Source: Pullulanibacillus sp. KACC 23026
GTDB taxonomy: Bacteria > Bacillota > Bacilli > Bacillales > Sporolactobacillaceae
Direction of reading: 5' to 3'
Assembly (NCBI RefSeq): GCF_029094525.1
Contig: NZ_CP119107.1
Location: 3,410,001 to 3,474,000, forward strand
Length of the DNA: 64,000 bases
Part shown: positions 1 through 64,000 of the stretch, piece by piece
How the letters are laid out: the number at the start of each line of letters is the position of its first letter
Numbering within the stretch: position 1 is the first letter of the stretch
Notes under the pieces: generated by a model
Database searches by the model: none
Told to the model about the DNA's origin: nothing
Seen by the model: the letters and a program-made list of their open reading frames with translations, nothing else
Program-made: the position numbers and the translations under genes

Positions 1-402
1 CGTCCCTGCTTTTTGCTTCATCATCGGACGAGTAACCGCCTTCGTTGTGTTAAAAACACCTTTTAAATTGGTGTTAATAACGGCATCCCAATCTTCTTCT
101 TTCATGCGCATAAGAAGCGTATCACGCGTGATACCCGCATTATTAACAAGAACATCTAACGTGCCCCACGTCTCGAGAACTTGCTTCACCATGCCTTGAA
201 CGGCTTCAGAATCGCTAACATCACATTGTACAGCAAAAGCTTGTACACCTAGATTCTGGAGCTCCTGAACCACTTCATTGGCTTTTGCTTCACTTCCAGA
301 ATAGTTGACAGCTACATTGAACCCTTTATGACCAAGTTCAAGCGCAATCGCACGGCCAATACCTCGTGACGCCCCTGTAACCAATGCATTTTTGCCCGTC
401 AT
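1..402 (-). CDS. fabG: 3-oxoacyl-ACP reductase FabG (N-terminal part, cut by window edge)
   Basis: This gene starts at 402 and runs off the left edge, so only the first 134 codons are visible. FabG reduces 3-oxoacyl-ACP with NADPH in the fatty-acid elongation cycle in the cytosol. The visible part is the Rossmann half of a short-chain dehydrogenase: the cofactor loop [12 protein letters not shown] lies near residues 8-19 and the NNAGITRD motif near residues 87-94. The catalytic Ser-Tyr-Lys triad lies beyond the edge and cannot be checked. The start codon overlaps the fabD stop as ATGA, so the two are probably translationally coupled. Family assignment is firm; choosing FabG over another SDR rests mainly on its position after fabD. 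Confidence 0.95.
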
Positions 403-1349
403 GAATGAGCCTCCTCTTTAAGTGCTGCCACTGTTTTGTTAAGTGATTCCATATCACTTACGTTGTACAAATTCACTTGTCGGTTAATTTTTTTGATAAG
501 GCCGGACAGCACTTTCCCAGGTCCGACTTCCACGAATGTATCGACACCTTGATCCACAAGATAGTTGACCGTTTCAATCCAACGTACAGGCGAATAGAGC
601 TGTTCAATTAAATGTTTTTTAATTTCTGATGCAGCTGTGACAGGTTCTGCTGTCACGTTAGCAATAACAGGGATTTGAGCATCCGTAATCGTCAACTCAT
701 CAAGAACCGTTGAGAGCTTATCTGCTGCCGGCTGCATGAGTGCCGAATGAAAAGGCCCGCTTACGTTCAATGGAATGACACGTTTGGCTCCCGCCTCTTT
801 GGCGAGCTCTCCTGCCTTTTCCACACCTTCTTTTGTTCCGCTTATGACAATTTGACCAGGCGAATTTAAGTTGGCTAATTGTACTGCACTAGTTGCCTCT
901 GTCGCTTGCTTACAAATCGCATCTAACACGTCTGAATCAAGACCAAGAACGGCCGCCATGGTCCCAACACCAGCAGGGACAGCCTCCTCCATGAAGAGCC
1001 CTCGCATGCGAACAGCGTAGACAGCATCTTCAAAGGATAGAGCTTTCGCTGCAACAAGTGCACTATATTCGCCTAAGCTGTGTCCTGCAACAAAATCTGG
1101 TGTGATGCCCGCACTCCCCATCAATTGAAGCAGAGCAGCACTTACTGTAAGAAGGGCCGGCTGCGTATTTTCTGTTTTGGTCAGAGTTTCTTCTGGTCCA
1201 TTTAAAATAATATTAGTCAATTCATAATCGAGTCGCTCATCCGCCTTTTTGAATAGATCTGCGGCTTCTGACCCTTGATTAATAAGTTCAGCTCCCATTC
1301 CCACAAATTGTGAGCCTTGACCTGGAAAAACAAAAGCTAATTTGCCCAT
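399..1349 (-). CDS. fabD: malonyl-CoA:ACP transacylase FabD
   Basis: FabD loads malonate from malonyl-CoA onto acyl carrier protein to feed fatty-acid elongation. The 316-residue product opens with the family signature FPGQGSQ, carries the nucleophile elbow [10 protein letters not shown] near residue 90, and has the catalytic His region GPFHSALM near residue 200. I chose the ATG at 1349, which gives [14 protein letters not shown]; an in-frame GTG three codons upstream (1358) is the alternative. It sits between plsX (about 34 bases upstream) and fabG (4-base overlap), as in the fapR-plsX-fabD-fabG operon of B. subtilis. It is probably under FapR control from the promoter upstream of fapR. Confidence 0.97.
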
Positions 1350-1383
1350 CTCTCTCACGCTCTCTTTCCACTTATATCCGTTT

Positions 1384-2403
1384 TTAAAGATTCGATCCCT
1401 TTGTTAATTCTTCAGATTCCTTCAGTTGGGTCACAGCCTCTTCAATTAATTGTACCACTTGATTCTTAACGAGAAGCGCTGCCTGCTTGATCGTCGTTTC
1501 AAAGCCTTGGGCATTTGAAGAACCATGGGCTTTAATAACAGGAGCGCTAAGCCCAAACAAACAAGCCCCGCCATGACTGGAATAATCCATTCGAGCACGG
1601 ATGCCGCGCAGCTTCGGATAAAGCAAACCTGCAACCGCCTTCGAAAAGAATGAGCTCGTGAGCGTTTCCTTAATTATCGAGAAAAAGGACATAGCAGAGC
1701 CCTCAATCGTTTTTAAAACAATATTGCCTGAGAAACCATCACAAACAATGACATCCGCAACATCCTGGAGAATATCCCTTGCTTCAACATTACCAATAAA
1801 ATTAATCGGTGCCTTTTCAAGCAATGCATACGTTTTCTTACTCAAGTCATTCCCTTTTCCAGGTTCTTCGCCAACATTAAGAAGCCCGATTCTCGGATTA
1901 GGTCGACCCGCTACTTTTTCCGAATAAATAGAGCCCATTATTGCATAGTCCAATAAATGATCAGGCTTCGCATCCATGTTAGAACCCGCATCCAGTAATA
2001 GAAATCCTTTATTCGGCTTAACTGTCGGAACGGTTGGCGCAAGGGCTGGACGGTCTATGCCTTTAATTCGGCCAACACTAAACAACCCGGCTGTCATTAA
2101 AGCCCCGGTATTTCCCGCTGAAATCACTGCATCACAGCGGCCTTCCTTCACTTCGTTGATCGCAAGGACCATTGAAGCCTGCTTCTTTTGCCTCACCGCT
2201 CGAACCGGTTGATCAGTCGGCATGATGCGTTCTGTTGTATGTATGATGGAAATGTTTGGATGATTTGCATGCTCTTTAAGCATTGTTTCATCTCCAACAA
2301 GCGTGATCTTAAGATCAGGCATCGATTTCAATGCATTTAATGTGCCTTCAATGACTGCCTTTGGGGCATTATCCCCGCCCATTGCGTCAATGGCTAATCT
2401 CAT
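1384..2403 (-). CDS. plsX: phosphate acyltransferase PlsX
   Basis: PlsX turns acyl-ACP into acyl-phosphate, the donor used by PlsY to start phospholipid synthesis, and acts at the inner face of the membrane. The 339-residue product begins [17 protein letters not shown], the family's hallmark N terminus, and has the usual length. The ATG at 2403 is preferred over the longer reading frame because GGGGAG stands 7 bases before it. It lies 58 bases after fapR and before fabD. Placing plsX behind the gene for the malonyl-CoA-responsive repressor links membrane lipid supply to fatty-acid precursor levels. Confidence 0.97.
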
Positions 2404-2461
2404 TCTAATCTCCCCTTTGTCCTTTTCTCTCAACCATTTGTGTTATAAACTGGATAGTTAA

Positions 2462-3019
2462 TCATTTTTGTCGAGAACGGAACATCGTAAAGGTTCCCTC
2501 AAAGACCAGCTCTTGATTCACAAAACTTTCTACATCTACAACAGTAAAGTCACGCTCAGCACGGCTAACCGTTGCCTTCGCAATGACCCGTTCTCCTGAC
2601 ATAACCTGCCTTTTGAATTGGATAACGGACTTCGCGGTAAGGGCAAAGTCGTCATTAATAACGGCTGTTGCGAGTGAATTGGCCTGGGCAAAAAGATGAT
2701 GCCCGCGAGCAATGCCCGTCCGGCGAAAGGCATGTTCTGGGTGGATATCCAAAATGGAAATCCCGCTCTGATCTAATTTCAAATCAATGACTTCACCGAT
2801 GACCTCATCTGGATTCAAGGCTTTCACTTGGTCAAAGTTCTTTACTGCGTACGTCTTCATCCGTTCACGAAGTTCCGGAATACCAAGTTCCATCCGGTCC
2901 AATCGAATTGTCTGTACACTAACCCCTAGACGATCCGCTAATTCCTCATCTGTCAAAAAAGGAGAAATCTCTAACGTCTCCTTCAAATCGCGCTGCCTCA
3001 TTTGTTTATTTCGTTTCAT
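2462..3019 (-). CDS. fapR: transcriptional repressor of fatty-acid and phospholipid genes FapR
   Basis: FapR represses fatty-acid and phospholipid genes and is released by malonyl-CoA. The 185-residue protein has an N-terminal DeoR-like helix-turn-helix (about residues 18-40, containing [20 protein letters not shown]) and a C-terminal hot-dog domain (about residues 75-180) that binds the ligand. Size and layout match the B. subtilis protein. It is the first gene of the fapR-plsX-fabD-fabG operon. A FapR-like operator overlaps the start point of the upstream promoter (3199-3215), so the gene probably represses itself. Confidence 0.96.
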
Positions 3020-3198
3020 CTTACACCGCCATTCTTTTTACACCTGTAAAAAGTATCAAACGTCGCTAGTGTGTTAAGGAGAGAGAACGGTTTCCGCCGG
3101 CTATTCCTTCTTTAAAACCCTAGGAAAATTAAGCTTATACTAAATCCTGCTGAACCTTTATCACCAGGCATACGCTATTTATAATTGAAACCAAACAC

Positions 3199-3248
3199 TT
3201 AAGACCTGCTACTAAGAGAAGTATATAAATGTTAAGGCCGAAATTCAA
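3199..3248 (-). promoter_or_regulatory. fapR operon promoter with overlapping FapR operator
   Basis: On the minus strand TTGAAT (3243-3248) and TATACT (3220-3225) are separated by exactly 17 bases, a good sigma-A promoter starting right after the recG stop codon. Directly downstream, 3199-3215 reads TTAGTAGCAGGTCTTAA, an imperfect palindrome differing at three positions from the FapR box I recall (TTAGTACCTGATACTAA, read on either strand). It would cover the transcription start, a good position for repression. The leader to fapR is then about 190 bases; I see nothing else in it. Confidence 0.75.
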
Positions 3249-3253
3249 GTCTT

Positions 3254-5293
3254 TTAATCCAAACGCTCTGTCTCAAAGACCCCTTGGCTCTTAAGCAACT
3301 CTCTGAGCATCCGGTAGTCCTCGCCTGTCCAAAAATCGTCGCTATTGATCATAGAGGCAGCATCCTCGCGGGCCACTTCAAGCGCCTTAAAATCATGAAC
3401 GACATCGGCAATCTTAAAATCAGGCAATCCGCTCTGTTTGGAGCCAAAATAATCACCAGGTCCTCTGAGCTTAAGGTCTTGTTCCGATAATTCAAATCCA
3501 TTCGTTGTCTCTGTCATAATACGCATTCGTTCCTTGCTGACTTCACTCTTTGCATCCGAAACGAGAACGCAATAAGCTTGGGCGTCACCGCGGCCAACTC
3601 GGCCTCTCAATTGGTGAAGCTGTGCGAGTCCAAAACGATCGGCATCATAGATGATCATGAGGGTCGCATTTGGAACATTCACCCCCACTTCAACAACCGT
3701 CGTGGAAACCAAAAGCTGCACCTCATTATTCTTAAATGCCTCCATAACCTCATCTTTTTCCTCAGCATTTAAGCGGCCGTGCATCAGTCCAATTTGATAC
3801 TTAGAAAAGGTTTCCTGAAGAGCGGCATGCAGATCAATCGCATTTTGAACATCTAACGCCTCCGACTCCTCAATTAACGGACAGATCACATAGGCTTGTC
3901 TGCCTTTTTCAAGCTCCTTCAGAACCATGTCTAATACTTGGGACATTTGTTTATGCTTAACCCAATAGGTCTCGATCGGTTTTCGACCGGCAGGCATCTC
4001 CGTAATGGATGAGATATCCATATCTCCAAATGCTGAGATCGCTAAAGTTCGCGGGATCGGGGTTGCCGTCATATATAAAACATCCGATTGCTCCCCTTTT
4101 GCCCGAAGCAAACGGCGCTGCTCGACTCCAAAACGATGCTGTTCGTCGGTAATGACCAACCCAAGATCCTTGAAGACCACTTCATCCTGTATGAGAGCAT
4201 GTGTGCCGACTAGAATTTGAAGTTCGCCATTTTTTAGAGACGCTAATAAATGTTTCCGGGCAGTCCCTTTGACACGGCTCGTCAACAGCCCCACCTGGAT
4301 ATCAAAAGGAGCAAACAGCTGATTCAAACTTTCCGCATGCTGTTCAGCTAGTATCTCAGTTGGCACCATCAAAGCCCCCTGGAGCCCTCCCTGAACAACG
4401 GCAAAAAGCGCAATAGCAGCGACAACCGTTTTACCTGAGCCCACATCCCCTTGCAAAAGGCGGTTCATTCGAATAGGCAATTTCAGATCATGAAGAATGC
4501 TCTTTGTAACTTTGGATTGCGCCTCCGTCAATTCAAAGGGGAGTGCATCGATGAAACGATCCACCTTGTCTTGATCAATCTTCACGGCTCGTCCGCCAAT
4601 TTCACGTCTTTCAATCGCTCGATAAGCTTGCATTTTCAATTGGAAAATAAGGAATTCCTCGTAGATCATTCGCCTTCTGGCATGTTTAAGTGAAATTCTG
4701 TCTTTAGGAAAATGAAGTGCCTCTAACGCATCAAGACGCGGGGGGAGTTTATAGGCTTGTCGAAGCGATAAAGGAATGGGGTCACCTAATGCTTGGCTTT
4801 TCATCATTACAAGGGCTTGCTTAATAAAGGTTCTCATTTGCCTCATCGTCAAATTGCCTCTAAGAGTATAAACCGGTTCAACTACATGTTCACGCTCTTG
4901 CCCGCCTTTTCTTACCTCTACAGCTGTCAGAGTCGCTCGATGCATGTCCCATTTCCCTGTAATCTGAACGGTATCTCCTAATTGCAGGAGTTTTTTCAAA
5001 AAAGGTTTATTAAAAGCGACAACCGAAATAAGGTGCTCTCCGACAAATAATCTGAAGGTGAGCCGCGATAAGTTTTTTCGAATGTAGCGAAGGACAGGCT
5101 CACTTTGAACCTGACCCTCGACTGTTAATTTTTCATCATGAAGAGCGTCAGCCAGCTCTTTTAATTGATAATTTTCATAGCGATATGGAAAATGATAAAG
5201 TAATTCTTCTAATGTTGTAATCCCCAGCTGTTCTAAGTCCTTCGCCGTTTCCTCTCCGACCCCTTTAAGAACCGTCACAGATTGATCAAACAT
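3254..5293 (-). CDS. recG: ATP-dependent DNA helicase RecG
   Basis: RecG remodels stalled replication forks and branch-migrates Holliday junctions. The 679-residue protein has an N-terminal helix-hairpin-helix/wedge region (GVGEETAKDLEQLGI), an OB fold, then superfamily 2 helicase domains with Walker A GDVGSGKT, the DEQH box and motif VI QLRGRVGRG. The start is the ATG at 5293 rather than the longer frame, because AAAGGAGATTTAAT lies just before it. It begins one base after the sdaAA stop, so the two are likely cotranscribed. Confidence 0.97.
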   Translation of the reverse strand: MFDQSVTVLKGVGEETAKDLEQLGITTLEELLYHFPYRYENYQLKELADALHDEKLTVEGQVQSEPVLRYIRKNLSRLTFRLFVGEHLISVVAFNKPFLKKLLQLGDTVQITGKWDMHRATLTAVEVRKGGQEREHVVEPVYTLRGNLTMRQMRTFIKQALVMMKSQALGDPIPLSLRQAYKLPPRLDALEALHFPKDRISLKHARRRMIYEEFLIFQLKMQAYRAIERREIGGRAVKIDQDKVDRFIDALPFELTEAQSKVTKSILHDLKLPIRMNRLLQGDVGSGKTVVAAIALFAVVQGGLQGALMVPTEILAEQHAESLNQLFAPFDIQVGLLTSRVKGTARKHLLASLKNGELQILVGTHALIQDEVVFKDLGLVITDEQHRFGVEQRRLLRAKGEQSDVLYMTATPIPRTLAISAFGDMDISSITEMPAGRKPIETYWVKHKQMSQVLDMVLKELEKGRQAYVICPLIEESEALDVQNAIDLHAALQETFSKYQIGLMHGRLNAEEKDEVMEAFKNNEVQLLVSTTVVEVGVNVPNATLMIIYDADRFGLAQLHQLRGRVGRGDAQAYCVLVSDAKSEVSKERMRIMTETTNGFELSEQDLKLRGPGDYFGSKQSGLPDFKIADVVHDFKALEVAREDAASMINSDDFWTGEDYRMLRELLKSQGVFETERLD

Positions 5294-5294
5294 A

Positions 5295-6179
5295 TTAAAT
5301 CTCCTTTTGATTGCCGTATAATCGGGCTTCAAAGGCACGGGCTGTCGGCGTATCAGCTAAACCGCCTTCCGCTGTTTCGCGAAACGCTCTTGGCATCGCC
5401 AAACCGATTTTATACATGGCTTCAATTACTTCATCACAAGGGATCGCACTTCTGATTCCAGCAAGTGCCATATCAGCTGCGACAATTGCCTTAGCAGCTC
5501 CCATTGCATTTCGTTTCACACATGGAACTTCTACAAGTCCTGCCACAGGGTCACAAATTAAGCCTAACATATTTTTCAGCGCGATGGCCATAGCATCTGC
5601 TGATTGGGCCGGTGTTCCTCCAGCAAGTTCTACAACTGCTGCGGCGGCCATCCCCGTCGCAGAGCCTACCTCGGCCTGACAACCTCCTGCAGCCCCTGAA
5701 ATGGAGGCATTGTTAGCCACGACAAAACCAAAGGCTCCTGAAGTAAATAAAAAGCGGACCATTTGCTCGCGAGTCGCCTTAAGCTTATCTTTTAACCCAA
5801 ACAAAACACCAGGTACTACGCCCGCTGCGCCTGCTGTCGGTGTAGCACAAATTGTTCCCATTGCCGCATTGACTTCATTGGTTGAGACAGCTTTACTAAC
5901 AGCATCTAACAGCGTTTCTCCAGCAAGGCTTTTGCCTGATTGAATATATTTCTGCAAAAGGACGGCATCACCGCCTGTTAACCCAGAGTGCGATCTCACG
6001 TTTTCATTAATACCTCGTTCTACCGCTTTCTCCATGATGGTTAAATGATGCTCCATTTGATTGTATATAGCTTCTCTTGATCTCCCCGACTCCTCCATTT
6101 CTTGCAAAATCATAATCTCAGAAATGGGAAGTTGACGTTCTTCCGCTTGACTTACTAATTCTTTGACCGTTCGAAACAT
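5295..6179 (-). CDS. sdaAA: L-serine ammonia-lyase, iron-sulfur-dependent, alpha subunit
   Basis: SdaAA and SdaAB together deaminate L-serine to pyruvate and ammonia. The 294-residue alpha subunit carries the cysteines expected to hold the oxygen-sensitive iron-sulfur cluster, in the contexts GGCQAEVGSATG, LICDPVAG and VEVPCVKRNAMG. Length is typical for the two-subunit bacterial type. It follows sdaAB with a 29-base gap and its stop codon is one base from the recG start. Confidence 0.95.
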   Translation of the reverse strand: MFRTVKELVSQAEERQLPISEIMILQEMEESGRSREAIYNQMEHHLTIMEKAVERGINENVRSHSGLTGGDAVLLQKYIQSGKSLAGETLLDAVSKAVSTNEVNAAMGTICATPTAGAAGVVPGVLFGLKDKLKATREQMVRFLFTSGAFGFVVANNASISGAAGGCQAEVGSATGMAAAAVVELAGGTPAQSADAMAIALKNMLGLICDPVAGLVEVPCVKRNAMGAAKAIVAADMALAGIRSAIPCDEVIEAMYKIGLAMPRAFRETAEGGLADTPTARAFEARLYGNQKEI

Positions 6180-6208
6180 ATAAATTTGCCCCCAATCTAT
6201 CTCTATAG

Positions 6209-6868
6209 TTAGTCAAGGGTTGCCACATATAACATGTGAGGGGCCTTGCTAACTTCATCTACTACTTTCTGACTTACAGTTTGGTCGGTTTCGATCACCA
6301 TAAGAGCCGTCTTCCCTTTAACTTTTCGTGATACTTCCATATAAGAAATATTAATTTCGTGTTTGGCAAGTATGGAAGCCACCTCAGCAATGGCCCCAAA
6401 GCGATCTTGGTGAGCAATAAAAATAGCGGGCTGATTGCCTGACAAACGAAGATCATACCCGTTTAACTCGATAATTTCAATTTTACCGCCACCAATAGAT
6501 ATACCCACAATTTCAAGTCGATCCTCATCATCCTCAAGAATGAGACGAGCGGTGTTGGGATGATCGGCTTCGATCGTTTCCTCAACAATGTCAATAGACA
6601 TCCCTTGTTTTTCAGCATCCGAAAGCGCATTCACAATTCTCTCGTCATACGTGTCATAATCAAGCAAACCACCGACCAAAGCCACATCTGTTCCATGACC
6701 GCGATACGTTTTGGCAAATGAGCCGTATAAATGAATGATGACTTTCTTAGGCATTCTCCCAAACAAATTACGAGCGACTCGTCCAATTCGAGCCGCACCT
6801 GCTGTATGGGAACTTGAAGGCCCAATCATCACCGGTCCTATAATATCAAATACACTCCGATATTTCAT
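6209..6868 (-). CDS. sdaAB: L-serine ammonia-lyase, iron-sulfur-dependent, beta subunit
   Basis: This is the beta subunit of the two-subunit L-serine dehydratase. The 219-residue product has the conserved GPSSSHTAGAARIGRVARN motif near residues 16-34 and a C-terminal ACT domain (about residues 147-219, HQDRFGAIAEVASILAKHEI), which in this family usually senses serine. It heads an sdaAB-sdaAA-recG block and has a candidate promoter upstream (6959-6987), separated from fakA by a terminator-like hairpin. Confidence 0.95.
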   Translation of the reverse strand: MKYRSVFDIIGPVMIGPSSSHTAGAARIGRVARNLFGRMPKKVIIHLYGSFAKTYRGHGTDVALVGGLLDYDTYDERIVNALSDAEKQGMSIDIVEETIEADHPNTARLILEDDEDRLEIVGISIGGGKIEIIELNGYDLRLSGNQPAIFIAHQDRFGAIAEVASILAKHEINISYMEVSRKVKGKTALMVIETDQTVSQKVVDEVSKAPHMLYVATLD

Positions 6869-6958
6869 TAGATCCCCTCACTTTTTTTGCATTCCTGACA
6901 CATTTTTTTAACGTTTAAAACCCCATGACGCCTCACTATTGATCCCTTACTAATTTCT

Positions 6959-6987
6959 ATAATATCCGCCTATACGCTTTTCGTCAC
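6959..6987 (-). promoter_or_regulatory. candidate sigma-A promoter for sdaAB
   Basis: The minus strand shows GTGACG (6982-6987), a 17-base spacer and TATTAT (6959-6964). It lies between the hairpin after fakA and the sdaAB start, about 90 bases before the gene. The match is moderate (4 of 6 and 5 of 6), so this is a candidate only. Confidence 0.45.
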
Positions 6988-7004
6988 TTTTTTTAATAAG
7001 CCTC

Positions 7005-7043
7005 GTTAAAAATAAGGAATAGGCGCCTTAAAAACGCCTATTC
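7005..7043 (-). terminator. terminator-like hairpin after fakA
   Basis: A 9-base stem, GAATAGGCG against CGCCTATTC, with a 9-base loop overlaps the fakA stop codon and is followed on the minus strand by CTTATTTTTAAC. The U-tract is interrupted, so termination may be partial. Confidence 0.55.
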
Positions 7044-8735
7044 AACGGATAATAAGAAATCATATATAGGTTGTCCGCCATGGTGCATGTCAATGGTTAA
7101 GTCTTCATAGTCCTTCTCAAGCTGCTCTTTCAAATGAGCTTCTTCCTCTGGCGTGACAGATTCTCCGCAAATCATCGTCAAAATTTCATCATCAGGGCCG
7201 ACCATCTTCTCTAATAACTGGCTTAAGACAGTTAAGCGATTTTGCGAAGTCGAAACAATGGTACCTTCAATTAGACCGATATAATGTCCTTTTTGGATGG
7301 CTAATCCATCAACCGTCGTATCGCGAACCGAGCTAGTGATTTGACCTGATTTTACATGTTTCATAGCGTCCGTCATCGCCTTCGCATTGTCAGCAAGTGA
7401 TCGTCCTGGAGTAAAGGCCATCAAAGCAGATAGCCCTTGAGGAATGGATTTTGTTTCAACAATTTCCACCTTAGCCGCGGCTACTTCAGCTGCCTGTTTG
7501 GCCGCCATAACAATATTCCCGTTGTTTGGAAGCACTAATACCTGTGAAGCGCCTGTCTCTTCAATCGCCTTGATTAAATCCTCTGTGCTCGGATTCATGG
7601 ATTGACCGCCTTCAATCACTCCGGTTGCACCTAAACTTTTAAATAACTGTGCAATCCCAACGGCCGGTACAACCGTGACAACGGCAAATTCAGGCTTAGG
7701 TTCATCCTTTGAAGGTTTCGTTGAAAAGTTAACAGGTGTTTCTGAACTTGGCCCCGGCTCATTCGTAATTTCCGCATGCTGTTCACGCATATTATCAATC
7801 TTAATTTTAATCATTTCACCAAAGGTCTGAGCAATATTCAGCACCTCTCCAGGTTTCTCAGAGTGAATGTGAACCTTCAGAAGTTCCTCATCCGAAACGA
7901 CTAATAAAGAATCCCCATAATTAGAAAGTGTTTGTCTGAGTGCCGATTCATCATAGCGGCTTGCTCCTTCAGGAGAGAAACGAACCATGAATTCAGTACA
8001 GAAACCAAACACAATATCTTCAGTTTTCATGAAAGAATGGGCACTTTTGTGATGCTCCGCTTTCACTAGATCGTCAAGCTTCTCCGTCTTTTCTTGCGTA
8101 ACAGAAGGCGGTGCTTCTGCTGACAAAACAGATAAAAAGCCTTGATAAATGACTAAGAGACCTTGTCCGCCTGAATCCACGACTCCTACTTCCTTAAGCA
8201 GTGGAAGCATCTCAGGTGTTCTTTGAAGGGTTGCCCTTGCTTCATTCACAACAGCCTTCATAACCACTAGAACATCTTTGGTTTTCTTAGCGGCTAAGAG
8301 CCCTGCTTTTGCCGCTTCTCGAGCAACGGTTAGGATCGTTCCTTCCACCGGCTTCATCACCGCTTTATAAGCCGTCTCCACACCGGCTTGAAACGCCTCA
8401 GCTAATGTGTTGGCATTTAAGCTGTCCCGTTCATTCTTTAGAACTTGAGAGAACCCTCGAAAGAGCTGTGATAAAATGACCCCAGAATTTCCTCTTGCTC
8501 CCATGAGAAGGCCTTTTGCAAATTGCAAACCCGCCTCTCCGATAGTAGAAGAAGGGGAAGCCTTAAGTTCACGCACTCCTGATGCTATGGTTAAAGACAT
8601 ATTTGTTCCTGTATCCCCGTCTGGTACTGGGAACACATTGAGTGCATTAATAGCAGCGGCATGTGCAGCTAAGTTATCTGCCCCCATTTTAAACATGTCT
8701 TTTAGCTCTTGAACCTGAATTTTATCTTTGACCAC
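7038..8735 (-). CDS. fakA: fatty acid kinase FakA (DAK/YloV family)
   Basis: FakA phosphorylates fatty acids held by a FakB protein, making acyl-phosphate for phospholipid synthesis. The 565-residue product has an N-terminal DhaL-like nucleotide domain with the metal-binding motif NVFPVPDGDTGTNMSLT (about residues 33-49) and the GARGNSGVILSQ loop, followed by a middle domain and the DegV-like C-terminal domain of the family. It lies 19 bases after yloU, as in B. subtilis (yloU-yloV). No fakB is visible here; it is normally elsewhere on the chromosome. Confidence 0.94.
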   Translation of the reverse strand: MVKDKIQVQELKDMFKMGADNLAAHAAAINALNVFPVPDGDTGTNMSLTIASGVRELKASPSSTIGEAGLQFAKGLLMGARGNSGVILSQLFRGFSQVLKNERDSLNANTLAEAFQAGVETAYKAVMKPVEGTILTVAREAAKAGLLAAKKTKDVLVVMKAVVNEARATLQRTPEMLPLLKEVGVVDSGGQGLLVIYQGFLSVLSAEAPPSVTQEKTEKLDDLVKAEHHKSAHSFMKTEDIVFGFCTEFMVRFSPEGASRYDESALRQTLSNYGDSLLVVSDEELLKVHIHSEKPGEVLNIAQTFGEMIKIKIDNMREQHAEITNEPGPSSETPVNFSTKPSKDEPKPEFAVVTVVPAVGIAQLFKSLGATGVIEGGQSMNPSTEDLIKAIEETGASQVLVLPNNGNIVMAAKQAAEVAAAKVEIVETKSIPQGLSALMAFTPGRSLADNAKAMTDAMKHVKSGQITSSVRDTTVDGLAIQKGHYIGLIEGTIVSTSQNRLTVLSQLLEKMVGPDDEILTMICGESVTPEEEAHLKEQLEKDYEDLTIDMHHGGQPIYDFLLSVE

Positions 8736-8754
8736 TTTTAACTAGCCTCCTGGT

Positions 8755-9117
8755 TTACTCGTTCATCATCCTGACGCCTTGAACAAATATATTGATCGCG
8801 TCAACATCAATCCCGAGCATCTGATCGAGACTGTATTTAACTTTCGTTTGAACGTTATGAGCGATTTCAGATATTTTCGTCCCATAACTGACAATGATGT
8901 ACATATCAATTTGATAGCCTTCGGAGGATTCGCGAACGATAACGCCTTTGCTAAAGTTGTCGCGTCCTAATAACTCTGTTAATCCATCTTTTAGCTGATG
9001 CTGCGATGCCATGCCGATAATTCCATAACAATCAACAGCAGCCCCGCCTGCAATTTTGCTTACAACATCATTGGTGACGTCTATTTTTCCAAATTCCGTT
9101 TTTAATTCGATCGTCAC
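8755..9117 (-). CDS. yloU: Asp23/Gls24 family envelope stress protein (YloU)
   Basis: This 120-residue Asp23-family protein matches the size and sequence I recall for B. subtilis YloU (IVSYGTKISEIAHNVQ, NIFVQGVRMMNE). Its exact role is not settled; the constant pairing with fakA suggests a link to envelope lipid supply, which is inference. The GTG at 9117 is preferred over the longer frame: GAGGGGG lies just upstream and the protein then begins MTIELKTEFGKIDVTNDV like its relatives. It diverges from rpmB across about 190 bases. Confidence 0.9.
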   Translation of the reverse strand: MTIELKTEFGKIDVTNDVVSKIAGGAAVDCYGIIGMASQHQLKDGLTELLGRDNFSKGVIVRESSEGYQIDMYIIVSYGTKISEIAHNVQTKVKYSLDQMLGIDVDAINIFVQGVRMMNE

Positions 9118-9236
9118 AGCTGCTCGCCCCCTCATCTTTGTACATATAGTCATTCTACACTAAGCGATTTGGTTTTAAAAGACTAGGGCATTCCATGGGA
9201 GTCGCTTTCACTTTTTATTAGTATATGAAAATCGAG

Positions 9237-9265
9237 TTGCCTAAATCGCGATTTAATGCTATTAT
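9237..9265 (+). promoter_or_regulatory. rpmB promoter with extended -10
   Basis: TTGCCT (9237-9242), a 17-base spacer ending in TGC, and TATTAT (9260-9265) form a sigma-A promoter with an extended -10. It lies about 40 bases before the rpmB start, leaving a short leader with AAGGAGG. Confidence 0.6.
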
Positions 9266-9305
9266 TTTAAGAGTGTTTGCAATTCACGGCAAGGAGGTTT
9301 GACTC

Positions 9306-9494
9306 ATGGGAAAGAAATGTTTTGTAACAGGTAAAACGACTCAATTCGGACAAAATCGTTCATTTGCTGAAAATAAGTCCAAGCGTAAGTTCAAAGCGAA
9401 CCTACAAAAAGTACGCATTTTAGTTGACGGTAAACCAAAACGCGTTTACGTATCAACAAAAGCACTTAAAGCAGGTTTAGTTGAACGCGTCTAA
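9306..9494 (+). CDS. rpmB: 50S ribosomal protein L28
   Basis: L28 is a small rRNA-binding protein of the large ribosomal subunit. The 62-residue product begins [19 protein letters not shown] and ends [11 protein letters not shown], typical of the short Firmicute form. Only one cysteine is present (residue 5), so there is no paired-cysteine zinc site. It is preceded by AAGGAGG, read from its own promoter against the direction of its neighbours, and followed by a hairpin terminator, so it is probably monocistronic, as in B. subtilis. Confidence 0.98.
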
Positions 9495-9507
9495 TCGACT
9501 TTTACAC

Positions 9508-9566
9508 AAAATAAAAGTTCAGTTTGTTTAGGAATCCTCCTGATCAGCTGGACTTTTATTTTTTTT
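9508..9566 (+). terminator. rpmB terminator
   Basis: A 15-base stem (9508-9522 with 9548-9562, one G-T pair) encloses a 25-base loop and is followed by a run of T. It starts 13 bases after the rpmB stop codon. Confidence 0.75.
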
Positions 9567-9587
9567 ATGGTTAGAATCATCCAAAAC

Positions 9588-9617
9588 AAAAAAGCACCTG
9601 CAAAGGGTGCTTTTTTG
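9588..9617. terminator. bidirectional terminator between rpmB and spoVM
   Basis: AAAAAAGCACC pairs with GGTGCTTTTTT around a 7-base loop, giving a U-tract on both strands. It abuts the spoVM stop codon and also backs up the rpmB terminator. Confidence 0.8.
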
Positions 9618-9698
9618 TTAACCTTTTTTTACCGAGCCCAAGATTGCTCTTACAAAACCACCTAAGAACCTTGGCAACTTAATCGTATAAAATTTCAT
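9618..9698 (-). CDS. spoVM: stage V sporulation protein M (SpoVM)
   Basis: This 26-codon gene is too short for ordinary gene callers. It encodes MKFYTIKLPRFLGGFVRAIL followed by GSVKKG, nearly the same as B. subtilis SpoVM, also 26 residues. SpoVM is an amphipathic helix that recognises the convex forespore membrane and anchors SpoIVA so that the spore coat can assemble. The helix breaker Pro9 is present. AAGGAGGAGG lies directly before the ATG. Its position between thiN and rpmB also matches B. subtilis. In B. subtilis it is expressed in the mother cell; I could not identify a convincing sigma-E promoter here. Confidence 0.95.
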   Translation of the reverse strand: MKFYTIKLPRFLGGFVRAILGSVKKG

Positions 9699-9841
9699 AA
9701 TCCTCCTCCTTGCCTAAAAACCGTTTCTCATCTATAAAACCTATAAGAGACCAATAAGACTTGTTACTAGTATATTCGCCAAATCAAAAAAAGTACCTAT
9801 TCTCATATTTTTTTGTAAGAGAAGTTGCTTTTACTCCAAGA

Positions 9842-10483
9842 TTAATCGCGGCTTTGCACCAGCAATAAAAGGCCTTCTGTAAACCGTACAGTTCCCTTTG
9901 ACCCAATAAAATGATTGCTAATACATAGAGACGATCCCCATTTCAATAGATGGTCCGCTAAGTCATATTGGAATCCTGATAAAGTAAGGCCATGAACTGC
10001 AGGCGAATAGGCTATAAATGAGACATAGTTATATTCAGGGCGTTTCTCTATAGTATAAGAACCCGGTTTTAAAAGTGTGACGATGTTTTGATGATCCAAA
10101 AGAAATAAAGAGGTGGATGTATCAATTGCTTTTATAAGAAGTTGCTGATTCATTAAGGCGTGATCGAGACGTCCCCCAGTCGCTCCGACCAAAAAACACG
10201 TCTCTGGTGACTGCTTGAGAACCCAATCGAGGGCAAGTTCCATGTCGGTTGCATCTTTTTCTTTTTTATAAGTGGACAGCGGAATGGCGGCCTCATGAAT
10301 CCGGCTCAAGTCAGTTGCCGTTATGGAATCAAAATCCCCGAACGCTCGAATAGGTATCAATCCGTTGTTAAGAAGCGTCACGGTCCCCCGATCAACGCCC
10401 ACCCATAAACAATCTTTCAGAAGAGGATTTGAAAAAGCTGGCAAATAAGCATCTGGACCGCCTGAAAGGATGGCAATATTCAT
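9842..10483 (-). CDS. thiN: thiamine diphosphokinase ThiN
   Basis: ThiN uses ATP to convert thiamine to thiamine diphosphate. The 213-residue product has the family motifs GGPDAY near the N terminus, FGDFDSI near residue 48, and KEKDATDMELAL near residues 74-85. It follows thiT by 3 bases, so uptake and activation of thiamine form one unit behind the TPP riboswitch at 11328-11420. In B. subtilis thiN follows rpe instead; rpe is absent here. Confidence 0.94.
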   Translation of the reverse strand: MNIAILSGGPDAYLPAFSNPLLKDCLWVGVDRGTVTLLNNGLIPIRAFGDFDSITATDLSRIHEAAIPLSTYKKEKDATDMELALDWVLKQSPETCFLVGATGGRLDHALMNQQLLIKAIDTSTSLFLLDHQNIVTLLKPGSYTIEKRPEYNYVSFIAYSPAVHGLTLSGFQYDLADHLLKWGSSLCISNHFIGSKGTVRFTEGLLLLVQSRD

Positions 10484-10486
10484 AGG

Positions 10487-11041
10487 TTAAATCCGCCTTG
10501 TAATCAAGTTGGGGAATGCAGAAGCTAAAATAATGACAACGATCAATACCCCAAGCATACTGGGTCCGACATAAGAGCCATTATACAGAAAGGAATAAAG
10601 ACCTACAGGCTGACCTTTTGGTGCATCGGAAGCATAAAAAAAGATACCGGATAAATAATGACAAATAAATTCAAACACCATTCCGATTACCGTCGCGATT
10701 CCGCCAAGCCAAAATGTCGCTGTCCGACCCGCCTTATTAGAAATTCGAATTACACCCGCTGTTCCAACCGCAAAATAAGCTAAGCTGTAATCAAATAAAA
10801 ATTGGATTGGATTGACAAAATAAGGCTCTAAGATAAAATCAACTGTTCCAAATACAAAGCCAACAAAGAGACCCCATTTTAACCCGTAACGAAGGGCAAA
10901 GATCACAATAGGCAGAGCTTTTAAAGAGATCGCTCCCCCGGCCACCCACGGGCCTCCTATCTTCACAAAATTTAACACGACAGATAGGGCGACCATGAGC
11001 GCTCCTTCAACTAATATCATTAACCGACTCGATTGTCTCAC
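10487..11041 (-). CDS. thiT: energy-coupling factor thiamine transporter substrate-binding protein ThiT
   Basis: ThiT is the membrane protein that captures thiamine for a shared ECF transporter (EcfA/A'/T, not in this window). The 184-residue product is hydrophobic with about six membrane segments. It has the family pattern ISLKALPIVIFALRYGLKWG near residues 38-57 and PIQFLFDYSLAYFAVG near residues 77-92. Its function is supported by the TPP riboswitch upstream and by thiN immediately downstream. Confidence 0.92.
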   Translation of the reverse strand: MRQSSRLMILVEGALMVALSVVLNFVKIGGPWVAGGAISLKALPIVIFALRYGLKWGLFVGFVFGTVDFILEPYFVNPIQFLFDYSLAYFAVGTAGVIRISNKAGRTATFWLGGIATVIGMVFEFICHYLSGIFFYASDAPKGQPVGLYSFLYNGSYVGPSMLGVLIVVIILASAFPNLITRRI

Positions 11042-11133
11042 AACGTTTCCCCCCTTACATAGTATTAACGCTCTAACTTACTCATCTAATAGAAATAACA
11101 TTAAGATTTCAGATCACTCTTAAACGTTCTTCG

Positions 11134-11155
11134 TGCAGGCTGCCGCGAACCTGCA
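11134..11155 (-). other. small hairpin in the thiT leader
   Basis: TGCAGG and CCTGCA face each other around a 10-base loop between the riboswitch terminator and the thiT start. No U-tract follows. The rest of this roughly 217-base leader shows no recognisable element. Confidence 0.35.
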
Positions 11156-11259
11156 TCTCTGGAATATCAAACTGATCTTCTCTGTCCTTTCTTCTTGTTG
11201 GTTCTAATGGGTCGGGACAACCTCTCCGTTAAGTTGGTCTTCAACAGCGGTCAGTCATC

Positions 11260-11294
11260 AAAAAAAACCGTATGCCAAAAAAGGGCATACGGTT
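11260..11294 (-). terminator. expression-platform terminator of the TPP riboswitch
   Basis: An 11-base perfect stem, AACCGTATGCC with GGCATACGGTT, around a 7-base A/T loop is followed on the minus strand by a run of eight T. It lies about 35 bases after the aptamer, as expected of a transcription-terminating riboswitch. Confidence 0.9.
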
Positions 11295-11327
11295 CTCGCG
11301 AATCCAAGACTCATCGTCTAAACGTTT

Positions 11328-11420
11328 GCCACAATCCCTTCGCAGGCATGATCACTCACAGGTTCGATGGGTCGAAAGTATCACTTTCCTCTCAGCCTTT
11401 CAGATAAAGACTCCCCATGT
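11328..11420 (-). promoter_or_regulatory. TPP riboswitch aptamer (THI box)
   Basis: Read on the minus strand, this stretch contains the conserved THI-box blocks in order: ATGGGGAGTC, AGGCTGAGAGG, GACCCATCGAACCTG, and CATGCCTGCGAAGGGA. Together with the downstream terminator it should switch off thiT-thiN when thiamine diphosphate is plentiful. Confidence 0.95.
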
Positions 11421-11450
11421 GGTCCTCGTATTCAATTATTTGCCTTTTTC

Positions 11451-11480
11451 ATTATAGCGTTATCCACTAGTCATTGGCAA
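11451..11480 (-). promoter_or_regulatory. promoter of the TPP riboswitch - thiT - thiN unit
   Basis: TTGCCA (11475-11480), an 18-base spacer and a consensus TATAAT (11451-11456) on the minus strand. It starts right after the rsgA stop codon, so thiT-thiN can be transcribed independently of prpC-prkC-rsgA. Confidence 0.75.
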
Positions 11481-11482
11481 TA

Positions 11483-12364
11483 TTAGTAACGCTTCTTTCG
11501 GTTTTGAACTTCTTCAAAAATATTAAGATAGTTTTCATAACGTGAGGAGGCAATCTCCCCACTTTCAAGCGCCTCTTTGACCGCACATTTTGGCTCAGAG
11601 CGATGCGTACAGCCGCGGAATTTGCAGGATGCAGAAAATCGGGCTATTTCAGGGAAGCAAGCGCCGATTTCTTCCAGCTCAATATCCGCAAAATCCAATG
11701 AGCTAAAACCCGGGGTATCCGCAACTAACCCATTTCCTACGGGGAGGAGCTCCACATGACGAGTCGTGTGCTTTCCTCTGCCAAGAGATTCTGATATCTC
11801 GTTCGTCTCAATGCTTAAATTAACGTTCAAAGCATTGAGTAAAGAGGATTTTCCAACACCTGATTGGCCAGCTACAACGGTTGTTTTATTTTCTAAAAAA
11901 GGTAAGAGCTCTTTAAGCCCCTCTTCAGTACGGCTAGAGGTCAGAAGAACTGTATAACCGATTGTCTCGTAAACGTCCTTCCAGGCTTTGATTTGCTGCT
12001 TGCCTGACTCATTTAATAAATCCAATTTGGTCAAACAGATGATGGGTTGAATCAATCGGGATTCAATTGAAACAAGAAATCGGTCCAATAGTTTACTGTC
12101 AAAATCAGGTTCAGCTACTGAGAAGATGAGCAAGGCCTGATCCACATTGGCGATTGGCGGTCGGACCAACTCATTCCGACGCTCCTCAATATCAACGATG
12201 GTTCCGTCTGTAAGGCTGGTGGATTCATACGTCACATGATCACCGACAAGCGGGGTTATTTTTTGTTTTCTAAAGAGCCCTCTCCCCCGGCATTGATAAG
12301 TCGTCGCCCCATCTCGAACATAATAATATCCGCTTAATGCTTTTATAATAATTCCTTTTGCCAT
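11483..12364 (-). CDS. rsgA: ribosome small-subunit biogenesis GTPase RsgA
   Basis: RsgA (CpgA/YloQ) is a circularly permuted GTPase that assists late 30S assembly. The 293-residue protein has an N-terminal OB fold (about 1-65), then the permuted GTPase motifs in the order TKLDLL (G4), GQSGVGKSSLLNAL (G1), DTPGF (G3), and a C-terminal zinc finger with Cys-His-Cys residues in SCKFRGCTHRSEPKCAV. It follows prkC by 13 bases; in B. subtilis CpgA is a PrkC substrate and the same order is kept. Confidence 0.97.
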   Translation of the reverse strand: MAKGIIIKALSGYYYVRDGATTYQCRGRGLFRKQKITPLVGDHVTYESTSLTDGTIVDIEERRNELVRPPIANVDQALLIFSVAEPDFDSKLLDRFLVSIESRLIQPIICLTKLDLLNESGKQQIKAWKDVYETIGYTVLLTSSRTEEGLKELLPFLENKTTVVAGQSGVGKSSLLNALNVNLSIETNEISESLGRGKHTTRHVELLPVGNGLVADTPGFSSLDFADIELEEIGACFPEIARFSASCKFRGCTHRSEPKCAVKEALESGEIASSRYENYLNIFEEVQNRKKRY

Positions 12365-12377
12365 TTAGTCACTCCCA

Positions 12378-14372
12378 CTAGCCTTTTTTTACATCCGAGT
12401 ATTGAATCGTTTTTTGCTGAACGGTCGTGCCGTCAAGCACTACTGTATAGGTAGCCGAACTGCCCGGATCAATCGTTAACGGCAACGTATAAGTAGTCGC
12501 CTTCGAGATCGTTTCATCCTTGAATACTGCATTCTGATTCTTGGCATCCGTGTAGGTAATCACCACATGATGTTCGGTAGGCGTATCACCATTAGTATCC
12601 GTGTCCGTATCTGTCCCATCATCCGAGTTGTCGGAAGAGGAGGGGTCGACTGGAATTTGAACGGACGTATTAACAGGCTGCTCTTCTTGGCCTTTAGAAA
12701 GGTATACCGTCACTTCCGTATCCTTTGTTACCTTCTGACCAGCTGCCGGGTCTGTGCTGAGTACATCGCCCTTTGCAATACTATCAGAGTAGTCTCCGTC
12801 CTGAACGATCACTTGAAGCCCCTCATTCTCAAGCGTCTGTGTCGCCGAATCTTTGGATTGACCGGTGACATCCGGAACACTGACCTTTTCTGGGCCTGTG
12901 CTGTAAGTCAACTCCAACACTGTTTCAGAAGGGACAATTTTCGTATTCGGGTCAGGCTTTTGGGTCATGACTTGATCTGCTGGCACCGAATCGGAAGGGA
13001 CACCTTTCCAAACAATATCTTTATATTGACTGCCTTTAAGTAATTGTTTAACCGTTGAACGATCATAGCCCACATAATCGGCTACTTCTTCCTTTGCGGG
13101 TCCCTTACTCACAACGAGGGTAACCGTGGAATTCTCCTTAACGCTCGACCCGCTATTCGGCGATTCATCAACGACAATGCCTGATGGCTTCTGATCATTT
13201 TCAACCATTTTCTTTTTGACATACAAATGCTTATCGGTTAGCGTATCAACCGCTTGATCATAGGTTTTCCCAACAACATTTGGAACAGTCACGTCTGGAA
13301 CAAATAAGAGCTTAGGTAATAAAATGATGGCCAAAACAGCAAGTATCACTATTCCCACTATAATACTTGACCAGATTACAATCTTCTTGCGTTTCCTTTT
13401 CTTTTTGGGAACAGGAGTCGAAGTTGCTTCTGGCTGAGCCTTTTTTACTTGTTCAGTCGGTCCTTTATCTTCAAAAGAGGCGATAGGTGGAATCACTTTC
13501 GTCGCTTCGGGGTCCTCACCTCCATTTAGTACAAGGGGAGGTTCATCGATTCGATCTGGATTGAGTGCGGTTGTTAACTCTTGATAAATCTCACTCATTC
13601 CGTCAAAACGCTCCTCCGGCAGCTTCGCCATCGCTCTAATTATTATGTTTTCCAAACTCTGAGGAATATTTGGATTCAAAACTTTAGGGCGTGTATAATC
13701 ATCATTTAAATGTTTAAGCGCAACCGTCACAGGGGATTCACCAGGAAATGGAAGTTCCCCTGTCAGCATCTCATACATAACGATCCCAAACGCATAGACA
13801 TCCGACTTAGCCGTTGCTTTCCCGCCCTTAGCCTGTTCCGGAGATAAGTAATGGGCACTTCCCATAATTGAAGTTGTAAACGTAATCGTTGCTGAACTGA
13901 TAGCAAGCGCAATACCAAAATCGGTCACTTTCACATTATCTTGGTCATCAATTAATATATTTTGCGGTTTGATATCGCGATGGATAATCCCCTGATTATG
14001 GGCATGCTCTAAAGCCGAGGCAATTTGCTTAAGAATATAAACCGCATCACGGGAAGGCAGCGGTCCGAACTGCTTAATATATTCTTTGAGCGTCATGCCG
14101 TCAATGAATTCCATTACAATATAGTGAAGATTCTCTTCTTCTCCAATATCATAAATACTGACAATATTAGGGTCGGATAGACTAGCGACCGATTCGGCTT
14201 CACGCCTAAATCGGCGAATAAAAGCTTCATCTGAAGAAAAATCACTGCGCAGCACTTTGACCGCCACAAGTCGATCAAGGATGAGATCTTCAGCTTTGTA
14301 GACGACTGACATCCCTCCATCCCCAACGCGAGAGATGATTTTATAGCGATCATTAATGCGACGCCCTATCAT
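12378..14372 (-). CDS. prkC: PASTA-domain serine/threonine protein kinase PrkC
   Basis: PrkC senses muropeptides and peptidoglycan state and phosphorylates proteins of division, translation and germination. The 664-residue protein has a cytosolic kinase domain (about 10-270) with the P-loop RVGDGGMSVVYKA, catalytic HRDIKPQN and DFG, and a Thr-rich activation loop (ATITFTTSIMGSAHYLSPEQ). A Lys-rich stretch and one membrane span follow near 330-355, then three PASTA repeats (about 358-563). After an Asp/Thr/Ser-rich linker comes a C-terminal beta domain, probably the Ig-like domain known from B. subtilis. It overlaps prpC by 4 bases (ATGA). Confidence 0.96.
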   Translation of the reverse strand: MIGRRINDRYKIISRVGDGGMSVVYKAEDLILDRLVAVKVLRSDFSSDEAFIRRFRREAESVASLSDPNIVSIYDIGEEENLHYIVMEFIDGMTLKEYIKQFGPLPSRDAVYILKQIASALEHAHNQGIIHRDIKPQNILIDDQDNVKVTDFGIALAISSATITFTTSIMGSAHYLSPEQAKGGKATAKSDVYAFGIVMYEMLTGELPFPGESPVTVALKHLNDDYTRPKVLNPNIPQSLENIIIRAMAKLPEERFDGMSEIYQELTTALNPDRIDEPPLVLNGGEDPEATKVIPPIASFEDKGPTEQVKKAQPEATSTPVPKKKRKRKKIVIWSSIIVGIVILAVLAIILLPKLLFVPDVTVPNVVGKTYDQAVDTLTDKHLYVKKKMVENDQKPSGIVVDESPNSGSSVKENSTVTLVVSKGPAKEEVADYVGYDRSTVKQLLKGSQYKDIVWKGVPSDSVPADQVMTQKPDPNTKIVPSETVLELTYSTGPEKVSVPDVTGQSKDSATQTLENEGLQVIVQDGDYSDSIAKGDVLSTDPAAGQKVTKDTEVTVYLSKGQEEQPVNTSVQIPVDPSSSDNSDDGTDTDTDTNGDTPTEHHVVITYTDAKNQNAVFKDETISKATTYTLPLTIDPGSSATYTVVLDGTTVQQKTIQYSDVKKG

Positions 14373-15112
14373 GGTTGTTCACCGTCCTCATTCATCACTA
14401 GCAGGACACTTATATTATCATAGCCACCGGCGTTATTTGCGCATTCAATGAGTTCAGTTGCCTTTTGTTCGATGGAGTGATTCGAGGAAATAATAGACAA
14501 CAAGGTTGATTTGTCGACAAAATCGGATAAACCATCTGAACACAAAAGCAAGCAGTGATGAGCCTGCCATTCAATCCGCCTGACATCGGCTTCAGTATGT
14601 ATATCTGTTCCAAGAGCACGAATCAATACATTTTTGCGCGGATGATGATCCGCGTCTTCCTCAGATAATTGTCCTGCCTTTACCAATTGATTGACAAGAG
14701 AGTGGTCATCTGTAATCTGTTTGATTGTCTCATGATCTATAACGAGGTAACCTCGACTGTCCCCGACATGTGCAATCGTTAAACAATCGGTTCGGCAAAT
14801 GGCCATAACCAATGTTGTGCCCATCCCTTTGCATTCGGAATGGGACTCAGCATGGTTATAGATCACTTGGTTAGCCTTCATAGCCGTTTCTTCTAACCAT
14901 CTCGGATCCTCAGTTGGATCACCTGGATCGTAACTTTCCCAAGCCTCTTTAATGGTTTCTACAGCTAAGGCACTCGCTTCCTCACCTGCCAAATGACCGC
15001 CCATTCCATCTGCAATGACTGCGAGGACTGCTTGTTCCTTGACTAGAACAGTGCCGTTATCTTCATTATGATCTCGGACTCTTCCTGGATCTGTTTGAAA
15101 GATCACATTCAT
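14369..15112 (-). CDS. prpC: PP2C-type protein phosphatase PrpC (Stp)
   Basis: PrpC removes phosphates put on by PrkC. The 247-residue protein shows PP2C metal-binding motifs: RDHNEDN near the N terminus, VIADGMGGHLAGE near residue 33, MGTTLV, HVGDSRGYL, LLCSDGLSD and GGYDNISVLL near the C terminus. All expected metal-binding Asp residues appear present. The overlapping ATGA junction with prkC ties kinase and phosphatase synthesis together. B. subtilis has rlmN just upstream; here there is a 257-base gap with a terminator-like hairpin and A/T-rich promoter-like sequence instead. Confidence 0.96.
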   Translation of the reverse strand: MNVIFQTDPGRVRDHNEDNGTVLVKEQAVLAVIADGMGGHLAGEEASALAVETIKEAWESYDPGDPTEDPRWLEETAMKANQVIYNHAESHSECKGMGTTLVMAICRTDCLTIAHVGDSRGYLVIDHETIKQITDDHSLVNQLVKAGQLSEEDADHHPRKNVLIRALGTDIHTEADVRRIEWQAHHCLLLCSDGLSDFVDKSTLLSIISSNHSIEQKATELIECANNAGGYDNISVLLVMNEDGEQP

Positions 15113-15131
15113 CTTTAGACACTCCCTCTTG

Positions 15132-15179
15132 TTAAAAGGTGCCCCATCTTTGGCTACTCACGATCTTGTCACCTTTTAA
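15132..15179 (-). repeat. inverted repeat in the prpC leader
   Basis: TTAAAAGGTG (15132-15141) and CACCTTTTAA (15170-15179) form a perfect 10-base stem with a 28-base loop, ending 19 bases before the prpC start codon. No U-tract follows, so it is not a classic terminator. It could be a 5' leader structure; two TATAAT boxes lie upstream at about 15202-15227, neither with a clear -35. Confidence 0.4.
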
Positions 15180-15242
15180 GTTATGAATCGTCCCCTTTTT
15201 TCTATTATAATTCACTATCAATTATAATGGATGATTCTTCTG

Positions 15243-15267
15243 AAAAAAGTAGGAAACGGCCTTTCCC
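15243..15267 (-). terminator. probable terminator after rsmB
   Basis: On the minus strand GGAAA pairs with TTTCC around GGCCG, followed by TACTTTTTTC. The stem is short. It separates rsmB from prpC, where rlmN would sit in B. subtilis. Confidence 0.5.
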
Positions 15268-15369
15268 AGTGTATAAAAGAGACGTAAAACCTTAAAAGTC
15301 TTCTAGCAATCTATAGGCTTACGGCTTAAAGGATACGGCTTTTACACACTCGCTCTTAATGAAGAGCTA

Positions 15370-16731
15370 TTAAGCCTTTCTAACTAAACAAGAAATGAAA
15401 AATCCATCCCCTTCACTATCTGAAGGCAAAAGCTGAATCCAACCGTTCCGGAGGGCCTCTTCGTTCGCTTCTTTCACTGTAGCTAAACGGTCTGCCAATG
15501 TATCATCCCAATCAAATTCGGGATGCTCCGCTAAGAAGGCTTCAACTTGCCGGCTATTTTCCTCCCTGTCTATCGTACACGTACTATAAACGAGTTTACC
15601 CCCTGGCTTTACCAGGCTCGCACAACTGCTTAAAATAGCTGCTTGAATAGCGGAAATTTGAGAAATATCGTTCTCAGACTTCGTATATTTGATCTCCGGC
15701 TTCCTTCTGATCACACCAAACCCCGTACAAGGCGCATCAATTAAGACGCGATCAAATGAAGCTTCAGGGAAATGGTCGCTCGCGCTTCGAGCATCTAGAG
15801 CGGTTGTATGTATGGAGTGAAGGCCTAGCCGATTAGCCTGATCCATAATGAGGCTTGTCTTATGCTTATGTAAATCAAGGGCATGGATCGTGCCTTCATC
15901 CTTCATGAGTTCGGCAAGATGAGCGGTTTTGCCTCCAGGACCGGCGCAGGCATCTAATACGAGCATACCCGGCTGAACGTCTAATGCTCGCCCAACCAGC
16001 ATCGAACTCTCATCTTGAATACTGATAAGCCCTTGTTTAAATACGGGATGGTTAACAACCTTCCCTTTTTTAATGATTAAGGCATCAGGAGAGAGGCTTC
16101 CTAAGCCCACTTCCATCCCGTCCTGAATAAGACGTGTCATGACTTCTTCTCTCGTTGTCTTAAGCGGATTGACACGTACACTGACAGAAGCAGGTTCATT
16201 ATTGGCAGCAAGAATCGCTTCTGCTTTCTCCGTACCAAAATGATCCATCCAGCGCTCTACCAGCCAAAGCGGATGACTGTACTGAACAGAAAGTCTTTCC
16301 GGCAAAGGAAGCGATTCATAGCTTGGAACGCCTCTTCTTATCACATTTCTCAGCACTCCGTTTACAAACCCTGCTATCCCTTTGTGCCCGCGCTTTTTCG
16401 CAAGGTTAACCGCTTCACTCACGATGGCATGATCAGGAATTCGGTCTAAGTAAACAAGCTGATAAATCGATAAAAACAACAAATAACGAACCCAATCCTC
16501 GATTTTTTGATTAGGTTTAACAAAGCCTTTAAGATAAAAATCAAGCGTTAAATCTCTTTGAAGGACACCATAGACAAGCTGAGTCAATAAAGCAGCATCG
16601 CGTCCTTCAATCTGATGCTTCTCGATCGTTTGATTAAGTAACAGGGGACTATACGCCTTTTGCTTATGTGTTTGTTCGATTAATTGTAAGGCAAGTCCCC
16701 TAATTGTCATCGGTTGCGTTTGCTTCGCCAA
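15370..16731 (-). CDS. rsmB: 16S rRNA (cytosine-967-C5)-methyltransferase RsmB
   Basis: RsmB methylates C967 (E. coli numbering) of 16S rRNA using S-adenosylmethionine. The 453-residue protein has an N-terminal NusB-like RNA-binding domain (about 1-140) and a C-terminal Rossmann methyltransferase. Visible are the SAM motif [16 protein letters not shown] and the two active-site cysteines in DAPCTGFG and YSTCTI. The coding region overlaps the end of fmt by 32 bases from the first possible start (16731), or 11 bases if the in-frame ATG at 16710 is used; I cannot decide between them. Confidence 0.96.
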
Positions 16732-17656
16732 AACGGTCGCCTTCTTTCATGTCAGCCCCTAGGAGGTATTGTTGTGCCGTTAAGCGCTTCTTCCCTGCAG
16801 GTTGCAGTTCGGTTAATTTCACCGCCGTCTCCCCGGCTGTTTTTACAAGAATCCCATCTTCTTCTAGACCGATGATGACACCTGGTTCACCCGCTGCCGT
16901 CCGATTTGATACTTCCGCTCTCCATAGCTTCATGTTTTGGCCTTTATAGACCGTAGAAGCAACTGGAAATGGATTCATACCACGAATTTGATTGACAATT
17001 TGTTGAGCTGGTTTCGACCAATCGATCCGTTCATCTTCTCGCTGAATCGTTGGTGCATACGTGACTTGATCCGGGTCTTGGGGGATCGGCGTCAGTTCAC
17101 CTTTAATTAATTTTGGAAGAGTTTCAGAAAGCAAGGAAGCCCCTGCAAGACTCAGTTTATCATGCATCGTTCCCACGGTATCTTCGGGCCCAATCGCAAC
17201 GCGTACTTGTGTCAGCATATCCCCTGCGTCAAGGGCTTTTACCATGTACATAATGGTAATCCCAGTCTCATCTTTCCCATCCATAATCGCATGGTGAATC
17301 GGAGCGCCACCTCGATACTCTGGGAGCAAAGAAGCGTGTACATTGATACAGCCAAGTTTTGGCTCCTTTAAGAGAGATTCTGGGAGAATCTGTCCATAAG
17401 CACACGTTACGATCAGATCCGGCTCATAGTCTAATATGGCCTGGACAGCTTCAGGTGTTCGAACTTTTTCAGGTTGCAGAACAGGAACGCCATATTCTTC
17501 TGCCTTTACTTTGACAGGAGGAGGCGTTAAGACCTTTTTCCTTCCCTTTGGCCGGTCGGGCTGCGTAACAACCGCTTTAACCGTATAACCATCTTTAAAT
17601 AATTGCTCTAGGACCGGAACCGCAAAATCAGGTGTTCCCATAAATACTATATTCAT
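16700..17656 (-). CDS. fmt: methionyl-tRNA formyltransferase
   Basis: Fmt formylates the initiator Met-tRNA with 10-formyl-tetrahydrofolate. The 318-residue product starts [16 protein letters not shown] and contains the catalytic motif [20 protein letters not shown] near residue 108, then the C-terminal OB domain. The ATG at 17656 is chosen because it matches the family N terminus. In B. subtilis def (peptide deformylase) sits between priA and fmt; here only about 100 non-coding bases remain, so deformylase must be encoded elsewhere. Confidence 0.97.
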
Positions 17657-17756
17657 GTCCTCATCCTTTCCTAATTTATGGCCTCTATTCAAGTTAAACA
17701 CTGTTTTAAGCACCGCTAAGCATTAATCGATAAGTCTTCACCGCCGCATGTTGGTT

Positions 17757-20165
17757 TTACATGATCGCGTAAGGATTCACATCAATGGTAATGGACAACC
17801 CATCCTTCAGATAAGCGTTTTGGTAATGATCTAATAGCCCTTTTAAAGCAGGCATGAGACCCGGTTCGCGCTTATATTTTATCATGCACTGTGACCGATA
17901 TCTATCTTTGATCCGTGCAACAGCCGGTGCAACCGGGCCTAATATGACAGCTTCTTCTGTCAGATGTTTCTTTAAATAGACGGCCATTTTTTTGGTCGTC
18001 TCCTGTGCCTTTACATAAGATTCATGGCTGACTGTAATCAAAGTCAGATAGAAGAATGGTGGATAATCATGCTGTTTTCTGAACATCATCTCTTGAACAT
18101 AGAACTGATCGTAATCGTGATGCTGGGCTCTGACAATCGAGTAATGTTCTGGATCATAACTTTGGATGATCACTTCCCCTGGGAGCTCGTGCCTTCCAGC
18201 TCGTCCACCTACCTGAGTTAATAACTGGAATGTCTTTTCTGCCGAGCGAAAATCAGGGATATGAAGTGTCGTATCCGCCGCTAGGACACCCACAAGTGTC
18301 ACATAAGGGAAATCGAGCCCTTTTGCGATCATTTGAGTTCCAAGCAGGATATCCGCTTGTCTCGAACCAAACTGTCCAAGAAGTTTCTCATGGGATCCTT
18401 TTCGCCGTGTTGTATCAACATCCATGCGAATGACACGTGCTTCTGGTAAGAGCTGTGTAAGGGCCTCTTCTACCTTTTGGGTACCTGAGCCAAAAAAACG
18501 AATATGTTCGCTTTGACACTCTGGACAAACTCTTGGGACCGGTAACGAATAATCACAATAGTGACATTTGACTCGCTGTTCTTTCTGATGAAAGGTCAAG
18601 GAAATATCGCAATGCGGACATTTCACCACATACCCGCAATCCCGGCATAAAATAAAGGTCGAATAACCTCTTCGATTCAGAAGCAGGACGCTTTGCTCCC
18701 CTTTTTGCAACCGATCTTGAAGAGCCTCCAACAAAGGCTTAGAGAAGATAGAACGATTCCCTTCTCTTAATTCCTCTCTCATATCGACAATTCGAACAGG
18801 CGGAAGCATACGATTGTTCACTCGTTCTTTCAAAGTTATGAGATGGTACACGCCTTTTTGCGCTCTTGCATAAGACTCAAGAGAAGGCGTCGCACTTCCA
18901 AGGATGACCGGGCATTTATGATAACGGCTCCGAAAAACCGCTACATCCTTCGCATGGTACCGAGGAGTCTCTTCTTGCTTATAACTTGTTTCATGCTCTT
19001 CATCAATAATGATGACGCCTAGATTTGAAAAGGGAGCAAAAATGGCTGAGCGGGCGCCGACCACAACCCGGACTTCATCCCTTTGGATTTTCCGCCATTC
19101 ATCAAATTTCTCACCTTGGCTTAGGCCGCTGTGCAAAACGGCAACATCTGAGCCGAAACGCCCCTTAAAACGGTCGACCATTTGCGGCGTTAAAGAGATT
19201 TCTGGAACTAAAACAATCGCTTGCTCACCTTTCTTCAACACCTCTTGAATGGTTTGAAGATAAATTTCTGTCTTGCCGCTTCCTGTTACCCCGTGGCAGA
19301 GATGAACACGTGCGGTGTCAGTTTCAAGATCCTTTAATATAGGAAGGATGGCCAGCTGCTGTTCGCGAGTGAGCGGCAAAGGCTCCGTTGTTTGGATCTC
19401 CTTTTGATAAGGGTCACGAAACACATCGACTTCTTCTTCAACAAGCGCCCCTTTTTCAACGAGTGTCTTAACGGTATTCCGAGTAGCAGAGACAGCTTGC
19501 TCCAAATCAGAAAATGAAAAGGAGGCTCCTACTGGCTGACGGAGCATCCATTCAAGCAATTCATGCTGTTTTCGAGCTCTTCCTGTAAGTGAAGCAAGAA
19601 CCTCGTTTGCTTTTTTAGCTAACAGGTAATGTTTTATCGTTTTGTAGGTACGCTGATCACCTACATGCTGATCCGCGACTAAGATACCTTCTTTAAGCGC
19701 TTTTTTTACTTTAGAAAGCGTCTTAGGAGCCACCTTTTGGATGTCCTCCCAAGCCCACAGTTTTTTCTTTCCAAATAACGTCTGTAGTTCTGGCCACTCC
19801 TCAAGCGATTGGTCAGACGAAACTCTCAAGGTCTTCTTGTAGCTTGCCTTCATCATGGATGGAAGGATCGCTTGAAAGGCTTGAATCTTATAGCATAATG
19901 TCGTACGGGCGAGCCAATCCCCTAAAGCAATTAATTCTTCTCCTAAAACAGGGGCATCGTCAACGATTGAAAGAATGGAACGAAGCTTTCCGAACTCAGA
20001 GGCGTCCTTCAATCCAATAACAAACCCTAGAAGCTTTCGCGGTCCAAAAGGAACAATGACCCTCATTCCCGCTTCTAGCAAATCTGACCATTCATCTGGG
20101 ACAAGATAATCAAAGGGCTTGTCCGTTTGATTGGCAGGAACGTCCACGATGACTTCAGCAATCAT
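17757..20165 (-). CDS. priA: primosomal replication restart helicase PriA
   Basis: PriA recognises collapsed forks and reloads the replicative helicase. The 802-residue protein has the N-terminal 3'-DNA-end-binding domain, Walker A GVTGSGKTEIYL, the DEEH box, and an eight-cysteine zinc region (CRDCGYVVKCPHC, CHYC, CPEC) set between the helicase lobes. The ATG at 20165 is used because it matches the family N terminus (MIAEVIVDVP) and overlaps the coaBC stop as ATGA. Confidence 0.97.
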   Translation of the reverse strand: MIAEVIVDVPANQTDKPFDYLVPDEWSDLLEAGMRVIVPFGPRKLLGFVIGLKDASEFGKLRSILSIVDDAPVLGEELIALGDWLARTTLCYKIQAFQAILPSMMKASYKKTLRVSSDQSLEEWPELQTLFGKKKLWAWEDIQKVAPKTLSKVKKALKEGILVADQHVGDQRTYKTIKHYLLAKKANEVLASLTGRARKQHELLEWMLRQPVGASFSFSDLEQAVSATRNTVKTLVEKGALVEEEVDVFRDPYQKEIQTTEPLPLTREQQLAILPILKDLETDTARVHLCHGVTGSGKTEIYLQTIQEVLKKGEQAIVLVPEISLTPQMVDRFKGRFGSDVAVLHSGLSQGEKFDEWRKIQRDEVRVVVGARSAIFAPFSNLGVIIIDEEHETSYKQEETPRYHAKDVAVFRSRYHKCPVILGSATPSLESYARAQKGVYHLITLKERVNNRMLPPVRIVDMREELREGNRSIFSKPLLEALQDRLQKGEQSVLLLNRRGYSTFILCRDCGYVVKCPHCDISLTFHQKEQRVKCHYCDYSLPVPRVCPECQSEHIRFFGSGTQKVEEALTQLLPEARVIRMDVDTTRRKGSHEKLLGQFGSRQADILLGTQMIAKGLDFPYVTLVGVLAADTTLHIPDFRSAEKTFQLLTQVGGRAGRHELPGEVIIQSYDPEHYSIVRAQHHDYDQFYVQEMMFRKQHDYPPFFYLTLITVSHESYVKAQETTKKMAVYLKKHLTEEAVILGPVAPAVARIKDRYRSQCMIKYKREPGLMPALKGLLDHYQNAYLKDGLSITIDVNPYAIM

Positions 20166-21385
20166 GCTTCTTCCCTCTGGTTCAAAAGACGGGCAAGGGC
20201 TTTGCATACTTCATAGGCGACGTCATCCTTTGTTCTTTGGGAAACAAGCTCTGAGGTCCCATTTTTGAAGAAAATCGTCACTTCATTTTCGTCAGAGTGA
20301 AACCCGATGCCCGATTGGCTGACGTCATTCGCCACAACCGCATCAAGATTCTTTTTGGCTATTTTGGCTAAAGCATTGGTCATAAGATCATTTGTCTCAG
20401 CAGCAAATCCAATTAAAACTTGATTTGTTTTTTTGCGCTCTCCCAAGGATTTAAGAATATCAGGATTTTCGACGAGTTCAATCGACCAGTCCGTACTCTC
20501 TGCCGTTTTTTTGTATTTTTTCTCCAAGACCTGCTTAGGGCGATAATCGGCGACCGCCGCGGATTTAATAACCGCATCGCAGGCTGCAAACCGTGAATTC
20601 GCGGCTTCATACATGTCGGCCGTTGTCACGACTGGAACGAACTCATCAACAGCTGGTGCCTTCAAATCAGTCGGACCGGCTATCAAGGTCACATGCGCCC
20701 CTAAGCGCTTAGCCGCTTTTGCGAGTGCATAACCCATTTTTCCGGAAGAGTAATTCGTTATGTAACGCACGGGATCGATAGGCTCGCGTGTTGGACCCGC
20801 TGTAATCATTATGCGTTTCCCTCGTAAAAGAGGCGGGTGCTCCTTTGAAAAAAAGTAGTCTTCCATTGATGAAAATAAATCTTCAGGTTCAGGGAGCCGG
20901 CCTTTTCCAATCCAACCGCAAGCAAGAAGACCTTCACCCGGCTCAAACACTTCATAACCGAAGGACTTCAAGCGGTTCAGATTGTCCCGTACAGCAGGAT
21001 GGTCATACATGTTCACATTCATGGCAGGTGCCACCCAAACAGGTGCTTTGGAGGCTAGAATCGTCGTTGTCACCATATCATCAGCTTGTCCGCTTGCTAA
21101 TTTTGCAATGATATTGGCCGTTGCCGGCGCCACAAGGATTAGATCAGCTTTATCAGCCAGATCAATGTGAGCGATTTGATGAGGAACTTTCTCTGTAAAA
21201 GTATCGTCGTAAACCGGATTTCGGGATAAGGCTTGAAAGGTTTGCACCCCGACAAACTCTTTAGCAGCTGATGTCATCAGCACATGAACCGACGCTCCGG
21301 CTTTTGTCAGCATGCTTGTTAATGCCGCTGCTTTAAAGGCTGCAATTCCTCCAGCAACCGCTAAAAGGATGGTTTTTCCTCTCAT
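20162..21385 (-). CDS. coaBC: bifunctional phosphopantothenoylcysteine decarboxylase/synthetase CoaBC
   Basis: CoaBC makes 4'-phosphopantetheine precursor in two steps of coenzyme A synthesis. The 407-residue protein has an N-terminal flavoprotein decarboxylase (about 1-185) with GGIAAFKA, active-site His in QIAHIDLADKAD, the PAMNVNMYDHP motif and the Cys flap ACGWIGKGRL. The C-terminal CTP-dependent synthetase (about 190-400) begins at ITAGPTREPIDPVR. It overlaps priA by 4 bases. Upstream lies a terminator-like hairpin after rpoZ. Confidence 0.97.
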   Translation of the reverse strand: MRGKTILLAVAGGIAAFKAAALTSMLTKAGASVHVLMTSAAKEFVGVQTFQALSRNPVYDDTFTEKVPHQIAHIDLADKADLILVAPATANIIAKLASGQADDMVTTTILASKAPVWVAPAMNVNMYDHPAVRDNLNRLKSFGYEVFEPGEGLLACGWIGKGRLPEPEDLFSSMEDYFFSKEHPPLLRGKRIMITAGPTREPIDPVRYITNYSSGKMGYALAKAAKRLGAHVTLIAGPTDLKAPAVDEFVPVVTTADMYEAANSRFAACDAVIKSAAVADYRPKQVLEKKYKKTAESTDWSIELVENPDILKSLGERKKTNQVLIGFAAETNDLMTNALAKIAKKNLDAVVANDVSQSGIGFHSDENEVTIFFKNGTSELVSQRTKDDVAYEVCKALARLLNQREEA

Positions 21386-21527
21386 TCTTACACGTCCTTT
21401 CTAAGTGAAAACACGTTTTTTTACATGAGTCCTTAAATTTAATGACAGAATTTAGCTGCCCGCCCCCAACCACTGATTAGAAACGTCCTGGTTAAAAGAG
21501 CGTAATCGGATGTCCCATTTCTAATTA

Positions 21528-21560
21528 AAGTGAAAGCAACAACCTCATTTGGTTGTTGCT
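21528..21560 (-). terminator. hairpin after rpoZ
   Basis: AGCAACAACC and GGTTGTTGCT form a perfect 10-base stem with a 6-base loop; the minus strand continues TTCACTTT, a weak U-tract. It probably reduces read-through from gmk-rpoZ into coaBC. Confidence 0.55.
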
Positions 21561-21630
21561 CAAGTTGGTTCGGGCGACGGTCATCAACCTGTCTATCAGT
21601 TTAGCTTTGCGACTATCGATTCATCCATTA

Positions 21631-21828
21631 TTAAGAGTGTTTAATGGTAATAGCCTCTTCACGGATTTCCTCTAGCGCTTTTCCTACTGGCTTATCCGAG
21701 AATGGACGCGGGATGAGAACATCGCCTTCTTGCTGAATTTGTCTTGCTCTTTTTGATGAAAGCGTCACAAGTGTATATTTGGAATTGACCTTTTCTAGCA
21801 ATGAGTCAATAGAAGGATAAAGCATCAT
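21631..21828 (-). CDS. rpoZ: DNA-directed RNA polymerase subunit omega
   Basis: Omega is a small folding and assembly subunit of RNA polymerase. The 65-residue product MMLYPSIDSLLEKVNSKYTL resembles B. subtilis omega (about 67 residues) and keeps the SKRARQIQ and KPVGKALEEI motifs. The start at 21828 is chosen because GGAGG lies about 12 bases upstream; earlier in-frame starts lie inside gmk. It starts one base after the gmk stop. Confidence 0.93.
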   Translation of the reverse strand: MMLYPSIDSLLEKVNSKYTLVTLSSKRARQIQQEGDVLIPRPFSDKPVGKALEEIREEAITIKHS

Positions 21829-21829
21829 G

Positions 21830-22456
21830 TTATTCATCAACCTCCGTAAGTTGTTTGTATTTTTCAATGACCCGCTCCCTTTTGCAGTGCTCGGCTGTCA
21901 CAATGGCTTCAATCCGATCACAGGCAAGGGTAACTTGATCATTTTCAACGACATAATCGTAATGAGACATCATCTCAATTTCTTCTTTTGCAATGGAAAG
22001 TCTCATGGCAATCGATTCCGCTGTTTCTGTTCCTCTTCCTTCAATGCGGTTTTTAAGTTCGCTTAGAGAAGGCGGGGCAAGAAAGATAAATAAACCCTCA
22101 GCGAAATTCTTTTTGACTTGCATGGCCCCTTGAACTTCAATTTCTAATATAACGTCCTGACCGCTTTCCAAAGTATTTTGGACGTAATCAAGGGGAGTGC
22201 CATAATAATTACCCGCATATTCTGCCCACTCCAGCAATTGGTTTTGGTCAATCATTTGTTGAAATTCTTCCTTCGTCTTAAAGAAGTATTCCACTCCATG
22301 CTGTTCACCTGCTCGAGGCTTGCGTGTTGTCGCAGATATGGAATAATCCAATTGTGATTCCCTGCTTCTAAGTGCCTTACAGACCGTCCCTTTTCCTACG
22401 CCGGACGGGCCTGAAAGCACCACTAATAATCCTTTTTCCTTATATCCCATAGGCAT
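21830..22456 (-). CDS. gmk: guanylate kinase
   Basis: Gmk phosphorylates GMP to GDP. The 208-residue product has the P-loop [13 protein letters not shown] near residue 13 and the guanylate-binding stretch [19 protein letters not shown] near residues 41-59. GGAGGG lies before the ATG. It sits in a conserved yicC-remA-gmk-rpoZ block. Confidence 0.97.
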
Positions 22457-22474
22457 GTTTCCCTCCAGCCTTAT

Positions 22475-22735
22475 TCAACTTTCATCAGACTCTTCTTCTT
22501 GTTGGACAAGACGGCCTGAAACGGTTTCCGGCTGCACAGAAGATAAAATGACATGATCACTATCCATGACAATAACCGCCCGTGTTCGTCTTCCATATGT
22601 CGCATCAATGAGTTTATTTTGATCTCTAGCAATTTTAATGAGCCTTTTAATCGGTTGCGACTCAGGGCTCACAATTGAAATAATTCGATTGGCCGAAGCT
22701 ATATTGCCAAATCCAATATTGATTAATTTGATCAT
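22475..22735 (-). CDS. remA: extracellular matrix regulatory protein RemA
   Basis: RemA is a small DNA-binding protein that activates biofilm matrix and osmoprotection genes in B. subtilis. The 86-residue product begins [20 protein letters not shown] and has the family's [17 protein letters not shown] stretch. The ATG at 22735 follows AGGAGG with a 9-base gap; the longer open frame lacks a binding site. The location between yicC and gmk is the usual one. Whether it controls a matrix in this organism cannot be read from the window. Confidence 0.93.
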
Positions 22736-22826
22736 CCAAACTAGCCTCCTATTAAGGGGTAGACATCCCTGCCTTATTAAACTTGGCATCAGCTTCTCAA
22801 GAGAGCTACAGCAAATCTAACACAGT

Positions 22827-23717
22827 CTATTCTATATTTTGAACTTGTTCGCGAACCTTCTCCAGTTCACTTTTTAACCGGACAACGTCCTGTGTAATTC
22901 CTACATCAGGGCTTTTGGACCCCATCGTATTCAGTTCGCGATTCATTTCTTGAATTAAAAAATCGAGCTGTCTGCCGATGGCTCCATCCCTCTCGAGTAT
23001 CGCTCGAAAATGGTCAATATGGCTGAATAACCGCGTCAGTTCTTCAGAGATATCGGTCTTCTCTGCAAAGATTGCTACCTCGTTGATCAGGCGGTCCTCG
23101 TCCGGAGCTCCATGTTCAGATAGTAAATCAAGAATGCGTTTATGCAAGCGTGCTTCATAAGCTTTTGCGATTCGCGGTGCTTCTGCCTTAATTTGAGTTC
23201 CTCCCGCTTCAATCACCTGCAGCCGACTGAGAATATCTTCTTTTAAAAAGGTTCCTTCTTTTCTTCTCATAGCGAGCAGTTCTTCACAAGCCCCATTAAG
23301 AGACTGATGAATAAGTGCTTCTAATTGGGAGGACTTAGGCGATTGTTCCTTTATCGTCAGCACTTGAGGCAAATCAAGAAAAGCTTTCCAGTTCCCCAAA
23401 TGTGCTGATTCAGCGTCTCCAAGACGTTTCTGCATTTCAAGGCTCGCTTCACGATATTGATCAAACATATCCCAATTAATTTGCAGCTGCTGCTTCAGGG
23501 CTTCGGAACCTTCAATTGTAAAATAAGCAGATAGCTTTCCCCGTTTAAATTGGGCGCTCATACTCCGTTTCAAAGCGTCTTCTAGAGACAACCATTGGTT
23601 CGGCAGTGTGATGGAAATATCCAGATAGCGATGGTTGACCGCCTTTACTTCAACCGTCACCTCCCAATTTCCTTCTTGACAGGTTGCCCGTCCATAGCCT
23701 GTCATACTATGTACCAT
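22827..23717 (-). CDS. yicC: YicC-family endoribonuclease-like protein (YloC)
   Basis: The 296-residue product belongs to the YicC/YloC family; E. coli YicC is reported to be an endoribonuclease acting on small RNAs. It opens MVHSMTGYGRA, the family signature, and contains EVKAVNHRYLDI near residue 30 and the C-terminal DFLIQEMNREINT-like block (here DFLIQEMNRELNTMGSKS). The start at 23717 matches the family and leaves about 53 bases of leader from the promoter at 23778-23805. The Shine-Dalgarno match is weak. In B. subtilis yloB lies between rqcH and this gene; it is absent here. Confidence 0.92.
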   Translation of the reverse strand: MVHSMTGYGRATCQEGNWEVTVEVKAVNHRYLDISITLPNQWLSLEDALKRSMSAQFKRGKLSAYFTIEGSEALKQQLQINWDMFDQYREASLEMQKRLGDAESAHLGNWKAFLDLPQVLTIKEQSPKSSQLEALIHQSLNGACEELLAMRRKEGTFLKEDILSRLQVIEAGGTQIKAEAPRIAKAYEARLHKRILDLLSEHGAPDEDRLINEVAIFAEKTDISEELTRLFSHIDHFRAILERDGAIGRQLDFLIQEMNRELNTMGSKSPDVGITQDVVRLKSELEKVREQVQNIE

Positions 23718-23777
23718 TCTATCACATCCGGTCATCATTCTATACGCACGGTCAGGGTTTGAACCCATATCTATCTT

Positions 23778-23805
23778 ATTATAATCATTTTTAAAGGATT
23801 TTCAA
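23778..23805 (-). promoter_or_regulatory. promoter for the yicC-remA-gmk-rpoZ unit
   Basis: On the minus strand TTGAAA (23800-23805), a 16-base spacer and a perfect TATAAT (23778-23783). It is back to back with the rqcH promoter. Confidence 0.7.
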
Positions 23806-23872
23806 AAGTAATTTAAAAACACATTCCTATTTTATCACACTCTCCTAAAAACAAGATAACACAAACTACTTA

Positions 23873-23881
23873 TGCTATACT
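23873..23881 (+). promoter_or_regulatory. extended -10 promoter element for rqcH
   Basis: TGCTATACT is an extended -10 box about 25 bases before the rqcH start. There is no good -35 at 17 bases, which an extended -10 can tolerate. Confidence 0.5.
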
Positions 23882-23906
23882 ACCCATAGAAAGAGAGGGA
23901 TGCCCC

Positions 23907-25622
23907 ATGAGTTTCGATGGGATCGTCACCCACGCCATTGTAAGAGAATTGAACGGGCTGCTTAAAACCGGGCGAATTGTTAAAGTCTACCAGCCGCACG
24001 ATACCGATCTTCTTCTCCACGTTCGAGCAGGAGGAACGACCTATAAATGGTTAATTTCAGCCAGCGCCCAATTTTCACGTACACATTTAACTAAAGAAGC
24101 TTTTAATAATCCAAAGGAACCTCCCATGTTCTGCATGGTCCTTCGCAAGCATCTAGAGGGGGCATTTATTGAAAGCATTGAACAAATAGGGTTTGAACGG
24201 ATTCTTCACGTTCACATAAAAGGTAAAAATGAGATCGGCGACACGGTGCAAAAAAAATTAATCATTGAACTAATGGGTAAGCACAGCAATATCATGTTAG
24301 TCGACGGAAAAGAAGGGATGATCTTAGATGCCATAAAAAGGCTGTCTCCTTCGGTTAACCGTTATCGAACTATTTTGCCGGGGCGCCCTTATGTCAATCC
24401 ACCTGAGCAAGATAAACTTAATCCACTGACGATCGAGCGGGATGACTTGTTAAGAAGACTTGACTTTAATGCGGGTAAGCTTGATCGACAGCTAGTCGAA
24501 CACGTTGAAGGCTTTTCGCCGCTTTTAGCAAGAGAGGTCTTGTTCCGTGCTGGACTCGGTCACCGTGAAGCCCTTCTCAGCGCTTTTTTTGACCTTCAAC
24601 AACAGATAAGAGAAAACCGCTTCGAACCGACAATCGTTCAAGTTCCCCAAAAGAAAGAAGCTTTTCATGTGGTGGCTCTTAACCATTTAGGTGGGATATC
24701 GGAAACCTATGATTCAGTCAGCGATATGCTGGATTCCTTCTATGCCCTTAAAGCAGAATCGGATGTGGTTAAGCAAAAGACAAGTGACTTAGGTCGATTT
24801 GTAGGGAATGAACTTAAGAAAAATGAATCAAAATTACAGAAACTGCGCGAAACGCTGAAAGAGACAGAGGAAGCTTCTACCTATCAATTATACGGGGAAC
24901 TCCTGACGGCTCACATGCACCAAGTTAAAAAAGGGGATGCTCTGCTTAAGGCGGTCAATTATTATGATCCCGACCAGGCTATCATTGAAATCCCTTTGGA
25001 CCCTAATAAGACGCCGTCAGACAACGCTCAACGTTTGTTTAAGAAATATAACAAGCTAAAGCACGCTAAACAAGTTGTTCAAGAGCAAATTCAACAGACC
25101 GAAGAGGAAATCGTGTACCTTGAACATGTCGCTCAGCAGATTGAATCCGCCTCATTAAGGGATATCGAAGAAATTCGCGAGGAGCTGGAGGAAGGCGGCT
25201 ATGTTCGAAAGCGTCGTCGTCAGACTAAGGCAAAGCAAGCCAAGCCGGTCATCGAAAGCTATACAGCGGCAGACGGCACCACCATTCTCGTTGGGAAAAA
25301 TAATAAACAAAATGACTATTTAACCATGCGTTTAGCTGATGAAGACAACGTTTGGCTTCACACAAAAGACATCCCCGGCTCACATGTCGTGATCCGCTCT
25401 GATCAGCCGAGTGATGAGACATTGAAGGAAGCCGCAGAGCTTGCAGCCTTTTACAGCAAATCCCGTTATTCAAGCAGCGTCCCCGTTGACTATACGTTTA
25501 TAAAGCATGTTCGAAAGCCAAATGGGGCAAAGCCAGGATTTGTAATCTATGATCATCAAAAAACGCTCTATGTGACCCCCGATGAACGGACCGTCCATCG
25601 GTTGAAAAATAATAACCAATAA
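23907..25622 (+). CDS. rqcH: ribosome-associated quality control factor RqcH (NFACT family, YloA)
   Basis: RqcH binds 50S subunits obstructed by peptidyl-tRNA and directs addition of C-terminal alanine tails that mark the stalled chain for decay. The 571-residue protein has an N-terminal NFACT-N domain (MSFDGIVTHAIVRELN), a middle coiled-coil region (about 275-430) and the NFACT-R domain near residues 455-545 (GKNNKQNDYLTMRLADEDNV, then DIPGSHVVIR). It was long annotated as a fibronectin-binding protein. It is one of two plus-strand genes and diverges from yicC, close to its place in B. subtilis. Confidence 0.95.
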   Translation: MSFDGIVTHAIVRELNGLLKTGRIVKVYQPHDTDLLLHVRAGGTTYKWLISASAQFSRTHLTKEAFNNPKEPPMFCMVLRKHLEGAFIESIEQIGFERILHVHIKGKNEIGDTVQKKLIIELMGKHSNIMLVDGKEGMILDAIKRLSPSVNRYRTILPGRPYVNPPEQDKLNPLTIERDDLLRRLDFNAGKLDRQLVEHVEGFSPLLAREVLFRAGLGHREALLSAFFDLQQQIRENRFEPTIVQVPQKKEAFHVVALNHLGGISETYDSVSDMLDSFYALKAESDVVKQKTSDLGRFVGNELKKNESKLQKLRETLKETEEASTYQLYGELLTAHMHQVKKGDALLKAVNYYDPDQAIIEIPLDPNKTPSDNAQRLFKKYNKLKHAKQVVQEQIQQTEEEIVYLEHVAQQIESASLRDIEEIREELEEGGYVRKRRRQTKAKQAKPVIESYTAADGTTILVGKNNKQNDYLTMRLADEDNVWLHTKDIPGSHVVIRSDQPSDETLKEAAELAAFYSKSRYSSSVPVDYTFIKHVRKPNGAKPGFVIYDHQKTLYVTPDERTVHRLKNNNQ

Positions 25623-25690
25623 AAATAAAATTAGAACGGGCACCCGAGACGCTCTCATAGCGTTCATAGGTGCCCGTTGTTGTTGTTTAG
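25621..25690. terminator. terminator between rqcH and the Asn-rich small gene
   Basis: AACGGGCACC and GGTGCCCGTT form a perfect 10-base stem around a loop with its own smaller hairpin. On the minus strand it is followed by CTAATTTTATTTTTA, a good U-tract; on the plus strand the T-richness (GTTGTTGTTTAG) is weaker. It probably ends both converging genes. Confidence 0.75.
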
Positions 25691-25719
25691 AATAGAGGAC
25701 CGGTGCGGCCTCTTATCAT

Positions 25720-25929
25720 TTATTGATTTTGAGATTGTTGATTATTATTTTTGTTTTTCGTTCCGGTTACTTTTCCGACTGCGTTTGCTGTCGCATCAAC
25801 CGTGTTCATAGCAGCACTCTCAGTAGTTTGAAGAGCGCTATGAGCCGTATGAAAGGCAGACCCAGCCGTTTCTTTAAGATTCTCTTTGAAGCTGTTGTTG
25901 TTATTATTATTGTTATTATTTTGAGCCAC
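25720..25929 (-). CDS. small Asn-rich hypothetical protein
   Basis: This 69-residue product begins MAQ and then has nine consecutive Asn, followed by an alanine/threonine-rich, probably amphipathic helical middle (KETAGSAFHTAHSALQTTES) and an Asn/Gln-rich tail. I do not recognise the family. A strong AGGAGGTGA lies 7 bases before the GTG start at 25929, and terminators stand on both sides, so I take it to be a real, separately expressed gene. No signal peptide or membrane span is seen. Similar composition occurs in small spore- or stress-associated proteins of Bacillales, but that is only a resemblance. The Asn tract is coded by an AAC/AAT microsatellite. Confidence 0.65.
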   Translation of the reverse strand: MAQNNNNNNNNNSFKENLKETAGSAFHTAHSALQTTESAAMNTVDATANAVGKVTGTKNKNNNQQSQNQ

Positions 25930-25982
25930 GTCAATTCACCTCCTGACCAAATTAGAATTTGTTTCGATAGTAGTTATTATGC

Positions 25983-26022
25983 AAAAATCCGCTGACACCT
26001 CAGACGTGTCAACGGATTTTTT
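25983..26022 (-). terminator. terminator of the pyr operon (after pyrE)
   Basis: A 16-base near-perfect stem, AAAAATCCG and TGACAC paired with GTGTCA and CGGATTTTT, with a 7-base loop, begins about 10 bases after the pyrE stop codon and ends in a T run. Confidence 0.9.
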
Positions 26023-26031
26023 ATATCTCTT

Positions 26032-26676
26032 CTATTTCATCCACGCATCACTTTGCGGATTTTGGTGCCAAATGCTGAGCTTCTGAAGCTGGGCATCGGT
26101 TAATTGACCGTTTTCCTTTGCTTGCTGAGCGAGTTCTTGGAAATCTGTTAAGGTTACAAAAGGAACCTGGGCTTCTTTAAAGTTAACCGTTGCGGTTTCA
26201 AGGCCATATGTAAAGATAGCCACTGCACCTAATACCTCTGCCCCTTCTTCACGGATCGCTTCTGCAGCAGACAGCACGCTGCCGCCAGTCGAAATAAGGT
26301 CTTCAACGATCACAACCTTTTGACCGGCCTCGATCAAGCCTTCGATCCGCTTTTTCTTACCATGAGATTTGGCAGACCCACGAATATAAGCCATTGGCAA
26401 GTCCAGACGCTCGCTTACCCAGGCGGCATGAGGAATGCCTGCTGTTGCTGTCCCGGCAATGACATCGGCATCTGGGTAATGCTCTTGAATAAGCGCCACC
26501 ATACCATCGGCAATGGCAGCACGTACTCTCGGATAAGAAAGAGTTAACCGATTATCACAATAAATAGGGCTTTTCAGTCCAGATGACCAGGTAAAAGGTT
26601 CATCAGGCTTCAGTACAACCGCATTAATTTTTAAAAGATGTCCGGCGATATTTGATTTGAGCTGTGTATTCGTCAT
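26032..26676 (-). CDS. pyrE: orotate phosphoribosyltransferase
   Basis: PyrE joins orotate to PRPP to give orotidine 5'-phosphate. The 214-residue product carries the PRPP-binding loop VVIVEDLISTGGS near residues 111-123 and the flexible-loop region AKSHGKKKRIEG. Its start overlaps the pyrF stop by 4 bases (ATGA). It is the last gene of the operon and is followed by a strong terminator. Confidence 0.97.
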   Translation of the reverse strand: MTNTQLKSNIAGHLLKINAVVLKPDEPFTWSSGLKSPIYCDNRLTLSYPRVRAAIADGMVALIQEHYPDADVIAGTATAGIPHAAWVSERLDLPMAYIRGSAKSHGKKKRIEGLIEAGQKVVIVEDLISTGGSVLSAAEAIREEGAEVLGAVAIFTYGLETATVNFKEAQVPFVTLTDFQELAQQAKENGQLTDAQLQKLSIWHQNPQSDAWMK

Positions 26677-27416
26677 TGTTCAGCACTCCATTCTTTGCAC
26701 ACTGTCTCGTAGGCGGCAGCTGGGTTTGCTGCCTTTGTTATACTTCGTCCCACAACAATATAGTCGCTCTCTAAGGCCCTTGCTTTTGAAGGGGTGGCAA
26801 CCCGCTTTTGATCTTGTACGTCATCTCCCGCCAAGCGAATACCCGGTGTGACTGTAAGAAAATCAGAACGTGTCGCTGTTTTAATCATTTTAGATTCCCA
26901 AGCTGAACAAACCACTCCATCCAAACCGCTGAGCTCTGCATGTCTTGCATAAGTCACAATCACTTTGTCCAGCGGCTCTTGAATAAGAAGATCTTTCTCT
27001 AAAATAATTTGGTTCGTACTGGTCAGCTGCGTCACTGCAATTAATAGAGGCTTATCGGTATGAGCCGGTGCCCCCGCCTCTAACCCTTCCCTTGCAGCTT
27101 CCATCATTGGCCGGCCGCCCGCTGCATGGACATTGACCATATCTACTCCAAGGCGTGCCAGGCCTTTCATAGCCTGCTTCACTGTATTTGGAATATCATG
27201 AAGTTTCAAATCGAGAAAGACAAAATAACCGGCTTCCTTCAAATCATGAATGAGGCGCGGCCCTTCTTGATAAAAAAGCTCCATGCCCACCTTGACAGAG
27301 GGTTTATATGGTCCCAATTCTTTTAAAAACTGTTTGGTCTTCTCATAGCTTGGGAAATCGAGCGCCACCAAGACTTCTTTTTGTGAAATCACTTGATCAG
27401 GTTCAGTCGTTTTCAT
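26673..27416 (-). CDS. pyrF: orotidine 5'-phosphate decarboxylase
   Basis: PyrF decarboxylates OMP to UMP, the last step of de novo UMP synthesis. The 247-residue TIM barrel has the catalytic motif FLDLKLHDIPNTV near residues 69-81 and TPGIRLAGDD and VVGRSITKA further on. It carries roughly a dozen extra N-terminal residues (MKTTEPDQVISQKE) before the VLVALDF strand compared with B. subtilis; GGGGAGACGAGG lies before this ATG, so I keep it. Confidence 0.97.
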   Translation of the reverse strand: MKTTEPDQVISQKEVLVALDFPSYEKTKQFLKELGPYKPSVKVGMELFYQEGPRLIHDLKEAGYFVFLDLKLHDIPNTVKQAMKGLARLGVDMVNVHAAGGRPMMEAAREGLEAGAPAHTDKPLLIAVTQLTSTNQIILEKDLLIQEPLDKVIVTYARHAELSGLDGVVCSAWESKMIKTATRSDFLTVTPGIRLAGDDVQDQKRVATPSKARALESDYIVVGRSITKAANPAAAYETVCKEWSAEQ

Positions 27417-27436
27417 CCTCGTCTCCCCTTCGTAAC

Positions 27437-29138
<1,702 letters not shown>

Positions 29139-29142
<4 letters not shown>

Positions 29143-32100
29143 GACATCACCACCGTTTTGGGTCGTTCTATAGCTGGCATTGCTTCTGAAGAGAAGCAGA
29201 AGGATTCAAGTACTCGAAGCAGCGCCTCAGTTGTATCAAGTGATGTTAAACAAACCACCCCATTTTCAACCGATTCACGGCGGATGCGGAAGCCGTCTCT
29301 AGCCGGCTGCTTTCCCTTTGTTAACGTATTAACTACAAATTGAGCTTTGCCTTCACGGATCGTGCTGAGTAGATCCTGCTCACCGGTTTCTCCTTTATCA
29401 ATTTTGGCGACAACTGTTGCCCGAATGCCTTCAGCTTCCAAAAGACGTGCGGTTCCTTCTGTAGCCAGAATGTTATAGCCGATATTAGCAAACCGTTTAA
29501 TAAGTGGGAGCGCTTCTTCCTTATCTTTATCAGCAACGGTAAAGAGAACCGAACCAAATGTTGGAATCGTCATACCGCTTGCCAACAATCCTTTATAAAG
29601 GGCTTTTTCTAATGTCTGATCACGGCCCATGACTTCACCCGTTGACTTCATTTCAGGTCCAAGCGTAATGTCAACACTTCTTAACTTTGCAAAAGAGAAG
29701 ACAGGCACCTTAACAAAAACTTCATCCGGCTCTTGATGATACCCCGTACCGAATCCCTGTGAGACGAGGTCCTGACCTAAAATCGCGCGAGTCGCAATAT
29801 TAGCCATTGGAACCCCTGTAATTTTACTTAGAAAAGGAACGGTGCGGCTTGAGCGCGGATTCACTTCTAGAACATAAACCTCTTCGTTTTGAATAACAAA
29901 TTGAATATTTAAGAGGCCGATAATTTTGAGCCCTTTCGCAATTTTTATGGTTGTCTCAATGATCTTATCCTTGACGGTCTGACTCAAACTCTGTGGAGGA
30001 TATACCGCAATGGAATCTCCTGAGTGAACACCGGCCCGTTCTATATGCTCCATGATCCCTGGAATGTAGACATCCTTGCCATCTGAAATGCCATCCACTT
30101 CGACCTCTGTCCCAACTAAGTAACGGTCAACGAGAACTGGATGGTCCGGGTTGACTTTCACCGCATTGGTCATATATTGAATGAGTTCTGCTTCTTTATA
30201 GACAATTTCCATCGCGCGTCCCCCAAGCACATAAGACGGGCGAACGAGAACGGGATAGCCGATTTCAGAAGCGATCGCAACAGCTTGCTTAGTTGAGAAG
30301 GCGGTTTTCCCTTTTGGACGGGCAATGTCTAAACGCATCATTAACTGCTCAAATTTATCTCGATCTTCTGCCTCATCCATTGCTTCTAGTGAAGTTCCTA
30401 AAATTTGGACGCCTCGAGCACTTAACTCGGCTGCTAAGTTAATCGCCGTTTGCCCGCCGAATTGGACGATAACGCCTTTTGGCTTTTCAAGCTCCACGAC
30501 ATGCATGACGTCTTCCACTGTGAGCGGCTCCACATATAATTTGTCAGAGACACTAAAGTCTGTTGAGACAGTCTCTGGATTATTATTAATGATAATCGCT
30601 TCGTACCCGCATTCTTTAATCGCCCAGACCGTGTGAACCGTCGCATAATCGAATTCAATTCCTTGACCGATGCGGATCGGACCGGATCCAAGCACGATCA
30701 CTTTTTCGCGGTCAGTACGAACGCTCTCATTCTCTTCTTCATAGGTGCTATAGTAATAGGGGGTTTCGGATTCGAATTCACCCGCGCACGTATCCACCAT
30801 TTTGTAGACTGGAAAAAGTCCGGTTTCTTTACGATGATGATAGATCTCTCGTTCATGAACGCCCCAAATGCGGGCAATAGCACGGTCAGAAAAGCCTGAG
30901 CGCTTCGCTTTTTCTAAAACTGAATCGTTGTTCCTGTTTTCCGCGAGTTCTTTTTCAAGATCGATAATCGCTTTAATCTTTTGCAGGAAGTAGCGATCAA
31001 TTTTAGTCAAAGACCAAATCTCCTCAATGGTGGTGCCACGGCGAAACGCTTCTGAGATATAAAAAATCCGCTCATCATCCATTTTTAAGATGCCGTCAAT
31101 TAATTCTTGATCCGATTTCTCTGCAATCGGTTTTGACCAGAGGTGATCATAACCGGCTTCAAGTGAACGAACCGCTTTGAGAATGGATTCCTCAAAGGTT
31201 CTTCCCATGGCTAACACTTCACCGGTTGCCTTCATTTGGGTACCAAGGGTACGATTCGCCGATTCAAACTTATCAAACGGCCATCTTGGCATTTTGGTTA
31301 CGACGTAGTCAATCGAAGGCTCGAAGCTTGCATAGGTCGTTCCTGTAATCGCGTTTTTGATTTCATCCAAGTGATAGCCAACCGCAATTTTTGCCGCTAC
31401 CTTCGCAATGGGATAACCTGTTGCCTTAGAAGCAAGAGCGGATGAACGGCTGACGCGAGGATTGACTTCGATAATATAGTAATTTTCACTGTTTGGATTA
31501 AGGGCAAGCTGAACGTTACAGCCCCCCTCAATCTTAAGCGCACGGACGATTCTTAATGACACGCTGCGAAGGCGCTGAAGATCGCGGTCAGAGAGCGTTT
31601 GAGTCGGTGCCGTTACAATGGAATCCCCCGTGTGAATGCCGACTGGATCAATGTTTTCCATCGGGCAGATCGCAATCGTTCCATCATTCCCGTCACGCAT
31701 GACTTCAAATTCGATTTCCTTAAAACCCGCAATGCTTTTTTCAATGAGCACCTGATGAACAGGGCTTAGCTTCAATCCATTAGCCGCGATTTCTTCAAGA
31801 CCTTTTGAATCGTTGACAATACCGCCGCCGGTTCCGCCAAGTGTGTAGGCCGGACGAATAATGAGCGGGAAACCGACTAGATCAGCAAATTCGCGGGCGC
31901 CTTCCATGTTATTGATGATCCGGCTTTCTGGTACAGGCTCCCCCAATTGAACCATCAGCTTTCGGAAAAGGTCTCGATCCTCTGCTTGTTTGATCGAAGC
32001 TAGTTTGGTTCCGAGCAGTTCAATCCCGTATTCTTCAAGAATCCCAATTTGATCCAGCTCCATTGCCATATTAAGTCCTGTTTGACCGCCAAGAGTGGCA

Positions 32101-32360
32101 AGAATGCCATCAGGACGTTCTTTACGAATAATGCGGCTTACAAAATCAATATTAAGGGGCTCAATGTAAACGCGATCTGCTGTCTCGGTGTCCGTCATAA
32201 TCGTCGCCGGGTTCGAGTTGATCAACACGACCTCATAGCCTTCTTCTTTTAGAGCTCGACAGGCTTGTGTTCCGGAGTAATCGAATTCTGCCGCTTGACC
32301 AATAACAATCGGCCCTGACCCGATGACGAGTATCTTTTGAATGTCTGTGCGTTTAGGCAT
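29139..32360 (-). CDS. carB: carbamoyl-phosphate synthase large subunit (pyrimidine-specific)
   Basis: The large subunit makes carbamoyl phosphate from bicarbonate, ammonia and ATP. The 1073-residue product has the two homologous ATP-grasp halves ([17 protein letters not shown] near residue 13 and [17 protein letters not shown] near residue 560) and a C-terminal MGS-like allosteric domain (about 930-1073). Length is standard. It overlaps carA by 8 bases and pyrK by 4. In B. subtilis the equivalent is called pyrAB; its place inside the pyr operon points to the pyrimidine-regulated enzyme. Confidence 0.98.
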
Positions 32361-33447
32361 GGAGCACCCCTACTTTCTTTTTTGATTCTTCGATTAACTG
32401 CTTAAACTCTTCAAATAATGGACGAGAATCCTCTGGTCCAGGTGACGCTTCAGGATGGAATTGAACACTGAAAGCTGGAAATTCTGTGTGCTTCAACCCT
32501 TCGATCGTCCCATCATTAATCGCTACATGTGAGACGCGCAAGCCTGTCCCGCTTAAAGACTCTGGATCCACCGTGTAGCTATGGTTCTGTGACGTCATAT
32601 AGAAGCGCCCTGTATCCAAATCTTTTACCGGGTGGTTACTGCCGCGATGACCAAACTTCATTTTCTTCGTCGTCGCCCCGCTTGCTAAAGCAATGAGCTG
32701 ATGACCGAGACAGATCCCAAAGAGCGGTACTTTACCAAGAAGCTCACGAACGGTTTCGATCACATGAGGAACGTCTGTTGGGTCTCCCGGTCCATTTGTT
32801 AAAAGAACGCCGTCCGGATGGAGATGTAAAATCGCTTGAGCGGGTGTTGTATGCGGGACAACCACAATATCAAAACCCGTCTTCAACGCTTCCCGAAGAA
32901 TCCCTTTTTTCATTCCAAAATCCATGATGACCACTCGCTGTCCAAGCCCTGGGCTGTTGTACTCGACTTTGGTCGAAACTCGAAAGACTTGGTCGGTAGG
33001 AAACGATGTCTCACAAAGCTCCGCTGCCACACGTTCCGGATCCGCATCCATGTCGCAGAGACGGCCTTTTAGCGTTCCAAATTCTCTTACAAGTTTGGTT
33101 AAGCGGCGTGTATCGATTCCGGCAAGACCCGGAATCCCTTTTTCAACGAGCATGTCATGCAGAGAGTATTCACTTCGCCAATGACTAGGTACTTGCTCGA
33201 GTTCCTTTACAATCAATCCCGCAACCGCTGGAGAAATGGATTCAAAGTCATCACGATTGATTCCGTAGTTACCAATAAGCGGGTAAGTGAGTGTCACAAT
33301 TTGGTCGCAGTAAGAAGGGTCAGACAAAATTTCTTGATAGCCTGTCATCCCTGTATTAAAGACCACTTCTCCTTGCCGAAGCTCAGAGCTGCCAAAGCCT
33401 TCCCCTACAAAAAAAGCACCGTTTTCTAAGATGAGCTGTCGTTTCAT
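32353..33447 (-). CDS. carA: carbamoyl-phosphate synthase small subunit (pyrimidine-specific)
   Basis: The small subunit is the class I glutaminase that supplies ammonia to CarB. The 364-residue product has the nucleophile [12 protein letters not shown] near residue 243 and the His/Glu end of the triad in FHPEASPGP. The ATG at 33447 is chosen over the longer frame: it matches the family start [10 protein letters not shown] and overlaps the pyrC stop as ATGA. Confidence 0.97.
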
Positions 33448-34727
33448 ACACTCACACGTCCTTTCTCCCATACGATGTCCCCTTGATAGATCGTAAGTGT
33501 TGGCCAGCCTTCCAGTTCCCATCCAGCAAATGGGGTATTTTTCCCTTTGGACAAGAAATGAGCCGGGTCTACTGTTTGTGTTTCTTCTAGGTCAATGACA
33601 ACGAGGTCCGCTTCCCCGCCAATCTCTATTTTTCCATAAGGCAGATGAAAGGCTTCTGCCGGCTTATTTGTCATGCGCTCTAGCAATTCAGAAAGAGAGA
33701 GCACTCCTTTTTTAACCAAGTGCGTATAAAGGAGCGGAAACGCCGTCTCTAGTCCAACGATCCCGAATGGCGCCTTTTCGATCGGCAGCGCCTTTTCGGA
33801 AGCGGCATGCGGGGCATGGTCCGTTGCGATAAAATCAAGCGTGCCGTCCAACAAGCCTTCGATTAAAGCCTCGCGATCCTCTACCCCTCTTAATGGTGGA
33901 TTCATTTTATAATCTGTATCTATGCTTGGAATATCGGTATCTGCAAGCAATAAATGATGCGGGGAAACCTCTGCCGTAACGCGAATCCCTGCTCGTTTTG
34001 CGTCCCGAATCACTCGTACCGATTCTTTTGTACTGACATGACAAACATGATAATGGCAATCCGCCGCTTCAGCCAGCAGCACGTCACGAGCAATTTGAAC
34101 AGATTCAGCGATATTAGGAATCCCTTTAAGGCCGTTTTTCCGAGCAAACTCCCCATCATGGACGGAACCGCCGAAGACGAGTGAGTTATCCTCACAGTGA
34201 GCGACAATCGCGACATCTTCTTTTGCCGCCTTTTGCATGGCTTCAAGCATTTTCCCAGCCGTTTGAACGCCGACCCCATCATCTGTAAAAGCAAAGGCAC
34301 CTGCCTGTTTTAAAGCGGCCAAATCATTCACTGTCTCACCTTTTAGCCCTGCTGTAATCGAACCATAAGGGAGAACTCGGACAGCCGCATCCTTTTCAAT
34401 CCGTCTCATCAAATCATCTACGGCTTCTACGGAATCTGGAATGGGATTCGTGTTGGGCATTGCCGCAACCGTTGTAAAACCGCCCTTTGCTGCTGCCTGT
34501 GTTCCGGTCTTGATGGTTTCCTTATGTTCGCCACCCGGCTCTCTGAGATGGATGTGCAAATCGACAAGACCAGGCGCGAGAAGCTTTCCTTCAAGGTCTA
34601 TAACTGCATGGTCGGATGAGTCAATGGACTCACCGATCTCGACAATCCGGTTTCCTTCAATCAAAACGTCTTGTTGTTTAAGCTCTTTGTTTAGTAGAGT
34701 GAGCCCATTTGTAAGTAGCATCCCCAT
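33444..34727 (-). CDS. pyrC: dihydroorotase
   Basis: PyrC closes carbamoyl aspartate to dihydroorotate. The 427-residue amidohydrolase has the zinc ligands [11 protein letters not shown] near residue 57, SPHHLLL near residue 231 and DHAPH near residue 303. AGGGAGG lies about 10 bases before the ATG at 34727. That start lies inside pyrB, giving an unusually long 50-base overlap with the end of that gene; the alternative ATG two codons later still overlaps by 44 bases. Confidence 0.96.
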
Positions 34728-35619
34728 AATTTTCTGCCTCCCTTTGACTTAGAACCCAATTCAATACAGCCATTCTTGCGTAAACGCCGTTCTCTATTTG
34801 TTTAAAAATACGGGAACGCGGCCCTTCAACAAGCGTGCTATCTATTTCAACGCCGCGATTGACCGGTGCCGGATGCATAATGATGCTTCCTTTTTTCATC
34901 GTTTTCTCGCGTTCTATCGTTAACCCATAAGCTAGATGATAATCGTCTTTATTAAAGGCTTTTGTCCCGTTATGCCGTTCATGCTGAATACGCAGCAGAT
35001 TGACAACGTCTGCTTTCTTTATCGCTTCATCAACAGGTAAATAAATACCTGGGAAGTCATTGTTTTGCCACTCTCTCGGACCAGAAAGAATGAGATTAGC
35101 CCCCAATCGTGAGAGGATCTTGGCATTAGACCTGGCCACACGGCTATGCCTTAAGTCACCAATGATCGCGACCGTTAACCCTTTTATCCGGTTGAACTCT
35201 TCCCGAATGGTCATCAGGTCAAGCAGCGTTTGAGTGGGATGGTCCCCGCTCCCGTCCCCTGCATTAATAATGGAGAGGTTAAGGGTTTCCGCTAAGCCTT
35301 CATAATAGCAGTCCTCAGGATGACGAATAATGGCGACTTCCGCTCCAATGGCTTCCAGTGTTTTTAAGGTATCATACAAGGTTTCGCCTTTTTGAACGCT
35401 AGAGGTTGTCACATCCACATTTAAAGCTTGAAGCCCCATTCTCTTTTCAGCTACCTCAAAGCTAAATCGTGTTCGAGTGCTGGGTTCAAAAAACAAATTG
35501 GCAGCAAATCCAGGCCTTTGAACAGACAGTCTGCCGCTTTTGATCGCTTCAGCCTGATCTAAGATGGCTTCAATTTCAGCAAGTGTTAAGTGCTCTAATG
35601 ATAATAGATTGGTCATCAT
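34678..35619 (-). CDS. pyrB: aspartate carbamoyltransferase
   Basis: PyrB condenses aspartate with carbamoyl phosphate. The 313-residue catalytic subunit has the carbamoyl-phosphate site [12 protein letters not shown] near residue 44 and DHPTQTLLD near residue 129. No pyrI regulatory subunit is present, as usual in Bacillales. Its last 17 codons overlap pyrC in another frame. Its own PyrR attenuator lies upstream. Confidence 0.97.
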
Positions 35620-35660
35620 GACCCTCCTCTTATATCCCTATCTTGTGTCAGATACTTACG

Positions 35661-35790
35661 AAAAAACCTCTCAGTCAGCTGACTGAGAGGTTTATCTGGA
35701 TGGGCAGGGGTAGTCTTCGGCAAATTAGAAATTTCTAAAATTTCTTTTTGCCCATCCTAAGTACCTCCCTTTGTCAGCCTCACAGGACTG
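35661..35790 (-). promoter_or_regulatory. PyrR attenuator between pyrR and pyrB
   Basis: The minus strand carries a PyrR-binding loop, GTCCTGTGAGGCTGACAAAG (35770-35789), then an alternative pairing region with a 9-base GGATGGGCA/TGCCCATCC stem, then a terminator formed by a perfect 28-base palindrome (AACCTCTCAGTCAG and its complement, 35665-35692) with a T run. UMP-bound PyrR should favour termination. Confidence 0.88.
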
Positions 35791-35806
35791 CATTTAAAAG
35801 GGATCT

Positions 35807-36358
<552 letters not shown>

Positions 36359-36371
36359 TCATCTTAAAATA

Positions 36372-36500
36372 GAAAAACCTCTCTCACATCTGCGAGAAAG
36401 GTTATGAGGATCCATCCTAGTAAGCTGTGCCTCAAGTAGGAGAAATCCTATTGCTACAGCAAGCTTATATCATGACCTTTCTCAGCCTCACGGGACCGAA
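36372..36500 (-). promoter_or_regulatory. PyrR attenuator in the pyrR leader
   Basis: The PyrR-binding loop reads GTCCCGTGAGGCTGAGAAAG (about 36476-36496), almost the same as the one before pyrB. A terminator follows, AACCTTTCTCG paired with GAGAGAGGTT (36376-36403), with a short T run, just before the pyrR start. Confidence 0.88.
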
Positions 36501-36536
36501 TTAAAAGGAAGGCTATTCGATTCATATTCCTTAATT

Positions 36537-36565
36537 ATTATTTCAAATAGAAGAAGGACTGTCAA
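36537..36565 (-). promoter_or_regulatory. promoter of the pyr operon
   Basis: A perfect TTGACA (36560-36565), a 17-base spacer and AATAAT (36537-36542) on the minus strand. The -35 box overlaps the stop codon of rluD (36562). Confidence 0.85.
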
Positions 36566-37488
36566 CCGTTATTTCGAAGTTCAGTCAAAAGCTGGGTCAT
36601 ATCCTCAGGAAGAGGAGCAGAAAAATGCATGTCTTCCCCCGTTGATGGATGCACGAAACCGAGCTCCCTAGCATGTAAGGCTTGCCCATCAATCGCGAGC
36701 GTTGATTTCGGCCCATACTTAGGATCACCGGCTATCGGATGATTAATGTAAGCCATATGAACGCGAATTTGATGTGTTCTTCCTGTCTCAAGGCGGCAGC
36801 TTGCTAGTGAATAATGAGAAAAACGCTCTTCAATTTGAACATGGGTGACCGCATTCTTACCGTTTTTTAGATTGACCGCCATCTTTTTGCGGTCTTTTTC
36901 GTCACGCCCAATTGGAGCATCGATGGTCATTTTATCATGCATCGGAACACCATGAACAATCGCTTGATACACGCGTTCGGTTGTCTTAGCTTTTAATTGA
37001 GCGGCAAGAGATTGGTGAGCGCGATCATTTTTTGCTGCGACCATGACACCTGATGTATCTTTATCGATTCGGTGAACAATCCCAGGACGCATGATTCCAT
37101 TAATACCGGATAAGTCCTGACAGTGGAAGAGCAGCGCATTGACGAGCGTCCCCGTATAATGGCCGGGAGCCGGATGAACAACCATCCCCCGAGGTTTATT
37201 AATGACAATAACATCCGCATCTTCATACAAAATGTTAAGGGGAATATCTTCTGGAAGAATGTCTGGCTCCTCCATATTAGGCATCTGCCATTCCACTCGG
37301 TCCTCCATTTGAACCTTATAATTAGGCTTGACTTGCCCTTCATTGACCCGGACATGACCTTCTTTAATTAATTTTTGAATCATTGTTCGCGATAGATCCT
37401 CGAGCGACTCGCTCAACACTTTATCGAGACGCTCTCCATTTTCAGTTTCCGTAATAATGAGTTGGTTATCGAGTGTTTCTTCGTCCAT
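36562..37488 (-). CDS. rluD: RluA-family 23S rRNA pseudouridine synthase (RluD-like, YlyB)
   Basis: This enzyme isomerises uridines in 23S rRNA to pseudouridine. The 308-residue protein has an N-terminal S4 RNA-binding domain (about 15-75) and the catalytic motif HRIDKDTSGVMV with the nucleophilic Asp near residue 140. The ATG at 37488, two bases after the lspA stop and preceded by AGAAGGAGAAGTG, is chosen over the longer frame. The exact target uridines cannot be told from sequence; lspA-rluD(ylyB)-pyrR is the B. subtilis order. Confidence 0.93.
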   Translation of the reverse strand: MDEETLDNQLIITETENGERLDKVLSESLEDLSRTMIQKLIKEGHVRVNEGQVKPNYKVQMEDRVEWQMPNMEEPDILPEDIPLNILYEDADVIVINKPRGMVVHPAPGHYTGTLVNALLFHCQDLSGINGIMRPGIVHRIDKDTSGVMVAAKNDRAHQSLAAQLKAKTTERVYQAIVHGVPMHDKMTIDAPIGRDEKDRKKMAVNLKNGKNAVTHVQIEERFSHYSLASCRLETGRTHQIRVHMAYINHPIAGDPKYGPKSTLAIDGQALHARELGFVHPSTGEDMHFSAPLPEDMTQLLTELRNNG

Positions 37489-37490
37489 AA

Positions 37491-37946
37491 TCACTTCTCC
37501 TTCTTGCTGTCTACGATCGAGTAAATCAATAATAAGACAGCCCCAATACATAAAGCCGAATCCGCTAAGTTAAAAATAGGATAACTATAAGATCCGATAT
37601 AGACATGAATAAAATCCACAACTTGTCCATGCAACAAGCGGTCGATAAAATTGCCGAGAGTCCCGCCAATAATTAGCCCTAAAGAAGTTCCTAAGAGCGG
37701 CTTAAAGCGGCCAAGTTTTTGCATATAATAAATGACAACCACAAGCACGACAATAGAGATGATATAGAAGAAGAGCATTCTTCCTTCTAAGATACTCCAA
37801 GCTGCTCCTGAATTTCTGAGTGACGTAATATAAAAGACATTCGGAATGATGGGGATATTATCTCCCACATTCATAGCGTGAGATACAACATATTTACTGA
37901 TTTGATCTAAAAGTACGACAAAAATAGCGAGTGCATAATATATCAT
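37491..37946 (-). CDS. lspA: lipoprotein signal peptidase (SPase II)
   Basis: LspA cleaves the signal peptide of prolipoproteins after diacylglyceryl modification, within the membrane. The 151-residue product has four membrane segments and both catalytic aspartates, in GGTLGNFIDRLLHGQVVDFIHV and FNLADSALCIG. The ATG at 37946 is chosen because AAGGAGGAGAACGAG stands before it and the upstream extension is not hydrophobic like the family N terminus. Confidence 0.95.
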   Translation of the reverse strand: MIYYALAIFVVLLDQISKYVVSHAMNVGDNIPIIPNVFYITSLRNSGAAWSILEGRMLFFYIISIVVLVVVIYYMQKLGRFKPLLGTSLGLIIGGTLGNFIDRLLHGQVVDFIHVYIGSYSYPIFNLADSALCIGAVLLLIYSIVDSKKEK

Positions 37947-38198
37947 CTCGTTCTCCTCCTTAGCCTTCTGCTTTAAAATTTTAGCATATAAGTAAGAAGA
38001 AGACGAACAAAGATTCAAATGGATTCCCCATAAGCCCATAAAACAAAGAAAGTAGCCGACTAACTCGGTTTTATTCAAACTAAAAAGCGAATCAAAGAGC
38101 GGTCGCCTAATCGGAATGGGCCATCATTGCGTTAGTTTTATTTCAGGCGGCCAATGAATGATGCCTTGCTGACTCCATTTTTAGTTATTGCCAGAATG

Positions 38199-38386
38199 AA
38201 TAGGCGGAGAATTTCCGGCTATTGTTAAAAATGTCGACTAAAAAACGAAAATAGGCGGAGGTTTTCCGCTTAACAGATCTAAATGAAGACAAATTCATGG
38301 CTTTGAATACGTATAAACGGAATAACTCCCCTTATTTTTATGAAAATTGGAGTGTCTCTTCATTTAAACGGAAATCTTCCGTTTAT
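38199..38386. repeat. four dispersed copies of a degenerate 23-26 bp palindrome
   Basis: Copies at 38199-38223, 38248-38273, 38312-38336 and 38363-38386 share the pattern A/T-rich flank, CGGA, 3-5 bases, TCCG, A/T-rich flank (for example AAACGGAAATCTTCCGTTT). Each can fold into a short hairpin. They look like a small interspersed repeat family; whether more copies exist elsewhere in the genome is unknown. Confidence 0.55.
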
Positions 38387-38433
38387 TTTTCAAGCACCTT
38401 TTAGCGGATCGGGATCCGTTGCTCTCTCTATGT

Positions 38434-38454
38434 AACGAGGAGTAACTCCTCGTT
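38434..38454 (-). terminator. hairpin after the DksA-like gene
   Basis: AACGAGGAG and CTCCTCGTT form a perfect 9-base stem with a 3-base loop, starting 1 base after the stop codon region. No U-tract follows on the minus strand (ACATAGAGAG), so it may stabilise the 3' end rather than terminate alone. Confidence 0.45.
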
Positions 38455-38455
38455 G

Positions 38456-39160
38456 TCAATCCATCGATTCATCTGAATAGGGGTCTTCTTCGGCTACATT
38501 TTCCTGGTTCATCCATTGGTCATATTGGATGTTCTTCACATACTGGACATTCTCATCACCGGTATACCCTTCAATTCCAGTAGCGCCAATGGCTTCAACT
38601 AAGGAAACATACCCTAAGCCATCATAACTGTCCATAAGAGATGAGCCATCATAAGTCATGCCGGATTGGTTATACGCGGCAACAAGGTCATAAGCATTTT
38701 GCTCATTGAACTCCGTTTCATCAGAACCTGTATAATACTCTTTCTCCATATCCCGAAGGACTTCTTCTTCAATCGGGCGATCATGATTAATAAAGGTATT
38801 GGGTGAGTTTTTCTTAACCGTCCTGGCTGTGGGAAGCGCTTCGAGGCGTTCATACGGGATCGCCTCACCTGTTTCCTCATCGATTCCATAGGTCCCTTTT
38901 TCCATTCGCTCTAAGGCAGCGTCAATGTCCTCAAGCTGTTCTTCGCGCATTTGTTTTAAAACCATGTCTTTTTCACGTTCATATAAAGCAGTCGCCTCGT
39001 CAGCGGGGTGATTATCGTACTGAGATAATTCTCCAGAAGCCGATTGAGAGGCATAGCCCTCATCCATTCCAAATTCTTCTGTGACTTTGAACTCATGCAA
39101 AATCTCTTGCTTTTCTTTCAGTAGCTCTTGTTTGAGCTTGTCATATGAATAGGAATCCAT
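38456..39160 (-). CDS. ylyA: TraR/DksA-family protein (YlyA/YteA-like), zinc finger degenerate
   Basis: DksA-like proteins bind RNA polymerase at its secondary channel. The 234-residue product has an N-terminal coiled-coil region (about 1-95) with the family stretch ELSQYDNHPADEATALYERE, then the finger position reading GTYGIDEETGEAIPYERLEALPTAR, where relatives usually have cysteines (GICEVCG); both Cys are replaced, so no zinc site remains. A long acidic, Tyr-rich tail follows (about 130-234). The ATG at 39160 follows AAGGAGG. Its place between ileS and lspA is that of B. subtilis ylyA, which I recall being linked to sporulation gene control; assignment to ylyA rests on that position. Confidence 0.8.
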   Translation of the reverse strand: MDSYSYDKLKQELLKEKQEILHEFKVTEEFGMDEGYASQSASGELSQYDNHPADEATALYEREKDMVLKQMREEQLEDIDAALERMEKGTYGIDEETGEAIPYERLEALPTARTVKKNSPNTFINHDRPIEEEVLRDMEKEYYTGSDETEFNEQNAYDLVAAYNQSGMTYDGSSLMDSYDGLGYVSLVEAIGATGIEGYTGDENVQYVKNIQYDQWMNQENVAEEDPYSDESMD

Positions 39161-39181
39161 TCCTGTCGCCTCCTTCCTTAG

Positions 39182-39226
39182 AGTGAGAAATCTCACTGCT
39201 TATAGTGTTTGAAAAGTCCGTGTCAC
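39182..39226 (-). promoter_or_regulatory. promoter of the DksA-like gene with a palindrome at the start site
   Basis: GTGACA (39221-39226), 16 bases, TATAAG (39199-39204) on the minus strand. The palindrome AGTGAGA-AA-TCTCACT (39182-39197) covers the predicted start point and could be an operator or a 5' hairpin. Confidence 0.55.
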
Positions 39227-39335
39227 TTAGACCCATAAATAGTTGTCAAATCACTCAAAGCTTTACCACCATTTCCATTAGAAAAATATTGGCTCGCGCC
39301 ATGCCCTTCTACTTTGGTCGATTTTCTTTATGTAT

Positions 39336-39371
39336 ATAAAAAAGGCACCTGGAAAAATCCAAGTGCCTTTG
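39336..39371 (-). terminator. ileS terminator
   Basis: AAAGGCAC and GTGCCTTT pair with a further GGA/TCC inner step, and the minus strand ends in a run of six T. It begins about 10 bases after the ileS stop codon. Confidence 0.88.
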
Positions 39372-39379
39372 GACTGCGA

Positions 39380-42130
39380 TTATTTGACTGTCTCTGCACA
39401 ACGGTCACAGAGGTCGGGGTGCTCTGGATGAGCGCCAACACTTGGCAATACCATCCAGCAACGTTCACATTTTTCACCTTCAGCCGGTTGGACGACAACT
39501 GCCACATGTTCCGCTTTTTCAGCTTCTTCTGGGGCTTCTGAATAAGTCCCGCCAAGAGTGACTTGTGAAACGATAAACAAGTGCTCTAAGTCCTTTGCGG
39601 ATTCTAAAAGAGCTTGCAACTCCGGTTTTGGATAAATCGCAACAGCTGCTTCAAGCGATTTTCCGATCACTTTTTGATTACGCGCCACTTCCAACGCTTT
39701 TAAGACATCATCGCGAACCTCGATTAAAGTTTCCCATTTATTAAGGAGACCTTTTGGATCTTCGACGGTGACGGCTTCAGGTAAATCACTTAATTGAACA
39801 TACTCTTCTTTCTCACCAGGAATGTAGCTCCACACCTCTTCAGCCGTATGAGGGATAATCGGTGTTAAAAGCTTGGTAAGGGTAACAAGCGTCTGATACA
39901 AAACGGTTTGGGCCGAACGTCTTGAACGGCTGTCTTCAGCATCCGTATAGAGTGTATCTTTTGCAATATCCATATAGAAAGCACTTAGATCAATTGTACA
40001 ATAATTATGGATCGCATTATAAACCCCTAAGAATTGATAATTATCGTACGCTTCTCTTACACGATTGGTCAGCTGCTGGAGCTTCAGCATCATGAATTGA
40101 TCCATTTCAGTTAGTTGATCAAATTTTAAACTATTTTTTGCAGGATCAAATCCGTTTAAATTCCCAAGCATAAAGCGAAGTGTGTTACGGATTTTACGGT
40201 AAACTTCTGCGACTTGTTTTAAAATGTCATCCGATACACGTGCATCCGCCGTAAAGTCCACTGATGAAACCCAAAGGCGAATAATGTCCGCACCGAGATT
40301 CTTCATCACTTTGATTGGATCAATAACATTACCGACGGATTTACTCATTTTGTGGCCTTCCCCGTCTAACACAAAGCCATGACTAATGACTTGCTTGTAA
40401 GGGGCTTTCCCTGTTACAGCCACACCTGTTGATAAGGAAGAGTTGAACCAACCGCGGTATTGGTCAGATCCTTCAAGATAAATATCCGCTGGACGAACTA
40501 GATTCTCACGCTGCTCAAGAACCGCTTGATGGGATGAACCTGAATCAAACCAAACATCCATGATATCCGTCTCTTTGCGGAAGATGCCGTTTGGACTGTG
40601 CGGTGATGTGAAGCCTTCAGGAAGTAAGTCCTTTGCTTCACGCTCAAACCAAATATTTGAGCCATGCTCACGGAACAGGTTGGAGATATGATCGATCGTT
40701 TCAGGTGTCAAAATCGGCGTTCCATCCTCCCCATAAAACACAGGAATAGGCACACCCCAAACACGTTGTCTTGAAATACACCAATCTTCTCGGTCACGCA
40801 TCATGTTATGGATGCGAACCTCACCCCAAGTTGGGAGCCACTTCACTTCCGTAATAGCTTTTAAAATTTCATCGCGGAAATCTTTGATCGACGCAAACCA
40901 TTGTTCAGTCGCGCGGAAGATGATCGGTTTCTTTGTCCGCCAATCATGCGGATAGGAGTGCGTGATAAAATCAAGCTTGATCAGGGCACCGACTTCCTTT
41001 AGTTTGTCCGTGATCGGTTTGTTCGCTTGATCATAGAAGAGGCCTTCAAATCCAGGAGCCTCATCAGTCATAACCCCTTTTTCATCAACCGGGCAAAGAA
41101 CATCTAAACCATATTTCTTCCCGATAATAAAATCATCTTCCCCGTGTCCTGGAGCTGTATGAACACATCCTGTACCGGCTTCAAGCGTCACGTGGTCACC
41201 GTTGATTACTAGTGAGTCACGGTCATAGAAAGGGTGTCTGGCCACAGCACGGTCGATTTCACTGCCTTTAAAGGTCTTGAGCACCAAGGCACCTTCCCAG
41301 CCAAACTGCTGCTTAAGATCCTCTAGGAGACCTTCAGCGACAATGTATTTGTGATCCGCTACTTGAACAACAACATAATTGAATTCAGGGTTAACGCTGA
41401 TCGCCACATTCGCAGGAATGGTCCAAGGCGTTGTGGTCCAGATGATGATTTCCTCATCCCCAGCGAGCAAGTCCCCGTGTGCTTCTTTTAGTTTAAACGC
41501 GACATAAATAGATGGAGAGCGCTTATCTTGGTATTCAATCTCGGCTTCTGCTAAGGCTGACTCCGAGGTTGGCGACCAATAGATCGTTTTTTTATCTTTA
41601 TAGATATACCCTTTATTCGCCATTTCTCCAAACACTTTAATTTGAGCAGCTTCATAGGAGTTATGAAGCGTGACATAAGGATTTTCCCAGTCGCCTCTTA
41701 CCCCTAAGCGTTTAAATTGAGTGCGTTGACGGTCGATTTGTTCCAAAGCATAATCCGCACAAAGCTTACGGAATTCCGCAATGGACATCGATTTACGATT
41801 AACCCCTTTTTTCGCGAGCGCTTGTTCGATTGGCAGACCATGCGTATCCCAGCCGGGAACATAAGGCGCATAAAAACCAGCCATTGATTTGTAACGAACA
41901 ATCATGTCTTTTAAGATTTTATTTTCAGCGTGACCAATGTGAATATCACCATTCGCATATGGCGGTCCGTCATGTAAAACAAAAGTTGGTTTCCCTTTGC
42001 GTTTTTCTAAGCTTTTTTGATAAAGATTGACTTGATCCCATTCCTCTTGCATCTTAGGCTCTTTTGTAGGAAGCCCCCCGCGCATTGGGAAATCCGTCTT
42101 CGGCATTAACAATGTGTCTTTGTAATCCAT
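39380..42130 (-). CDS. ileS: isoleucyl-tRNA synthetase
   Basis: IleRS charges tRNA-Ile with isoleucine. The 916-residue class I enzyme has the HIGH-type motif [15 protein letters not shown] near residue 58, the KMSKS motif ([13 protein letters not shown]) near residue 595, a large editing insertion between, and a C-terminal zinc finger with CERCW and CDRC. The extended zinc-containing C terminus places it with the standard eubacterial type. Expression is set by the T-box leader directly upstream. Confidence 0.98.
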
Positions 42131-42184
42131 TTTCTCTCCTCCAAACCTTCCTAGTCCGTTCCAACCATTTGGTTAATTAAACAG

Positions 42185-42440
42185 CAAAAAACCTTCCGTC
42201 CAAAAAAGGGACGGAAGGTCCGTGGTACCACCCTAAATGCTTTTTTTGAAAAAAGCCACTCGGAATTCGTAACGTGAATGACCCGCTATTGTCTACTCAG
42301 GACGTTATACTTAGCCCTTTCGGAATAGAGCTCAAGGGTGATATTCAGCCGGTCTCTCTGATTGGGCTCTCACCATCCCCAATTCGCTGAAACTGTTCAA
42401 TCGACTTACTGTCCCTATCACAGCTAAATGACATTAATAT
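42185..42440 (-). promoter_or_regulatory. T-box riboswitch of ileS
   Basis: On the minus strand the leader contains the T-box AGGGTGGTACCACGG (42220-42234), the stem I features GGGGATGGTGAGAGCCC, and a specifier codon ATC (42340-42342) in the context TGAATATCACC, which reads isoleucine. A terminator (ACCTTCCGTCC with GGACGGAAGGT and a T run, 42185-42219) competes with the T-box antiterminator. Uncharged tRNA-Ile should allow read-through. Confidence 0.95.
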
Positions 42441-42446
42441 TTTTTA

Positions 42447-42476
42447 AGTATATGAAAAAAGAGAGAGAGTCGTCAA
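42447..42476 (-). promoter_or_regulatory. ileS promoter
   Basis: TTGACG (42471-42476), an 18-base spacer and TATACT (42447-42452) on the minus strand, just after the divIVA stop codon. Confidence 0.8.
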
Positions 42477-42500
42477 GTCCTGACTCGTTTATCTGCTTTG

Positions 42501-43025
42501 TTAATCACGATAACGCGTTGCAAATTCAGATGAATCATGTTCTTGTAACGCCTCGTCCTCAAATGGCTCTGATAACTTATCCCAATCATCATTCCTTAGT
42601 AATTCGAGTTGCGCCTCGATTAGCATACGAAAGCGTGTGCGGTACACTTTCGCCTCTTTTTTCAGTTCTTCTATTTCCAAGGAAATTTTCCTTGATTTGC
42701 TCAAGGCTTCATTAATGATCCGGTCCGCATTCTTCTCAGCTTCTTTGACGATTAATCGCGCTTCCTTGGTGGCATGCTGCTTCACATCTTCTGCCGTTTC
42801 CTGAGCCACTAAAATGGACTTATTCAATGTATCTTCAATGTTTGAAAAGTGGCTGAGCCGTTCTTCTAATTTTTGATTCTTTTCTTCTAAATTCTTTTTA
42901 TCTCGAATAAGGACTTCATAATCCTTAATAATTTGATCAAGGAAATCATTCACTTCATCCTCATCATAACCTCTAAATCCACGTGTAAACTCCTTATTGT
43001 GTATATCTAAGGGTGTTAATGGCAT
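42501..43025 (-). CDS. divIVA: cell division site/pole protein DivIVA
   Basis: DivIVA gathers at curved membranes of the septum and poles, and recruits MinJ and, in sporulation, the chromosome anchor RacA. The 174-residue product has the membrane-binding N terminus MPLTPLDIHNKEFTRGFRGY and long coiled-coil stretches (about 25-60 and 65-150). GGAGGT precedes the ATG at 43025. It follows ylmH in the conserved ylm cluster. Confidence 0.96.
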   Translation of the reverse strand: MPLTPLDIHNKEFTRGFRGYDEDEVNDFLDQIIKDYEVLIRDKKNLEEKNQKLEERLSHFSNIEDTLNKSILVAQETAEDVKQHATKEARLIVKEAEKNADRIINEALSKSRKISLEIEELKKEAKVYRTRFRMLIEAQLELLRNDDWDKLSEPFEDEALQEHDSSEFATRYRD

Positions 43026-43054
43026 AGATGCCACCTCCAATTTTCTTTCAATCA

Positions 43055-43077
43055 ATTTTACCATGTAAATTTCGACA
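43055..43077 (-). promoter_or_regulatory. candidate divIVA promoter with a Spo0A box
   Basis: The minus strand has an extended -10, TGGTAAAAT (TAAAAT at 43055-43060). Ten bases upstream, 43071-43077, lies TGTCGAA, an exact match to the Spo0A box heptamer. Sitting between -35 and -10, it would be placed for repression. The -35 is poor. Confidence 0.4.
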
Positions 43078-43179
43078 AATGTAGAGATTATTCCTGCTTC
43101 TTTTCAAAAAGAATTTTTTTATGAAGATAAGCATCGGTCAGATTATGCCATTAACGCCGCGCGAGCCCGTGAATCTCTC

Positions 43180-43953
43180 TTATTTAAGTTGACCAAATGT
43201 CACCCATAAATTTCCCCGCCGTGTTTCTCCATCAATGGCAATTAATCGACTTCTGCCAAAACCGCGTACGGATAAGTCGTCACCTGGGGTTAATTCATAG
43301 GATGGTTTATCAATCACTTTCCAATTCACTTTAACACGCTCTCCTTTAACAAGGTCCACTGCCTTTGACCTGGTTAACCGATAAATTTCGGCAATGACCA
43401 CATCAAGCCTTAAAGAAGGAACAGAGCCTTGACGCTCCTCCCATTCGACTTGAGGAGGTTGAAAATCATCCCAAGAACATGGTTCACAAGTAACCGTTGC
43501 TTTTCCGACTTGATTCAAATTAAATCGTACATAATCACCAATCTCTTCAGCGACAATAAATTGGGCGCCGCTTTCCGTGATAAGCACATCCCCAAATTTT
43601 TCGCGCTTAAGTCCAAGCCCCATTAGTGACCCTAAAAGATGACGGTGCTCAATCGTTACAAATTTGGCAGGATAGTTCAACTCATAGAGTGCCACCTTGA
43701 AGTTTCTTGAGAGGTCATCTGAATAAGGGGGTAGAAACAAGGCGCGTTTTCGCTCAGCTTCTTTATAGCCTCCCCAAAAATCAACAGTTAGCTCACCATC
43801 AGCTGGAACTAGAGCTCTTACAATTTCCTGTTGTCTAGGATCTAGAAAGTCTGTCAATTTCGGTGTATAACGTTCCAACACTTTATTGCGCGTATCCATC
43901 ATCGCATCAATAAAGGGCCGCTCTTCCTCTCTGAAATGCTGATAAATAGACAC
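43180..43953 (-). CDS. ylmH: S4-domain RNA-binding protein YlmH
   Basis: The 257-residue product has an N-terminal unknown domain and a C-terminal S4 RNA-binding domain (about 182-250, RLDVVIAEIYRLTRSKAVDL). In B. subtilis YlmH has been tied to rescue of stalled ribosomes alongside RqcH; rqcH is also in this window. A GTG start at 43953 follows GGGGTGA, 6 bases after the ylmG stop. Confidence 0.9.
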   Translation of the reverse strand: MSIYQHFREEERPFIDAMMDTRNKVLERYTPKLTDFLDPRQQEIVRALVPADGELTVDFWGGYKEAERKRALFLPPYSDDLSRNFKVALYELNYPAKFVTIEHRHLLGSLMGLGLKREKFGDVLITESGAQFIVAEEIGDYVRFNLNQVGKATVTCEPCSWDDFQPPQVEWEERQGSVPSLRLDVVIAEIYRLTRSKAVDLVKGERVKVNWKVIDKPSYELTPGDDLSVRGFGRSRLIAIDGETRRGNLWVTFGQLK

Positions 43954-43959
43954 TTCAGG

Positions 43960-44241
43960 TCACCCCGTTATATTTTGAATAATAAGCGGGAGATTAGCCA
44001 CTCCAAGCTGCGCGAGCCATAGCACAAAGAAAGCGGCCCAAGGCGAAATATCAATCATACCAAGAGGAGGAATAATGCGACGAAATGGTTCTAAATAAGG
44101 CTCACAAAGCCTGGCAAACAGTTGTCCAACCCCAGACTGCCGAATATTTGGTACCCAAGACATAAAAATATAAATAATTAAAATCCACCAATAAATCCTT
44201 AAGATGTCTGAAACGATCGACGTGATTAAGTACAAGAACAC
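43960..44241 (-). CDS. ylmG: YggT-family membrane protein YlmG
   Basis: The 93-residue product has two membrane segments (about 3-22 and 68-90) around the family motif SWVPNIRQSGVGQLFARLCE and YLEPFRRIIPP. The molecular role is unclear; relatives in bacteria and plastids affect division and membrane organisation. It lies between sepF and ylmH as in most Bacillales. The start is GTG at 44241 or TTG at 44235. Confidence 0.9.
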   Translation of the reverse strand: MFLYLITSIVSDILRIYWWILIIYIFMSWVPNIRQSGVGQLFARLCEPYLEPFRRIIPPLGMIDISPWAAFFVLWLAQLGVANLPLIIQNITG

Positions 44242-44301
44242 CCCTCACCTTCACTTTATTAAACCAATCCCGTTTTTGAGCTTACCCGAGACTGTTCCTT
44301 T

Positions 44302-44748
44302 TCAATGATTTATAACATGCTGTTCAATATGTTCAATAAAGTCACCGTTAAGATTAAGATTGTCCAGAGAACCTATAAAAACGAACGGTCTAATTTTCTG
44401 GATAGTCCCTTGAGAAATATGTATCGCTCCGCTAAGAAAGTCAAGAAGACGAGTTGCTTCCTCAATCGGAAGTTCTTTAATTGAAAAAACCACCGTTTTA
44501 TGATCCTGCAAGTGATCGGTTATCTCTAAAACATCATCATAATGGTTAGGAACCAGCCAAACAAATTGCTGAGTCGATTGAACACGCTTGAAATCAATGA
44601 CATTATTTAGTTGAGGCTTCTTTAATTCTTTCTCGGACTTAAAGGATACAGCCCTTTCTTCATAGTCAGAAGGCTCGTTTCCTTTATTGACGTCTGAATA
44701 CTCCTCATCCAGATCAAAAAAGCGCTTAAATGCAGCTCTTAAACCCAT
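44302..44748 (-). CDS. sepF: cell division protein SepF
   Basis: SepF forms rings that bundle FtsZ filaments and, through an N-terminal amphipathic helix, ties the Z-ring to the membrane. The 148-residue product starts MGLRAAFKRFFDLDEEYSD, the membrane-targeting helix, and has the C-terminal core (about 62-148) with VIDFKRVQS and LDFLSGAI. AGGGGAGGAGCG precedes the ATG at 44748, which follows the ylmE stop by 13 bases. Confidence 0.95.
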   Translation of the reverse strand: MGLRAAFKRFFDLDEEYSDVNKGNEPSDYEERAVSFKSEKELKKPQLNNVIDFKRVQSTQQFVWLVPNHYDDVLEITDHLQDHKTVVFSIKELPIEEATRLLDFLSGAIHISQGTIQKIRPFVFIGSLDNLNLNGDFIEHIEQHVINH

Positions 44749-44761
44749 TCGCTCCTCCCCT

Positions 44762-45451
44762 TTACCATTCTTTTCCCACAAGTGCAGTCCCTATTCGTAT
44801 ATAAGTTGCGCCTTCTTCAATTGCCACTTCAAAATCATTCGACATGCCCATCGATAATTCTGTGCATGGCGCATACGGCAAATTCAATGAAGCCACTTCT
44901 TCTTTTAAGTGTTTAAGCCGGCGAAAAATAGCTCTTAATTCTTCAGGATCTTCAATCAATGGTGCCATCGTCATTAAGCCGACAACACGAATTTTTGAGA
45001 ACGCCGACAACTCTTTCACAAAGGGAATTGTCTCCTCTGGCAACATTCCGTGTTTTGACGCTTCACCGGAAACATTCACCTGAACAAAACAATTCAAAGG
45101 CTTATCGGCCCTCTTATCAATCTCCTTCGCTAAAGACAATCGGTCGAGGGAGTGAAGATAGTCAATCGTTGAAATAACTTCTTTCACTTTTCTTGTCTGA
45201 AGCGAGCCAATAAAATGCCAAGTAACTGCATTTCTCCCAATAGCCTGTTGCTTTTCTAAAAGACCTTCGGCACGATTTTCGCCAATGTGCTGAATACCGT
45301 TTTCGATTGCCGCTTTGGCGGTCTCAACACTCACATATTTCGTTACCGCAACAAGATGAACCTCTTCTAGTTGCCGTCCCGCCTGTTGACAACTGGATTC
45401 GATCCGATTCAGTATGGTTTGATACCGTTCTGGTAAATTCAGAGCGTTCAC
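44762..45451 (-). CDS. ylmE: pyridoxal-phosphate homeostasis protein (YlmE/YggS family)
   Basis: YggS-family proteins bind pyridoxal phosphate and help keep its level and amino-acid metabolism balanced; no enzymatic activity is established. The 229-residue TIM barrel has the cofactor Lys in [12 protein letters not shown] near residue 37 and the C-terminal [22 protein letters not shown] start at 45451 overlaps the pgeF stop (GTGA). Confidence 0.94.
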
Positions 45452-46275
45452 CCCCTTTTAATTCCAATAAAACCAAGCATTCTGCCTGTTTTCCCCTCTT
45501 CTTTGCGATGAGAATAGAAAAGGTCCGTACGACAGCTTGTGCAATAAGTCGTGGTATGAATATTTGATTCAGGCACTCCATATTTTTCAAGGATGCGAAG
45601 GTTCGTGAGCTGAAGATTAAGCTGATAATGGCCGTCAGATGACGGGGCCACCAACTCATGATGATCCAAGTCCGAAATAGAGTTAATTTCATCGATCACC
45701 CGATCATCCACTTCGTAACAGCAAGAACCGATCGAAGGTCCAATAATGACATCAATCTCCTCTGGCCTTATAGAAAATTCAGTCTGCCATGCGCTGATCA
45801 TGTGACCCGCAATCTCACCAACTGTCCCTCTCCATCCTGCATGAGCGATTCCAATGACTGATAGGTCTTTCGCTATAAAATAAAGCGGGACACAGTCCGC
45901 AAAACACGCAACGAGCAATACATTTGCGTCTGTTGTGTATAGGCCGTCCGTTCCTGTAATAGCGGTGTCCAACTCATAAGCGCCCTTAGAACGATCCGCC
46001 AAGGTCACCTTTTCAATCTGATTGGCATGCACTTGTTCAGCTGCTATCCAAGTTTCTAATGAAAAACCGAGATCCTCTGCCAGCAACTGACGATTCGCTA
46101 AGACATGCTCCTTGTTGTCACCGACATGAAAACCCATATTATAACGCGCATAGGGTGGTTCACTATATCCCTTCTCACGCGTTGTCATACCGATAACAAG
46201 CTGTGAGCCACCTGAGCGGTAAAGGTTGGTCGACACTGTTCCTTCATTTTTTATAAAAAAAGGGTCCTTTCCCAT
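45448..46275 (-). CDS. pgeF: peptidoglycan editing factor PgeF (YlmD, laccase-domain family)
   Basis: The family was formerly called polyphenol oxidase or YfiH. Members act on purine nucleosides in vitro, and in E. coli the protein prevents misincorporation of serine in peptidoglycan precursors. The 275-residue product has the zinc/active-site residues in ADCVPLYF and [13 protein letters not shown] near residues 125-150, and CCYEVDDRV. The ATG at 46275 follows GGGAGTGTTGAG. A candidate promoter lies at 46314-46342. Confidence 0.92.
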
Positions 46276-46313
46276 CTCAACACTCCCTATAAGTACACAT
46301 GACTCCAATTATT

Positions 46314-46342
46314 ATTTTACACTAATTCCATGGCCAAACCAA
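46314..46342 (-). promoter_or_regulatory. candidate promoter for pgeF and the ylm genes
   Basis: TTGGTT (46337-46342), a 17-base spacer and TAAAAT (46314-46319) on the minus strand, about 40 bases before pgeF. Confidence 0.45.
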
Positions 46343-46429
46343 TACACGAATCACGTTAGAAGATAGATAGATCAGGTGCCTCCCTAAGTTATCCGTTCGA
46401 ACCTGAACAAGCAATAAGTTTTCAGGCAG

Positions 46430-46456
46430 AAAAAAAAGACCGTAAATGGCCTTTTC
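46430..46456 (-). terminator. terminator after ymxH
   Basis: AAAAGGCC and GGTCTTTT (one G-T pair) around a 6-base loop, followed on the minus strand by a run of T; about 30 bases after the stop codon. Confidence 0.75.
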
Positions 46457-46487
46457 AATTTGATTGTTAAATGATTAGTGCGGGGAC

Positions 46488-46763
46488 TTATGAACGCTCT
46501 TCTTTCCCATGGTAGTCTTCAGAGGATGTCGAATAAAACCGGACAAGAATGACGTCATCGCCAATTCTGACGATATTTCTCCAAGGAATAACCACATCGT
46601 TTTCTCTTCCCAATAGACCGAGCATTTTACCTTGACCAGGAATAATGAGATTATCTATTTTTCCAGTCGTGAGGTTCACATCCAAATCACCAATATGCCC
46701 CAGTCTTTTTCCGTTTTCTACATTCACAACTTCCTTTGCTTGAAAATCTGATATTCTTGCCAT
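46488..46763 (-). CDS. ymxH: YlmC/YmxH-family PRC-barrel sporulation protein
   Basis: This 91-residue protein is a PRC-barrel member of the YlmC/YmxH family found in spore formers. It shows DFQAKEVVNVENGKRLGHIGD, then VVIPWRNIVRIGDDVILVR, both family signatures. Function is not established. I prefer the ATG at 46763 to the one seven codons upstream because the protein then begins MARISDFQAKEVVNV like its relatives. It is the usual neighbour of sigG; a terminator separates the two, and another follows it. Confidence 0.88.
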   Translation of the reverse strand: MARISDFQAKEVVNVENGKRLGHIGDLDVNLTTGKIDNLIIPGQGKMLGLLGRENDVVIPWRNIVRIGDDVILVRFYSTSSEDYHGKEERS

Positions 46764-46886
46764 GTACCTGTCCACCCTTCCCATCTATTACTTTTACTAT
46801 TTATATGGGGTCAAGGGTCAAAAAAGACATCCCAACTAACAAGTATTCTCTTGTTTTGGCCAACCTTCTTCAATTTAATGGCTTAT

Positions 46887-46962
46887 TATGAAATAATCCG
46901 ACCCAATCGCGGGGTACAACTCGCATCAGTCAGCGAGAGTTGTCCCATTTTTGGGTCGGAAC
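46887..46962 (-). terminator. long stem-loop after sigG
   Basis: TCCGACCCAA pairs with TTGGGTCGGA, and inside this GGGACAACTC pairs with GAGTTGTACCC. The result is a long, branched-free hairpin starting within a few bases of the sigG stop. The U-tract (TTATTTCAT) is weak. Confidence 0.7.
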
Positions 46963-46964
46963 CT

Positions 46965-47744
46965 TTAACTTTTTATATTTCGATTCATCTCTTTAATAGC
47001 CGCTTTCTCAAGCCGAGAGACCTGGGCTTGGGAAATACCAATTTCCTCAGCTACTTCCATCTGGGTTTTCCCTTGAAAAAATCGCATTGAAAGGATGTTC
47101 TTTTCTCTTGCATTAAGTCGTGTCATCGCCTCTCGCAAGGCAATTTCCTCAATCCATTGAAGATCTTTTGTCTTATCATCACTAATTTGATCCATAACGA
47201 AAATGGGATCGCCGCCGTCATTATAGATAGGTTCAAACAGAGAAACGGGATCTTGAATCGCATCCAAAGCAAAAACAATATCCTCAGTCGGAACATCTAA
47301 TTGCTCAGCGATCTCAGCTGCCGTTGGTTCTCGAGAATTCTTTGAGATTAACTTTTCCTTGACCTGCAATGCCTTATAAGCGATATCTCGCAAGGAGCGA
47401 GAGACACGGATCGGATTGTTATCTCTTAAGTATCGGCGAATTTCACCAATTATCATTGGTACCGCATAAGTCGAAAATCTAACGTTTTGACCCAAATCAA
47501 AATTATCAATAGATTTCATAAGACCGATACATCCGACTTGGAACAAATCATCGACGTATTCGCCACGGTTGTTAAATCTCTGAATGACACTTAAGACAAG
47601 TCTTAAGTTGCCGTTGACCAATTTCTCACGTGCAAATTCATCCCCATTTTGCATTTGGACAAAGAGCTCTCTCATCTCTTCATTTTTTAAAACAGGGAGT
47701 GTTGCGGTGTCAACGCCACAAATTTCAACTTTGTTGCGTGCCAT
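46965..47744 (-). CDS. sigG: RNA polymerase sporulation sigma factor SigG
   Basis: Sigma-G drives late gene expression in the forespore after engulfment. The 259-residue product begins MARNKVEICGVDTATLPVLK and is nearly the same as B. subtilis SigG through region 2 (NLRLVLSVIQRFNNRGEYVD, IIGEIRRYLRDNNPIRVSRS) and the region 4 helix-turn-helix (EVAEEIGISQAQVSRLEKAA). The ATG at 47744 follows GGAGGG; the longer frame overlaps the leader. That ribosome binding site lies in the arm of a strong hairpin. It stands about 105 bases after sigE; I could not identify a convincing forespore promoter between them. Confidence 0.97.
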   Translation of the reverse strand: MARNKVEICGVDTATLPVLKNEEMRELFVQMQNGDEFAREKLVNGNLRLVLSVIQRFNNRGEYVDDLFQVGCIGLMKSIDNFDLGQNVRFSTYAVPMIIGEIRRYLRDNNPIRVSRSLRDIAYKALQVKEKLISKNSREPTAAEIAEQLDVPTEDIVFALDAIQDPVSLFEPIYNDGGDPIFVMDQISDDKTKDLQWIEEIALREAMTRLNAREKNILSMRFFQGKTQMEVAEEIGISQAQVSRLEKAAIKEMNRNIKS

Positions 47745-47750
47745 TTGATT

Positions 47751-47795
47751 CCCTCCAATCGGAGTGTTTACAAAGTAAAGTATCTCCGATGGAGG
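47751..47795 (-). promoter_or_regulatory. sigG leader hairpin covering the ribosome binding site
   Basis: On the minus strand CCTCCATCGGAG (47784-47795) pairs with CTCCGATTGGAGG (47752-47764), 12 base pairs with one bulged base and a 19-base loop. The 3' arm contains the Shine-Dalgarno GGAGGG of sigG, so folding would block translation start. Confidence 0.85.
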
Positions 47796-47849
47796 AAATT
47801 TTATGCATCTGAATATCTCACATGAAGCATCTGTCATTATTCTAAATCG

Positions 47850-48569
47850 TTAAACCATTTTATTAAATTCCTTCTTGAGTCGCTTTATAATTCGTTTCTC
47901 AAGTCTAGAAATATAGGATTGGGAAATGCCTAATTGATCCGCCACATCCTTCTGAGTCTTTTCTTTGCCGCCTGATAAGCCAAATCGCAATTCCATAATC
48001 TCCTTTTCCCTGTCATTCAATAAAAGAATCGCTTTTTTGAGCAGGCTTCGGTCGACTTTCTTCTCCATATCCCGTGTAATAATATCTTCATCCGTCCCCA
48101 AAACATCAGACAGCAATAATTCATTCCCATCCCAATCCACGTTAAGCGGTTCGTCAAAGGAGACTTCTGACTTTGTTTTATTATTTCTTCTTAAGTACAT
48201 GAGAATTTCATTTTCAATACACCTAGAAGCATAAGTAGCAAGCTTAATTTTTTTCTCCGGGTTAAAGGTGTTAACGGCTTTAATTAAACCAATTGTCCCA
48301 ATACTGATAAGGTCTTCGATATTGATTTTGGTATTCTCAAATTTTCTCGCGATATACACGACTAAACGAAGATTTCGTTCGATCAAAGAAGCACGGGCTG
48401 ATTCATCACCCTTCGTTAATTTAATCAACAACTCCGCTTCCTCATCTTTTGACAGAGGAGGGGGGAGCGCCTCGCTTCCACCAATATAATAAACGTCATC
48501 TGGTTTTACTTTAAATACCTGTAAGACCTTCGTATAGAGTTTCAAAAAAAATAGACGTATCTGTCTCAT
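47850..48569 (-). CDS. sigE: RNA polymerase sporulation sigma factor SigE (pro-form)
   Basis: Sigma-E is the first mother-cell sigma factor, made as an inactive pro-protein and cut by SpoIIGA at the septum. The 239-residue product keeps the hydrophobic pro-sequence [20 protein letters not shown] and the cleavage neighbourhood [13 protein letters not shown], then region 2 ([20 protein letters not shown]) and the region 4 motif [33 protein letters not shown] precedes the ATG at 48569. The activating protease gene spoIIGA lies upstream with a 168-base gap. Confidence 0.97.
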
Positions 48570-48737
48570 TGACTCACTCCCCTTTTTTGATGTTAGCTCT
48601 TTGTTTTTCCACCTTCGTCGTCCAGTCAACTCCCTAACTTAGAAAGTTAATACTCGGGATCTAACCGCCTAAAAAGGTCAGATAAGTTCAACTAAACGTT
48701 GTCTCCTGAGATTTCATTTCCACTGAATGACGTACAT

Positions 48738-49643
48738 TTAAGCAGCTGTTCCGAGTTGAACCATATCCGGATGCAAGATACAGTTAAAGTCATTTTCCAA
48801 AGAGAGTTGATGATCTGTCAATGCGACTATCACCTTTTTACACTTTAGATGCCCTTTTGAGGACCTGAGATCCACATAATCAGGTTTCAGAGCGAGTACC
48901 GTTCGATGTTCACCGCTCACTCCTCTATAAGGAATGACCGTTAATCGATTCACCCAATCAGCAGGCAGTTTGGTGTCTGTTAGCACCTTCATGGGATCGT
49001 CCTGCAAATTAAGCTGAGGGAGATACTTTGCACAAACACTTTGGCTGACGAACATTACTGGAGATTGGCTGATCGGATGACGTAATTGGTTACCTGTATC
49101 CACTATGCCGACTGCTTCTATAATCGTTTTACCAATTTTCACTCTTACCTCAATGCGTTCCTCTGCCCGCCACTTTCGTATAACAACATGTTCCAAGCGT
49201 TTTTTTGAGAACCACCACAGGACCGGAAATCCAACTAGAATGAAGACCCAGCTCAGCGGATCCCCGTATTCAAAGGTACTTAGCTGAATACCTTTAACAT
49301 AGAATGATTGAGACTGAAGAAAATAATGAAGCGCAAAAAGACCGCCTCCAACCATAAAAGTGACGAAATAAAACATCCCAAAGGCCTGCAAGAAAAGCGC
49401 GGGTCGGTGATACCCAAAGACGATCAAAACAATGATTGCTGAATACACGAGTTTACCTATCGGGTTGTAAGCAATCACACCAAGAGGAGTAAAAAGCAAA
49501 ATGACAATTAAAGAAGCAAAGAAGCCGCCTAAGAAGACGCGCCACTTTCGAACAGGACGCTTTAGAGCAACCGAAGTTAATAAGATCAACATCGTATCGA
49601 TGAATAAGTTCATCAGCCAGACGACATCGAGATAGACCTTCAT
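48738..49643 (-). CDS. spoIIGA: sigma-E processing aspartic peptidase SpoIIGA
   Basis: SpoIIGA is a membrane protease of the sporulation septum that matures pro-sigma-E when signalled by SpoIIR. The 301-residue protein has five N-terminal membrane segments (about 5-150) and a C-terminal aspartic protease domain with the active-site motif AVGIVDTGNQLRHPIS near residue 183. The ATG at 49643 is chosen because the next upstream start (49670) lies inside the predicted promoter. Confidence 0.95.
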   Translation of the reverse strand: MKVYLDVVWLMNLFIDTMLILLTSVALKRPVRKWRVFLGGFFASLIVILLFTPLGVIAYNPIGKLVYSAIIVLIVFGYHRPALFLQAFGMFYFVTFMVGGGLFALHYFLQSQSFYVKGIQLSTFEYGDPLSWVFILVGFPVLWWFSKKRLEHVVIRKWRAEERIEVRVKIGKTIIEAVGIVDTGNQLRHPISQSPVMFVSQSVCAKYLPQLNLQDDPMKVLTDTKLPADWVNRLTVIPYRGVSGEHRTVLALKPDYVDLRSSKGHLKCKKVIVALTDHQLSLENDFNCILHPDMVQLGTAA

Positions 49644-49671
49644 GACTTCACCCGCCAAAGGTTTTGCCATA

Positions 49672-49748
49672 ATTATAAAAGCTCATCCATGAGATGTCTG
49701 TCGTTTCTTGACACTCATATTCCTGTTATTTTGAAGCATTTTGTCGTA
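49672..49748 (-). promoter_or_regulatory. spoIIG promoter with two Spo0A-like boxes
   Basis: The minus strand has a perfect TATAAT (49672-49677) 28 bases before the spoIIGA ATG. Upstream lie AACGACA (49699-49705) and TACGACA (49742-49748), 5 of 7 and 6 of 7 matches to the Spo0A heptamer TTCGACA, 43 bases apart. The first box begins 21 bases beyond the -10, like the unusual 22-base spacing at the B. subtilis spoIIG promoter where Spo0A~P activates sigma-A polymerase. Confidence 0.6.
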
Positions 49749-49835
49749 TCCAAACCGAGTCAAGCCTCCCTTGTTACGCCTAAGTTACCGAATAGCTTTT
49801 TGGGAGGCGGGGCAGGTGGGAAGCGGGGAGACGTA

Positions 49836-50400
49836 TAGCGGATTCTCGTTACACCTCTTTCATTTTTGTGTAACGACGATTCCCTATTCGCTCAAATCGA
49901 GGGCTTTTTGGCGTCATAGCGGATTCTCGTTACACCTCTTTCATTTTTGTGTAACGACGATTCCCTATTCGCTATAATCGAGAGCCTTTTTGGAGGCATA
50001 GCGGATTCTCGTTACACCTCTTTCATTTTTGTGTAACGACGATTCCCTATTCGCTCAAATCGAGGGCTTTTTTGGAGTCATAGCGGATTCTCGTTACACC
50101 TCTTTCATTTTTGTGTAACGACAATTCCCTATTGGCTCAAATCGAGGGCTTTTTGGCGTCATAGCGGATTCTCGTTACACCTCTTTCATTTTTGTGTAAC
50201 GACGATTCCCTATTCGCTCAAATCGGGGGCCTTTTTGGAGGCATAGCGGATTCTCGTTACACCTCTTTCATTTTTGTGTAACGACGATTCCCTATTCGCT
50301 CAAATCGAGGGCCTTTTTGGAGGCATAGCGGATTCTCGTTACACCTCTTTCATTTTTGTGTAACGCAAATTCGCTATTGGCTTGAATTAGAGGGTGATTT
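49836..50400. repeat. array of seven 81-82 bp tandem repeats, each with a hairpin
   Basis: Units start at 49836, 49917, 49999, 50081, 50162, 50244 and 50326. Each starts TAGCGGATTCTCGTTACAC, and contains a perfect 9-base stem (TCGTTACAC with GTGTAACGA) around a 13-base loop, with outer AGCG/CGCT arms, then a segment like AAATCGAGGGCTTTTTGGAG. Units are almost identical; the seventh diverges in its second half and a decayed partial unit follows to about 50455. The array fills the spoIIGA-ftsZ gap. No conserved reading frame is carried. Confidence 0.95.
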
Positions 50401-50463
50401 CTGGAATAACGGTAACGAGCATTCTCTATTCTCTCGTATTAGGGGCATTTTGGAGACTATTTG

Positions 50464-50520
50464 AAAAAAAGCCGGCTCAGTTAGTCATTTTCGTGACTTC
50501 CTGAGTCGGCCTGCTTTTTT
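50464..50520 (-). terminator. ftsZ terminator
   Basis: A long hairpin on the minus strand, GCCGACTCAG with CTGAGCCGGC plus an inner GTCA/TGAC step, followed by a run of seven T. It begins shortly after the ftsZ stop and separates ftsZ from the repeat array. Confidence 0.9.
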
Positions 50521-50531
50521 GAACCTTATTA

Positions 50532-51662
50532 TTAACGGCGACGCGTACGATTTCTTAAAAAGGTTGGAATATCTAGTTGATCCTCAGCCTCTGCAGCAGG
50601 AGCTGGGTTAGTTCGAGGGGCAGGCTCCTGTTCTTCTCTTATAGGCTGTTGACGAGTCTTTGTTCCAAAAGATTGGCGTTCAGTTCGTTGATTTTGAACA
50701 GGACGGCGATTCTCATTTTCTTCAAATCCAGTGGCAATCACCGTTACGATAATCTCATCTTTTAATTCTTCGCTAATGACAGAACCGAAAATCATGTTCA
50801 CTTCTTGATCTGCCGCGGTCGCTACGATATCCGCCGCTTCATTCACTTCGTATAAGCTTAAATTATTTCCACCAGTAATGTTCATCAAGACCCCTTTAGC
50901 TCCATCGATTGATTTCTCTAAAAGAGGGCTGGAAATCGCCTTTTTGGCTGCTTCAGCCGCACGATTTTCACCAGTAGCTACACCGATAGCCATTAAAGCA
51001 GAACCGCCTTCTGTCATAATGGTTTTAACGTCGGCAAAATCAAGGTTAATAAGACCTGGAACCGCAATCAGGTCGGAAATCCCTTGAACCCCTTGACGCA
51101 ATACATTATCGGCTTCACGGAATGCCTCAAGCATCGGTGTATTTCGATCGACAATTTCAAGGAGACGATCATTCGGAATCACGATGAGGGTATCCACTTT
51201 TTCCTTTAGATTTTCAATCCCGCCTGTTGCTTGTGAAGACCGTTTTCTCCCCTCAAACGTGAACGGGCGAGTGACAACACCCACCGTTAAGGCGCCGATG
51301 TCCTTTGCTATTTCGGCAATAACAGGCGCTGCTCCCGTACCCGTACCACCGCCCATTCCGGCCGTAACAAAAACCATATCCGCACCACTTAAGAGGTCTT
51401 CGATTTGATCACGGCTCTCTTCAGCCGCTTTTTTACCAATATCAGGATTGGCTCCAGCACCTAATCCTCTTGTTAGCTTCTCACCTAATTGTAATTTTAT
51501 CGGGGCCTTTGACAATTTTAATGCCTGTGCATCTGTGTTAACGCATATAAATTCAACACCTTGCACACCATTCTCAATCATTCGATTAACGGCATTAGAG
51601 CCGCCGCCACCGACTCCTATGACCTTTATCTGTGCAAGCTGTTCCATTTCCATCTCATACAT
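50532..51662 (-). CDS. ftsZ: cell division protein FtsZ
   Basis: FtsZ is the tubulin-like GTPase that forms the division ring. The 376-residue product has the N-terminal GTPase domain with [17 protein letters not shown], the tubulin signature [17 protein letters not shown] near residue 104 and NVDTD-like [10 protein letters not shown]. An acidic/proline linker (about 320-360) leads to the conserved C-terminal peptide [14 protein letters not shown], which binds FtsA, SepF and EzrA. AGGAGG precedes the ATG. It follows ftsA by 37 bases. Confidence 0.98.
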
Positions 51663-51699
51663 GCTTTCGTTCCTCCTATATATAAAGTGCCGTAAATGT

Positions 51700-52989
51700 T
51701 TAGTCGAAGAATAATCCGAGCCAGTCTTTCACTCTTTTCGTGACGCCACTTTTATCTTTAAGTGGCTTGTCCGAGCTCGAGGCCGGACGTTGTTTTGCAG
51801 CAGAAGGAACTTTTTGTTGGTGCTCCACCTCAACGGCTTTAACCAGCTCCTTACCTTGTACTTTTACGTTATGATAAGCAAATTTGATTAAACCGATTGC
51901 CGATGTATACTGCGGTTCGCGTACTCCTATATAATCAGGAATCGCTATGCGAACATTATTTTGGAACTCATGCTGGGCCAGTTCAATGACGCCTGGCATA
52001 GCCGTGACTCCTCCAGTTAGAATGAGCCCACCTGGCAGATCCAGGACGCCCATGCGGCCCATTTCTGCAGCAACTAGCTCAAAGATCTCGGCAACCCTTG
52101 GTTCAATAATATAAGCTAAATCCTGCTGGGTAAAGGTTTGTTTGCTGGTTCCGCCTAACTTCGAGACTGAAAATGTCTCTTCAACGGATGCCTGATCTAT
52201 GAAAGCATGTCCATGTTTTAGCTTTATTATCTCTGCTTCTTCAGTGGGTGTTCGAAGGCCAATGGAGATATCCTTAGTAATATGGTTACCTCCAATTGGT
52301 AAAACAAAGGTCGACATGAGGATTCCTTCTTCAAAGTAGGCCACATTGGTCGACCCTCCTCCGATATCGAGTAAAAGAACCCCTAAGTTTTTTTCATCAC
52401 GTGTTAAGGCAATTGACCCTAAAGCAAGAGGCTGTAAAACCACATCCAGCACATCTAAGCCCGCTTTCTCAACACATCTTAGCAGGTTATGCAAAACGGT
52501 CTTGGACCCGGTTATGATCGTGCCTTCTACTTCTAAACGCACCCCCACCATACCGCGGGGATCTTTTATTTCTTCAAGGCCATCCACAATAAATTGATGA
52601 GGGATGCAGTCAATAATTTCTCTTTCCGGTGCAAGCGGAATGACTTGTGCGGCTTCAAGCACTCTGGCAATATCTTCATTGCCGATCTCTCGGTTAGGAC
52701 TTGAAACAGCAACAACCCCATGACAATCTTGCAGTTGAATGTGGTTGCCCGTAATTCCCACTACCACACTTCTAATCTTCATCCCTACCATTCTTTCAGC
52801 TTGTTCGACAGCCTGTTGTATAGAATGGACAGTATCATCAATATCTATAATAGACCCTTTCTTAATTCCACTTGACTCCGATTTCCCTATTCCGATGACG
52901 TTTAGAGAATCACCCGTCATTTCGCCGATGACGACTTTAACGGTGGATGTACCGATGTCTAAGCTTACATAGATGTCATTGCTGTTCAT
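51700..52989 (-). CDS. ftsA: cell division protein FtsA
   Basis: FtsA is an actin-like ATPase that ties FtsZ to the membrane and recruits later division proteins. The 429-residue product has the phosphate loop [17 protein letters not shown], the second ATP motif [15 protein letters not shown] near residue 208, [10 protein letters not shown] near residue 327, and ends in the amphipathic membrane anchor [22 protein letters not shown] precedes the ATG. A candidate sigma-H promoter lies upstream (53065-53094). Confidence 0.97.
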
Positions 52990-53064
52990 TCTATGGCACC
53001 TCCCTCATCCCTGATTTGATCTATTCTGAATTCATCAGCGTAATATTTTTTAAATCCTAAAGAG

Positions 53065-53094
53065 GTATTCAACATAATAATACTTTAAACCTTC
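53065..53094 (-). promoter_or_regulatory. candidate sigma-H promoter for ftsA-ftsZ
   Basis: GAAGGTTTA (53086-53094), a 12-base spacer and GTTGAATAC (53065-53073) on the minus strand; each matches the sigma-H consensus RnAGGAWWW and RnnGAATWW in 8 of 9 positions. B. subtilis ftsAZ has a sigma-H promoter used at the onset of sporulation, which supports the call. The start is about 70 bases before ftsA. Confidence 0.6.
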
Positions 53095-53143
53095 TTTTTC
53101 ATAGATTTCTTTCAAAAAAATATGTAAAAAAAGCCTAGAACAC

Positions 53144-53512
53144 TCAAATAAGAGATTTCTCCTTTTCTTTCTTTCGGTCTCGCCATCTAACAATACCAAT
53201 TCTTCTTATTATAGCAATATTATTAAACAAACGAACACCAAAAGCAAAAACAGCGGCTAAATATAAGTCTACACCAAGTTTGACCCCTAGAAAAGCTAGT
53301 CCTGCTGCTAAAAAAATATTAAAAAAGAAACCTGAAACAAAAACAAGGTTATCATACTTATGCTCAAGCTGTGCCCGAATCCCACCTAATAGCGTATCAA
53401 ATGCAGCAAGAACCGCGATTGATAGGTAATTCGAATAGGCTTCTGGAATGGAAACATTTGAGAAAAAGCCCAAAAGGATACCAATGATAAGCCCTAACAG
53501 AGGGAGCCACAT
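53144..53512 (-). CDS. sbp: small basic membrane protein Sbp (DUF1290)
   Basis: This 122-residue protein is hydrophobic with about three to four membrane segments and a very basic end (RRIGIVRWRDRKKEKEKS). It matches the small basic protein found between the DUF881 genes and ftsA in Bacillales; the function is unknown. Its ATG shares one base with the ylxX stop (TAATG). Confidence 0.9.
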   Translation of the reverse strand: MWLPLLGLIIGILLGFFSNVSIPEAYSNYLSIAVLAAFDTLLGGIRAQLEHKYDNLVFVSGFFFNIFLAAGLAFLGVKLGVDLYLAAVFAFGVRLFNNIAIIRRIGIVRWRDRKKEKEKSLI

Positions 53513-54222
53513 TATGAAGACCCTCCTTTCGTCAGTTTAAGCGAATTGAATTGAATGGGGTCATTATAAGCTGGTAACGTAATGGAAGGCTTAACAGTGA
53601 CTTCAAGCGTTAAACCTGCGCGGGCAAAATCATCAAGAACCGAGGAAGACTCTAACTCTTTCTTTAACTTATTGGGGTCATCCGAAAGAACCTCAATATT
53701 AAAAGGAGGCTGCGGCAGTTTTTGATCATTGATCAGTAAGTCATCATGCACCATGCGAATCGGTGAAATATTAATAATCCGCTCATCGGAAACCGCTATA
53801 TCTGTTGCACCATACTCATTCAACACATTGATCAAATTTCTCATCATCACATCGGTCACACTATCACTGTCAAAAGGATCATTTCCTTCAATAAGTTTCT
53901 TTAATTGAATGAGATCCCCTTTTCCAGTTTTAGCTGTTACCCCTGCTTGCACCTTTTGCTGCTCCAGTTCTTCTTTCATCGCCTGTAGTTTATTATCGGT
54001 TTGTGAGTTTTCATATTTAGTTAGAAGCTGCTCTGCTTGAGACAATTGATTATTTAAAGTGATATGTTCTTTTTGTGCCTTTGCAAGATCGGATTGAAGT
54101 TCAACGATGTCTTTTGTATCCTTTTGTTTAGGATGACTGATGGTTTTAAATTGCAAAATGACCATAAATCCAAAAAACAATGCTACAATGGCGAGGGATA
54201 GACGTTCTCTCTTAGATGTCAA
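53512..54222 (-). CDS. ylxX: DUF881 protein YlxX
   Basis: The 236-residue product has one N-terminal membrane segment (about 10-26), a coiled coil (about 40-90) and a DUF881 domain outside the membrane. The role is unknown, but the gene is nearly always beside divIB and ftsA. It appears to start with TTG at 54222, preceded by GAGGGGG. It is a paralogue of the neighbouring YlxW. Confidence 0.88.
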   Translation of the reverse strand: MTSKRERLSLAIVALFFGFMVILQFKTISHPKQKDTKDIVELQSDLAKAQKEHITLNNQLSQAEQLLTKYENSQTDNKLQAMKEELEQQKVQAGVTAKTGKGDLIQLKKLIEGNDPFDSDSVTDVMMRNLINVLNEYGATDIAVSDERIINISPIRMVHDDLLINDQKLPQPPFNIEVLSDDPNKLKKELESSSVLDDFARAGLTLEVTVKPSITLPAYNDPIQFNSLKLTKGGSS

Positions 54223-54236
54223 TGAATATTCCCCCT

Positions 54237-54917
54237 CTACAATAATGGGTCCAGCGTCAAACTGTTTACTTTTTCCACGCTCACATCAATTCCTCGTTCG
54301 ATAAGCGTCTCAACGACACCGCCTGTCATATTAAGGCCACTCATTAACAAATCGGAATCGCCAATGGCACTAATGACGAATGGCGCGCTATGACGTTCGC
54401 CATCCACCTTCACAACAGGTCCAACACATTCTATATAAGAATGGGATGAAAAGCGTTGCCCATTAATAGCAATCGCTTCAGCACCAATGGCATTCAATTC
54501 ATAGATGACTTCCTGTATATCTTGTTGGTGAACAATGTAGTCATTAGGATCAGTCCCATTAGGAACATAGTTCGCATCCGAGAGAACAATTTTGACCCCC
54601 GGGCCCGATACTTTAGTTTGACCATTTAACATTCGATATTTAGTCAAATCCGTTACCAGCTTGCCGGCAGTTGTTTTTTGCTTGGCCAAGTTTTCTTCAT
54701 TTGTTTGAATTTTACCCCTGACCTTATTTAGCTGATTTTGCAGTGAGCGATTCGAGTTTTGTTCTGAAATGATCTCATCTCTAAGTTCCTTCTCTTGTTG
54801 ATACTGCGCATTCGCCGTACCATTTTCTATATGATGGTTTTTAACATATTGATAAGAATAGGCGAGGATAAAACCCGTGACTAATAAAATGAGAGAGAGG
54901 ATAATTTTATTCCCCAT
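54237..54917 (-). CDS. ylxW: DUF881 protein YlxW
   Basis: The 226-residue product has an N-terminal membrane segment (about 5-22), a coiled coil (about 40-90) and a C-terminal DUF881 domain (GPGVKIVLSDANYVPNG, ELNAIGAEAIAINGQR). Function is not established. The ATG at 54917 overlaps the end of divIB by 11 bases and has GGAGG just before it. Confidence 0.88.
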   Translation of the reverse strand: MGNKIILSLILLVTGFILAYSYQYVKNHHIENGTANAQYQQEKELRDEIISEQNSNRSLQNQLNKVRGKIQTNEENLAKQKTTAGKLVTDLTKYRMLNGQTKVSGPGVKIVLSDANYVPNGTDPNDYIVHQQDIQEVIYELNAIGAEAIAINGQRFSSHSYIECVGPVVKVDGERHSAPFVISAIGDSDLLMSGLNMTGGVVETLIERGIDVSVEKVNSLTLDPLL

Positions 54918-55695
54918 TAGTCTCTCCTCCATTAGCCTGTTTAGCTGCCGTACTTGGACTCCAATAAGCGCCTACTCTTAGCTGGACAACCCCTTTTTGA
55001 TTGTCAGGGAGATTCGCTAAAATGCTTGGGTACAGTTTCATTTTTGCAGCCAAAGTGGGAATGTTCGCTAGTGCCTGATGACCGTCATTTAAATACAGAG
55101 TGATTCCCTTTGGATAGAGGGCTGACGGTGTAAAATCAATTTCTGAAATATTATATAGAGTGGTGGCATTCATTTTTGACAGCTGCTCGGTTAATGAGCT
55201 CATCACCTTTCCTTCCTTAAACCCGATAAGGATTGGCGCATGAACTGGAATGACATTCGAAAGCTTACCAGACATGAATTGACCGTTAGCTAAAACCGGC
55301 TTGTACGAATTCTCCGTTTTCAGATAAGCAACCCTTTTATACTCCATTACATTGAGATCGACTCGCCCGCTCAAAAAGTGGGTCTTGACTGTGACCGACT
55401 TAATAGATGGGAGGGAGTTCAGATGGGCTAATATCGTTTTTTGATTGACACCCCATATCTTGCTTTTGGCAGTGAGGCCTGAAGCGGCTTTAATCTGAGC
55501 CGCGCTGAAATAGCGATTTCCGCTGACATTAATGGTTTTAACATTACTTAATGGCGATTCAATGTAAGTGACAATCAGGAGCAATATAAAAAATAACGTA
55601 ATATAAAAAACAAAGCGCCGATTGGTCTTTTGTTTTCGCTGCTCTCTTAGTTTCGGTATTCTGTCTTCAAGCTGAATGACCTTTCTGTCACTCAT
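54907..55695 (-). CDS. divIB: cell division protein DivIB (FtsQ)
   Basis: DivIB is a bitopic membrane protein that, with FtsL and DivIC, controls septal wall synthesis. The 262-residue product has a basic cytosolic tail, one membrane span (about 27-45), a POTRA domain (about 50-118, VKTINVSGNRYFSAAQI) and the FtsQ/DivIB beta domain. In B. subtilis murG and murB precede it; here a 456-base gap with a murB remnant does. It has its own candidate promoter. Confidence 0.95.
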   Translation of the reverse strand: MSDRKVIQLEDRIPKLREQRKQKTNRRFVFYITLFFILLLIVTYIESPLSNVKTINVSGNRYFSAAQIKAASGLTAKSKIWGVNQKTILAHLNSLPSIKSVTVKTHFLSGRVDLNVMEYKRVAYLKTENSYKPVLANGQFMSGKLSNVIPVHAPILIGFKEGKVMSSLTEQLSKMNATTLYNISEIDFTPSALYPKGITLYLNDGHQALANIPTLAAKMKLYPSILANLPDNQKGVVQLRVGAYWSPSTAAKQANGGETNGE

Positions 55696-55756
55696 ATTCG
55701 TTTACTCCTAATCTCATATGTATAGTTTGATCATGACCTGCTAATAAAGATAAACA

Positions 55757-55810
55757 ATAAAAACGACACTTTAAATGTCGTTTTTGTTAAAGTTATAAAA
55801 TATTATATCA
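55757..55810 (-). promoter_or_regulatory. extended -10 promoter and immediate hairpin before divIB
   Basis: The minus strand has TGATATAAT (TATAAT at 55802-55807), an extended -10 with a weak -35. Beginning about 10 bases past the predicted start is a perfect 10-base hairpin, AAAAACGACA with TGTCGTTTTT (55759-55785), that looks like an intrinsic terminator. It may be an attenuator or a stabilising 5' hairpin for the divIB-ylxW-ylxX-sbp transcript. Confidence 0.5.
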
Positions 55811-55933
55811 CAGGTTTCGCTAGATTTCTTCACCACTTTTAAGGTTTTGTGAGGCATTCAACTTCCCAATACCGTTCAATGTGCTAACAGTTCCGGATGA
55901 TCGACTTAATTTAGCTGGCAAGGGCAAGAAAAT

Positions 55934-56059
55934 TCATTGTTGTCCTGCTTCCTGATGACTAATAAAGTTTGCATGAAGAATAGACACCCGGGCCATGCCA
56001 GACTTGAAGCCTTTTAGTCCAGCGTGTTCTCTGAAGGAATTGCGGGAAACCTTTCCTGC
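55934..56059 (-). pseudogene. murB: murB remnant (UDP-N-acetylenolpyruvoylglucosamine reductase, C-terminal fragment)
   Basis: One minus-strand frame, ending in a stop at 55934, reads AGKVSRNSFREHAG, then LKGFKSGMARVSILHANFIS. I recall the C-terminal part of B. subtilis MurB as AGSIFRNPLPEHAGRLVEEAG then LKGHQIGGAKVSEMHGNFIV. The two align along their length with one deletion of seven residues (RLVEEAG). The catalytic Ser of AGS is Lys here, the start and about 85 percent of the protein are gone, and a stop cuts the end. It lies exactly where murB sits in B. subtilis, just before divIB. A functional murB must be elsewhere, since the step is essential. Confidence 0.75.
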
Positions 56060-56076
56060 TAAAATGTTCCCTTTAG

Positions 56077-56133
56077 TAAAATAAAATTGGCTTGACTGCC
56101 TCCCCTAAGGAAAAGGGTAAGCGTTCAAGCCAA
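56077..56133 (-). terminator. terminator after spoVE
   Basis: TTGGCTTGA and TCAAGCCAA form a perfect 9-base stem around a loop with an inner CCCTTTTCCTTAGGGG hairpin, followed by TTTTATTTTAC. It would close the spoVD-murE-murF-mraY-murD-spoVE transcripts before divIB. Confidence 0.85.
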
Positions 56134-56151
56134 CATTCGTGTTCTTAAGGT

Positions 56152-57252
56152 TTAATATTTTGCGTAACGGCTAATGTTTAATAGGACACCTACTGAGATC
56201 AGCATTAATGTCAGCGAAGACCCTCCATAGCTTAGGAATGGTAAGGTGATGCCGGTTACTGGCATTACCCCTGTTACGACAGCAATGTTAATCATCACTT
56301 GAATCGCAATCATCCCAATAATACCTACAGCGAGCAGGCTGCCATATAAGTCTGGTGCTTTTAAAGCGATCCGGATTCCCCGCCACAGCAGGATACAAAA
56401 AAGAAGTAATACAAAAGTAGCACCGATAAACCCAAGTTCTTCCGCTACAATGGCAAAAATAAAGTCGGTTTGAGGTTCGGGCAAATACTGAAATTTTTGT
56501 CTGCTTTCCCCTAATCCGAATCCGAGCAGACCGCCCGGGCCAATCGCATAAAGCGATTGGATGATTTGAAACCCGCTGTTTAGCGGATCTTTCCACGGAT
56601 CCATAAAAGACGTAATCCTTTGCATCCGATAAGGAGCAGAAATGATCAGTCCAGCAAAACCGATTAACCCCATAACGCCGAGAAAAACAAAATGCTTGAT
56701 TCTTGCCCCTGATGTAAAAATCATGGTGACACAAGTACCGAGCAAGACGGTGCCTGTACCTAAATCAGGTTGGAGCATAATTAAACCAAATGCAAGAAAC
56801 ACTAAAACTAAGGAAGGCAGTAAGCCTTTTTTGACGGTTGTAATGTATTTTTGATTTTCTGAGAGAAACTTAGCTAGAAAGAGGATCATCGCCATTTTCG
56901 TAAATTCAGATGGCTGGATCGAAAAAGCGCCAACGCCTAACCAGCTGCTCGCCCCTCCTCTTACTAGACCAACACCGGGTATCAAAACAACAATTAACAA
57001 CAAAAAACAAATTAGTAGAGCAAGCTTCGCCCAAGAGCGCCACGTCCAATAGCTAATGTTCATAACAAAGAACATCGCTGCAACGCCTATTCCCGCAAAT
57101 AAGAGCTGCCGTTTAGCAAAATAAAAGGCATCATCAAACTTATAAGACGCCCAAACGGCACTTGCACTGTAAACCATGATTAAACCGACTGCCAACAAAG
57201 TTAATGTTACTGCAATGAGTAAAAAGTCTGGCGCTGTTCTTACCTTTTGCAT
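56152..57252 (-). CDS. spoVE: SEDS-family glycosyltransferase SpoVE (FtsW-like)
   Basis: SpoVE polymerises lipid II for the spore cortex together with the transpeptidase SpoVD. The 366-residue protein has about ten membrane segments and SEDS family motifs: MVYSASAVWA near residue 27, QPSEFTKMAMILFLA near residue 116, and the C-terminal GVMPVTGITLPFLSYGGSSL. Choosing SpoVE over FtsW rests on its location after murD and on spoVD in the same cluster, as in B. subtilis. It could also serve in vegetative division. Confidence 0.9.
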   Translation of the reverse strand: MQKVRTAPDFLLIAVTLTLLAVGLIMVYSASAVWASYKFDDAFYFAKRQLLFAGIGVAAMFFVMNISYWTWRSWAKLALLICFLLLIVVLIPGVGLVRGGASSWLGVGAFSIQPSEFTKMAMILFLAKFLSENQKYITTVKKGLLPSLVLVFLAFGLIMLQPDLGTGTVLLGTCVTMIFTSGARIKHFVFLGVMGLIGFAGLIISAPYRMQRITSFMDPWKDPLNSGFQIIQSLYAIGPGGLLGFGLGESRQKFQYLPEPQTDFIFAIVAEELGFIGATFVLLLFCILLWRGIRIALKAPDLYGSLLAVGIIGMIAIQVMINIAVVTGVMPVTGITLPFLSYGGSSLTLMLISVGVLLNISRYAKY

Positions 57253-57287
57253 GTCCTACACACCTCGAGTCGCGTCATACAACCTGT

Positions 57288-58646
57288 CTACTTCAGCATA
57301 TGCACCTGCTTCGTAAACATGTCTCCGCGTTCCTCAAAAGATCGATATTGATCCCAACTTGCACAGGCTGGAGATAGAAGAATCACGTCTCCTGCCGTTG
57401 AAAGTTTATAAGAAACGGGTACCGCATCCTCCACATTATCGACCGGAATAATCTGTTTCACACCTGCTTTTTCAGCTGCATCCATTAATTTCGCTTTGGT
57501 TTCTCCAAATGCGACAAGTGCCTTCACATTCTCGAGGTAGGGAATGAGGCTGTCAAAATCATTGCCGCGATCAAGTCCCCCTGCCAACAAAATAATAGGC
57601 TCCTGAAAAGCGCTGAGGGCCTTTGAGGTGGCAAGGATGTTGGTCGCCTTTGAGTCATTATAAAATTTGCGTTCATGAACCGCTCCAATATATTCTAAGC
57701 GGTGAGGGACACCAGAAAAAGTATGAAGGGTTTTCCTGATCGCTTCTGTACTAACCCCATACAGCTTTGCAGCAGCGGCGGCGGCAAGTGCATTCGCAAT
57801 GTTATGCTCGCCTTTTGGCATCGCTAAGTCCTCGGCACTCACAATCAATTCGCCCTCAAAATAAAGGCCCCCATTCAAATAATAAGCACCTTTTTCATCC
57901 ATTAGATTCTTTACACTAAAAGGCACCTTTGTAACAGAAAGGGGCTGAATGAGCCTCGTGACTTCTTCATCATCGGCATTGTATACCAGATAATCTTCCT
58001 TTGATTGATTTTGACTGATCGCGAGTTTGGCTTGTCCGTAGGCTTCCTTAGTCCCGTGATAATCCAAATGAGCATCAAATAAATTCAAGAATACTGCGAT
58101 TCGCGGATGAAAGGTCTTCGTACCTAGCAATTGAAAGCTTGAAAGCTCGGCTACTAGGACCTGATCAGCGGTTGCATCTTGAACCACTTCAGTCAAGACA
58201 GTCCCAATATTGCCCGCCACAATAGGCTTCTTATTTCCCATCTTTAACATATCACCAATTAACATAGTAGTGGTTGTCTTCCCATTGGACCCTGTTATTC
58301 CAATAAAAGGCGCTTCCGAAAGCTGATAAGCAAGCTCCACTTCAGTAATAATTGGAATCTCGCGTTTAACCGCTTCTACTAAAAGCGGATTGGAATAAGG
58401 AATACCCGGATTTTTAACGATGAGTTTCAGATCCCCATCGAGAAGTGAAAGCGGATGACCGCCGTCCACTATTTGTATGCCTAATTGTTTAAGTTCCTTC
58501 GCCTTCGGATCCTCTGAGAGCGTCGAACGGTCGTTAATCACGACCTTAGCCCCCAATTTATGAAGCATCTTGGCAGCGGCATAGCCGCTCTTAGCTAATC
58601 CTAGAACTAGGATATATTGACCTGTATAAGTCTTGATGTCTTTCAT
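57288..58646 (-). CDS. murD: UDP-N-acetylmuramoyl-L-alanine:D-glutamate ligase
   Basis: MurD adds D-glutamate to UDP-MurNAc-L-Ala. The 452-residue product has an N-terminal UDP-binding Rossmann fold (LVLGLAKSGYAAAKMLHKLG), the ATP loop [19 protein letters not shown] near residue 114, and the C-terminal Mur ligase domain with FYNDSKATN. It starts directly after mraY. Confidence 0.97.
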   Translation of the reverse strand: MKDIKTYTGQYILVLGLAKSGYAAAKMLHKLGAKVVINDRSTLSEDPKAKELKQLGIQIVDGGHPLSLLDGDLKLIVKNPGIPYSNPLLVEAVKREIPIITEVELAYQLSEAPFIGITGSNGKTTTTMLIGDMLKMGNKKPIVAGNIGTVLTEVVQDATADQVLVAELSSFQLLGTKTFHPRIAVFLNLFDAHLDYHGTKEAYGQAKLAISQNQSKEDYLVYNADDEEVTRLIQPLSVTKVPFSVKNLMDEKGAYYLNGGLYFEGELIVSAEDLAMPKGEHNIANALAAAAAAKLYGVSTEAIRKTLHTFSGVPHRLEYIGAVHERKFYNDSKATNILATSKALSAFQEPIILLAGGLDRGNDFDSLIPYLENVKALVAFGETKAKLMDAAEKAGVKQIIPVDNVEDAVPVSYKLSTAGDVILLSPACASWDQYRSFEERGDMFTKQVHMLK

Positions 58647-59618
58647 CTATAGCCACACCTTTGTATAAATTCCTATTACGGCAAATAATAAACCGACTAC
58701 CCAAAACGTTGAGACAATACGCCACTCTGACCATCCGGATAATTCATAATGATGGTGGAGAGGACTCATTTTGAACACGCGTTTTCCCGTTGTTTTAAAA
58801 GATGCCACTTGGATCATAACGGATAGCGTTTCAATCACGAAGATCCCGCCAATCACAATCAAGAGTATTTCCGACTTCGTAAGGATTGAAACTCCGGCAA
58901 GTGCTCCGCCAATAGCAAGCGACCCTGTATCACCCATAAACACCTTAGCAGGATGAGCATTAAAGACTAGGAAACCAAGCAAGGCACCTGTCATCGCCAT
59001 ACAGAAAAGCGTGATATCAAATTGATTTTGATAATAAGCAATAATTGCAAAAGCAGCGAAGGCTACTGTAGCGGTTCCCGTAAGAAGCCCATCCATTCCG
59101 TCTGTTAGATTCGTCCCATTCGACGTCCCTAAAAGCATGATGACTACAAGAATCATATAGCCCCATGACAACGGGATCTCAATATGGGTGCCCGGAATCG
59201 TTAGCTGTGTTGAAAGCTTCAAATGATAAATAACACTATCAAAAATAATGGCAACCACAATTTGAGCGAACAGCTTTTGTTTTGAAGTAAGTCCAAGATT
59301 TCGCTTCATGACTACCTTAATAAAATCATCAAGGAAACCGATAAGCCCGTAAGCAACGGTTAAGAAAAGCAATAAGCCAATTTCAGTTGACATTAACTGA
59401 TGGGAAAGACTTTCATAAATGGCAGCAAGTGCGGCAGAGATAACAATCACCACACCACCCATAGTTGGTGTTCCGGCTTTTTTCTGGTGACTCTTAGGCC
59501 CTTCTTCACGGATATATTGACCAAATTTCATCCGACGCAGAAAAGGAATAAACAGCGGTGATAAAATAACAGCAATTAGAAAGGCAAGCAGTAATGTCAT
59601 AAAAAGAAGGATCATCAT
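58647..59618 (-). CDS. mraY: phospho-N-acetylmuramoyl-pentapeptide transferase MraY
   Basis: MraY transfers phospho-MurNAc-pentapeptide to undecaprenyl phosphate, making lipid I. The 323-residue membrane protein has about ten segments and the catalytic residues in [11 protein letters not shown] (Asp pair), [21 protein letters not shown] and the HHHYEL loop. It overlaps the murF stop by 4 bases and abuts murD. Confidence 0.97.
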
Positions 59619-60988
59619 TTGGAGATCCCTCCTTCTCTTTGTAAGTCTTGGATTAAGGTCTCCAGTTTCATTCCTCTTGAAGCTTTAAAAAGCATAACCG
59701 TTTTTTCTCCTAAAAATGATAACAACAAAGGAATCGCATCTTCTTTCATTTGATATTCATGAATTTGAACAGACGAAGGCCGCTTTTTCAGCTCGTCAGC
59801 AATCCATCGCGCCTTTGGTCCTATGGTTACGACATCTGTAATCGGCGCAGCCAGACAGTCGGCAACCTTTCTATGGAGGGCTTCTTCATCAGGCCCTAAC
59901 TCATACATATCCCCGAGAACTGCAACAACTTTTTCAAAACCGCTAAGTTCCTTTAAAGTTTCCAAGCTTGCGATCATCGAAGTGGGGCTGGCATTATAGG
60001 CATCATTTATGATCATCGTACCCTTAGGTCCCGCTGTCACCTCAAAGCGCATGGCTGTAATGGTTAAATGAGCCAATGCTGTTTGGCATTGCGCTGGGCT
60101 AATTTGTAATTGTTCAGCAAGTGCCAAAGCATATGCGGCATTCTTAATGTTATGCTTACCATATAAAGGAACATGGTAAAGATGTCCATCAAATACAAAC
60201 TCAGATCCCTTGCTGTTTAACTGAACAGAAGAAATGTGCGCCGTGCAGGTTTCCGAGTAACCCACCCTGATGGAGCGTTGATTCGTTGCGGCTTGAGTGA
60301 GAAGCGGTTCATCTCCATCACAAATAAAGACGCCATCTGGTTTTAAGCCATTCAAAATTTCCAATTTCGCTTTTGCAATCCCCTCACGCGATCCTAAATA
60401 TTCAATATGGGATTCTCCGATATTGGTGATAATCGCAAAATCAGGATTAGCAATGCGGGTCAGTACATCAATTTCGCCAAAATGATTCATCCCCATCTCC
60501 AAGATAAGTGCCTCAGTGTCTTTCGGCATACTTAAAATGGTGAGTGGAAGTCCAATGTGATTATTAAAATTCCCTTGTGTTTTATGAGTTCGAAATTTCT
60601 GTGTCAGAACCGCTTCAACTAAATCCTTAGTGGTGGTCTTTCCATTGCTTCCCGTCACACCAATTACAATTGGATGGGTCAGCTTAAGATAATGTTTCGC
60701 ACTCTCCTGCAAAGCTTTAAGGGTATCCTCAACCATAAATAATGGAAAATCATCTGGCAGTGCTTGAGGTACAGGAACATCTTTTTGCCAGAACGCAGCC
60801 TTCGCTCCATTATGAATGGCCTCAAGCAAATGATCGTGACCATCAAATCGCTCCCCTACAATAGGGAAGAAAAGGCTGTCAGGAACCGGTTTCCGGCTAT
60901 CCGTATTAACGGTCCACTCTGCCTCTAAATTATAGTTCCCAATCACCTCTTCGGCAATTGGGTAAAACACTCCTGCTCGAATTCCCAT
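59615..60988 (-). CDS. murF: UDP-N-acetylmuramoyl-tripeptide:D-Ala-D-Ala ligase
   Basis: MurF adds D-Ala-D-Ala to complete the muropeptide precursor. The 457-residue product has the N-terminal recognition domain ([21 protein letters not shown] split around residue 30), the ATP loop [17 protein letters not shown] near residue 108, and [11 protein letters not shown] near residue 328. It begins directly after the murE stop. In B. subtilis murF is outside this cluster next to ddl, so this placement differs. Confidence 0.97.
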
Positions 60989-62455
60989 TTAGAAACGCTC
61001 CTTTATTGCCTCCATGGCAACCTGTCGATCATCGAATGCTAAGATGTCTGTCCCAATAATTTGATATGTTTCATGCCCTTTTCCGGCAATAAGGACCACG
61101 TCTTCATCCGTTGCAAGGCTGATCGCTTGATTAATGGCCATTCGGCGATCCACGATAACCTCATAGTCAGCCTCTTCAGGAAGTCCTTCAACCATTTCTT
61201 CAATGATTTTTACGGGGTCTTCCGTCCGTGGATTATCTGAAGTAAAAATCGAATAATTGCTGAGTTCGATCGACTTATTTGCCATAATAGGTCGTTTTTT
61301 CCGATCGCGGTCACCACCGCAACCAACCACCGTAATAATTTTCCCCTTTACGAAAGCATGAATCGCCTTCAAGGCATTTTCTAAGCTATCCGGTGTATGG
61401 GAATAATCCACAATGACAGCAAACGGCTGTCCGCCGACAACTGGCTCGAAACGGCCTGGGACACCCTTCATCCCCTCGACAGCCTTAATAATGTCATGCA
61501 TCGATAGACCGCTCGCATAGCACGCTAATCCCGCAGCAAGCACATTATAGACACTAAACTTACCAATTAATTTCATATGAACAGGATAAACAGCATCCGG
61601 AGTCACCCATTCAAACGATGTCCCTTGACCCGTGATCGAAATGTGACGTGCCTGAAAATCCGCAGCCTGATCAATTCCATATGTTAGTACTTCGGCAGAG
61701 GTCACCCGTTTTAAAAATTTGGACGCCTCATCATCTTCATTAAAAATTGCAAGCTTCATTGAATCTAATTGATATGTATTTCCCAATTGAGAAAATAGAA
61801 GCGATTTTGCATGCAAGTAGTTTTCCATTGTGTGATGATAATCAAGATGGTCCTGAGTAAGGTTTGTAAACACACCGATGTTAAAATCAAGTCCTCTTAC
61901 ACGGCCTTGATCAAGCGCGTGTGAGGAAACCTCCATTGCACAGGTTTCGACGCCCGCATCCACCATTTGGCGAAAAACTCTCTGCAGGTCTACCGATTCT
62001 GGTGTCGTATTAGAAACAGGAATTTCAGTATTATTGAAATGAATGCCGATTGTTCCAATAACACCACTGGATTTTCCAGTTTCCTGTTGAATATGCTGAA
62101 TTAATTGTGTCACAGTTGTTTTACCGTTCGTCCCAGTAACACCGATAAGATGAAGTTGGTGGCTTGGCTGCCCAAAAAAGGCATCCGAAAGCAGCGCTAA
62201 CGTTCTCCTAGTATCGGAAACATAAATCACAGGGACCGATGAATCGACAGGTACTTCTGCCACGATCGCGACCGCCCCTTTTTCAATCACATCTTCAACA
62301 AAGCGATGACCATCAAAAGACTGACCTTTAATACAGACAAAAAGAGAGCCTGGAGTCACCTTCCGTGAATCCATCTCGATCGATGTAATAACAGGGTTCT
62401 CCTCACGATCCTTTCTATAATAGTTCATTGTATGCAATAACGTATCTAATTCCAC
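60989..62455 (-). CDS. murE: UDP-N-acetylmuramoyl-tripeptide synthetase MurE (meso-DAP adding)
   Basis: MurE adds the third residue of the peptide stem. The 488-residue product has the ATP loop GVTGTNGKTTVTQLI near residue 100 and the motif SDNPRTEDP near residue 403; DNPR marks enzymes adding meso-diaminopimelate, so the wall is predicted to be the DAP-direct type. The start is the GTG at 62455, with GGAGG 8 bases upstream, rather than the longer frame. An extended -10-like TGGTAAAAT lies upstream near 62511-62519. Confidence 0.96.
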   Translation of the reverse strand: MELDTLLHTMNYYRKDREENPVITSIEMDSRKVTPGSLFVCIKGQSFDGHRFVEDVIEKGAVAIVAEVPVDSSVPVIYVSDTRRTLALLSDAFFGQPSHQLHLIGVTGTNGKTTVTQLIQHIQQETGKSSGVIGTIGIHFNNTEIPVSNTTPESVDLQRVFRQMVDAGVETCAMEVSSHALDQGRVRGLDFNIGVFTNLTQDHLDYHHTMENYLHAKSLLFSQLGNTYQLDSMKLAIFNEDDEASKFLKRVTSAEVLTYGIDQAADFQARHISITGQGTSFEWVTPDAVYPVHMKLIGKFSVYNVLAAGLACYASGLSMHDIIKAVEGMKGVPGRFEPVVGGQPFAVIVDYSHTPDSLENALKAIHAFVKGKIITVVGCGGDRDRKKRPIMANKSIELSNYSIFTSDNPRTEDPVKIIEEMVEGLPEEADYEVIVDRRMAINQAISLATDEDVVLIAGKGHETYQIIGTDILAFDDRQVAMEAIKERF

Positions 62456-62595
62456 TGATATAACCTCCAATTGAAAGATCTCGTTCTCCCCGAACTCTTT
62501 CAAGTTTCCATTTTACCACTTGTTTATCAACTTGAAAATGTCAGGAACAATAATTACAAAGAGTCCTTCAAAACAATGGAATAATTAGGAAAACA

Positions 62596-62697
62596 AATAA
62601 AAAAGGGGTCAGACCCCTACGATCAAAAATCGTGACTTGTTGGGGTTTGTCCCCCGCTAACTGAAGAAAAAGCGGCTTAGAGGGGTCAGACCCCCCT
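62596..62697 (-). repeat. paired GGGGTCAGACCCC palindromes and terminator between spoVD and murE
   Basis: AGGGGTCAGACCCCT (62604-62618) and AGGGGTCAGACCCCC (62681-62695) stand 77 bases apart, with a small ACGAT/ATCGT hairpin and an inner GGGGTTTGTCCCC between them. The left copy, read on the minus strand, is followed by TTTTTT and so makes a good terminator for spoVD. Confidence 0.7.
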
Positions 62698-62701
62698 GTA
62701 T

Positions 62702-64000
62702 CTATTTTTTGTCTTTATCAGCCGTTCCTTCAAAATAAACACGTATGGACGAGCCTGCTTCAACTTTTGTTCCTGGCTTCGGTGCTTGCCTGACAACCTT
62801 GTCTCCCTGTCCGTTTGATAGAATTTTAAGATCATAGTAGCTTTGACTGATTTGCTTCTTTGTTTTGCCAATAAGGTTAGGTACTTTAACCGTTACTGGA
62901 TCACCGTATCGCTCTTCTTTTGGCATCCCGTTTGTCCGTTGTTTGACTCCCATGGCACTGAGACTATCAGCAATAATCCGACCGGCAATAGGTGCAGCAA
63001 CGGTACCACCGAATTGCACCGTATACTTCGGATGGTCGATCGCGACATACACGACAATCTGAGGATCATCGGCCGGGGCGAATCCCATAAATGAGAGGAT
63101 GTAATTATTTTTCAGATAGTGACCATTTTCTACTTTTTGAGCCGTTCCTGTTTTCCCGCCGATCCGCCAGCCGTCCTGATAAGCATTACGGCCTGTTCCG
63201 TTTGCCACAACGCTTTCAAGTGCCTCTCGCACTTTTTTTGACGTCGCCGAAGAAATAACTTGTCGCTTCATGACAGGACTGTTTTGGCTCACTACCTCAC
63301 CTGTATCAGGATCAATCCAGTCCTTTGCGATGTATGGCGTGTAGAGATAACCGCCATTAACGGCAGCGGAAACGGCTGCAACTTGCTGAATCGGTGTGAC
63401 AGACACCCCTTGACCAAACGCAGTAGTAGCCGTTTCAAGTGGCCCCATGCGGTCAGGACTAAATAAGATTCCTTTTGCCTCTCCTTGTAAATCAATTCCC
63501 GTTTTTTGGCCAAATCCAAATGCATTAATATACTGCAGGAGTTTATCCTTTCCTAAGCGTTGACCGAGTTCAACAAAACCAGGGTTGCAGGAATTTTCAA
63601 CAACTTGCATGAAGGTTTCGGAACCATGGCCACCCCGTTTCCAGCAGTGGAGATTCGTCCCTGCTACGTCAATATACCCTGGATCATAAAAGTCTTCATT
63701 TTTCAAATCGACCTTATCTTCTTGAAGTGCCGCAGCCAAAGTAATGACCTTAAAAGTGGAGCCCGGCTCATAAGTTTTCCACACTGGGAGATTGTGGTTA
63801 TACACATCTTGGGTGACTTCTTGATAATTCTCAGGGTTAAAATCAGGGCGTGATGCCATACCAAGAATTTCACCTGTATTCGGATTCATGGCAATGGCAA
63901 TTTCTCCTTCTGGATGATATTTCGATTCGGCATTATCCAATTCCCGTTCAATGATCTTTTGAACCTTTTCATCAATGGTCAATTGTAGATTGAGCCCATC
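62702..64000 (-). CDS. spoVD: sporulation-specific class B penicillin-binding protein SpoVD (C-terminal part, cut by window edge)
   Basis: The gene enters from the right edge, so the N terminus is missing; about 432 codons are visible. SpoVD is the transpeptidase partner of SpoVE in spore cortex synthesis. Visible are the active-site STFK, the SCN (SxN) motif, KTGTAQ, and a single C-terminal PASTA domain (VKVPNLIGKTKKQ onward). One PASTA fits SpoVD; the related PbpB has two. Two cysteines 19 residues apart (LHCW and NSCN) match the redox pair I recall from B. subtilis SpoVD, the target of the thioredoxin StoA. Its place before murE agrees. Confidence 0.92.
   Translation of the reverse strand, partial: DGLNLQLTIDEKVQKIIERELDNAESKYHPEGEIAIAMNPNTGEILGMASRPDFNPENYQEVTQDVYNHNLPVWKTYEPGSTFKVITLAAALQEDKVDLKNEDFYDPGYIDVAGTNLHCWKRGGHGSETFMQVVENSCNPGFVELGQRLGKDKLLQYINAFGFGQKTGIDLQGEAKGILFSPDRMGPLETATTAFGQGVSVTPIQQVAAVSAAVNGGYLYTPYIAKDWIDPDTGEVVSQNSPVMKRQVISSATSKKVREALESVVANGTGRNAYQDGWRIGGKTGTAQKVENGHYLKNNYILSFMGFAPADDPQIVVYVAIDHPKYTVQFGGTVAAPIAGRIIADSLSAMGVKQRTNGMPKEERYGDPVTVKVPNLIGKTKKQISQSYYDLKILSNGQGDKVVRQAPKPGTKVEAGSSIRVYFEGTADKDKK

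Follow-up and report, generated by a model that had tools for sequence, protein, structure and literature searches.

The locus described here lies on the minus strand of the window, the whole 64,000-nt stretch of Pullulanibacillus sp. KACC 23026 DNA that was analysed, and all window coordinates below refer to this strand. The sigG coding sequence (46965..47744) was assigned from its open reading frame and the 93% identity of its product to SigG of Pullulanibacillus pueri, the nearest named SigG. Upstream and in the same orientation are two open reading frames which, based on gene order and sequence, we take to be sigE (47850..48569) and spoIIGA (48738..49640). Their start codons were chosen by us, and the resulting gene order is spoIIGA, sigE, sigG. 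In the 105-nt gap between sigE and sigG (47745..47849), a terminator scan of the minus strand found no terminator-like site. Applied at the gathering score, Rfam gave three matches in the window, none of them near sigG: a T-box leader (42204-42430), a PyrR binding site (35658-35805) and a TPP riboswitch (11317-11427).

The ribosome-binding site of sigG, GGAGGG (47751..47756), is located 6 nt upstream of the ATG. In the fold of 47811-47730, minimum free energy (MFE) and centroid structures both place it in a stem of 16 bp with one bulged base (47758). The 5' arm (47784..47799) represents the anti-Shine-Dalgarno arm, and the 3' arm (47748..47764, paired through 47764-47759 and 47757-47748) contains the entire ribosome-binding site, every base of which is paired. 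A sequence-only reading of this DNA had already described a stem with one bulge at this place in front of sigG, with the whole GGAGGG in its 3' arm; gene, stem and bulge are indeed found there, and only the length of 12 bp has to be revised, as it covers merely the core of the 16-bp helix.

The fold reaches -26.4 kcal/mol compared to a mean of -11.8 kcal/mol (sd 3.0) for 200 dinucleotide shuffles, only one of which equals it (z -4.88). Extending the folded sequence to 201 nt leaves this stem in both the MFE and the centroid structure (z -2.75; 2/200 shuffles equal). Freeing the 7-nt sigG site would cost 16.2 kcal/mol, the highest value among the 52 window genes (mean 4.1, sd 3.0) that a simple ORF script had selected; the runner-up stands at 10.3 kcal/mol. 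These values are in line with the earlier proposal that the stem hides the sigG ribosome-binding site. The stem is absent from the 10 pairs of an ungapped inverted-repeat search, which is expected because the bulge interrupts it.

Promoter overlap and a putative read-through lock

The 5' arm coincides with a putative promoter. It fits the sigma-F/sigma-G consensus, reads GCATA-N14-GGAGATACT and spans the 5' arm of the stem. Motif score and conservation point to GCATA at 47802..47806 as the -35 element, followed by a 14-nt spacer AAATTTCCTCCATC (47788..47801) bearing the anti-Shine-Dalgarno stretch and by the -10 element GGAGATACT (47779..47787), whose GGAG can pair, once transcribed by read-through, with the CTCC of the leader. 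In consequence, the 5' arm is made up of promoter spacer and the first four bases of the -10 element. Across the 4.8-Mb genome, a looser promoter pattern has 5 occurrences and the reversed control pattern 12. Since the control is commoner, rarity of the pattern alone is no proof, and the case for this putative sigG promoter rests on its place and its conservation. The consensus is given in legend form in Mearls 2018 (PMC5942855), and the numbering used there, placed on the Bacillus mojavensis leader L068, suggests a transcription start 8 nt beyond the -10 element, corresponding to position 47771 in the window.

As spacer and -10 element lie upstream of this probable start, messages initiated at the promoter should be unable to form the long stem, and it would be confined to read-through RNA arriving from spoIIGA-sigE. 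In the fold, the Shine-Dalgarno bases pair with bases upstream of the presumed start with a mean probability of 0.93, and the freeing cost of 16.2 kcal/mol in read-through RNA compares with 5.2 kcal/mol in promoter-started RNA. For the latter, a small alternative hairpin of 4 bp, CUCC-GAUU-GGAG (47753..47764; -5.3 kcal/mol), is predicted, a structure that is within chance (z -0.46; 56/200 shuffles equal).

We consider it likely that the stem acts as a read-through lock on sigG translation. This reading draws on the sequence, the fold, the promoter overlap, the conservation and the energetic advantage of cognate arms; the start site, read-through at this locus and the block of translation are inferred. 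A polymerase starting upstream of spoIIGA and crossing sigE into sigG would produce an RNA with both arms, in which the transcribed promoter spacer would serve as anti-Shine-Dalgarno arm and bury the sigG ribosome-binding site, so that sigma-G would appear neither ahead of the forespore stage nor in any other cell. Once the forespore exists, sigma-F and subsequently sigma-G would initiate at the very promoter whose spacer and -10 element encode the 5' arm. The resulting message would start downstream of this arm, escape the lock and be translated, at most dampened by the small CUCC/GGAG hairpin. A developmental sigma factor is harmful if produced in the wrong cell. The promoter would double as the source of an arm silencing stray messages, without an extra gene. 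Reporters carrying the sigG promoter alone would miss this read-through layer.

In gene, place and layout, the window stem corresponds to the large read-through hairpin described for B. subtilis. According to Mearls 2018 (PMC5942855), a hairpin of 20+ bp in front of B. subtilis sigG (spoIIIG) has been suggested to keep RNA that reads through from spoIIG untranslated and cannot form in promoter-started RNA; Masuda 1988, as its predictor, and Sun 1991 are cited there. In addition, a further article states that early sigG read-through RNA of B. subtilis goes untranslated (PMC2530871). Both hairpins share the gene, the position after spoIIGA-sigE, a long stem over the ribosome-binding site and the exclusion from promoter-started RNA, which in the window follows from the sequence and the presumed start. 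They differ in genus and letters as well as in length (16 bp here vs. the reported "20+"), and for the window species the block of translation is a prediction. Mearls 2018 explicitly distinguishes the large hairpin from a separate, small one of 5 bp downstream of the start, in which nucleotides +10 to +15 pair with the ribosome-binding site (+19 to +23) and which lowers translation 2-4-fold (PMC5942855). The sequence-only reading had likened the stem to a translation-limiting leader hairpin of B. subtilis, and thereby merged two structures, as that hairpin is the 5-bp one. A leader CUCC pairs with the ribosome-binding site in the small hairpin and may do so in the chance-level 4-bp version of the window leader, whereas the long stem needs sequence upstream of the start (5' arm 47784-47799 vs. 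47771). Within the limited literature collection searched, we found no published account of the conservation of the large sigG hairpin.

A comparable layout is known from the T4 gene e and I-TevI locks, in which the 5' arm is part of a late promoter, so that the lock is restricted to early RNA reading through that promoter (PMC3014915, PMC2988022). These are phage genes served by a phage late sigma factor, and we draw an analogy of layout and claim no homology. For gene e, repression of about 100-fold was measured according to these articles, whereas the sigG lock is predicted from sequence and fold.

Conservation and co-evolution of the two arms

To define the comparative sample, 284 loci were reduced to 280 sigG leaders by dropping L213 (wrong region), L002 (the genome's own sigF copy) and L253 and L260 (poor matches). 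A strong promoter within 140 nt was present in 262 of them; the other 18, 17 of which have a good match further upstream, were omitted from the energy counts. Without repeats, 242 distinct leaders remain, the window among them, which split into 201 from Bacilli and 41 from other classes, with the names Bacilli and Clostridia being inferred for some genomes. For the other classes, the sample includes 20 leaders fetched from a longer list of further matches, and for the Bacilli it takes in a subset of the matches of one search.

In 218 of the 262 leaders, most of the pairing of the ribosome-binding site is with bases preceding the inferred start, and the median freeing cost is 12.0 kcal/mol in read-through RNA, 4.2 kcal/mol in promoter-started RNA and 6.6 kcal/mol with a shuffled spacer. 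Leaders were called locked if more than half of the pairing lies upstream of the start, the cost is at least 3 kcal/mol above that of promoter-started RNA and at most 1/20 shuffles are equal. By these criteria, set after the data had been seen, 158/201 distinct Bacilli leaders are locked and 43 are not; at less than 70% identity it is 54/70, and in the other classes 6/41, leaving 35 unlocked. Of the 80 named loci, scoring covered 77, and 58 qualified as locked. The suggestion of the sequence-only reading that the feature may be conserved in structure is borne out by this shared layout in 158/201 Bacilli leaders, and together with the cognate-arm advantage described below it turns a one-species prediction into one that is testable across spore formers.

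Within the window's own family, all ten leaders fetched from genera other than g6 are locked. Among the 12 leaders of genus g6, one is locked, eight are unlocked and three were unscored; this genus has lost most of the lock. In L031, L032, L202-L208 (g6), L263 and L265, the sigG promoter and the ribosome-binding site are separated by a longer leader; the spacer stretch TTTCCCTCA is retained in L263 and L265 and mostly lost in g6. In Paenibacillus leaders such as L106, a stem CCAAGGAG/CTCCTTGG spans only part of the ribosome-binding site, and the freeing cost of 6.4 vs. 5.0 kcal/mol in L106 indicates a weaker or different version. An association of the lock with the 14-nt promoter spacing was considered and is not supported, as 139/179 Bacilli leaders with 14 nt and 19/21 with 15 nt are locked, and the locked leaders of other classes all have 15 nt (6/6). 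Two SigG-like matches each (E 1e-90 or better) were seen in genomes G200, G204, G205, G250, G251, G288 and G289.

Because the register in which the arms pair apparently shifts from one species to another, energy-based tests were used for the co-evolution of the arms. After removing each arm's general stickiness, cognate arms of 70 dissimilar Bacilli leaders pair better than swapped arms by an excess of -4.42 kcal/mol (z -12.7; 0/5000 permutations). The reversed-arm control of equal composition, itself slightly below zero, gives -0.68 kcal/mol (z -2.5; 35/5000). For the 41 leaders of other classes, the values are -2.00 kcal/mol (z -5.0) for cognate and -0.16 kcal/mol (z -0.4) for reversed arms. 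The cognate arm is seldom the single best: it ranks in the top tenth in 27/70 Bacilli leaders, and for 107 cluster representatives of all classes its median rank is the top 21%, with 29/107 in the top twentieth. Column-wise covariation is weak. RNAalifold yields no consensus structure for 74 MAFFT-aligned Bacilli leaders. In a fixed register, whose anchor is present in 148/201 Bacilli leaders, the first position outside the -10 element pairs in 39/76 cases vs. 30.9 expected (44/5000 permutations as high), the second in 32 vs. 27.2 (non-significant) and the third in 31 vs. 24.9 (141/5000). Columns can reveal little because the ribosome-binding core is invariant and the register slips. Arm covariation, whose absence the sequence-only reading had named as refuting, gives a mixed picture, being strong if judged by swapped-arm energies and weak if judged by alignment columns.

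These data also bear on other explanations of the stem. The sequence-only reading had assigned it a role in the forespore, where a stem within the sigG message would slow sigma-G synthesis and time the late switch. A buried ribosome-binding site would fit this, as would the 2-4-fold effect of the small leader hairpin in B. subtilis (PMC5942855). However, the 5' arm lies in spacer and -10 element, upstream of the probable start at 47771, and would be excluded from promoter-started messages, which retain just the 4-bp hairpin with its chance-level stability. We regard forespore timing by the stem as unlikely, although it could stand if an unseen promoter further upstream were active in the forespore. 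Very unlikely is an inverted repeat acting at the DNA level, for example as a dimeric regulator site at the promoter, with the RNA stem as a by-product. The repeat does overlap the promoter, and energy tests alone cannot separate selection on DNA from selection on RNA, but the distance from the -10 element to the ribosome-binding site varies from 17 to 88 nt in locked Bacilli leaders, which is odd for a rigid dimer site, and the 3' arm tracks the ribosome-binding site. Furthermore, mismatches in cognate arms are more often G.U than A.C (57 vs. 10), an excess that is only modest (p 0.04) because swapped arms already give 2.8 to 1.

Even a little less credit is due to the idea that the pairing is a side effect of pyrimidine-rich spacers complementing purine-rich ribosome-binding sites. 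Composition does contribute, as shuffled spacers raise the median cost to 6.6 kcal/mol from the 4.2 kcal/mol obtained without the upstream part, and 34.9% of shuffled Bacilli spacers attain seven ungapped pairs. Real spacers, in contrast, reach a median of 12.0 kcal/mol and seven pairs in 148/201 leaders, and the clear advantage of cognate over swapped arms argues against mere composition. An intrinsic terminator or attenuator would suit the position of the stem between sigE and sigG, but no T run follows it on the minus strand and the terminator scan is empty at this place on that strand, which makes this explanation next to negligible.

Other lineages and terminator-like sites between sigE and sigG

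The layout recurs beyond the Bacilli. In one clostridial order (families f92 and f154), 22 genomes were searched and 19 gave a match. In all 19 leaders, a stretch of the spacer complements the ribosome-binding site, using letters that differ from the Bacilli ones, for example ACTTCCCCC opposite GGGGGAAGT and CTCCTCCT opposite AGGAGGAG; three of the leaders were scored by the lock criteria, and 16 were judged by sequence and fold. RNAalifold gives a 7-pair helix here, in which a single pair shows a double change. Covariation scores 0.142 vs. 0.113 with shuffled letters (23/500 as high), and the number of doubly changed pairs is at chance level (386/500 shuffles). In class f63, a third version of the stem is found in 5/5 leaders, four of which also have a terminator-like site.

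The latter finding contradicts a strict rule of either lock or terminator, which was rejected. In other classes with a placed sigE, terminator-like sites occur in 15/26 unlocked vs. 1/5 locked leaders. The new f92/f154 leaders have none (0/15), which brings the comparison to a Fisher p of 0.0002, with the reservation that these 15 belong to a single lineage and that their locked status was assigned by eye. The gap between sigE and sigG in other classes is shorter in locked than in unlocked leaders (p 0.018). A terminator should make a lock less needed, and the terminator-like site in 17/156 locked Bacilli leaders with a placed sigE was therefore counted against the lock.

Tentatively, these patterns could mean that in a large part of Bacillota the sigG promoter carries two codes at once. 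Its spacer would be maintained as a complement of the ribosome-binding site, and the GGAG of the -10 element would copy this site, giving a single leader CUCC two possible partners. Such a layout may have been retained, or have arisen anew from different letters, in Bacilli, in the f92/f154 order and perhaps in f63, and a terminator or a longer gap might often substitute in clostridia lacking it. If true, silence of sigma-G before the forespore would be required throughout the phylum and achieved in different ways. As a separate observation, in the leaders of Neobacillus drentensis (L050) and a Bacillus MAG (L053) the -35 element of the sigG promoter, GCATATTTTT, also supplies a terminator-like hairpin with its 3' arm and T run.
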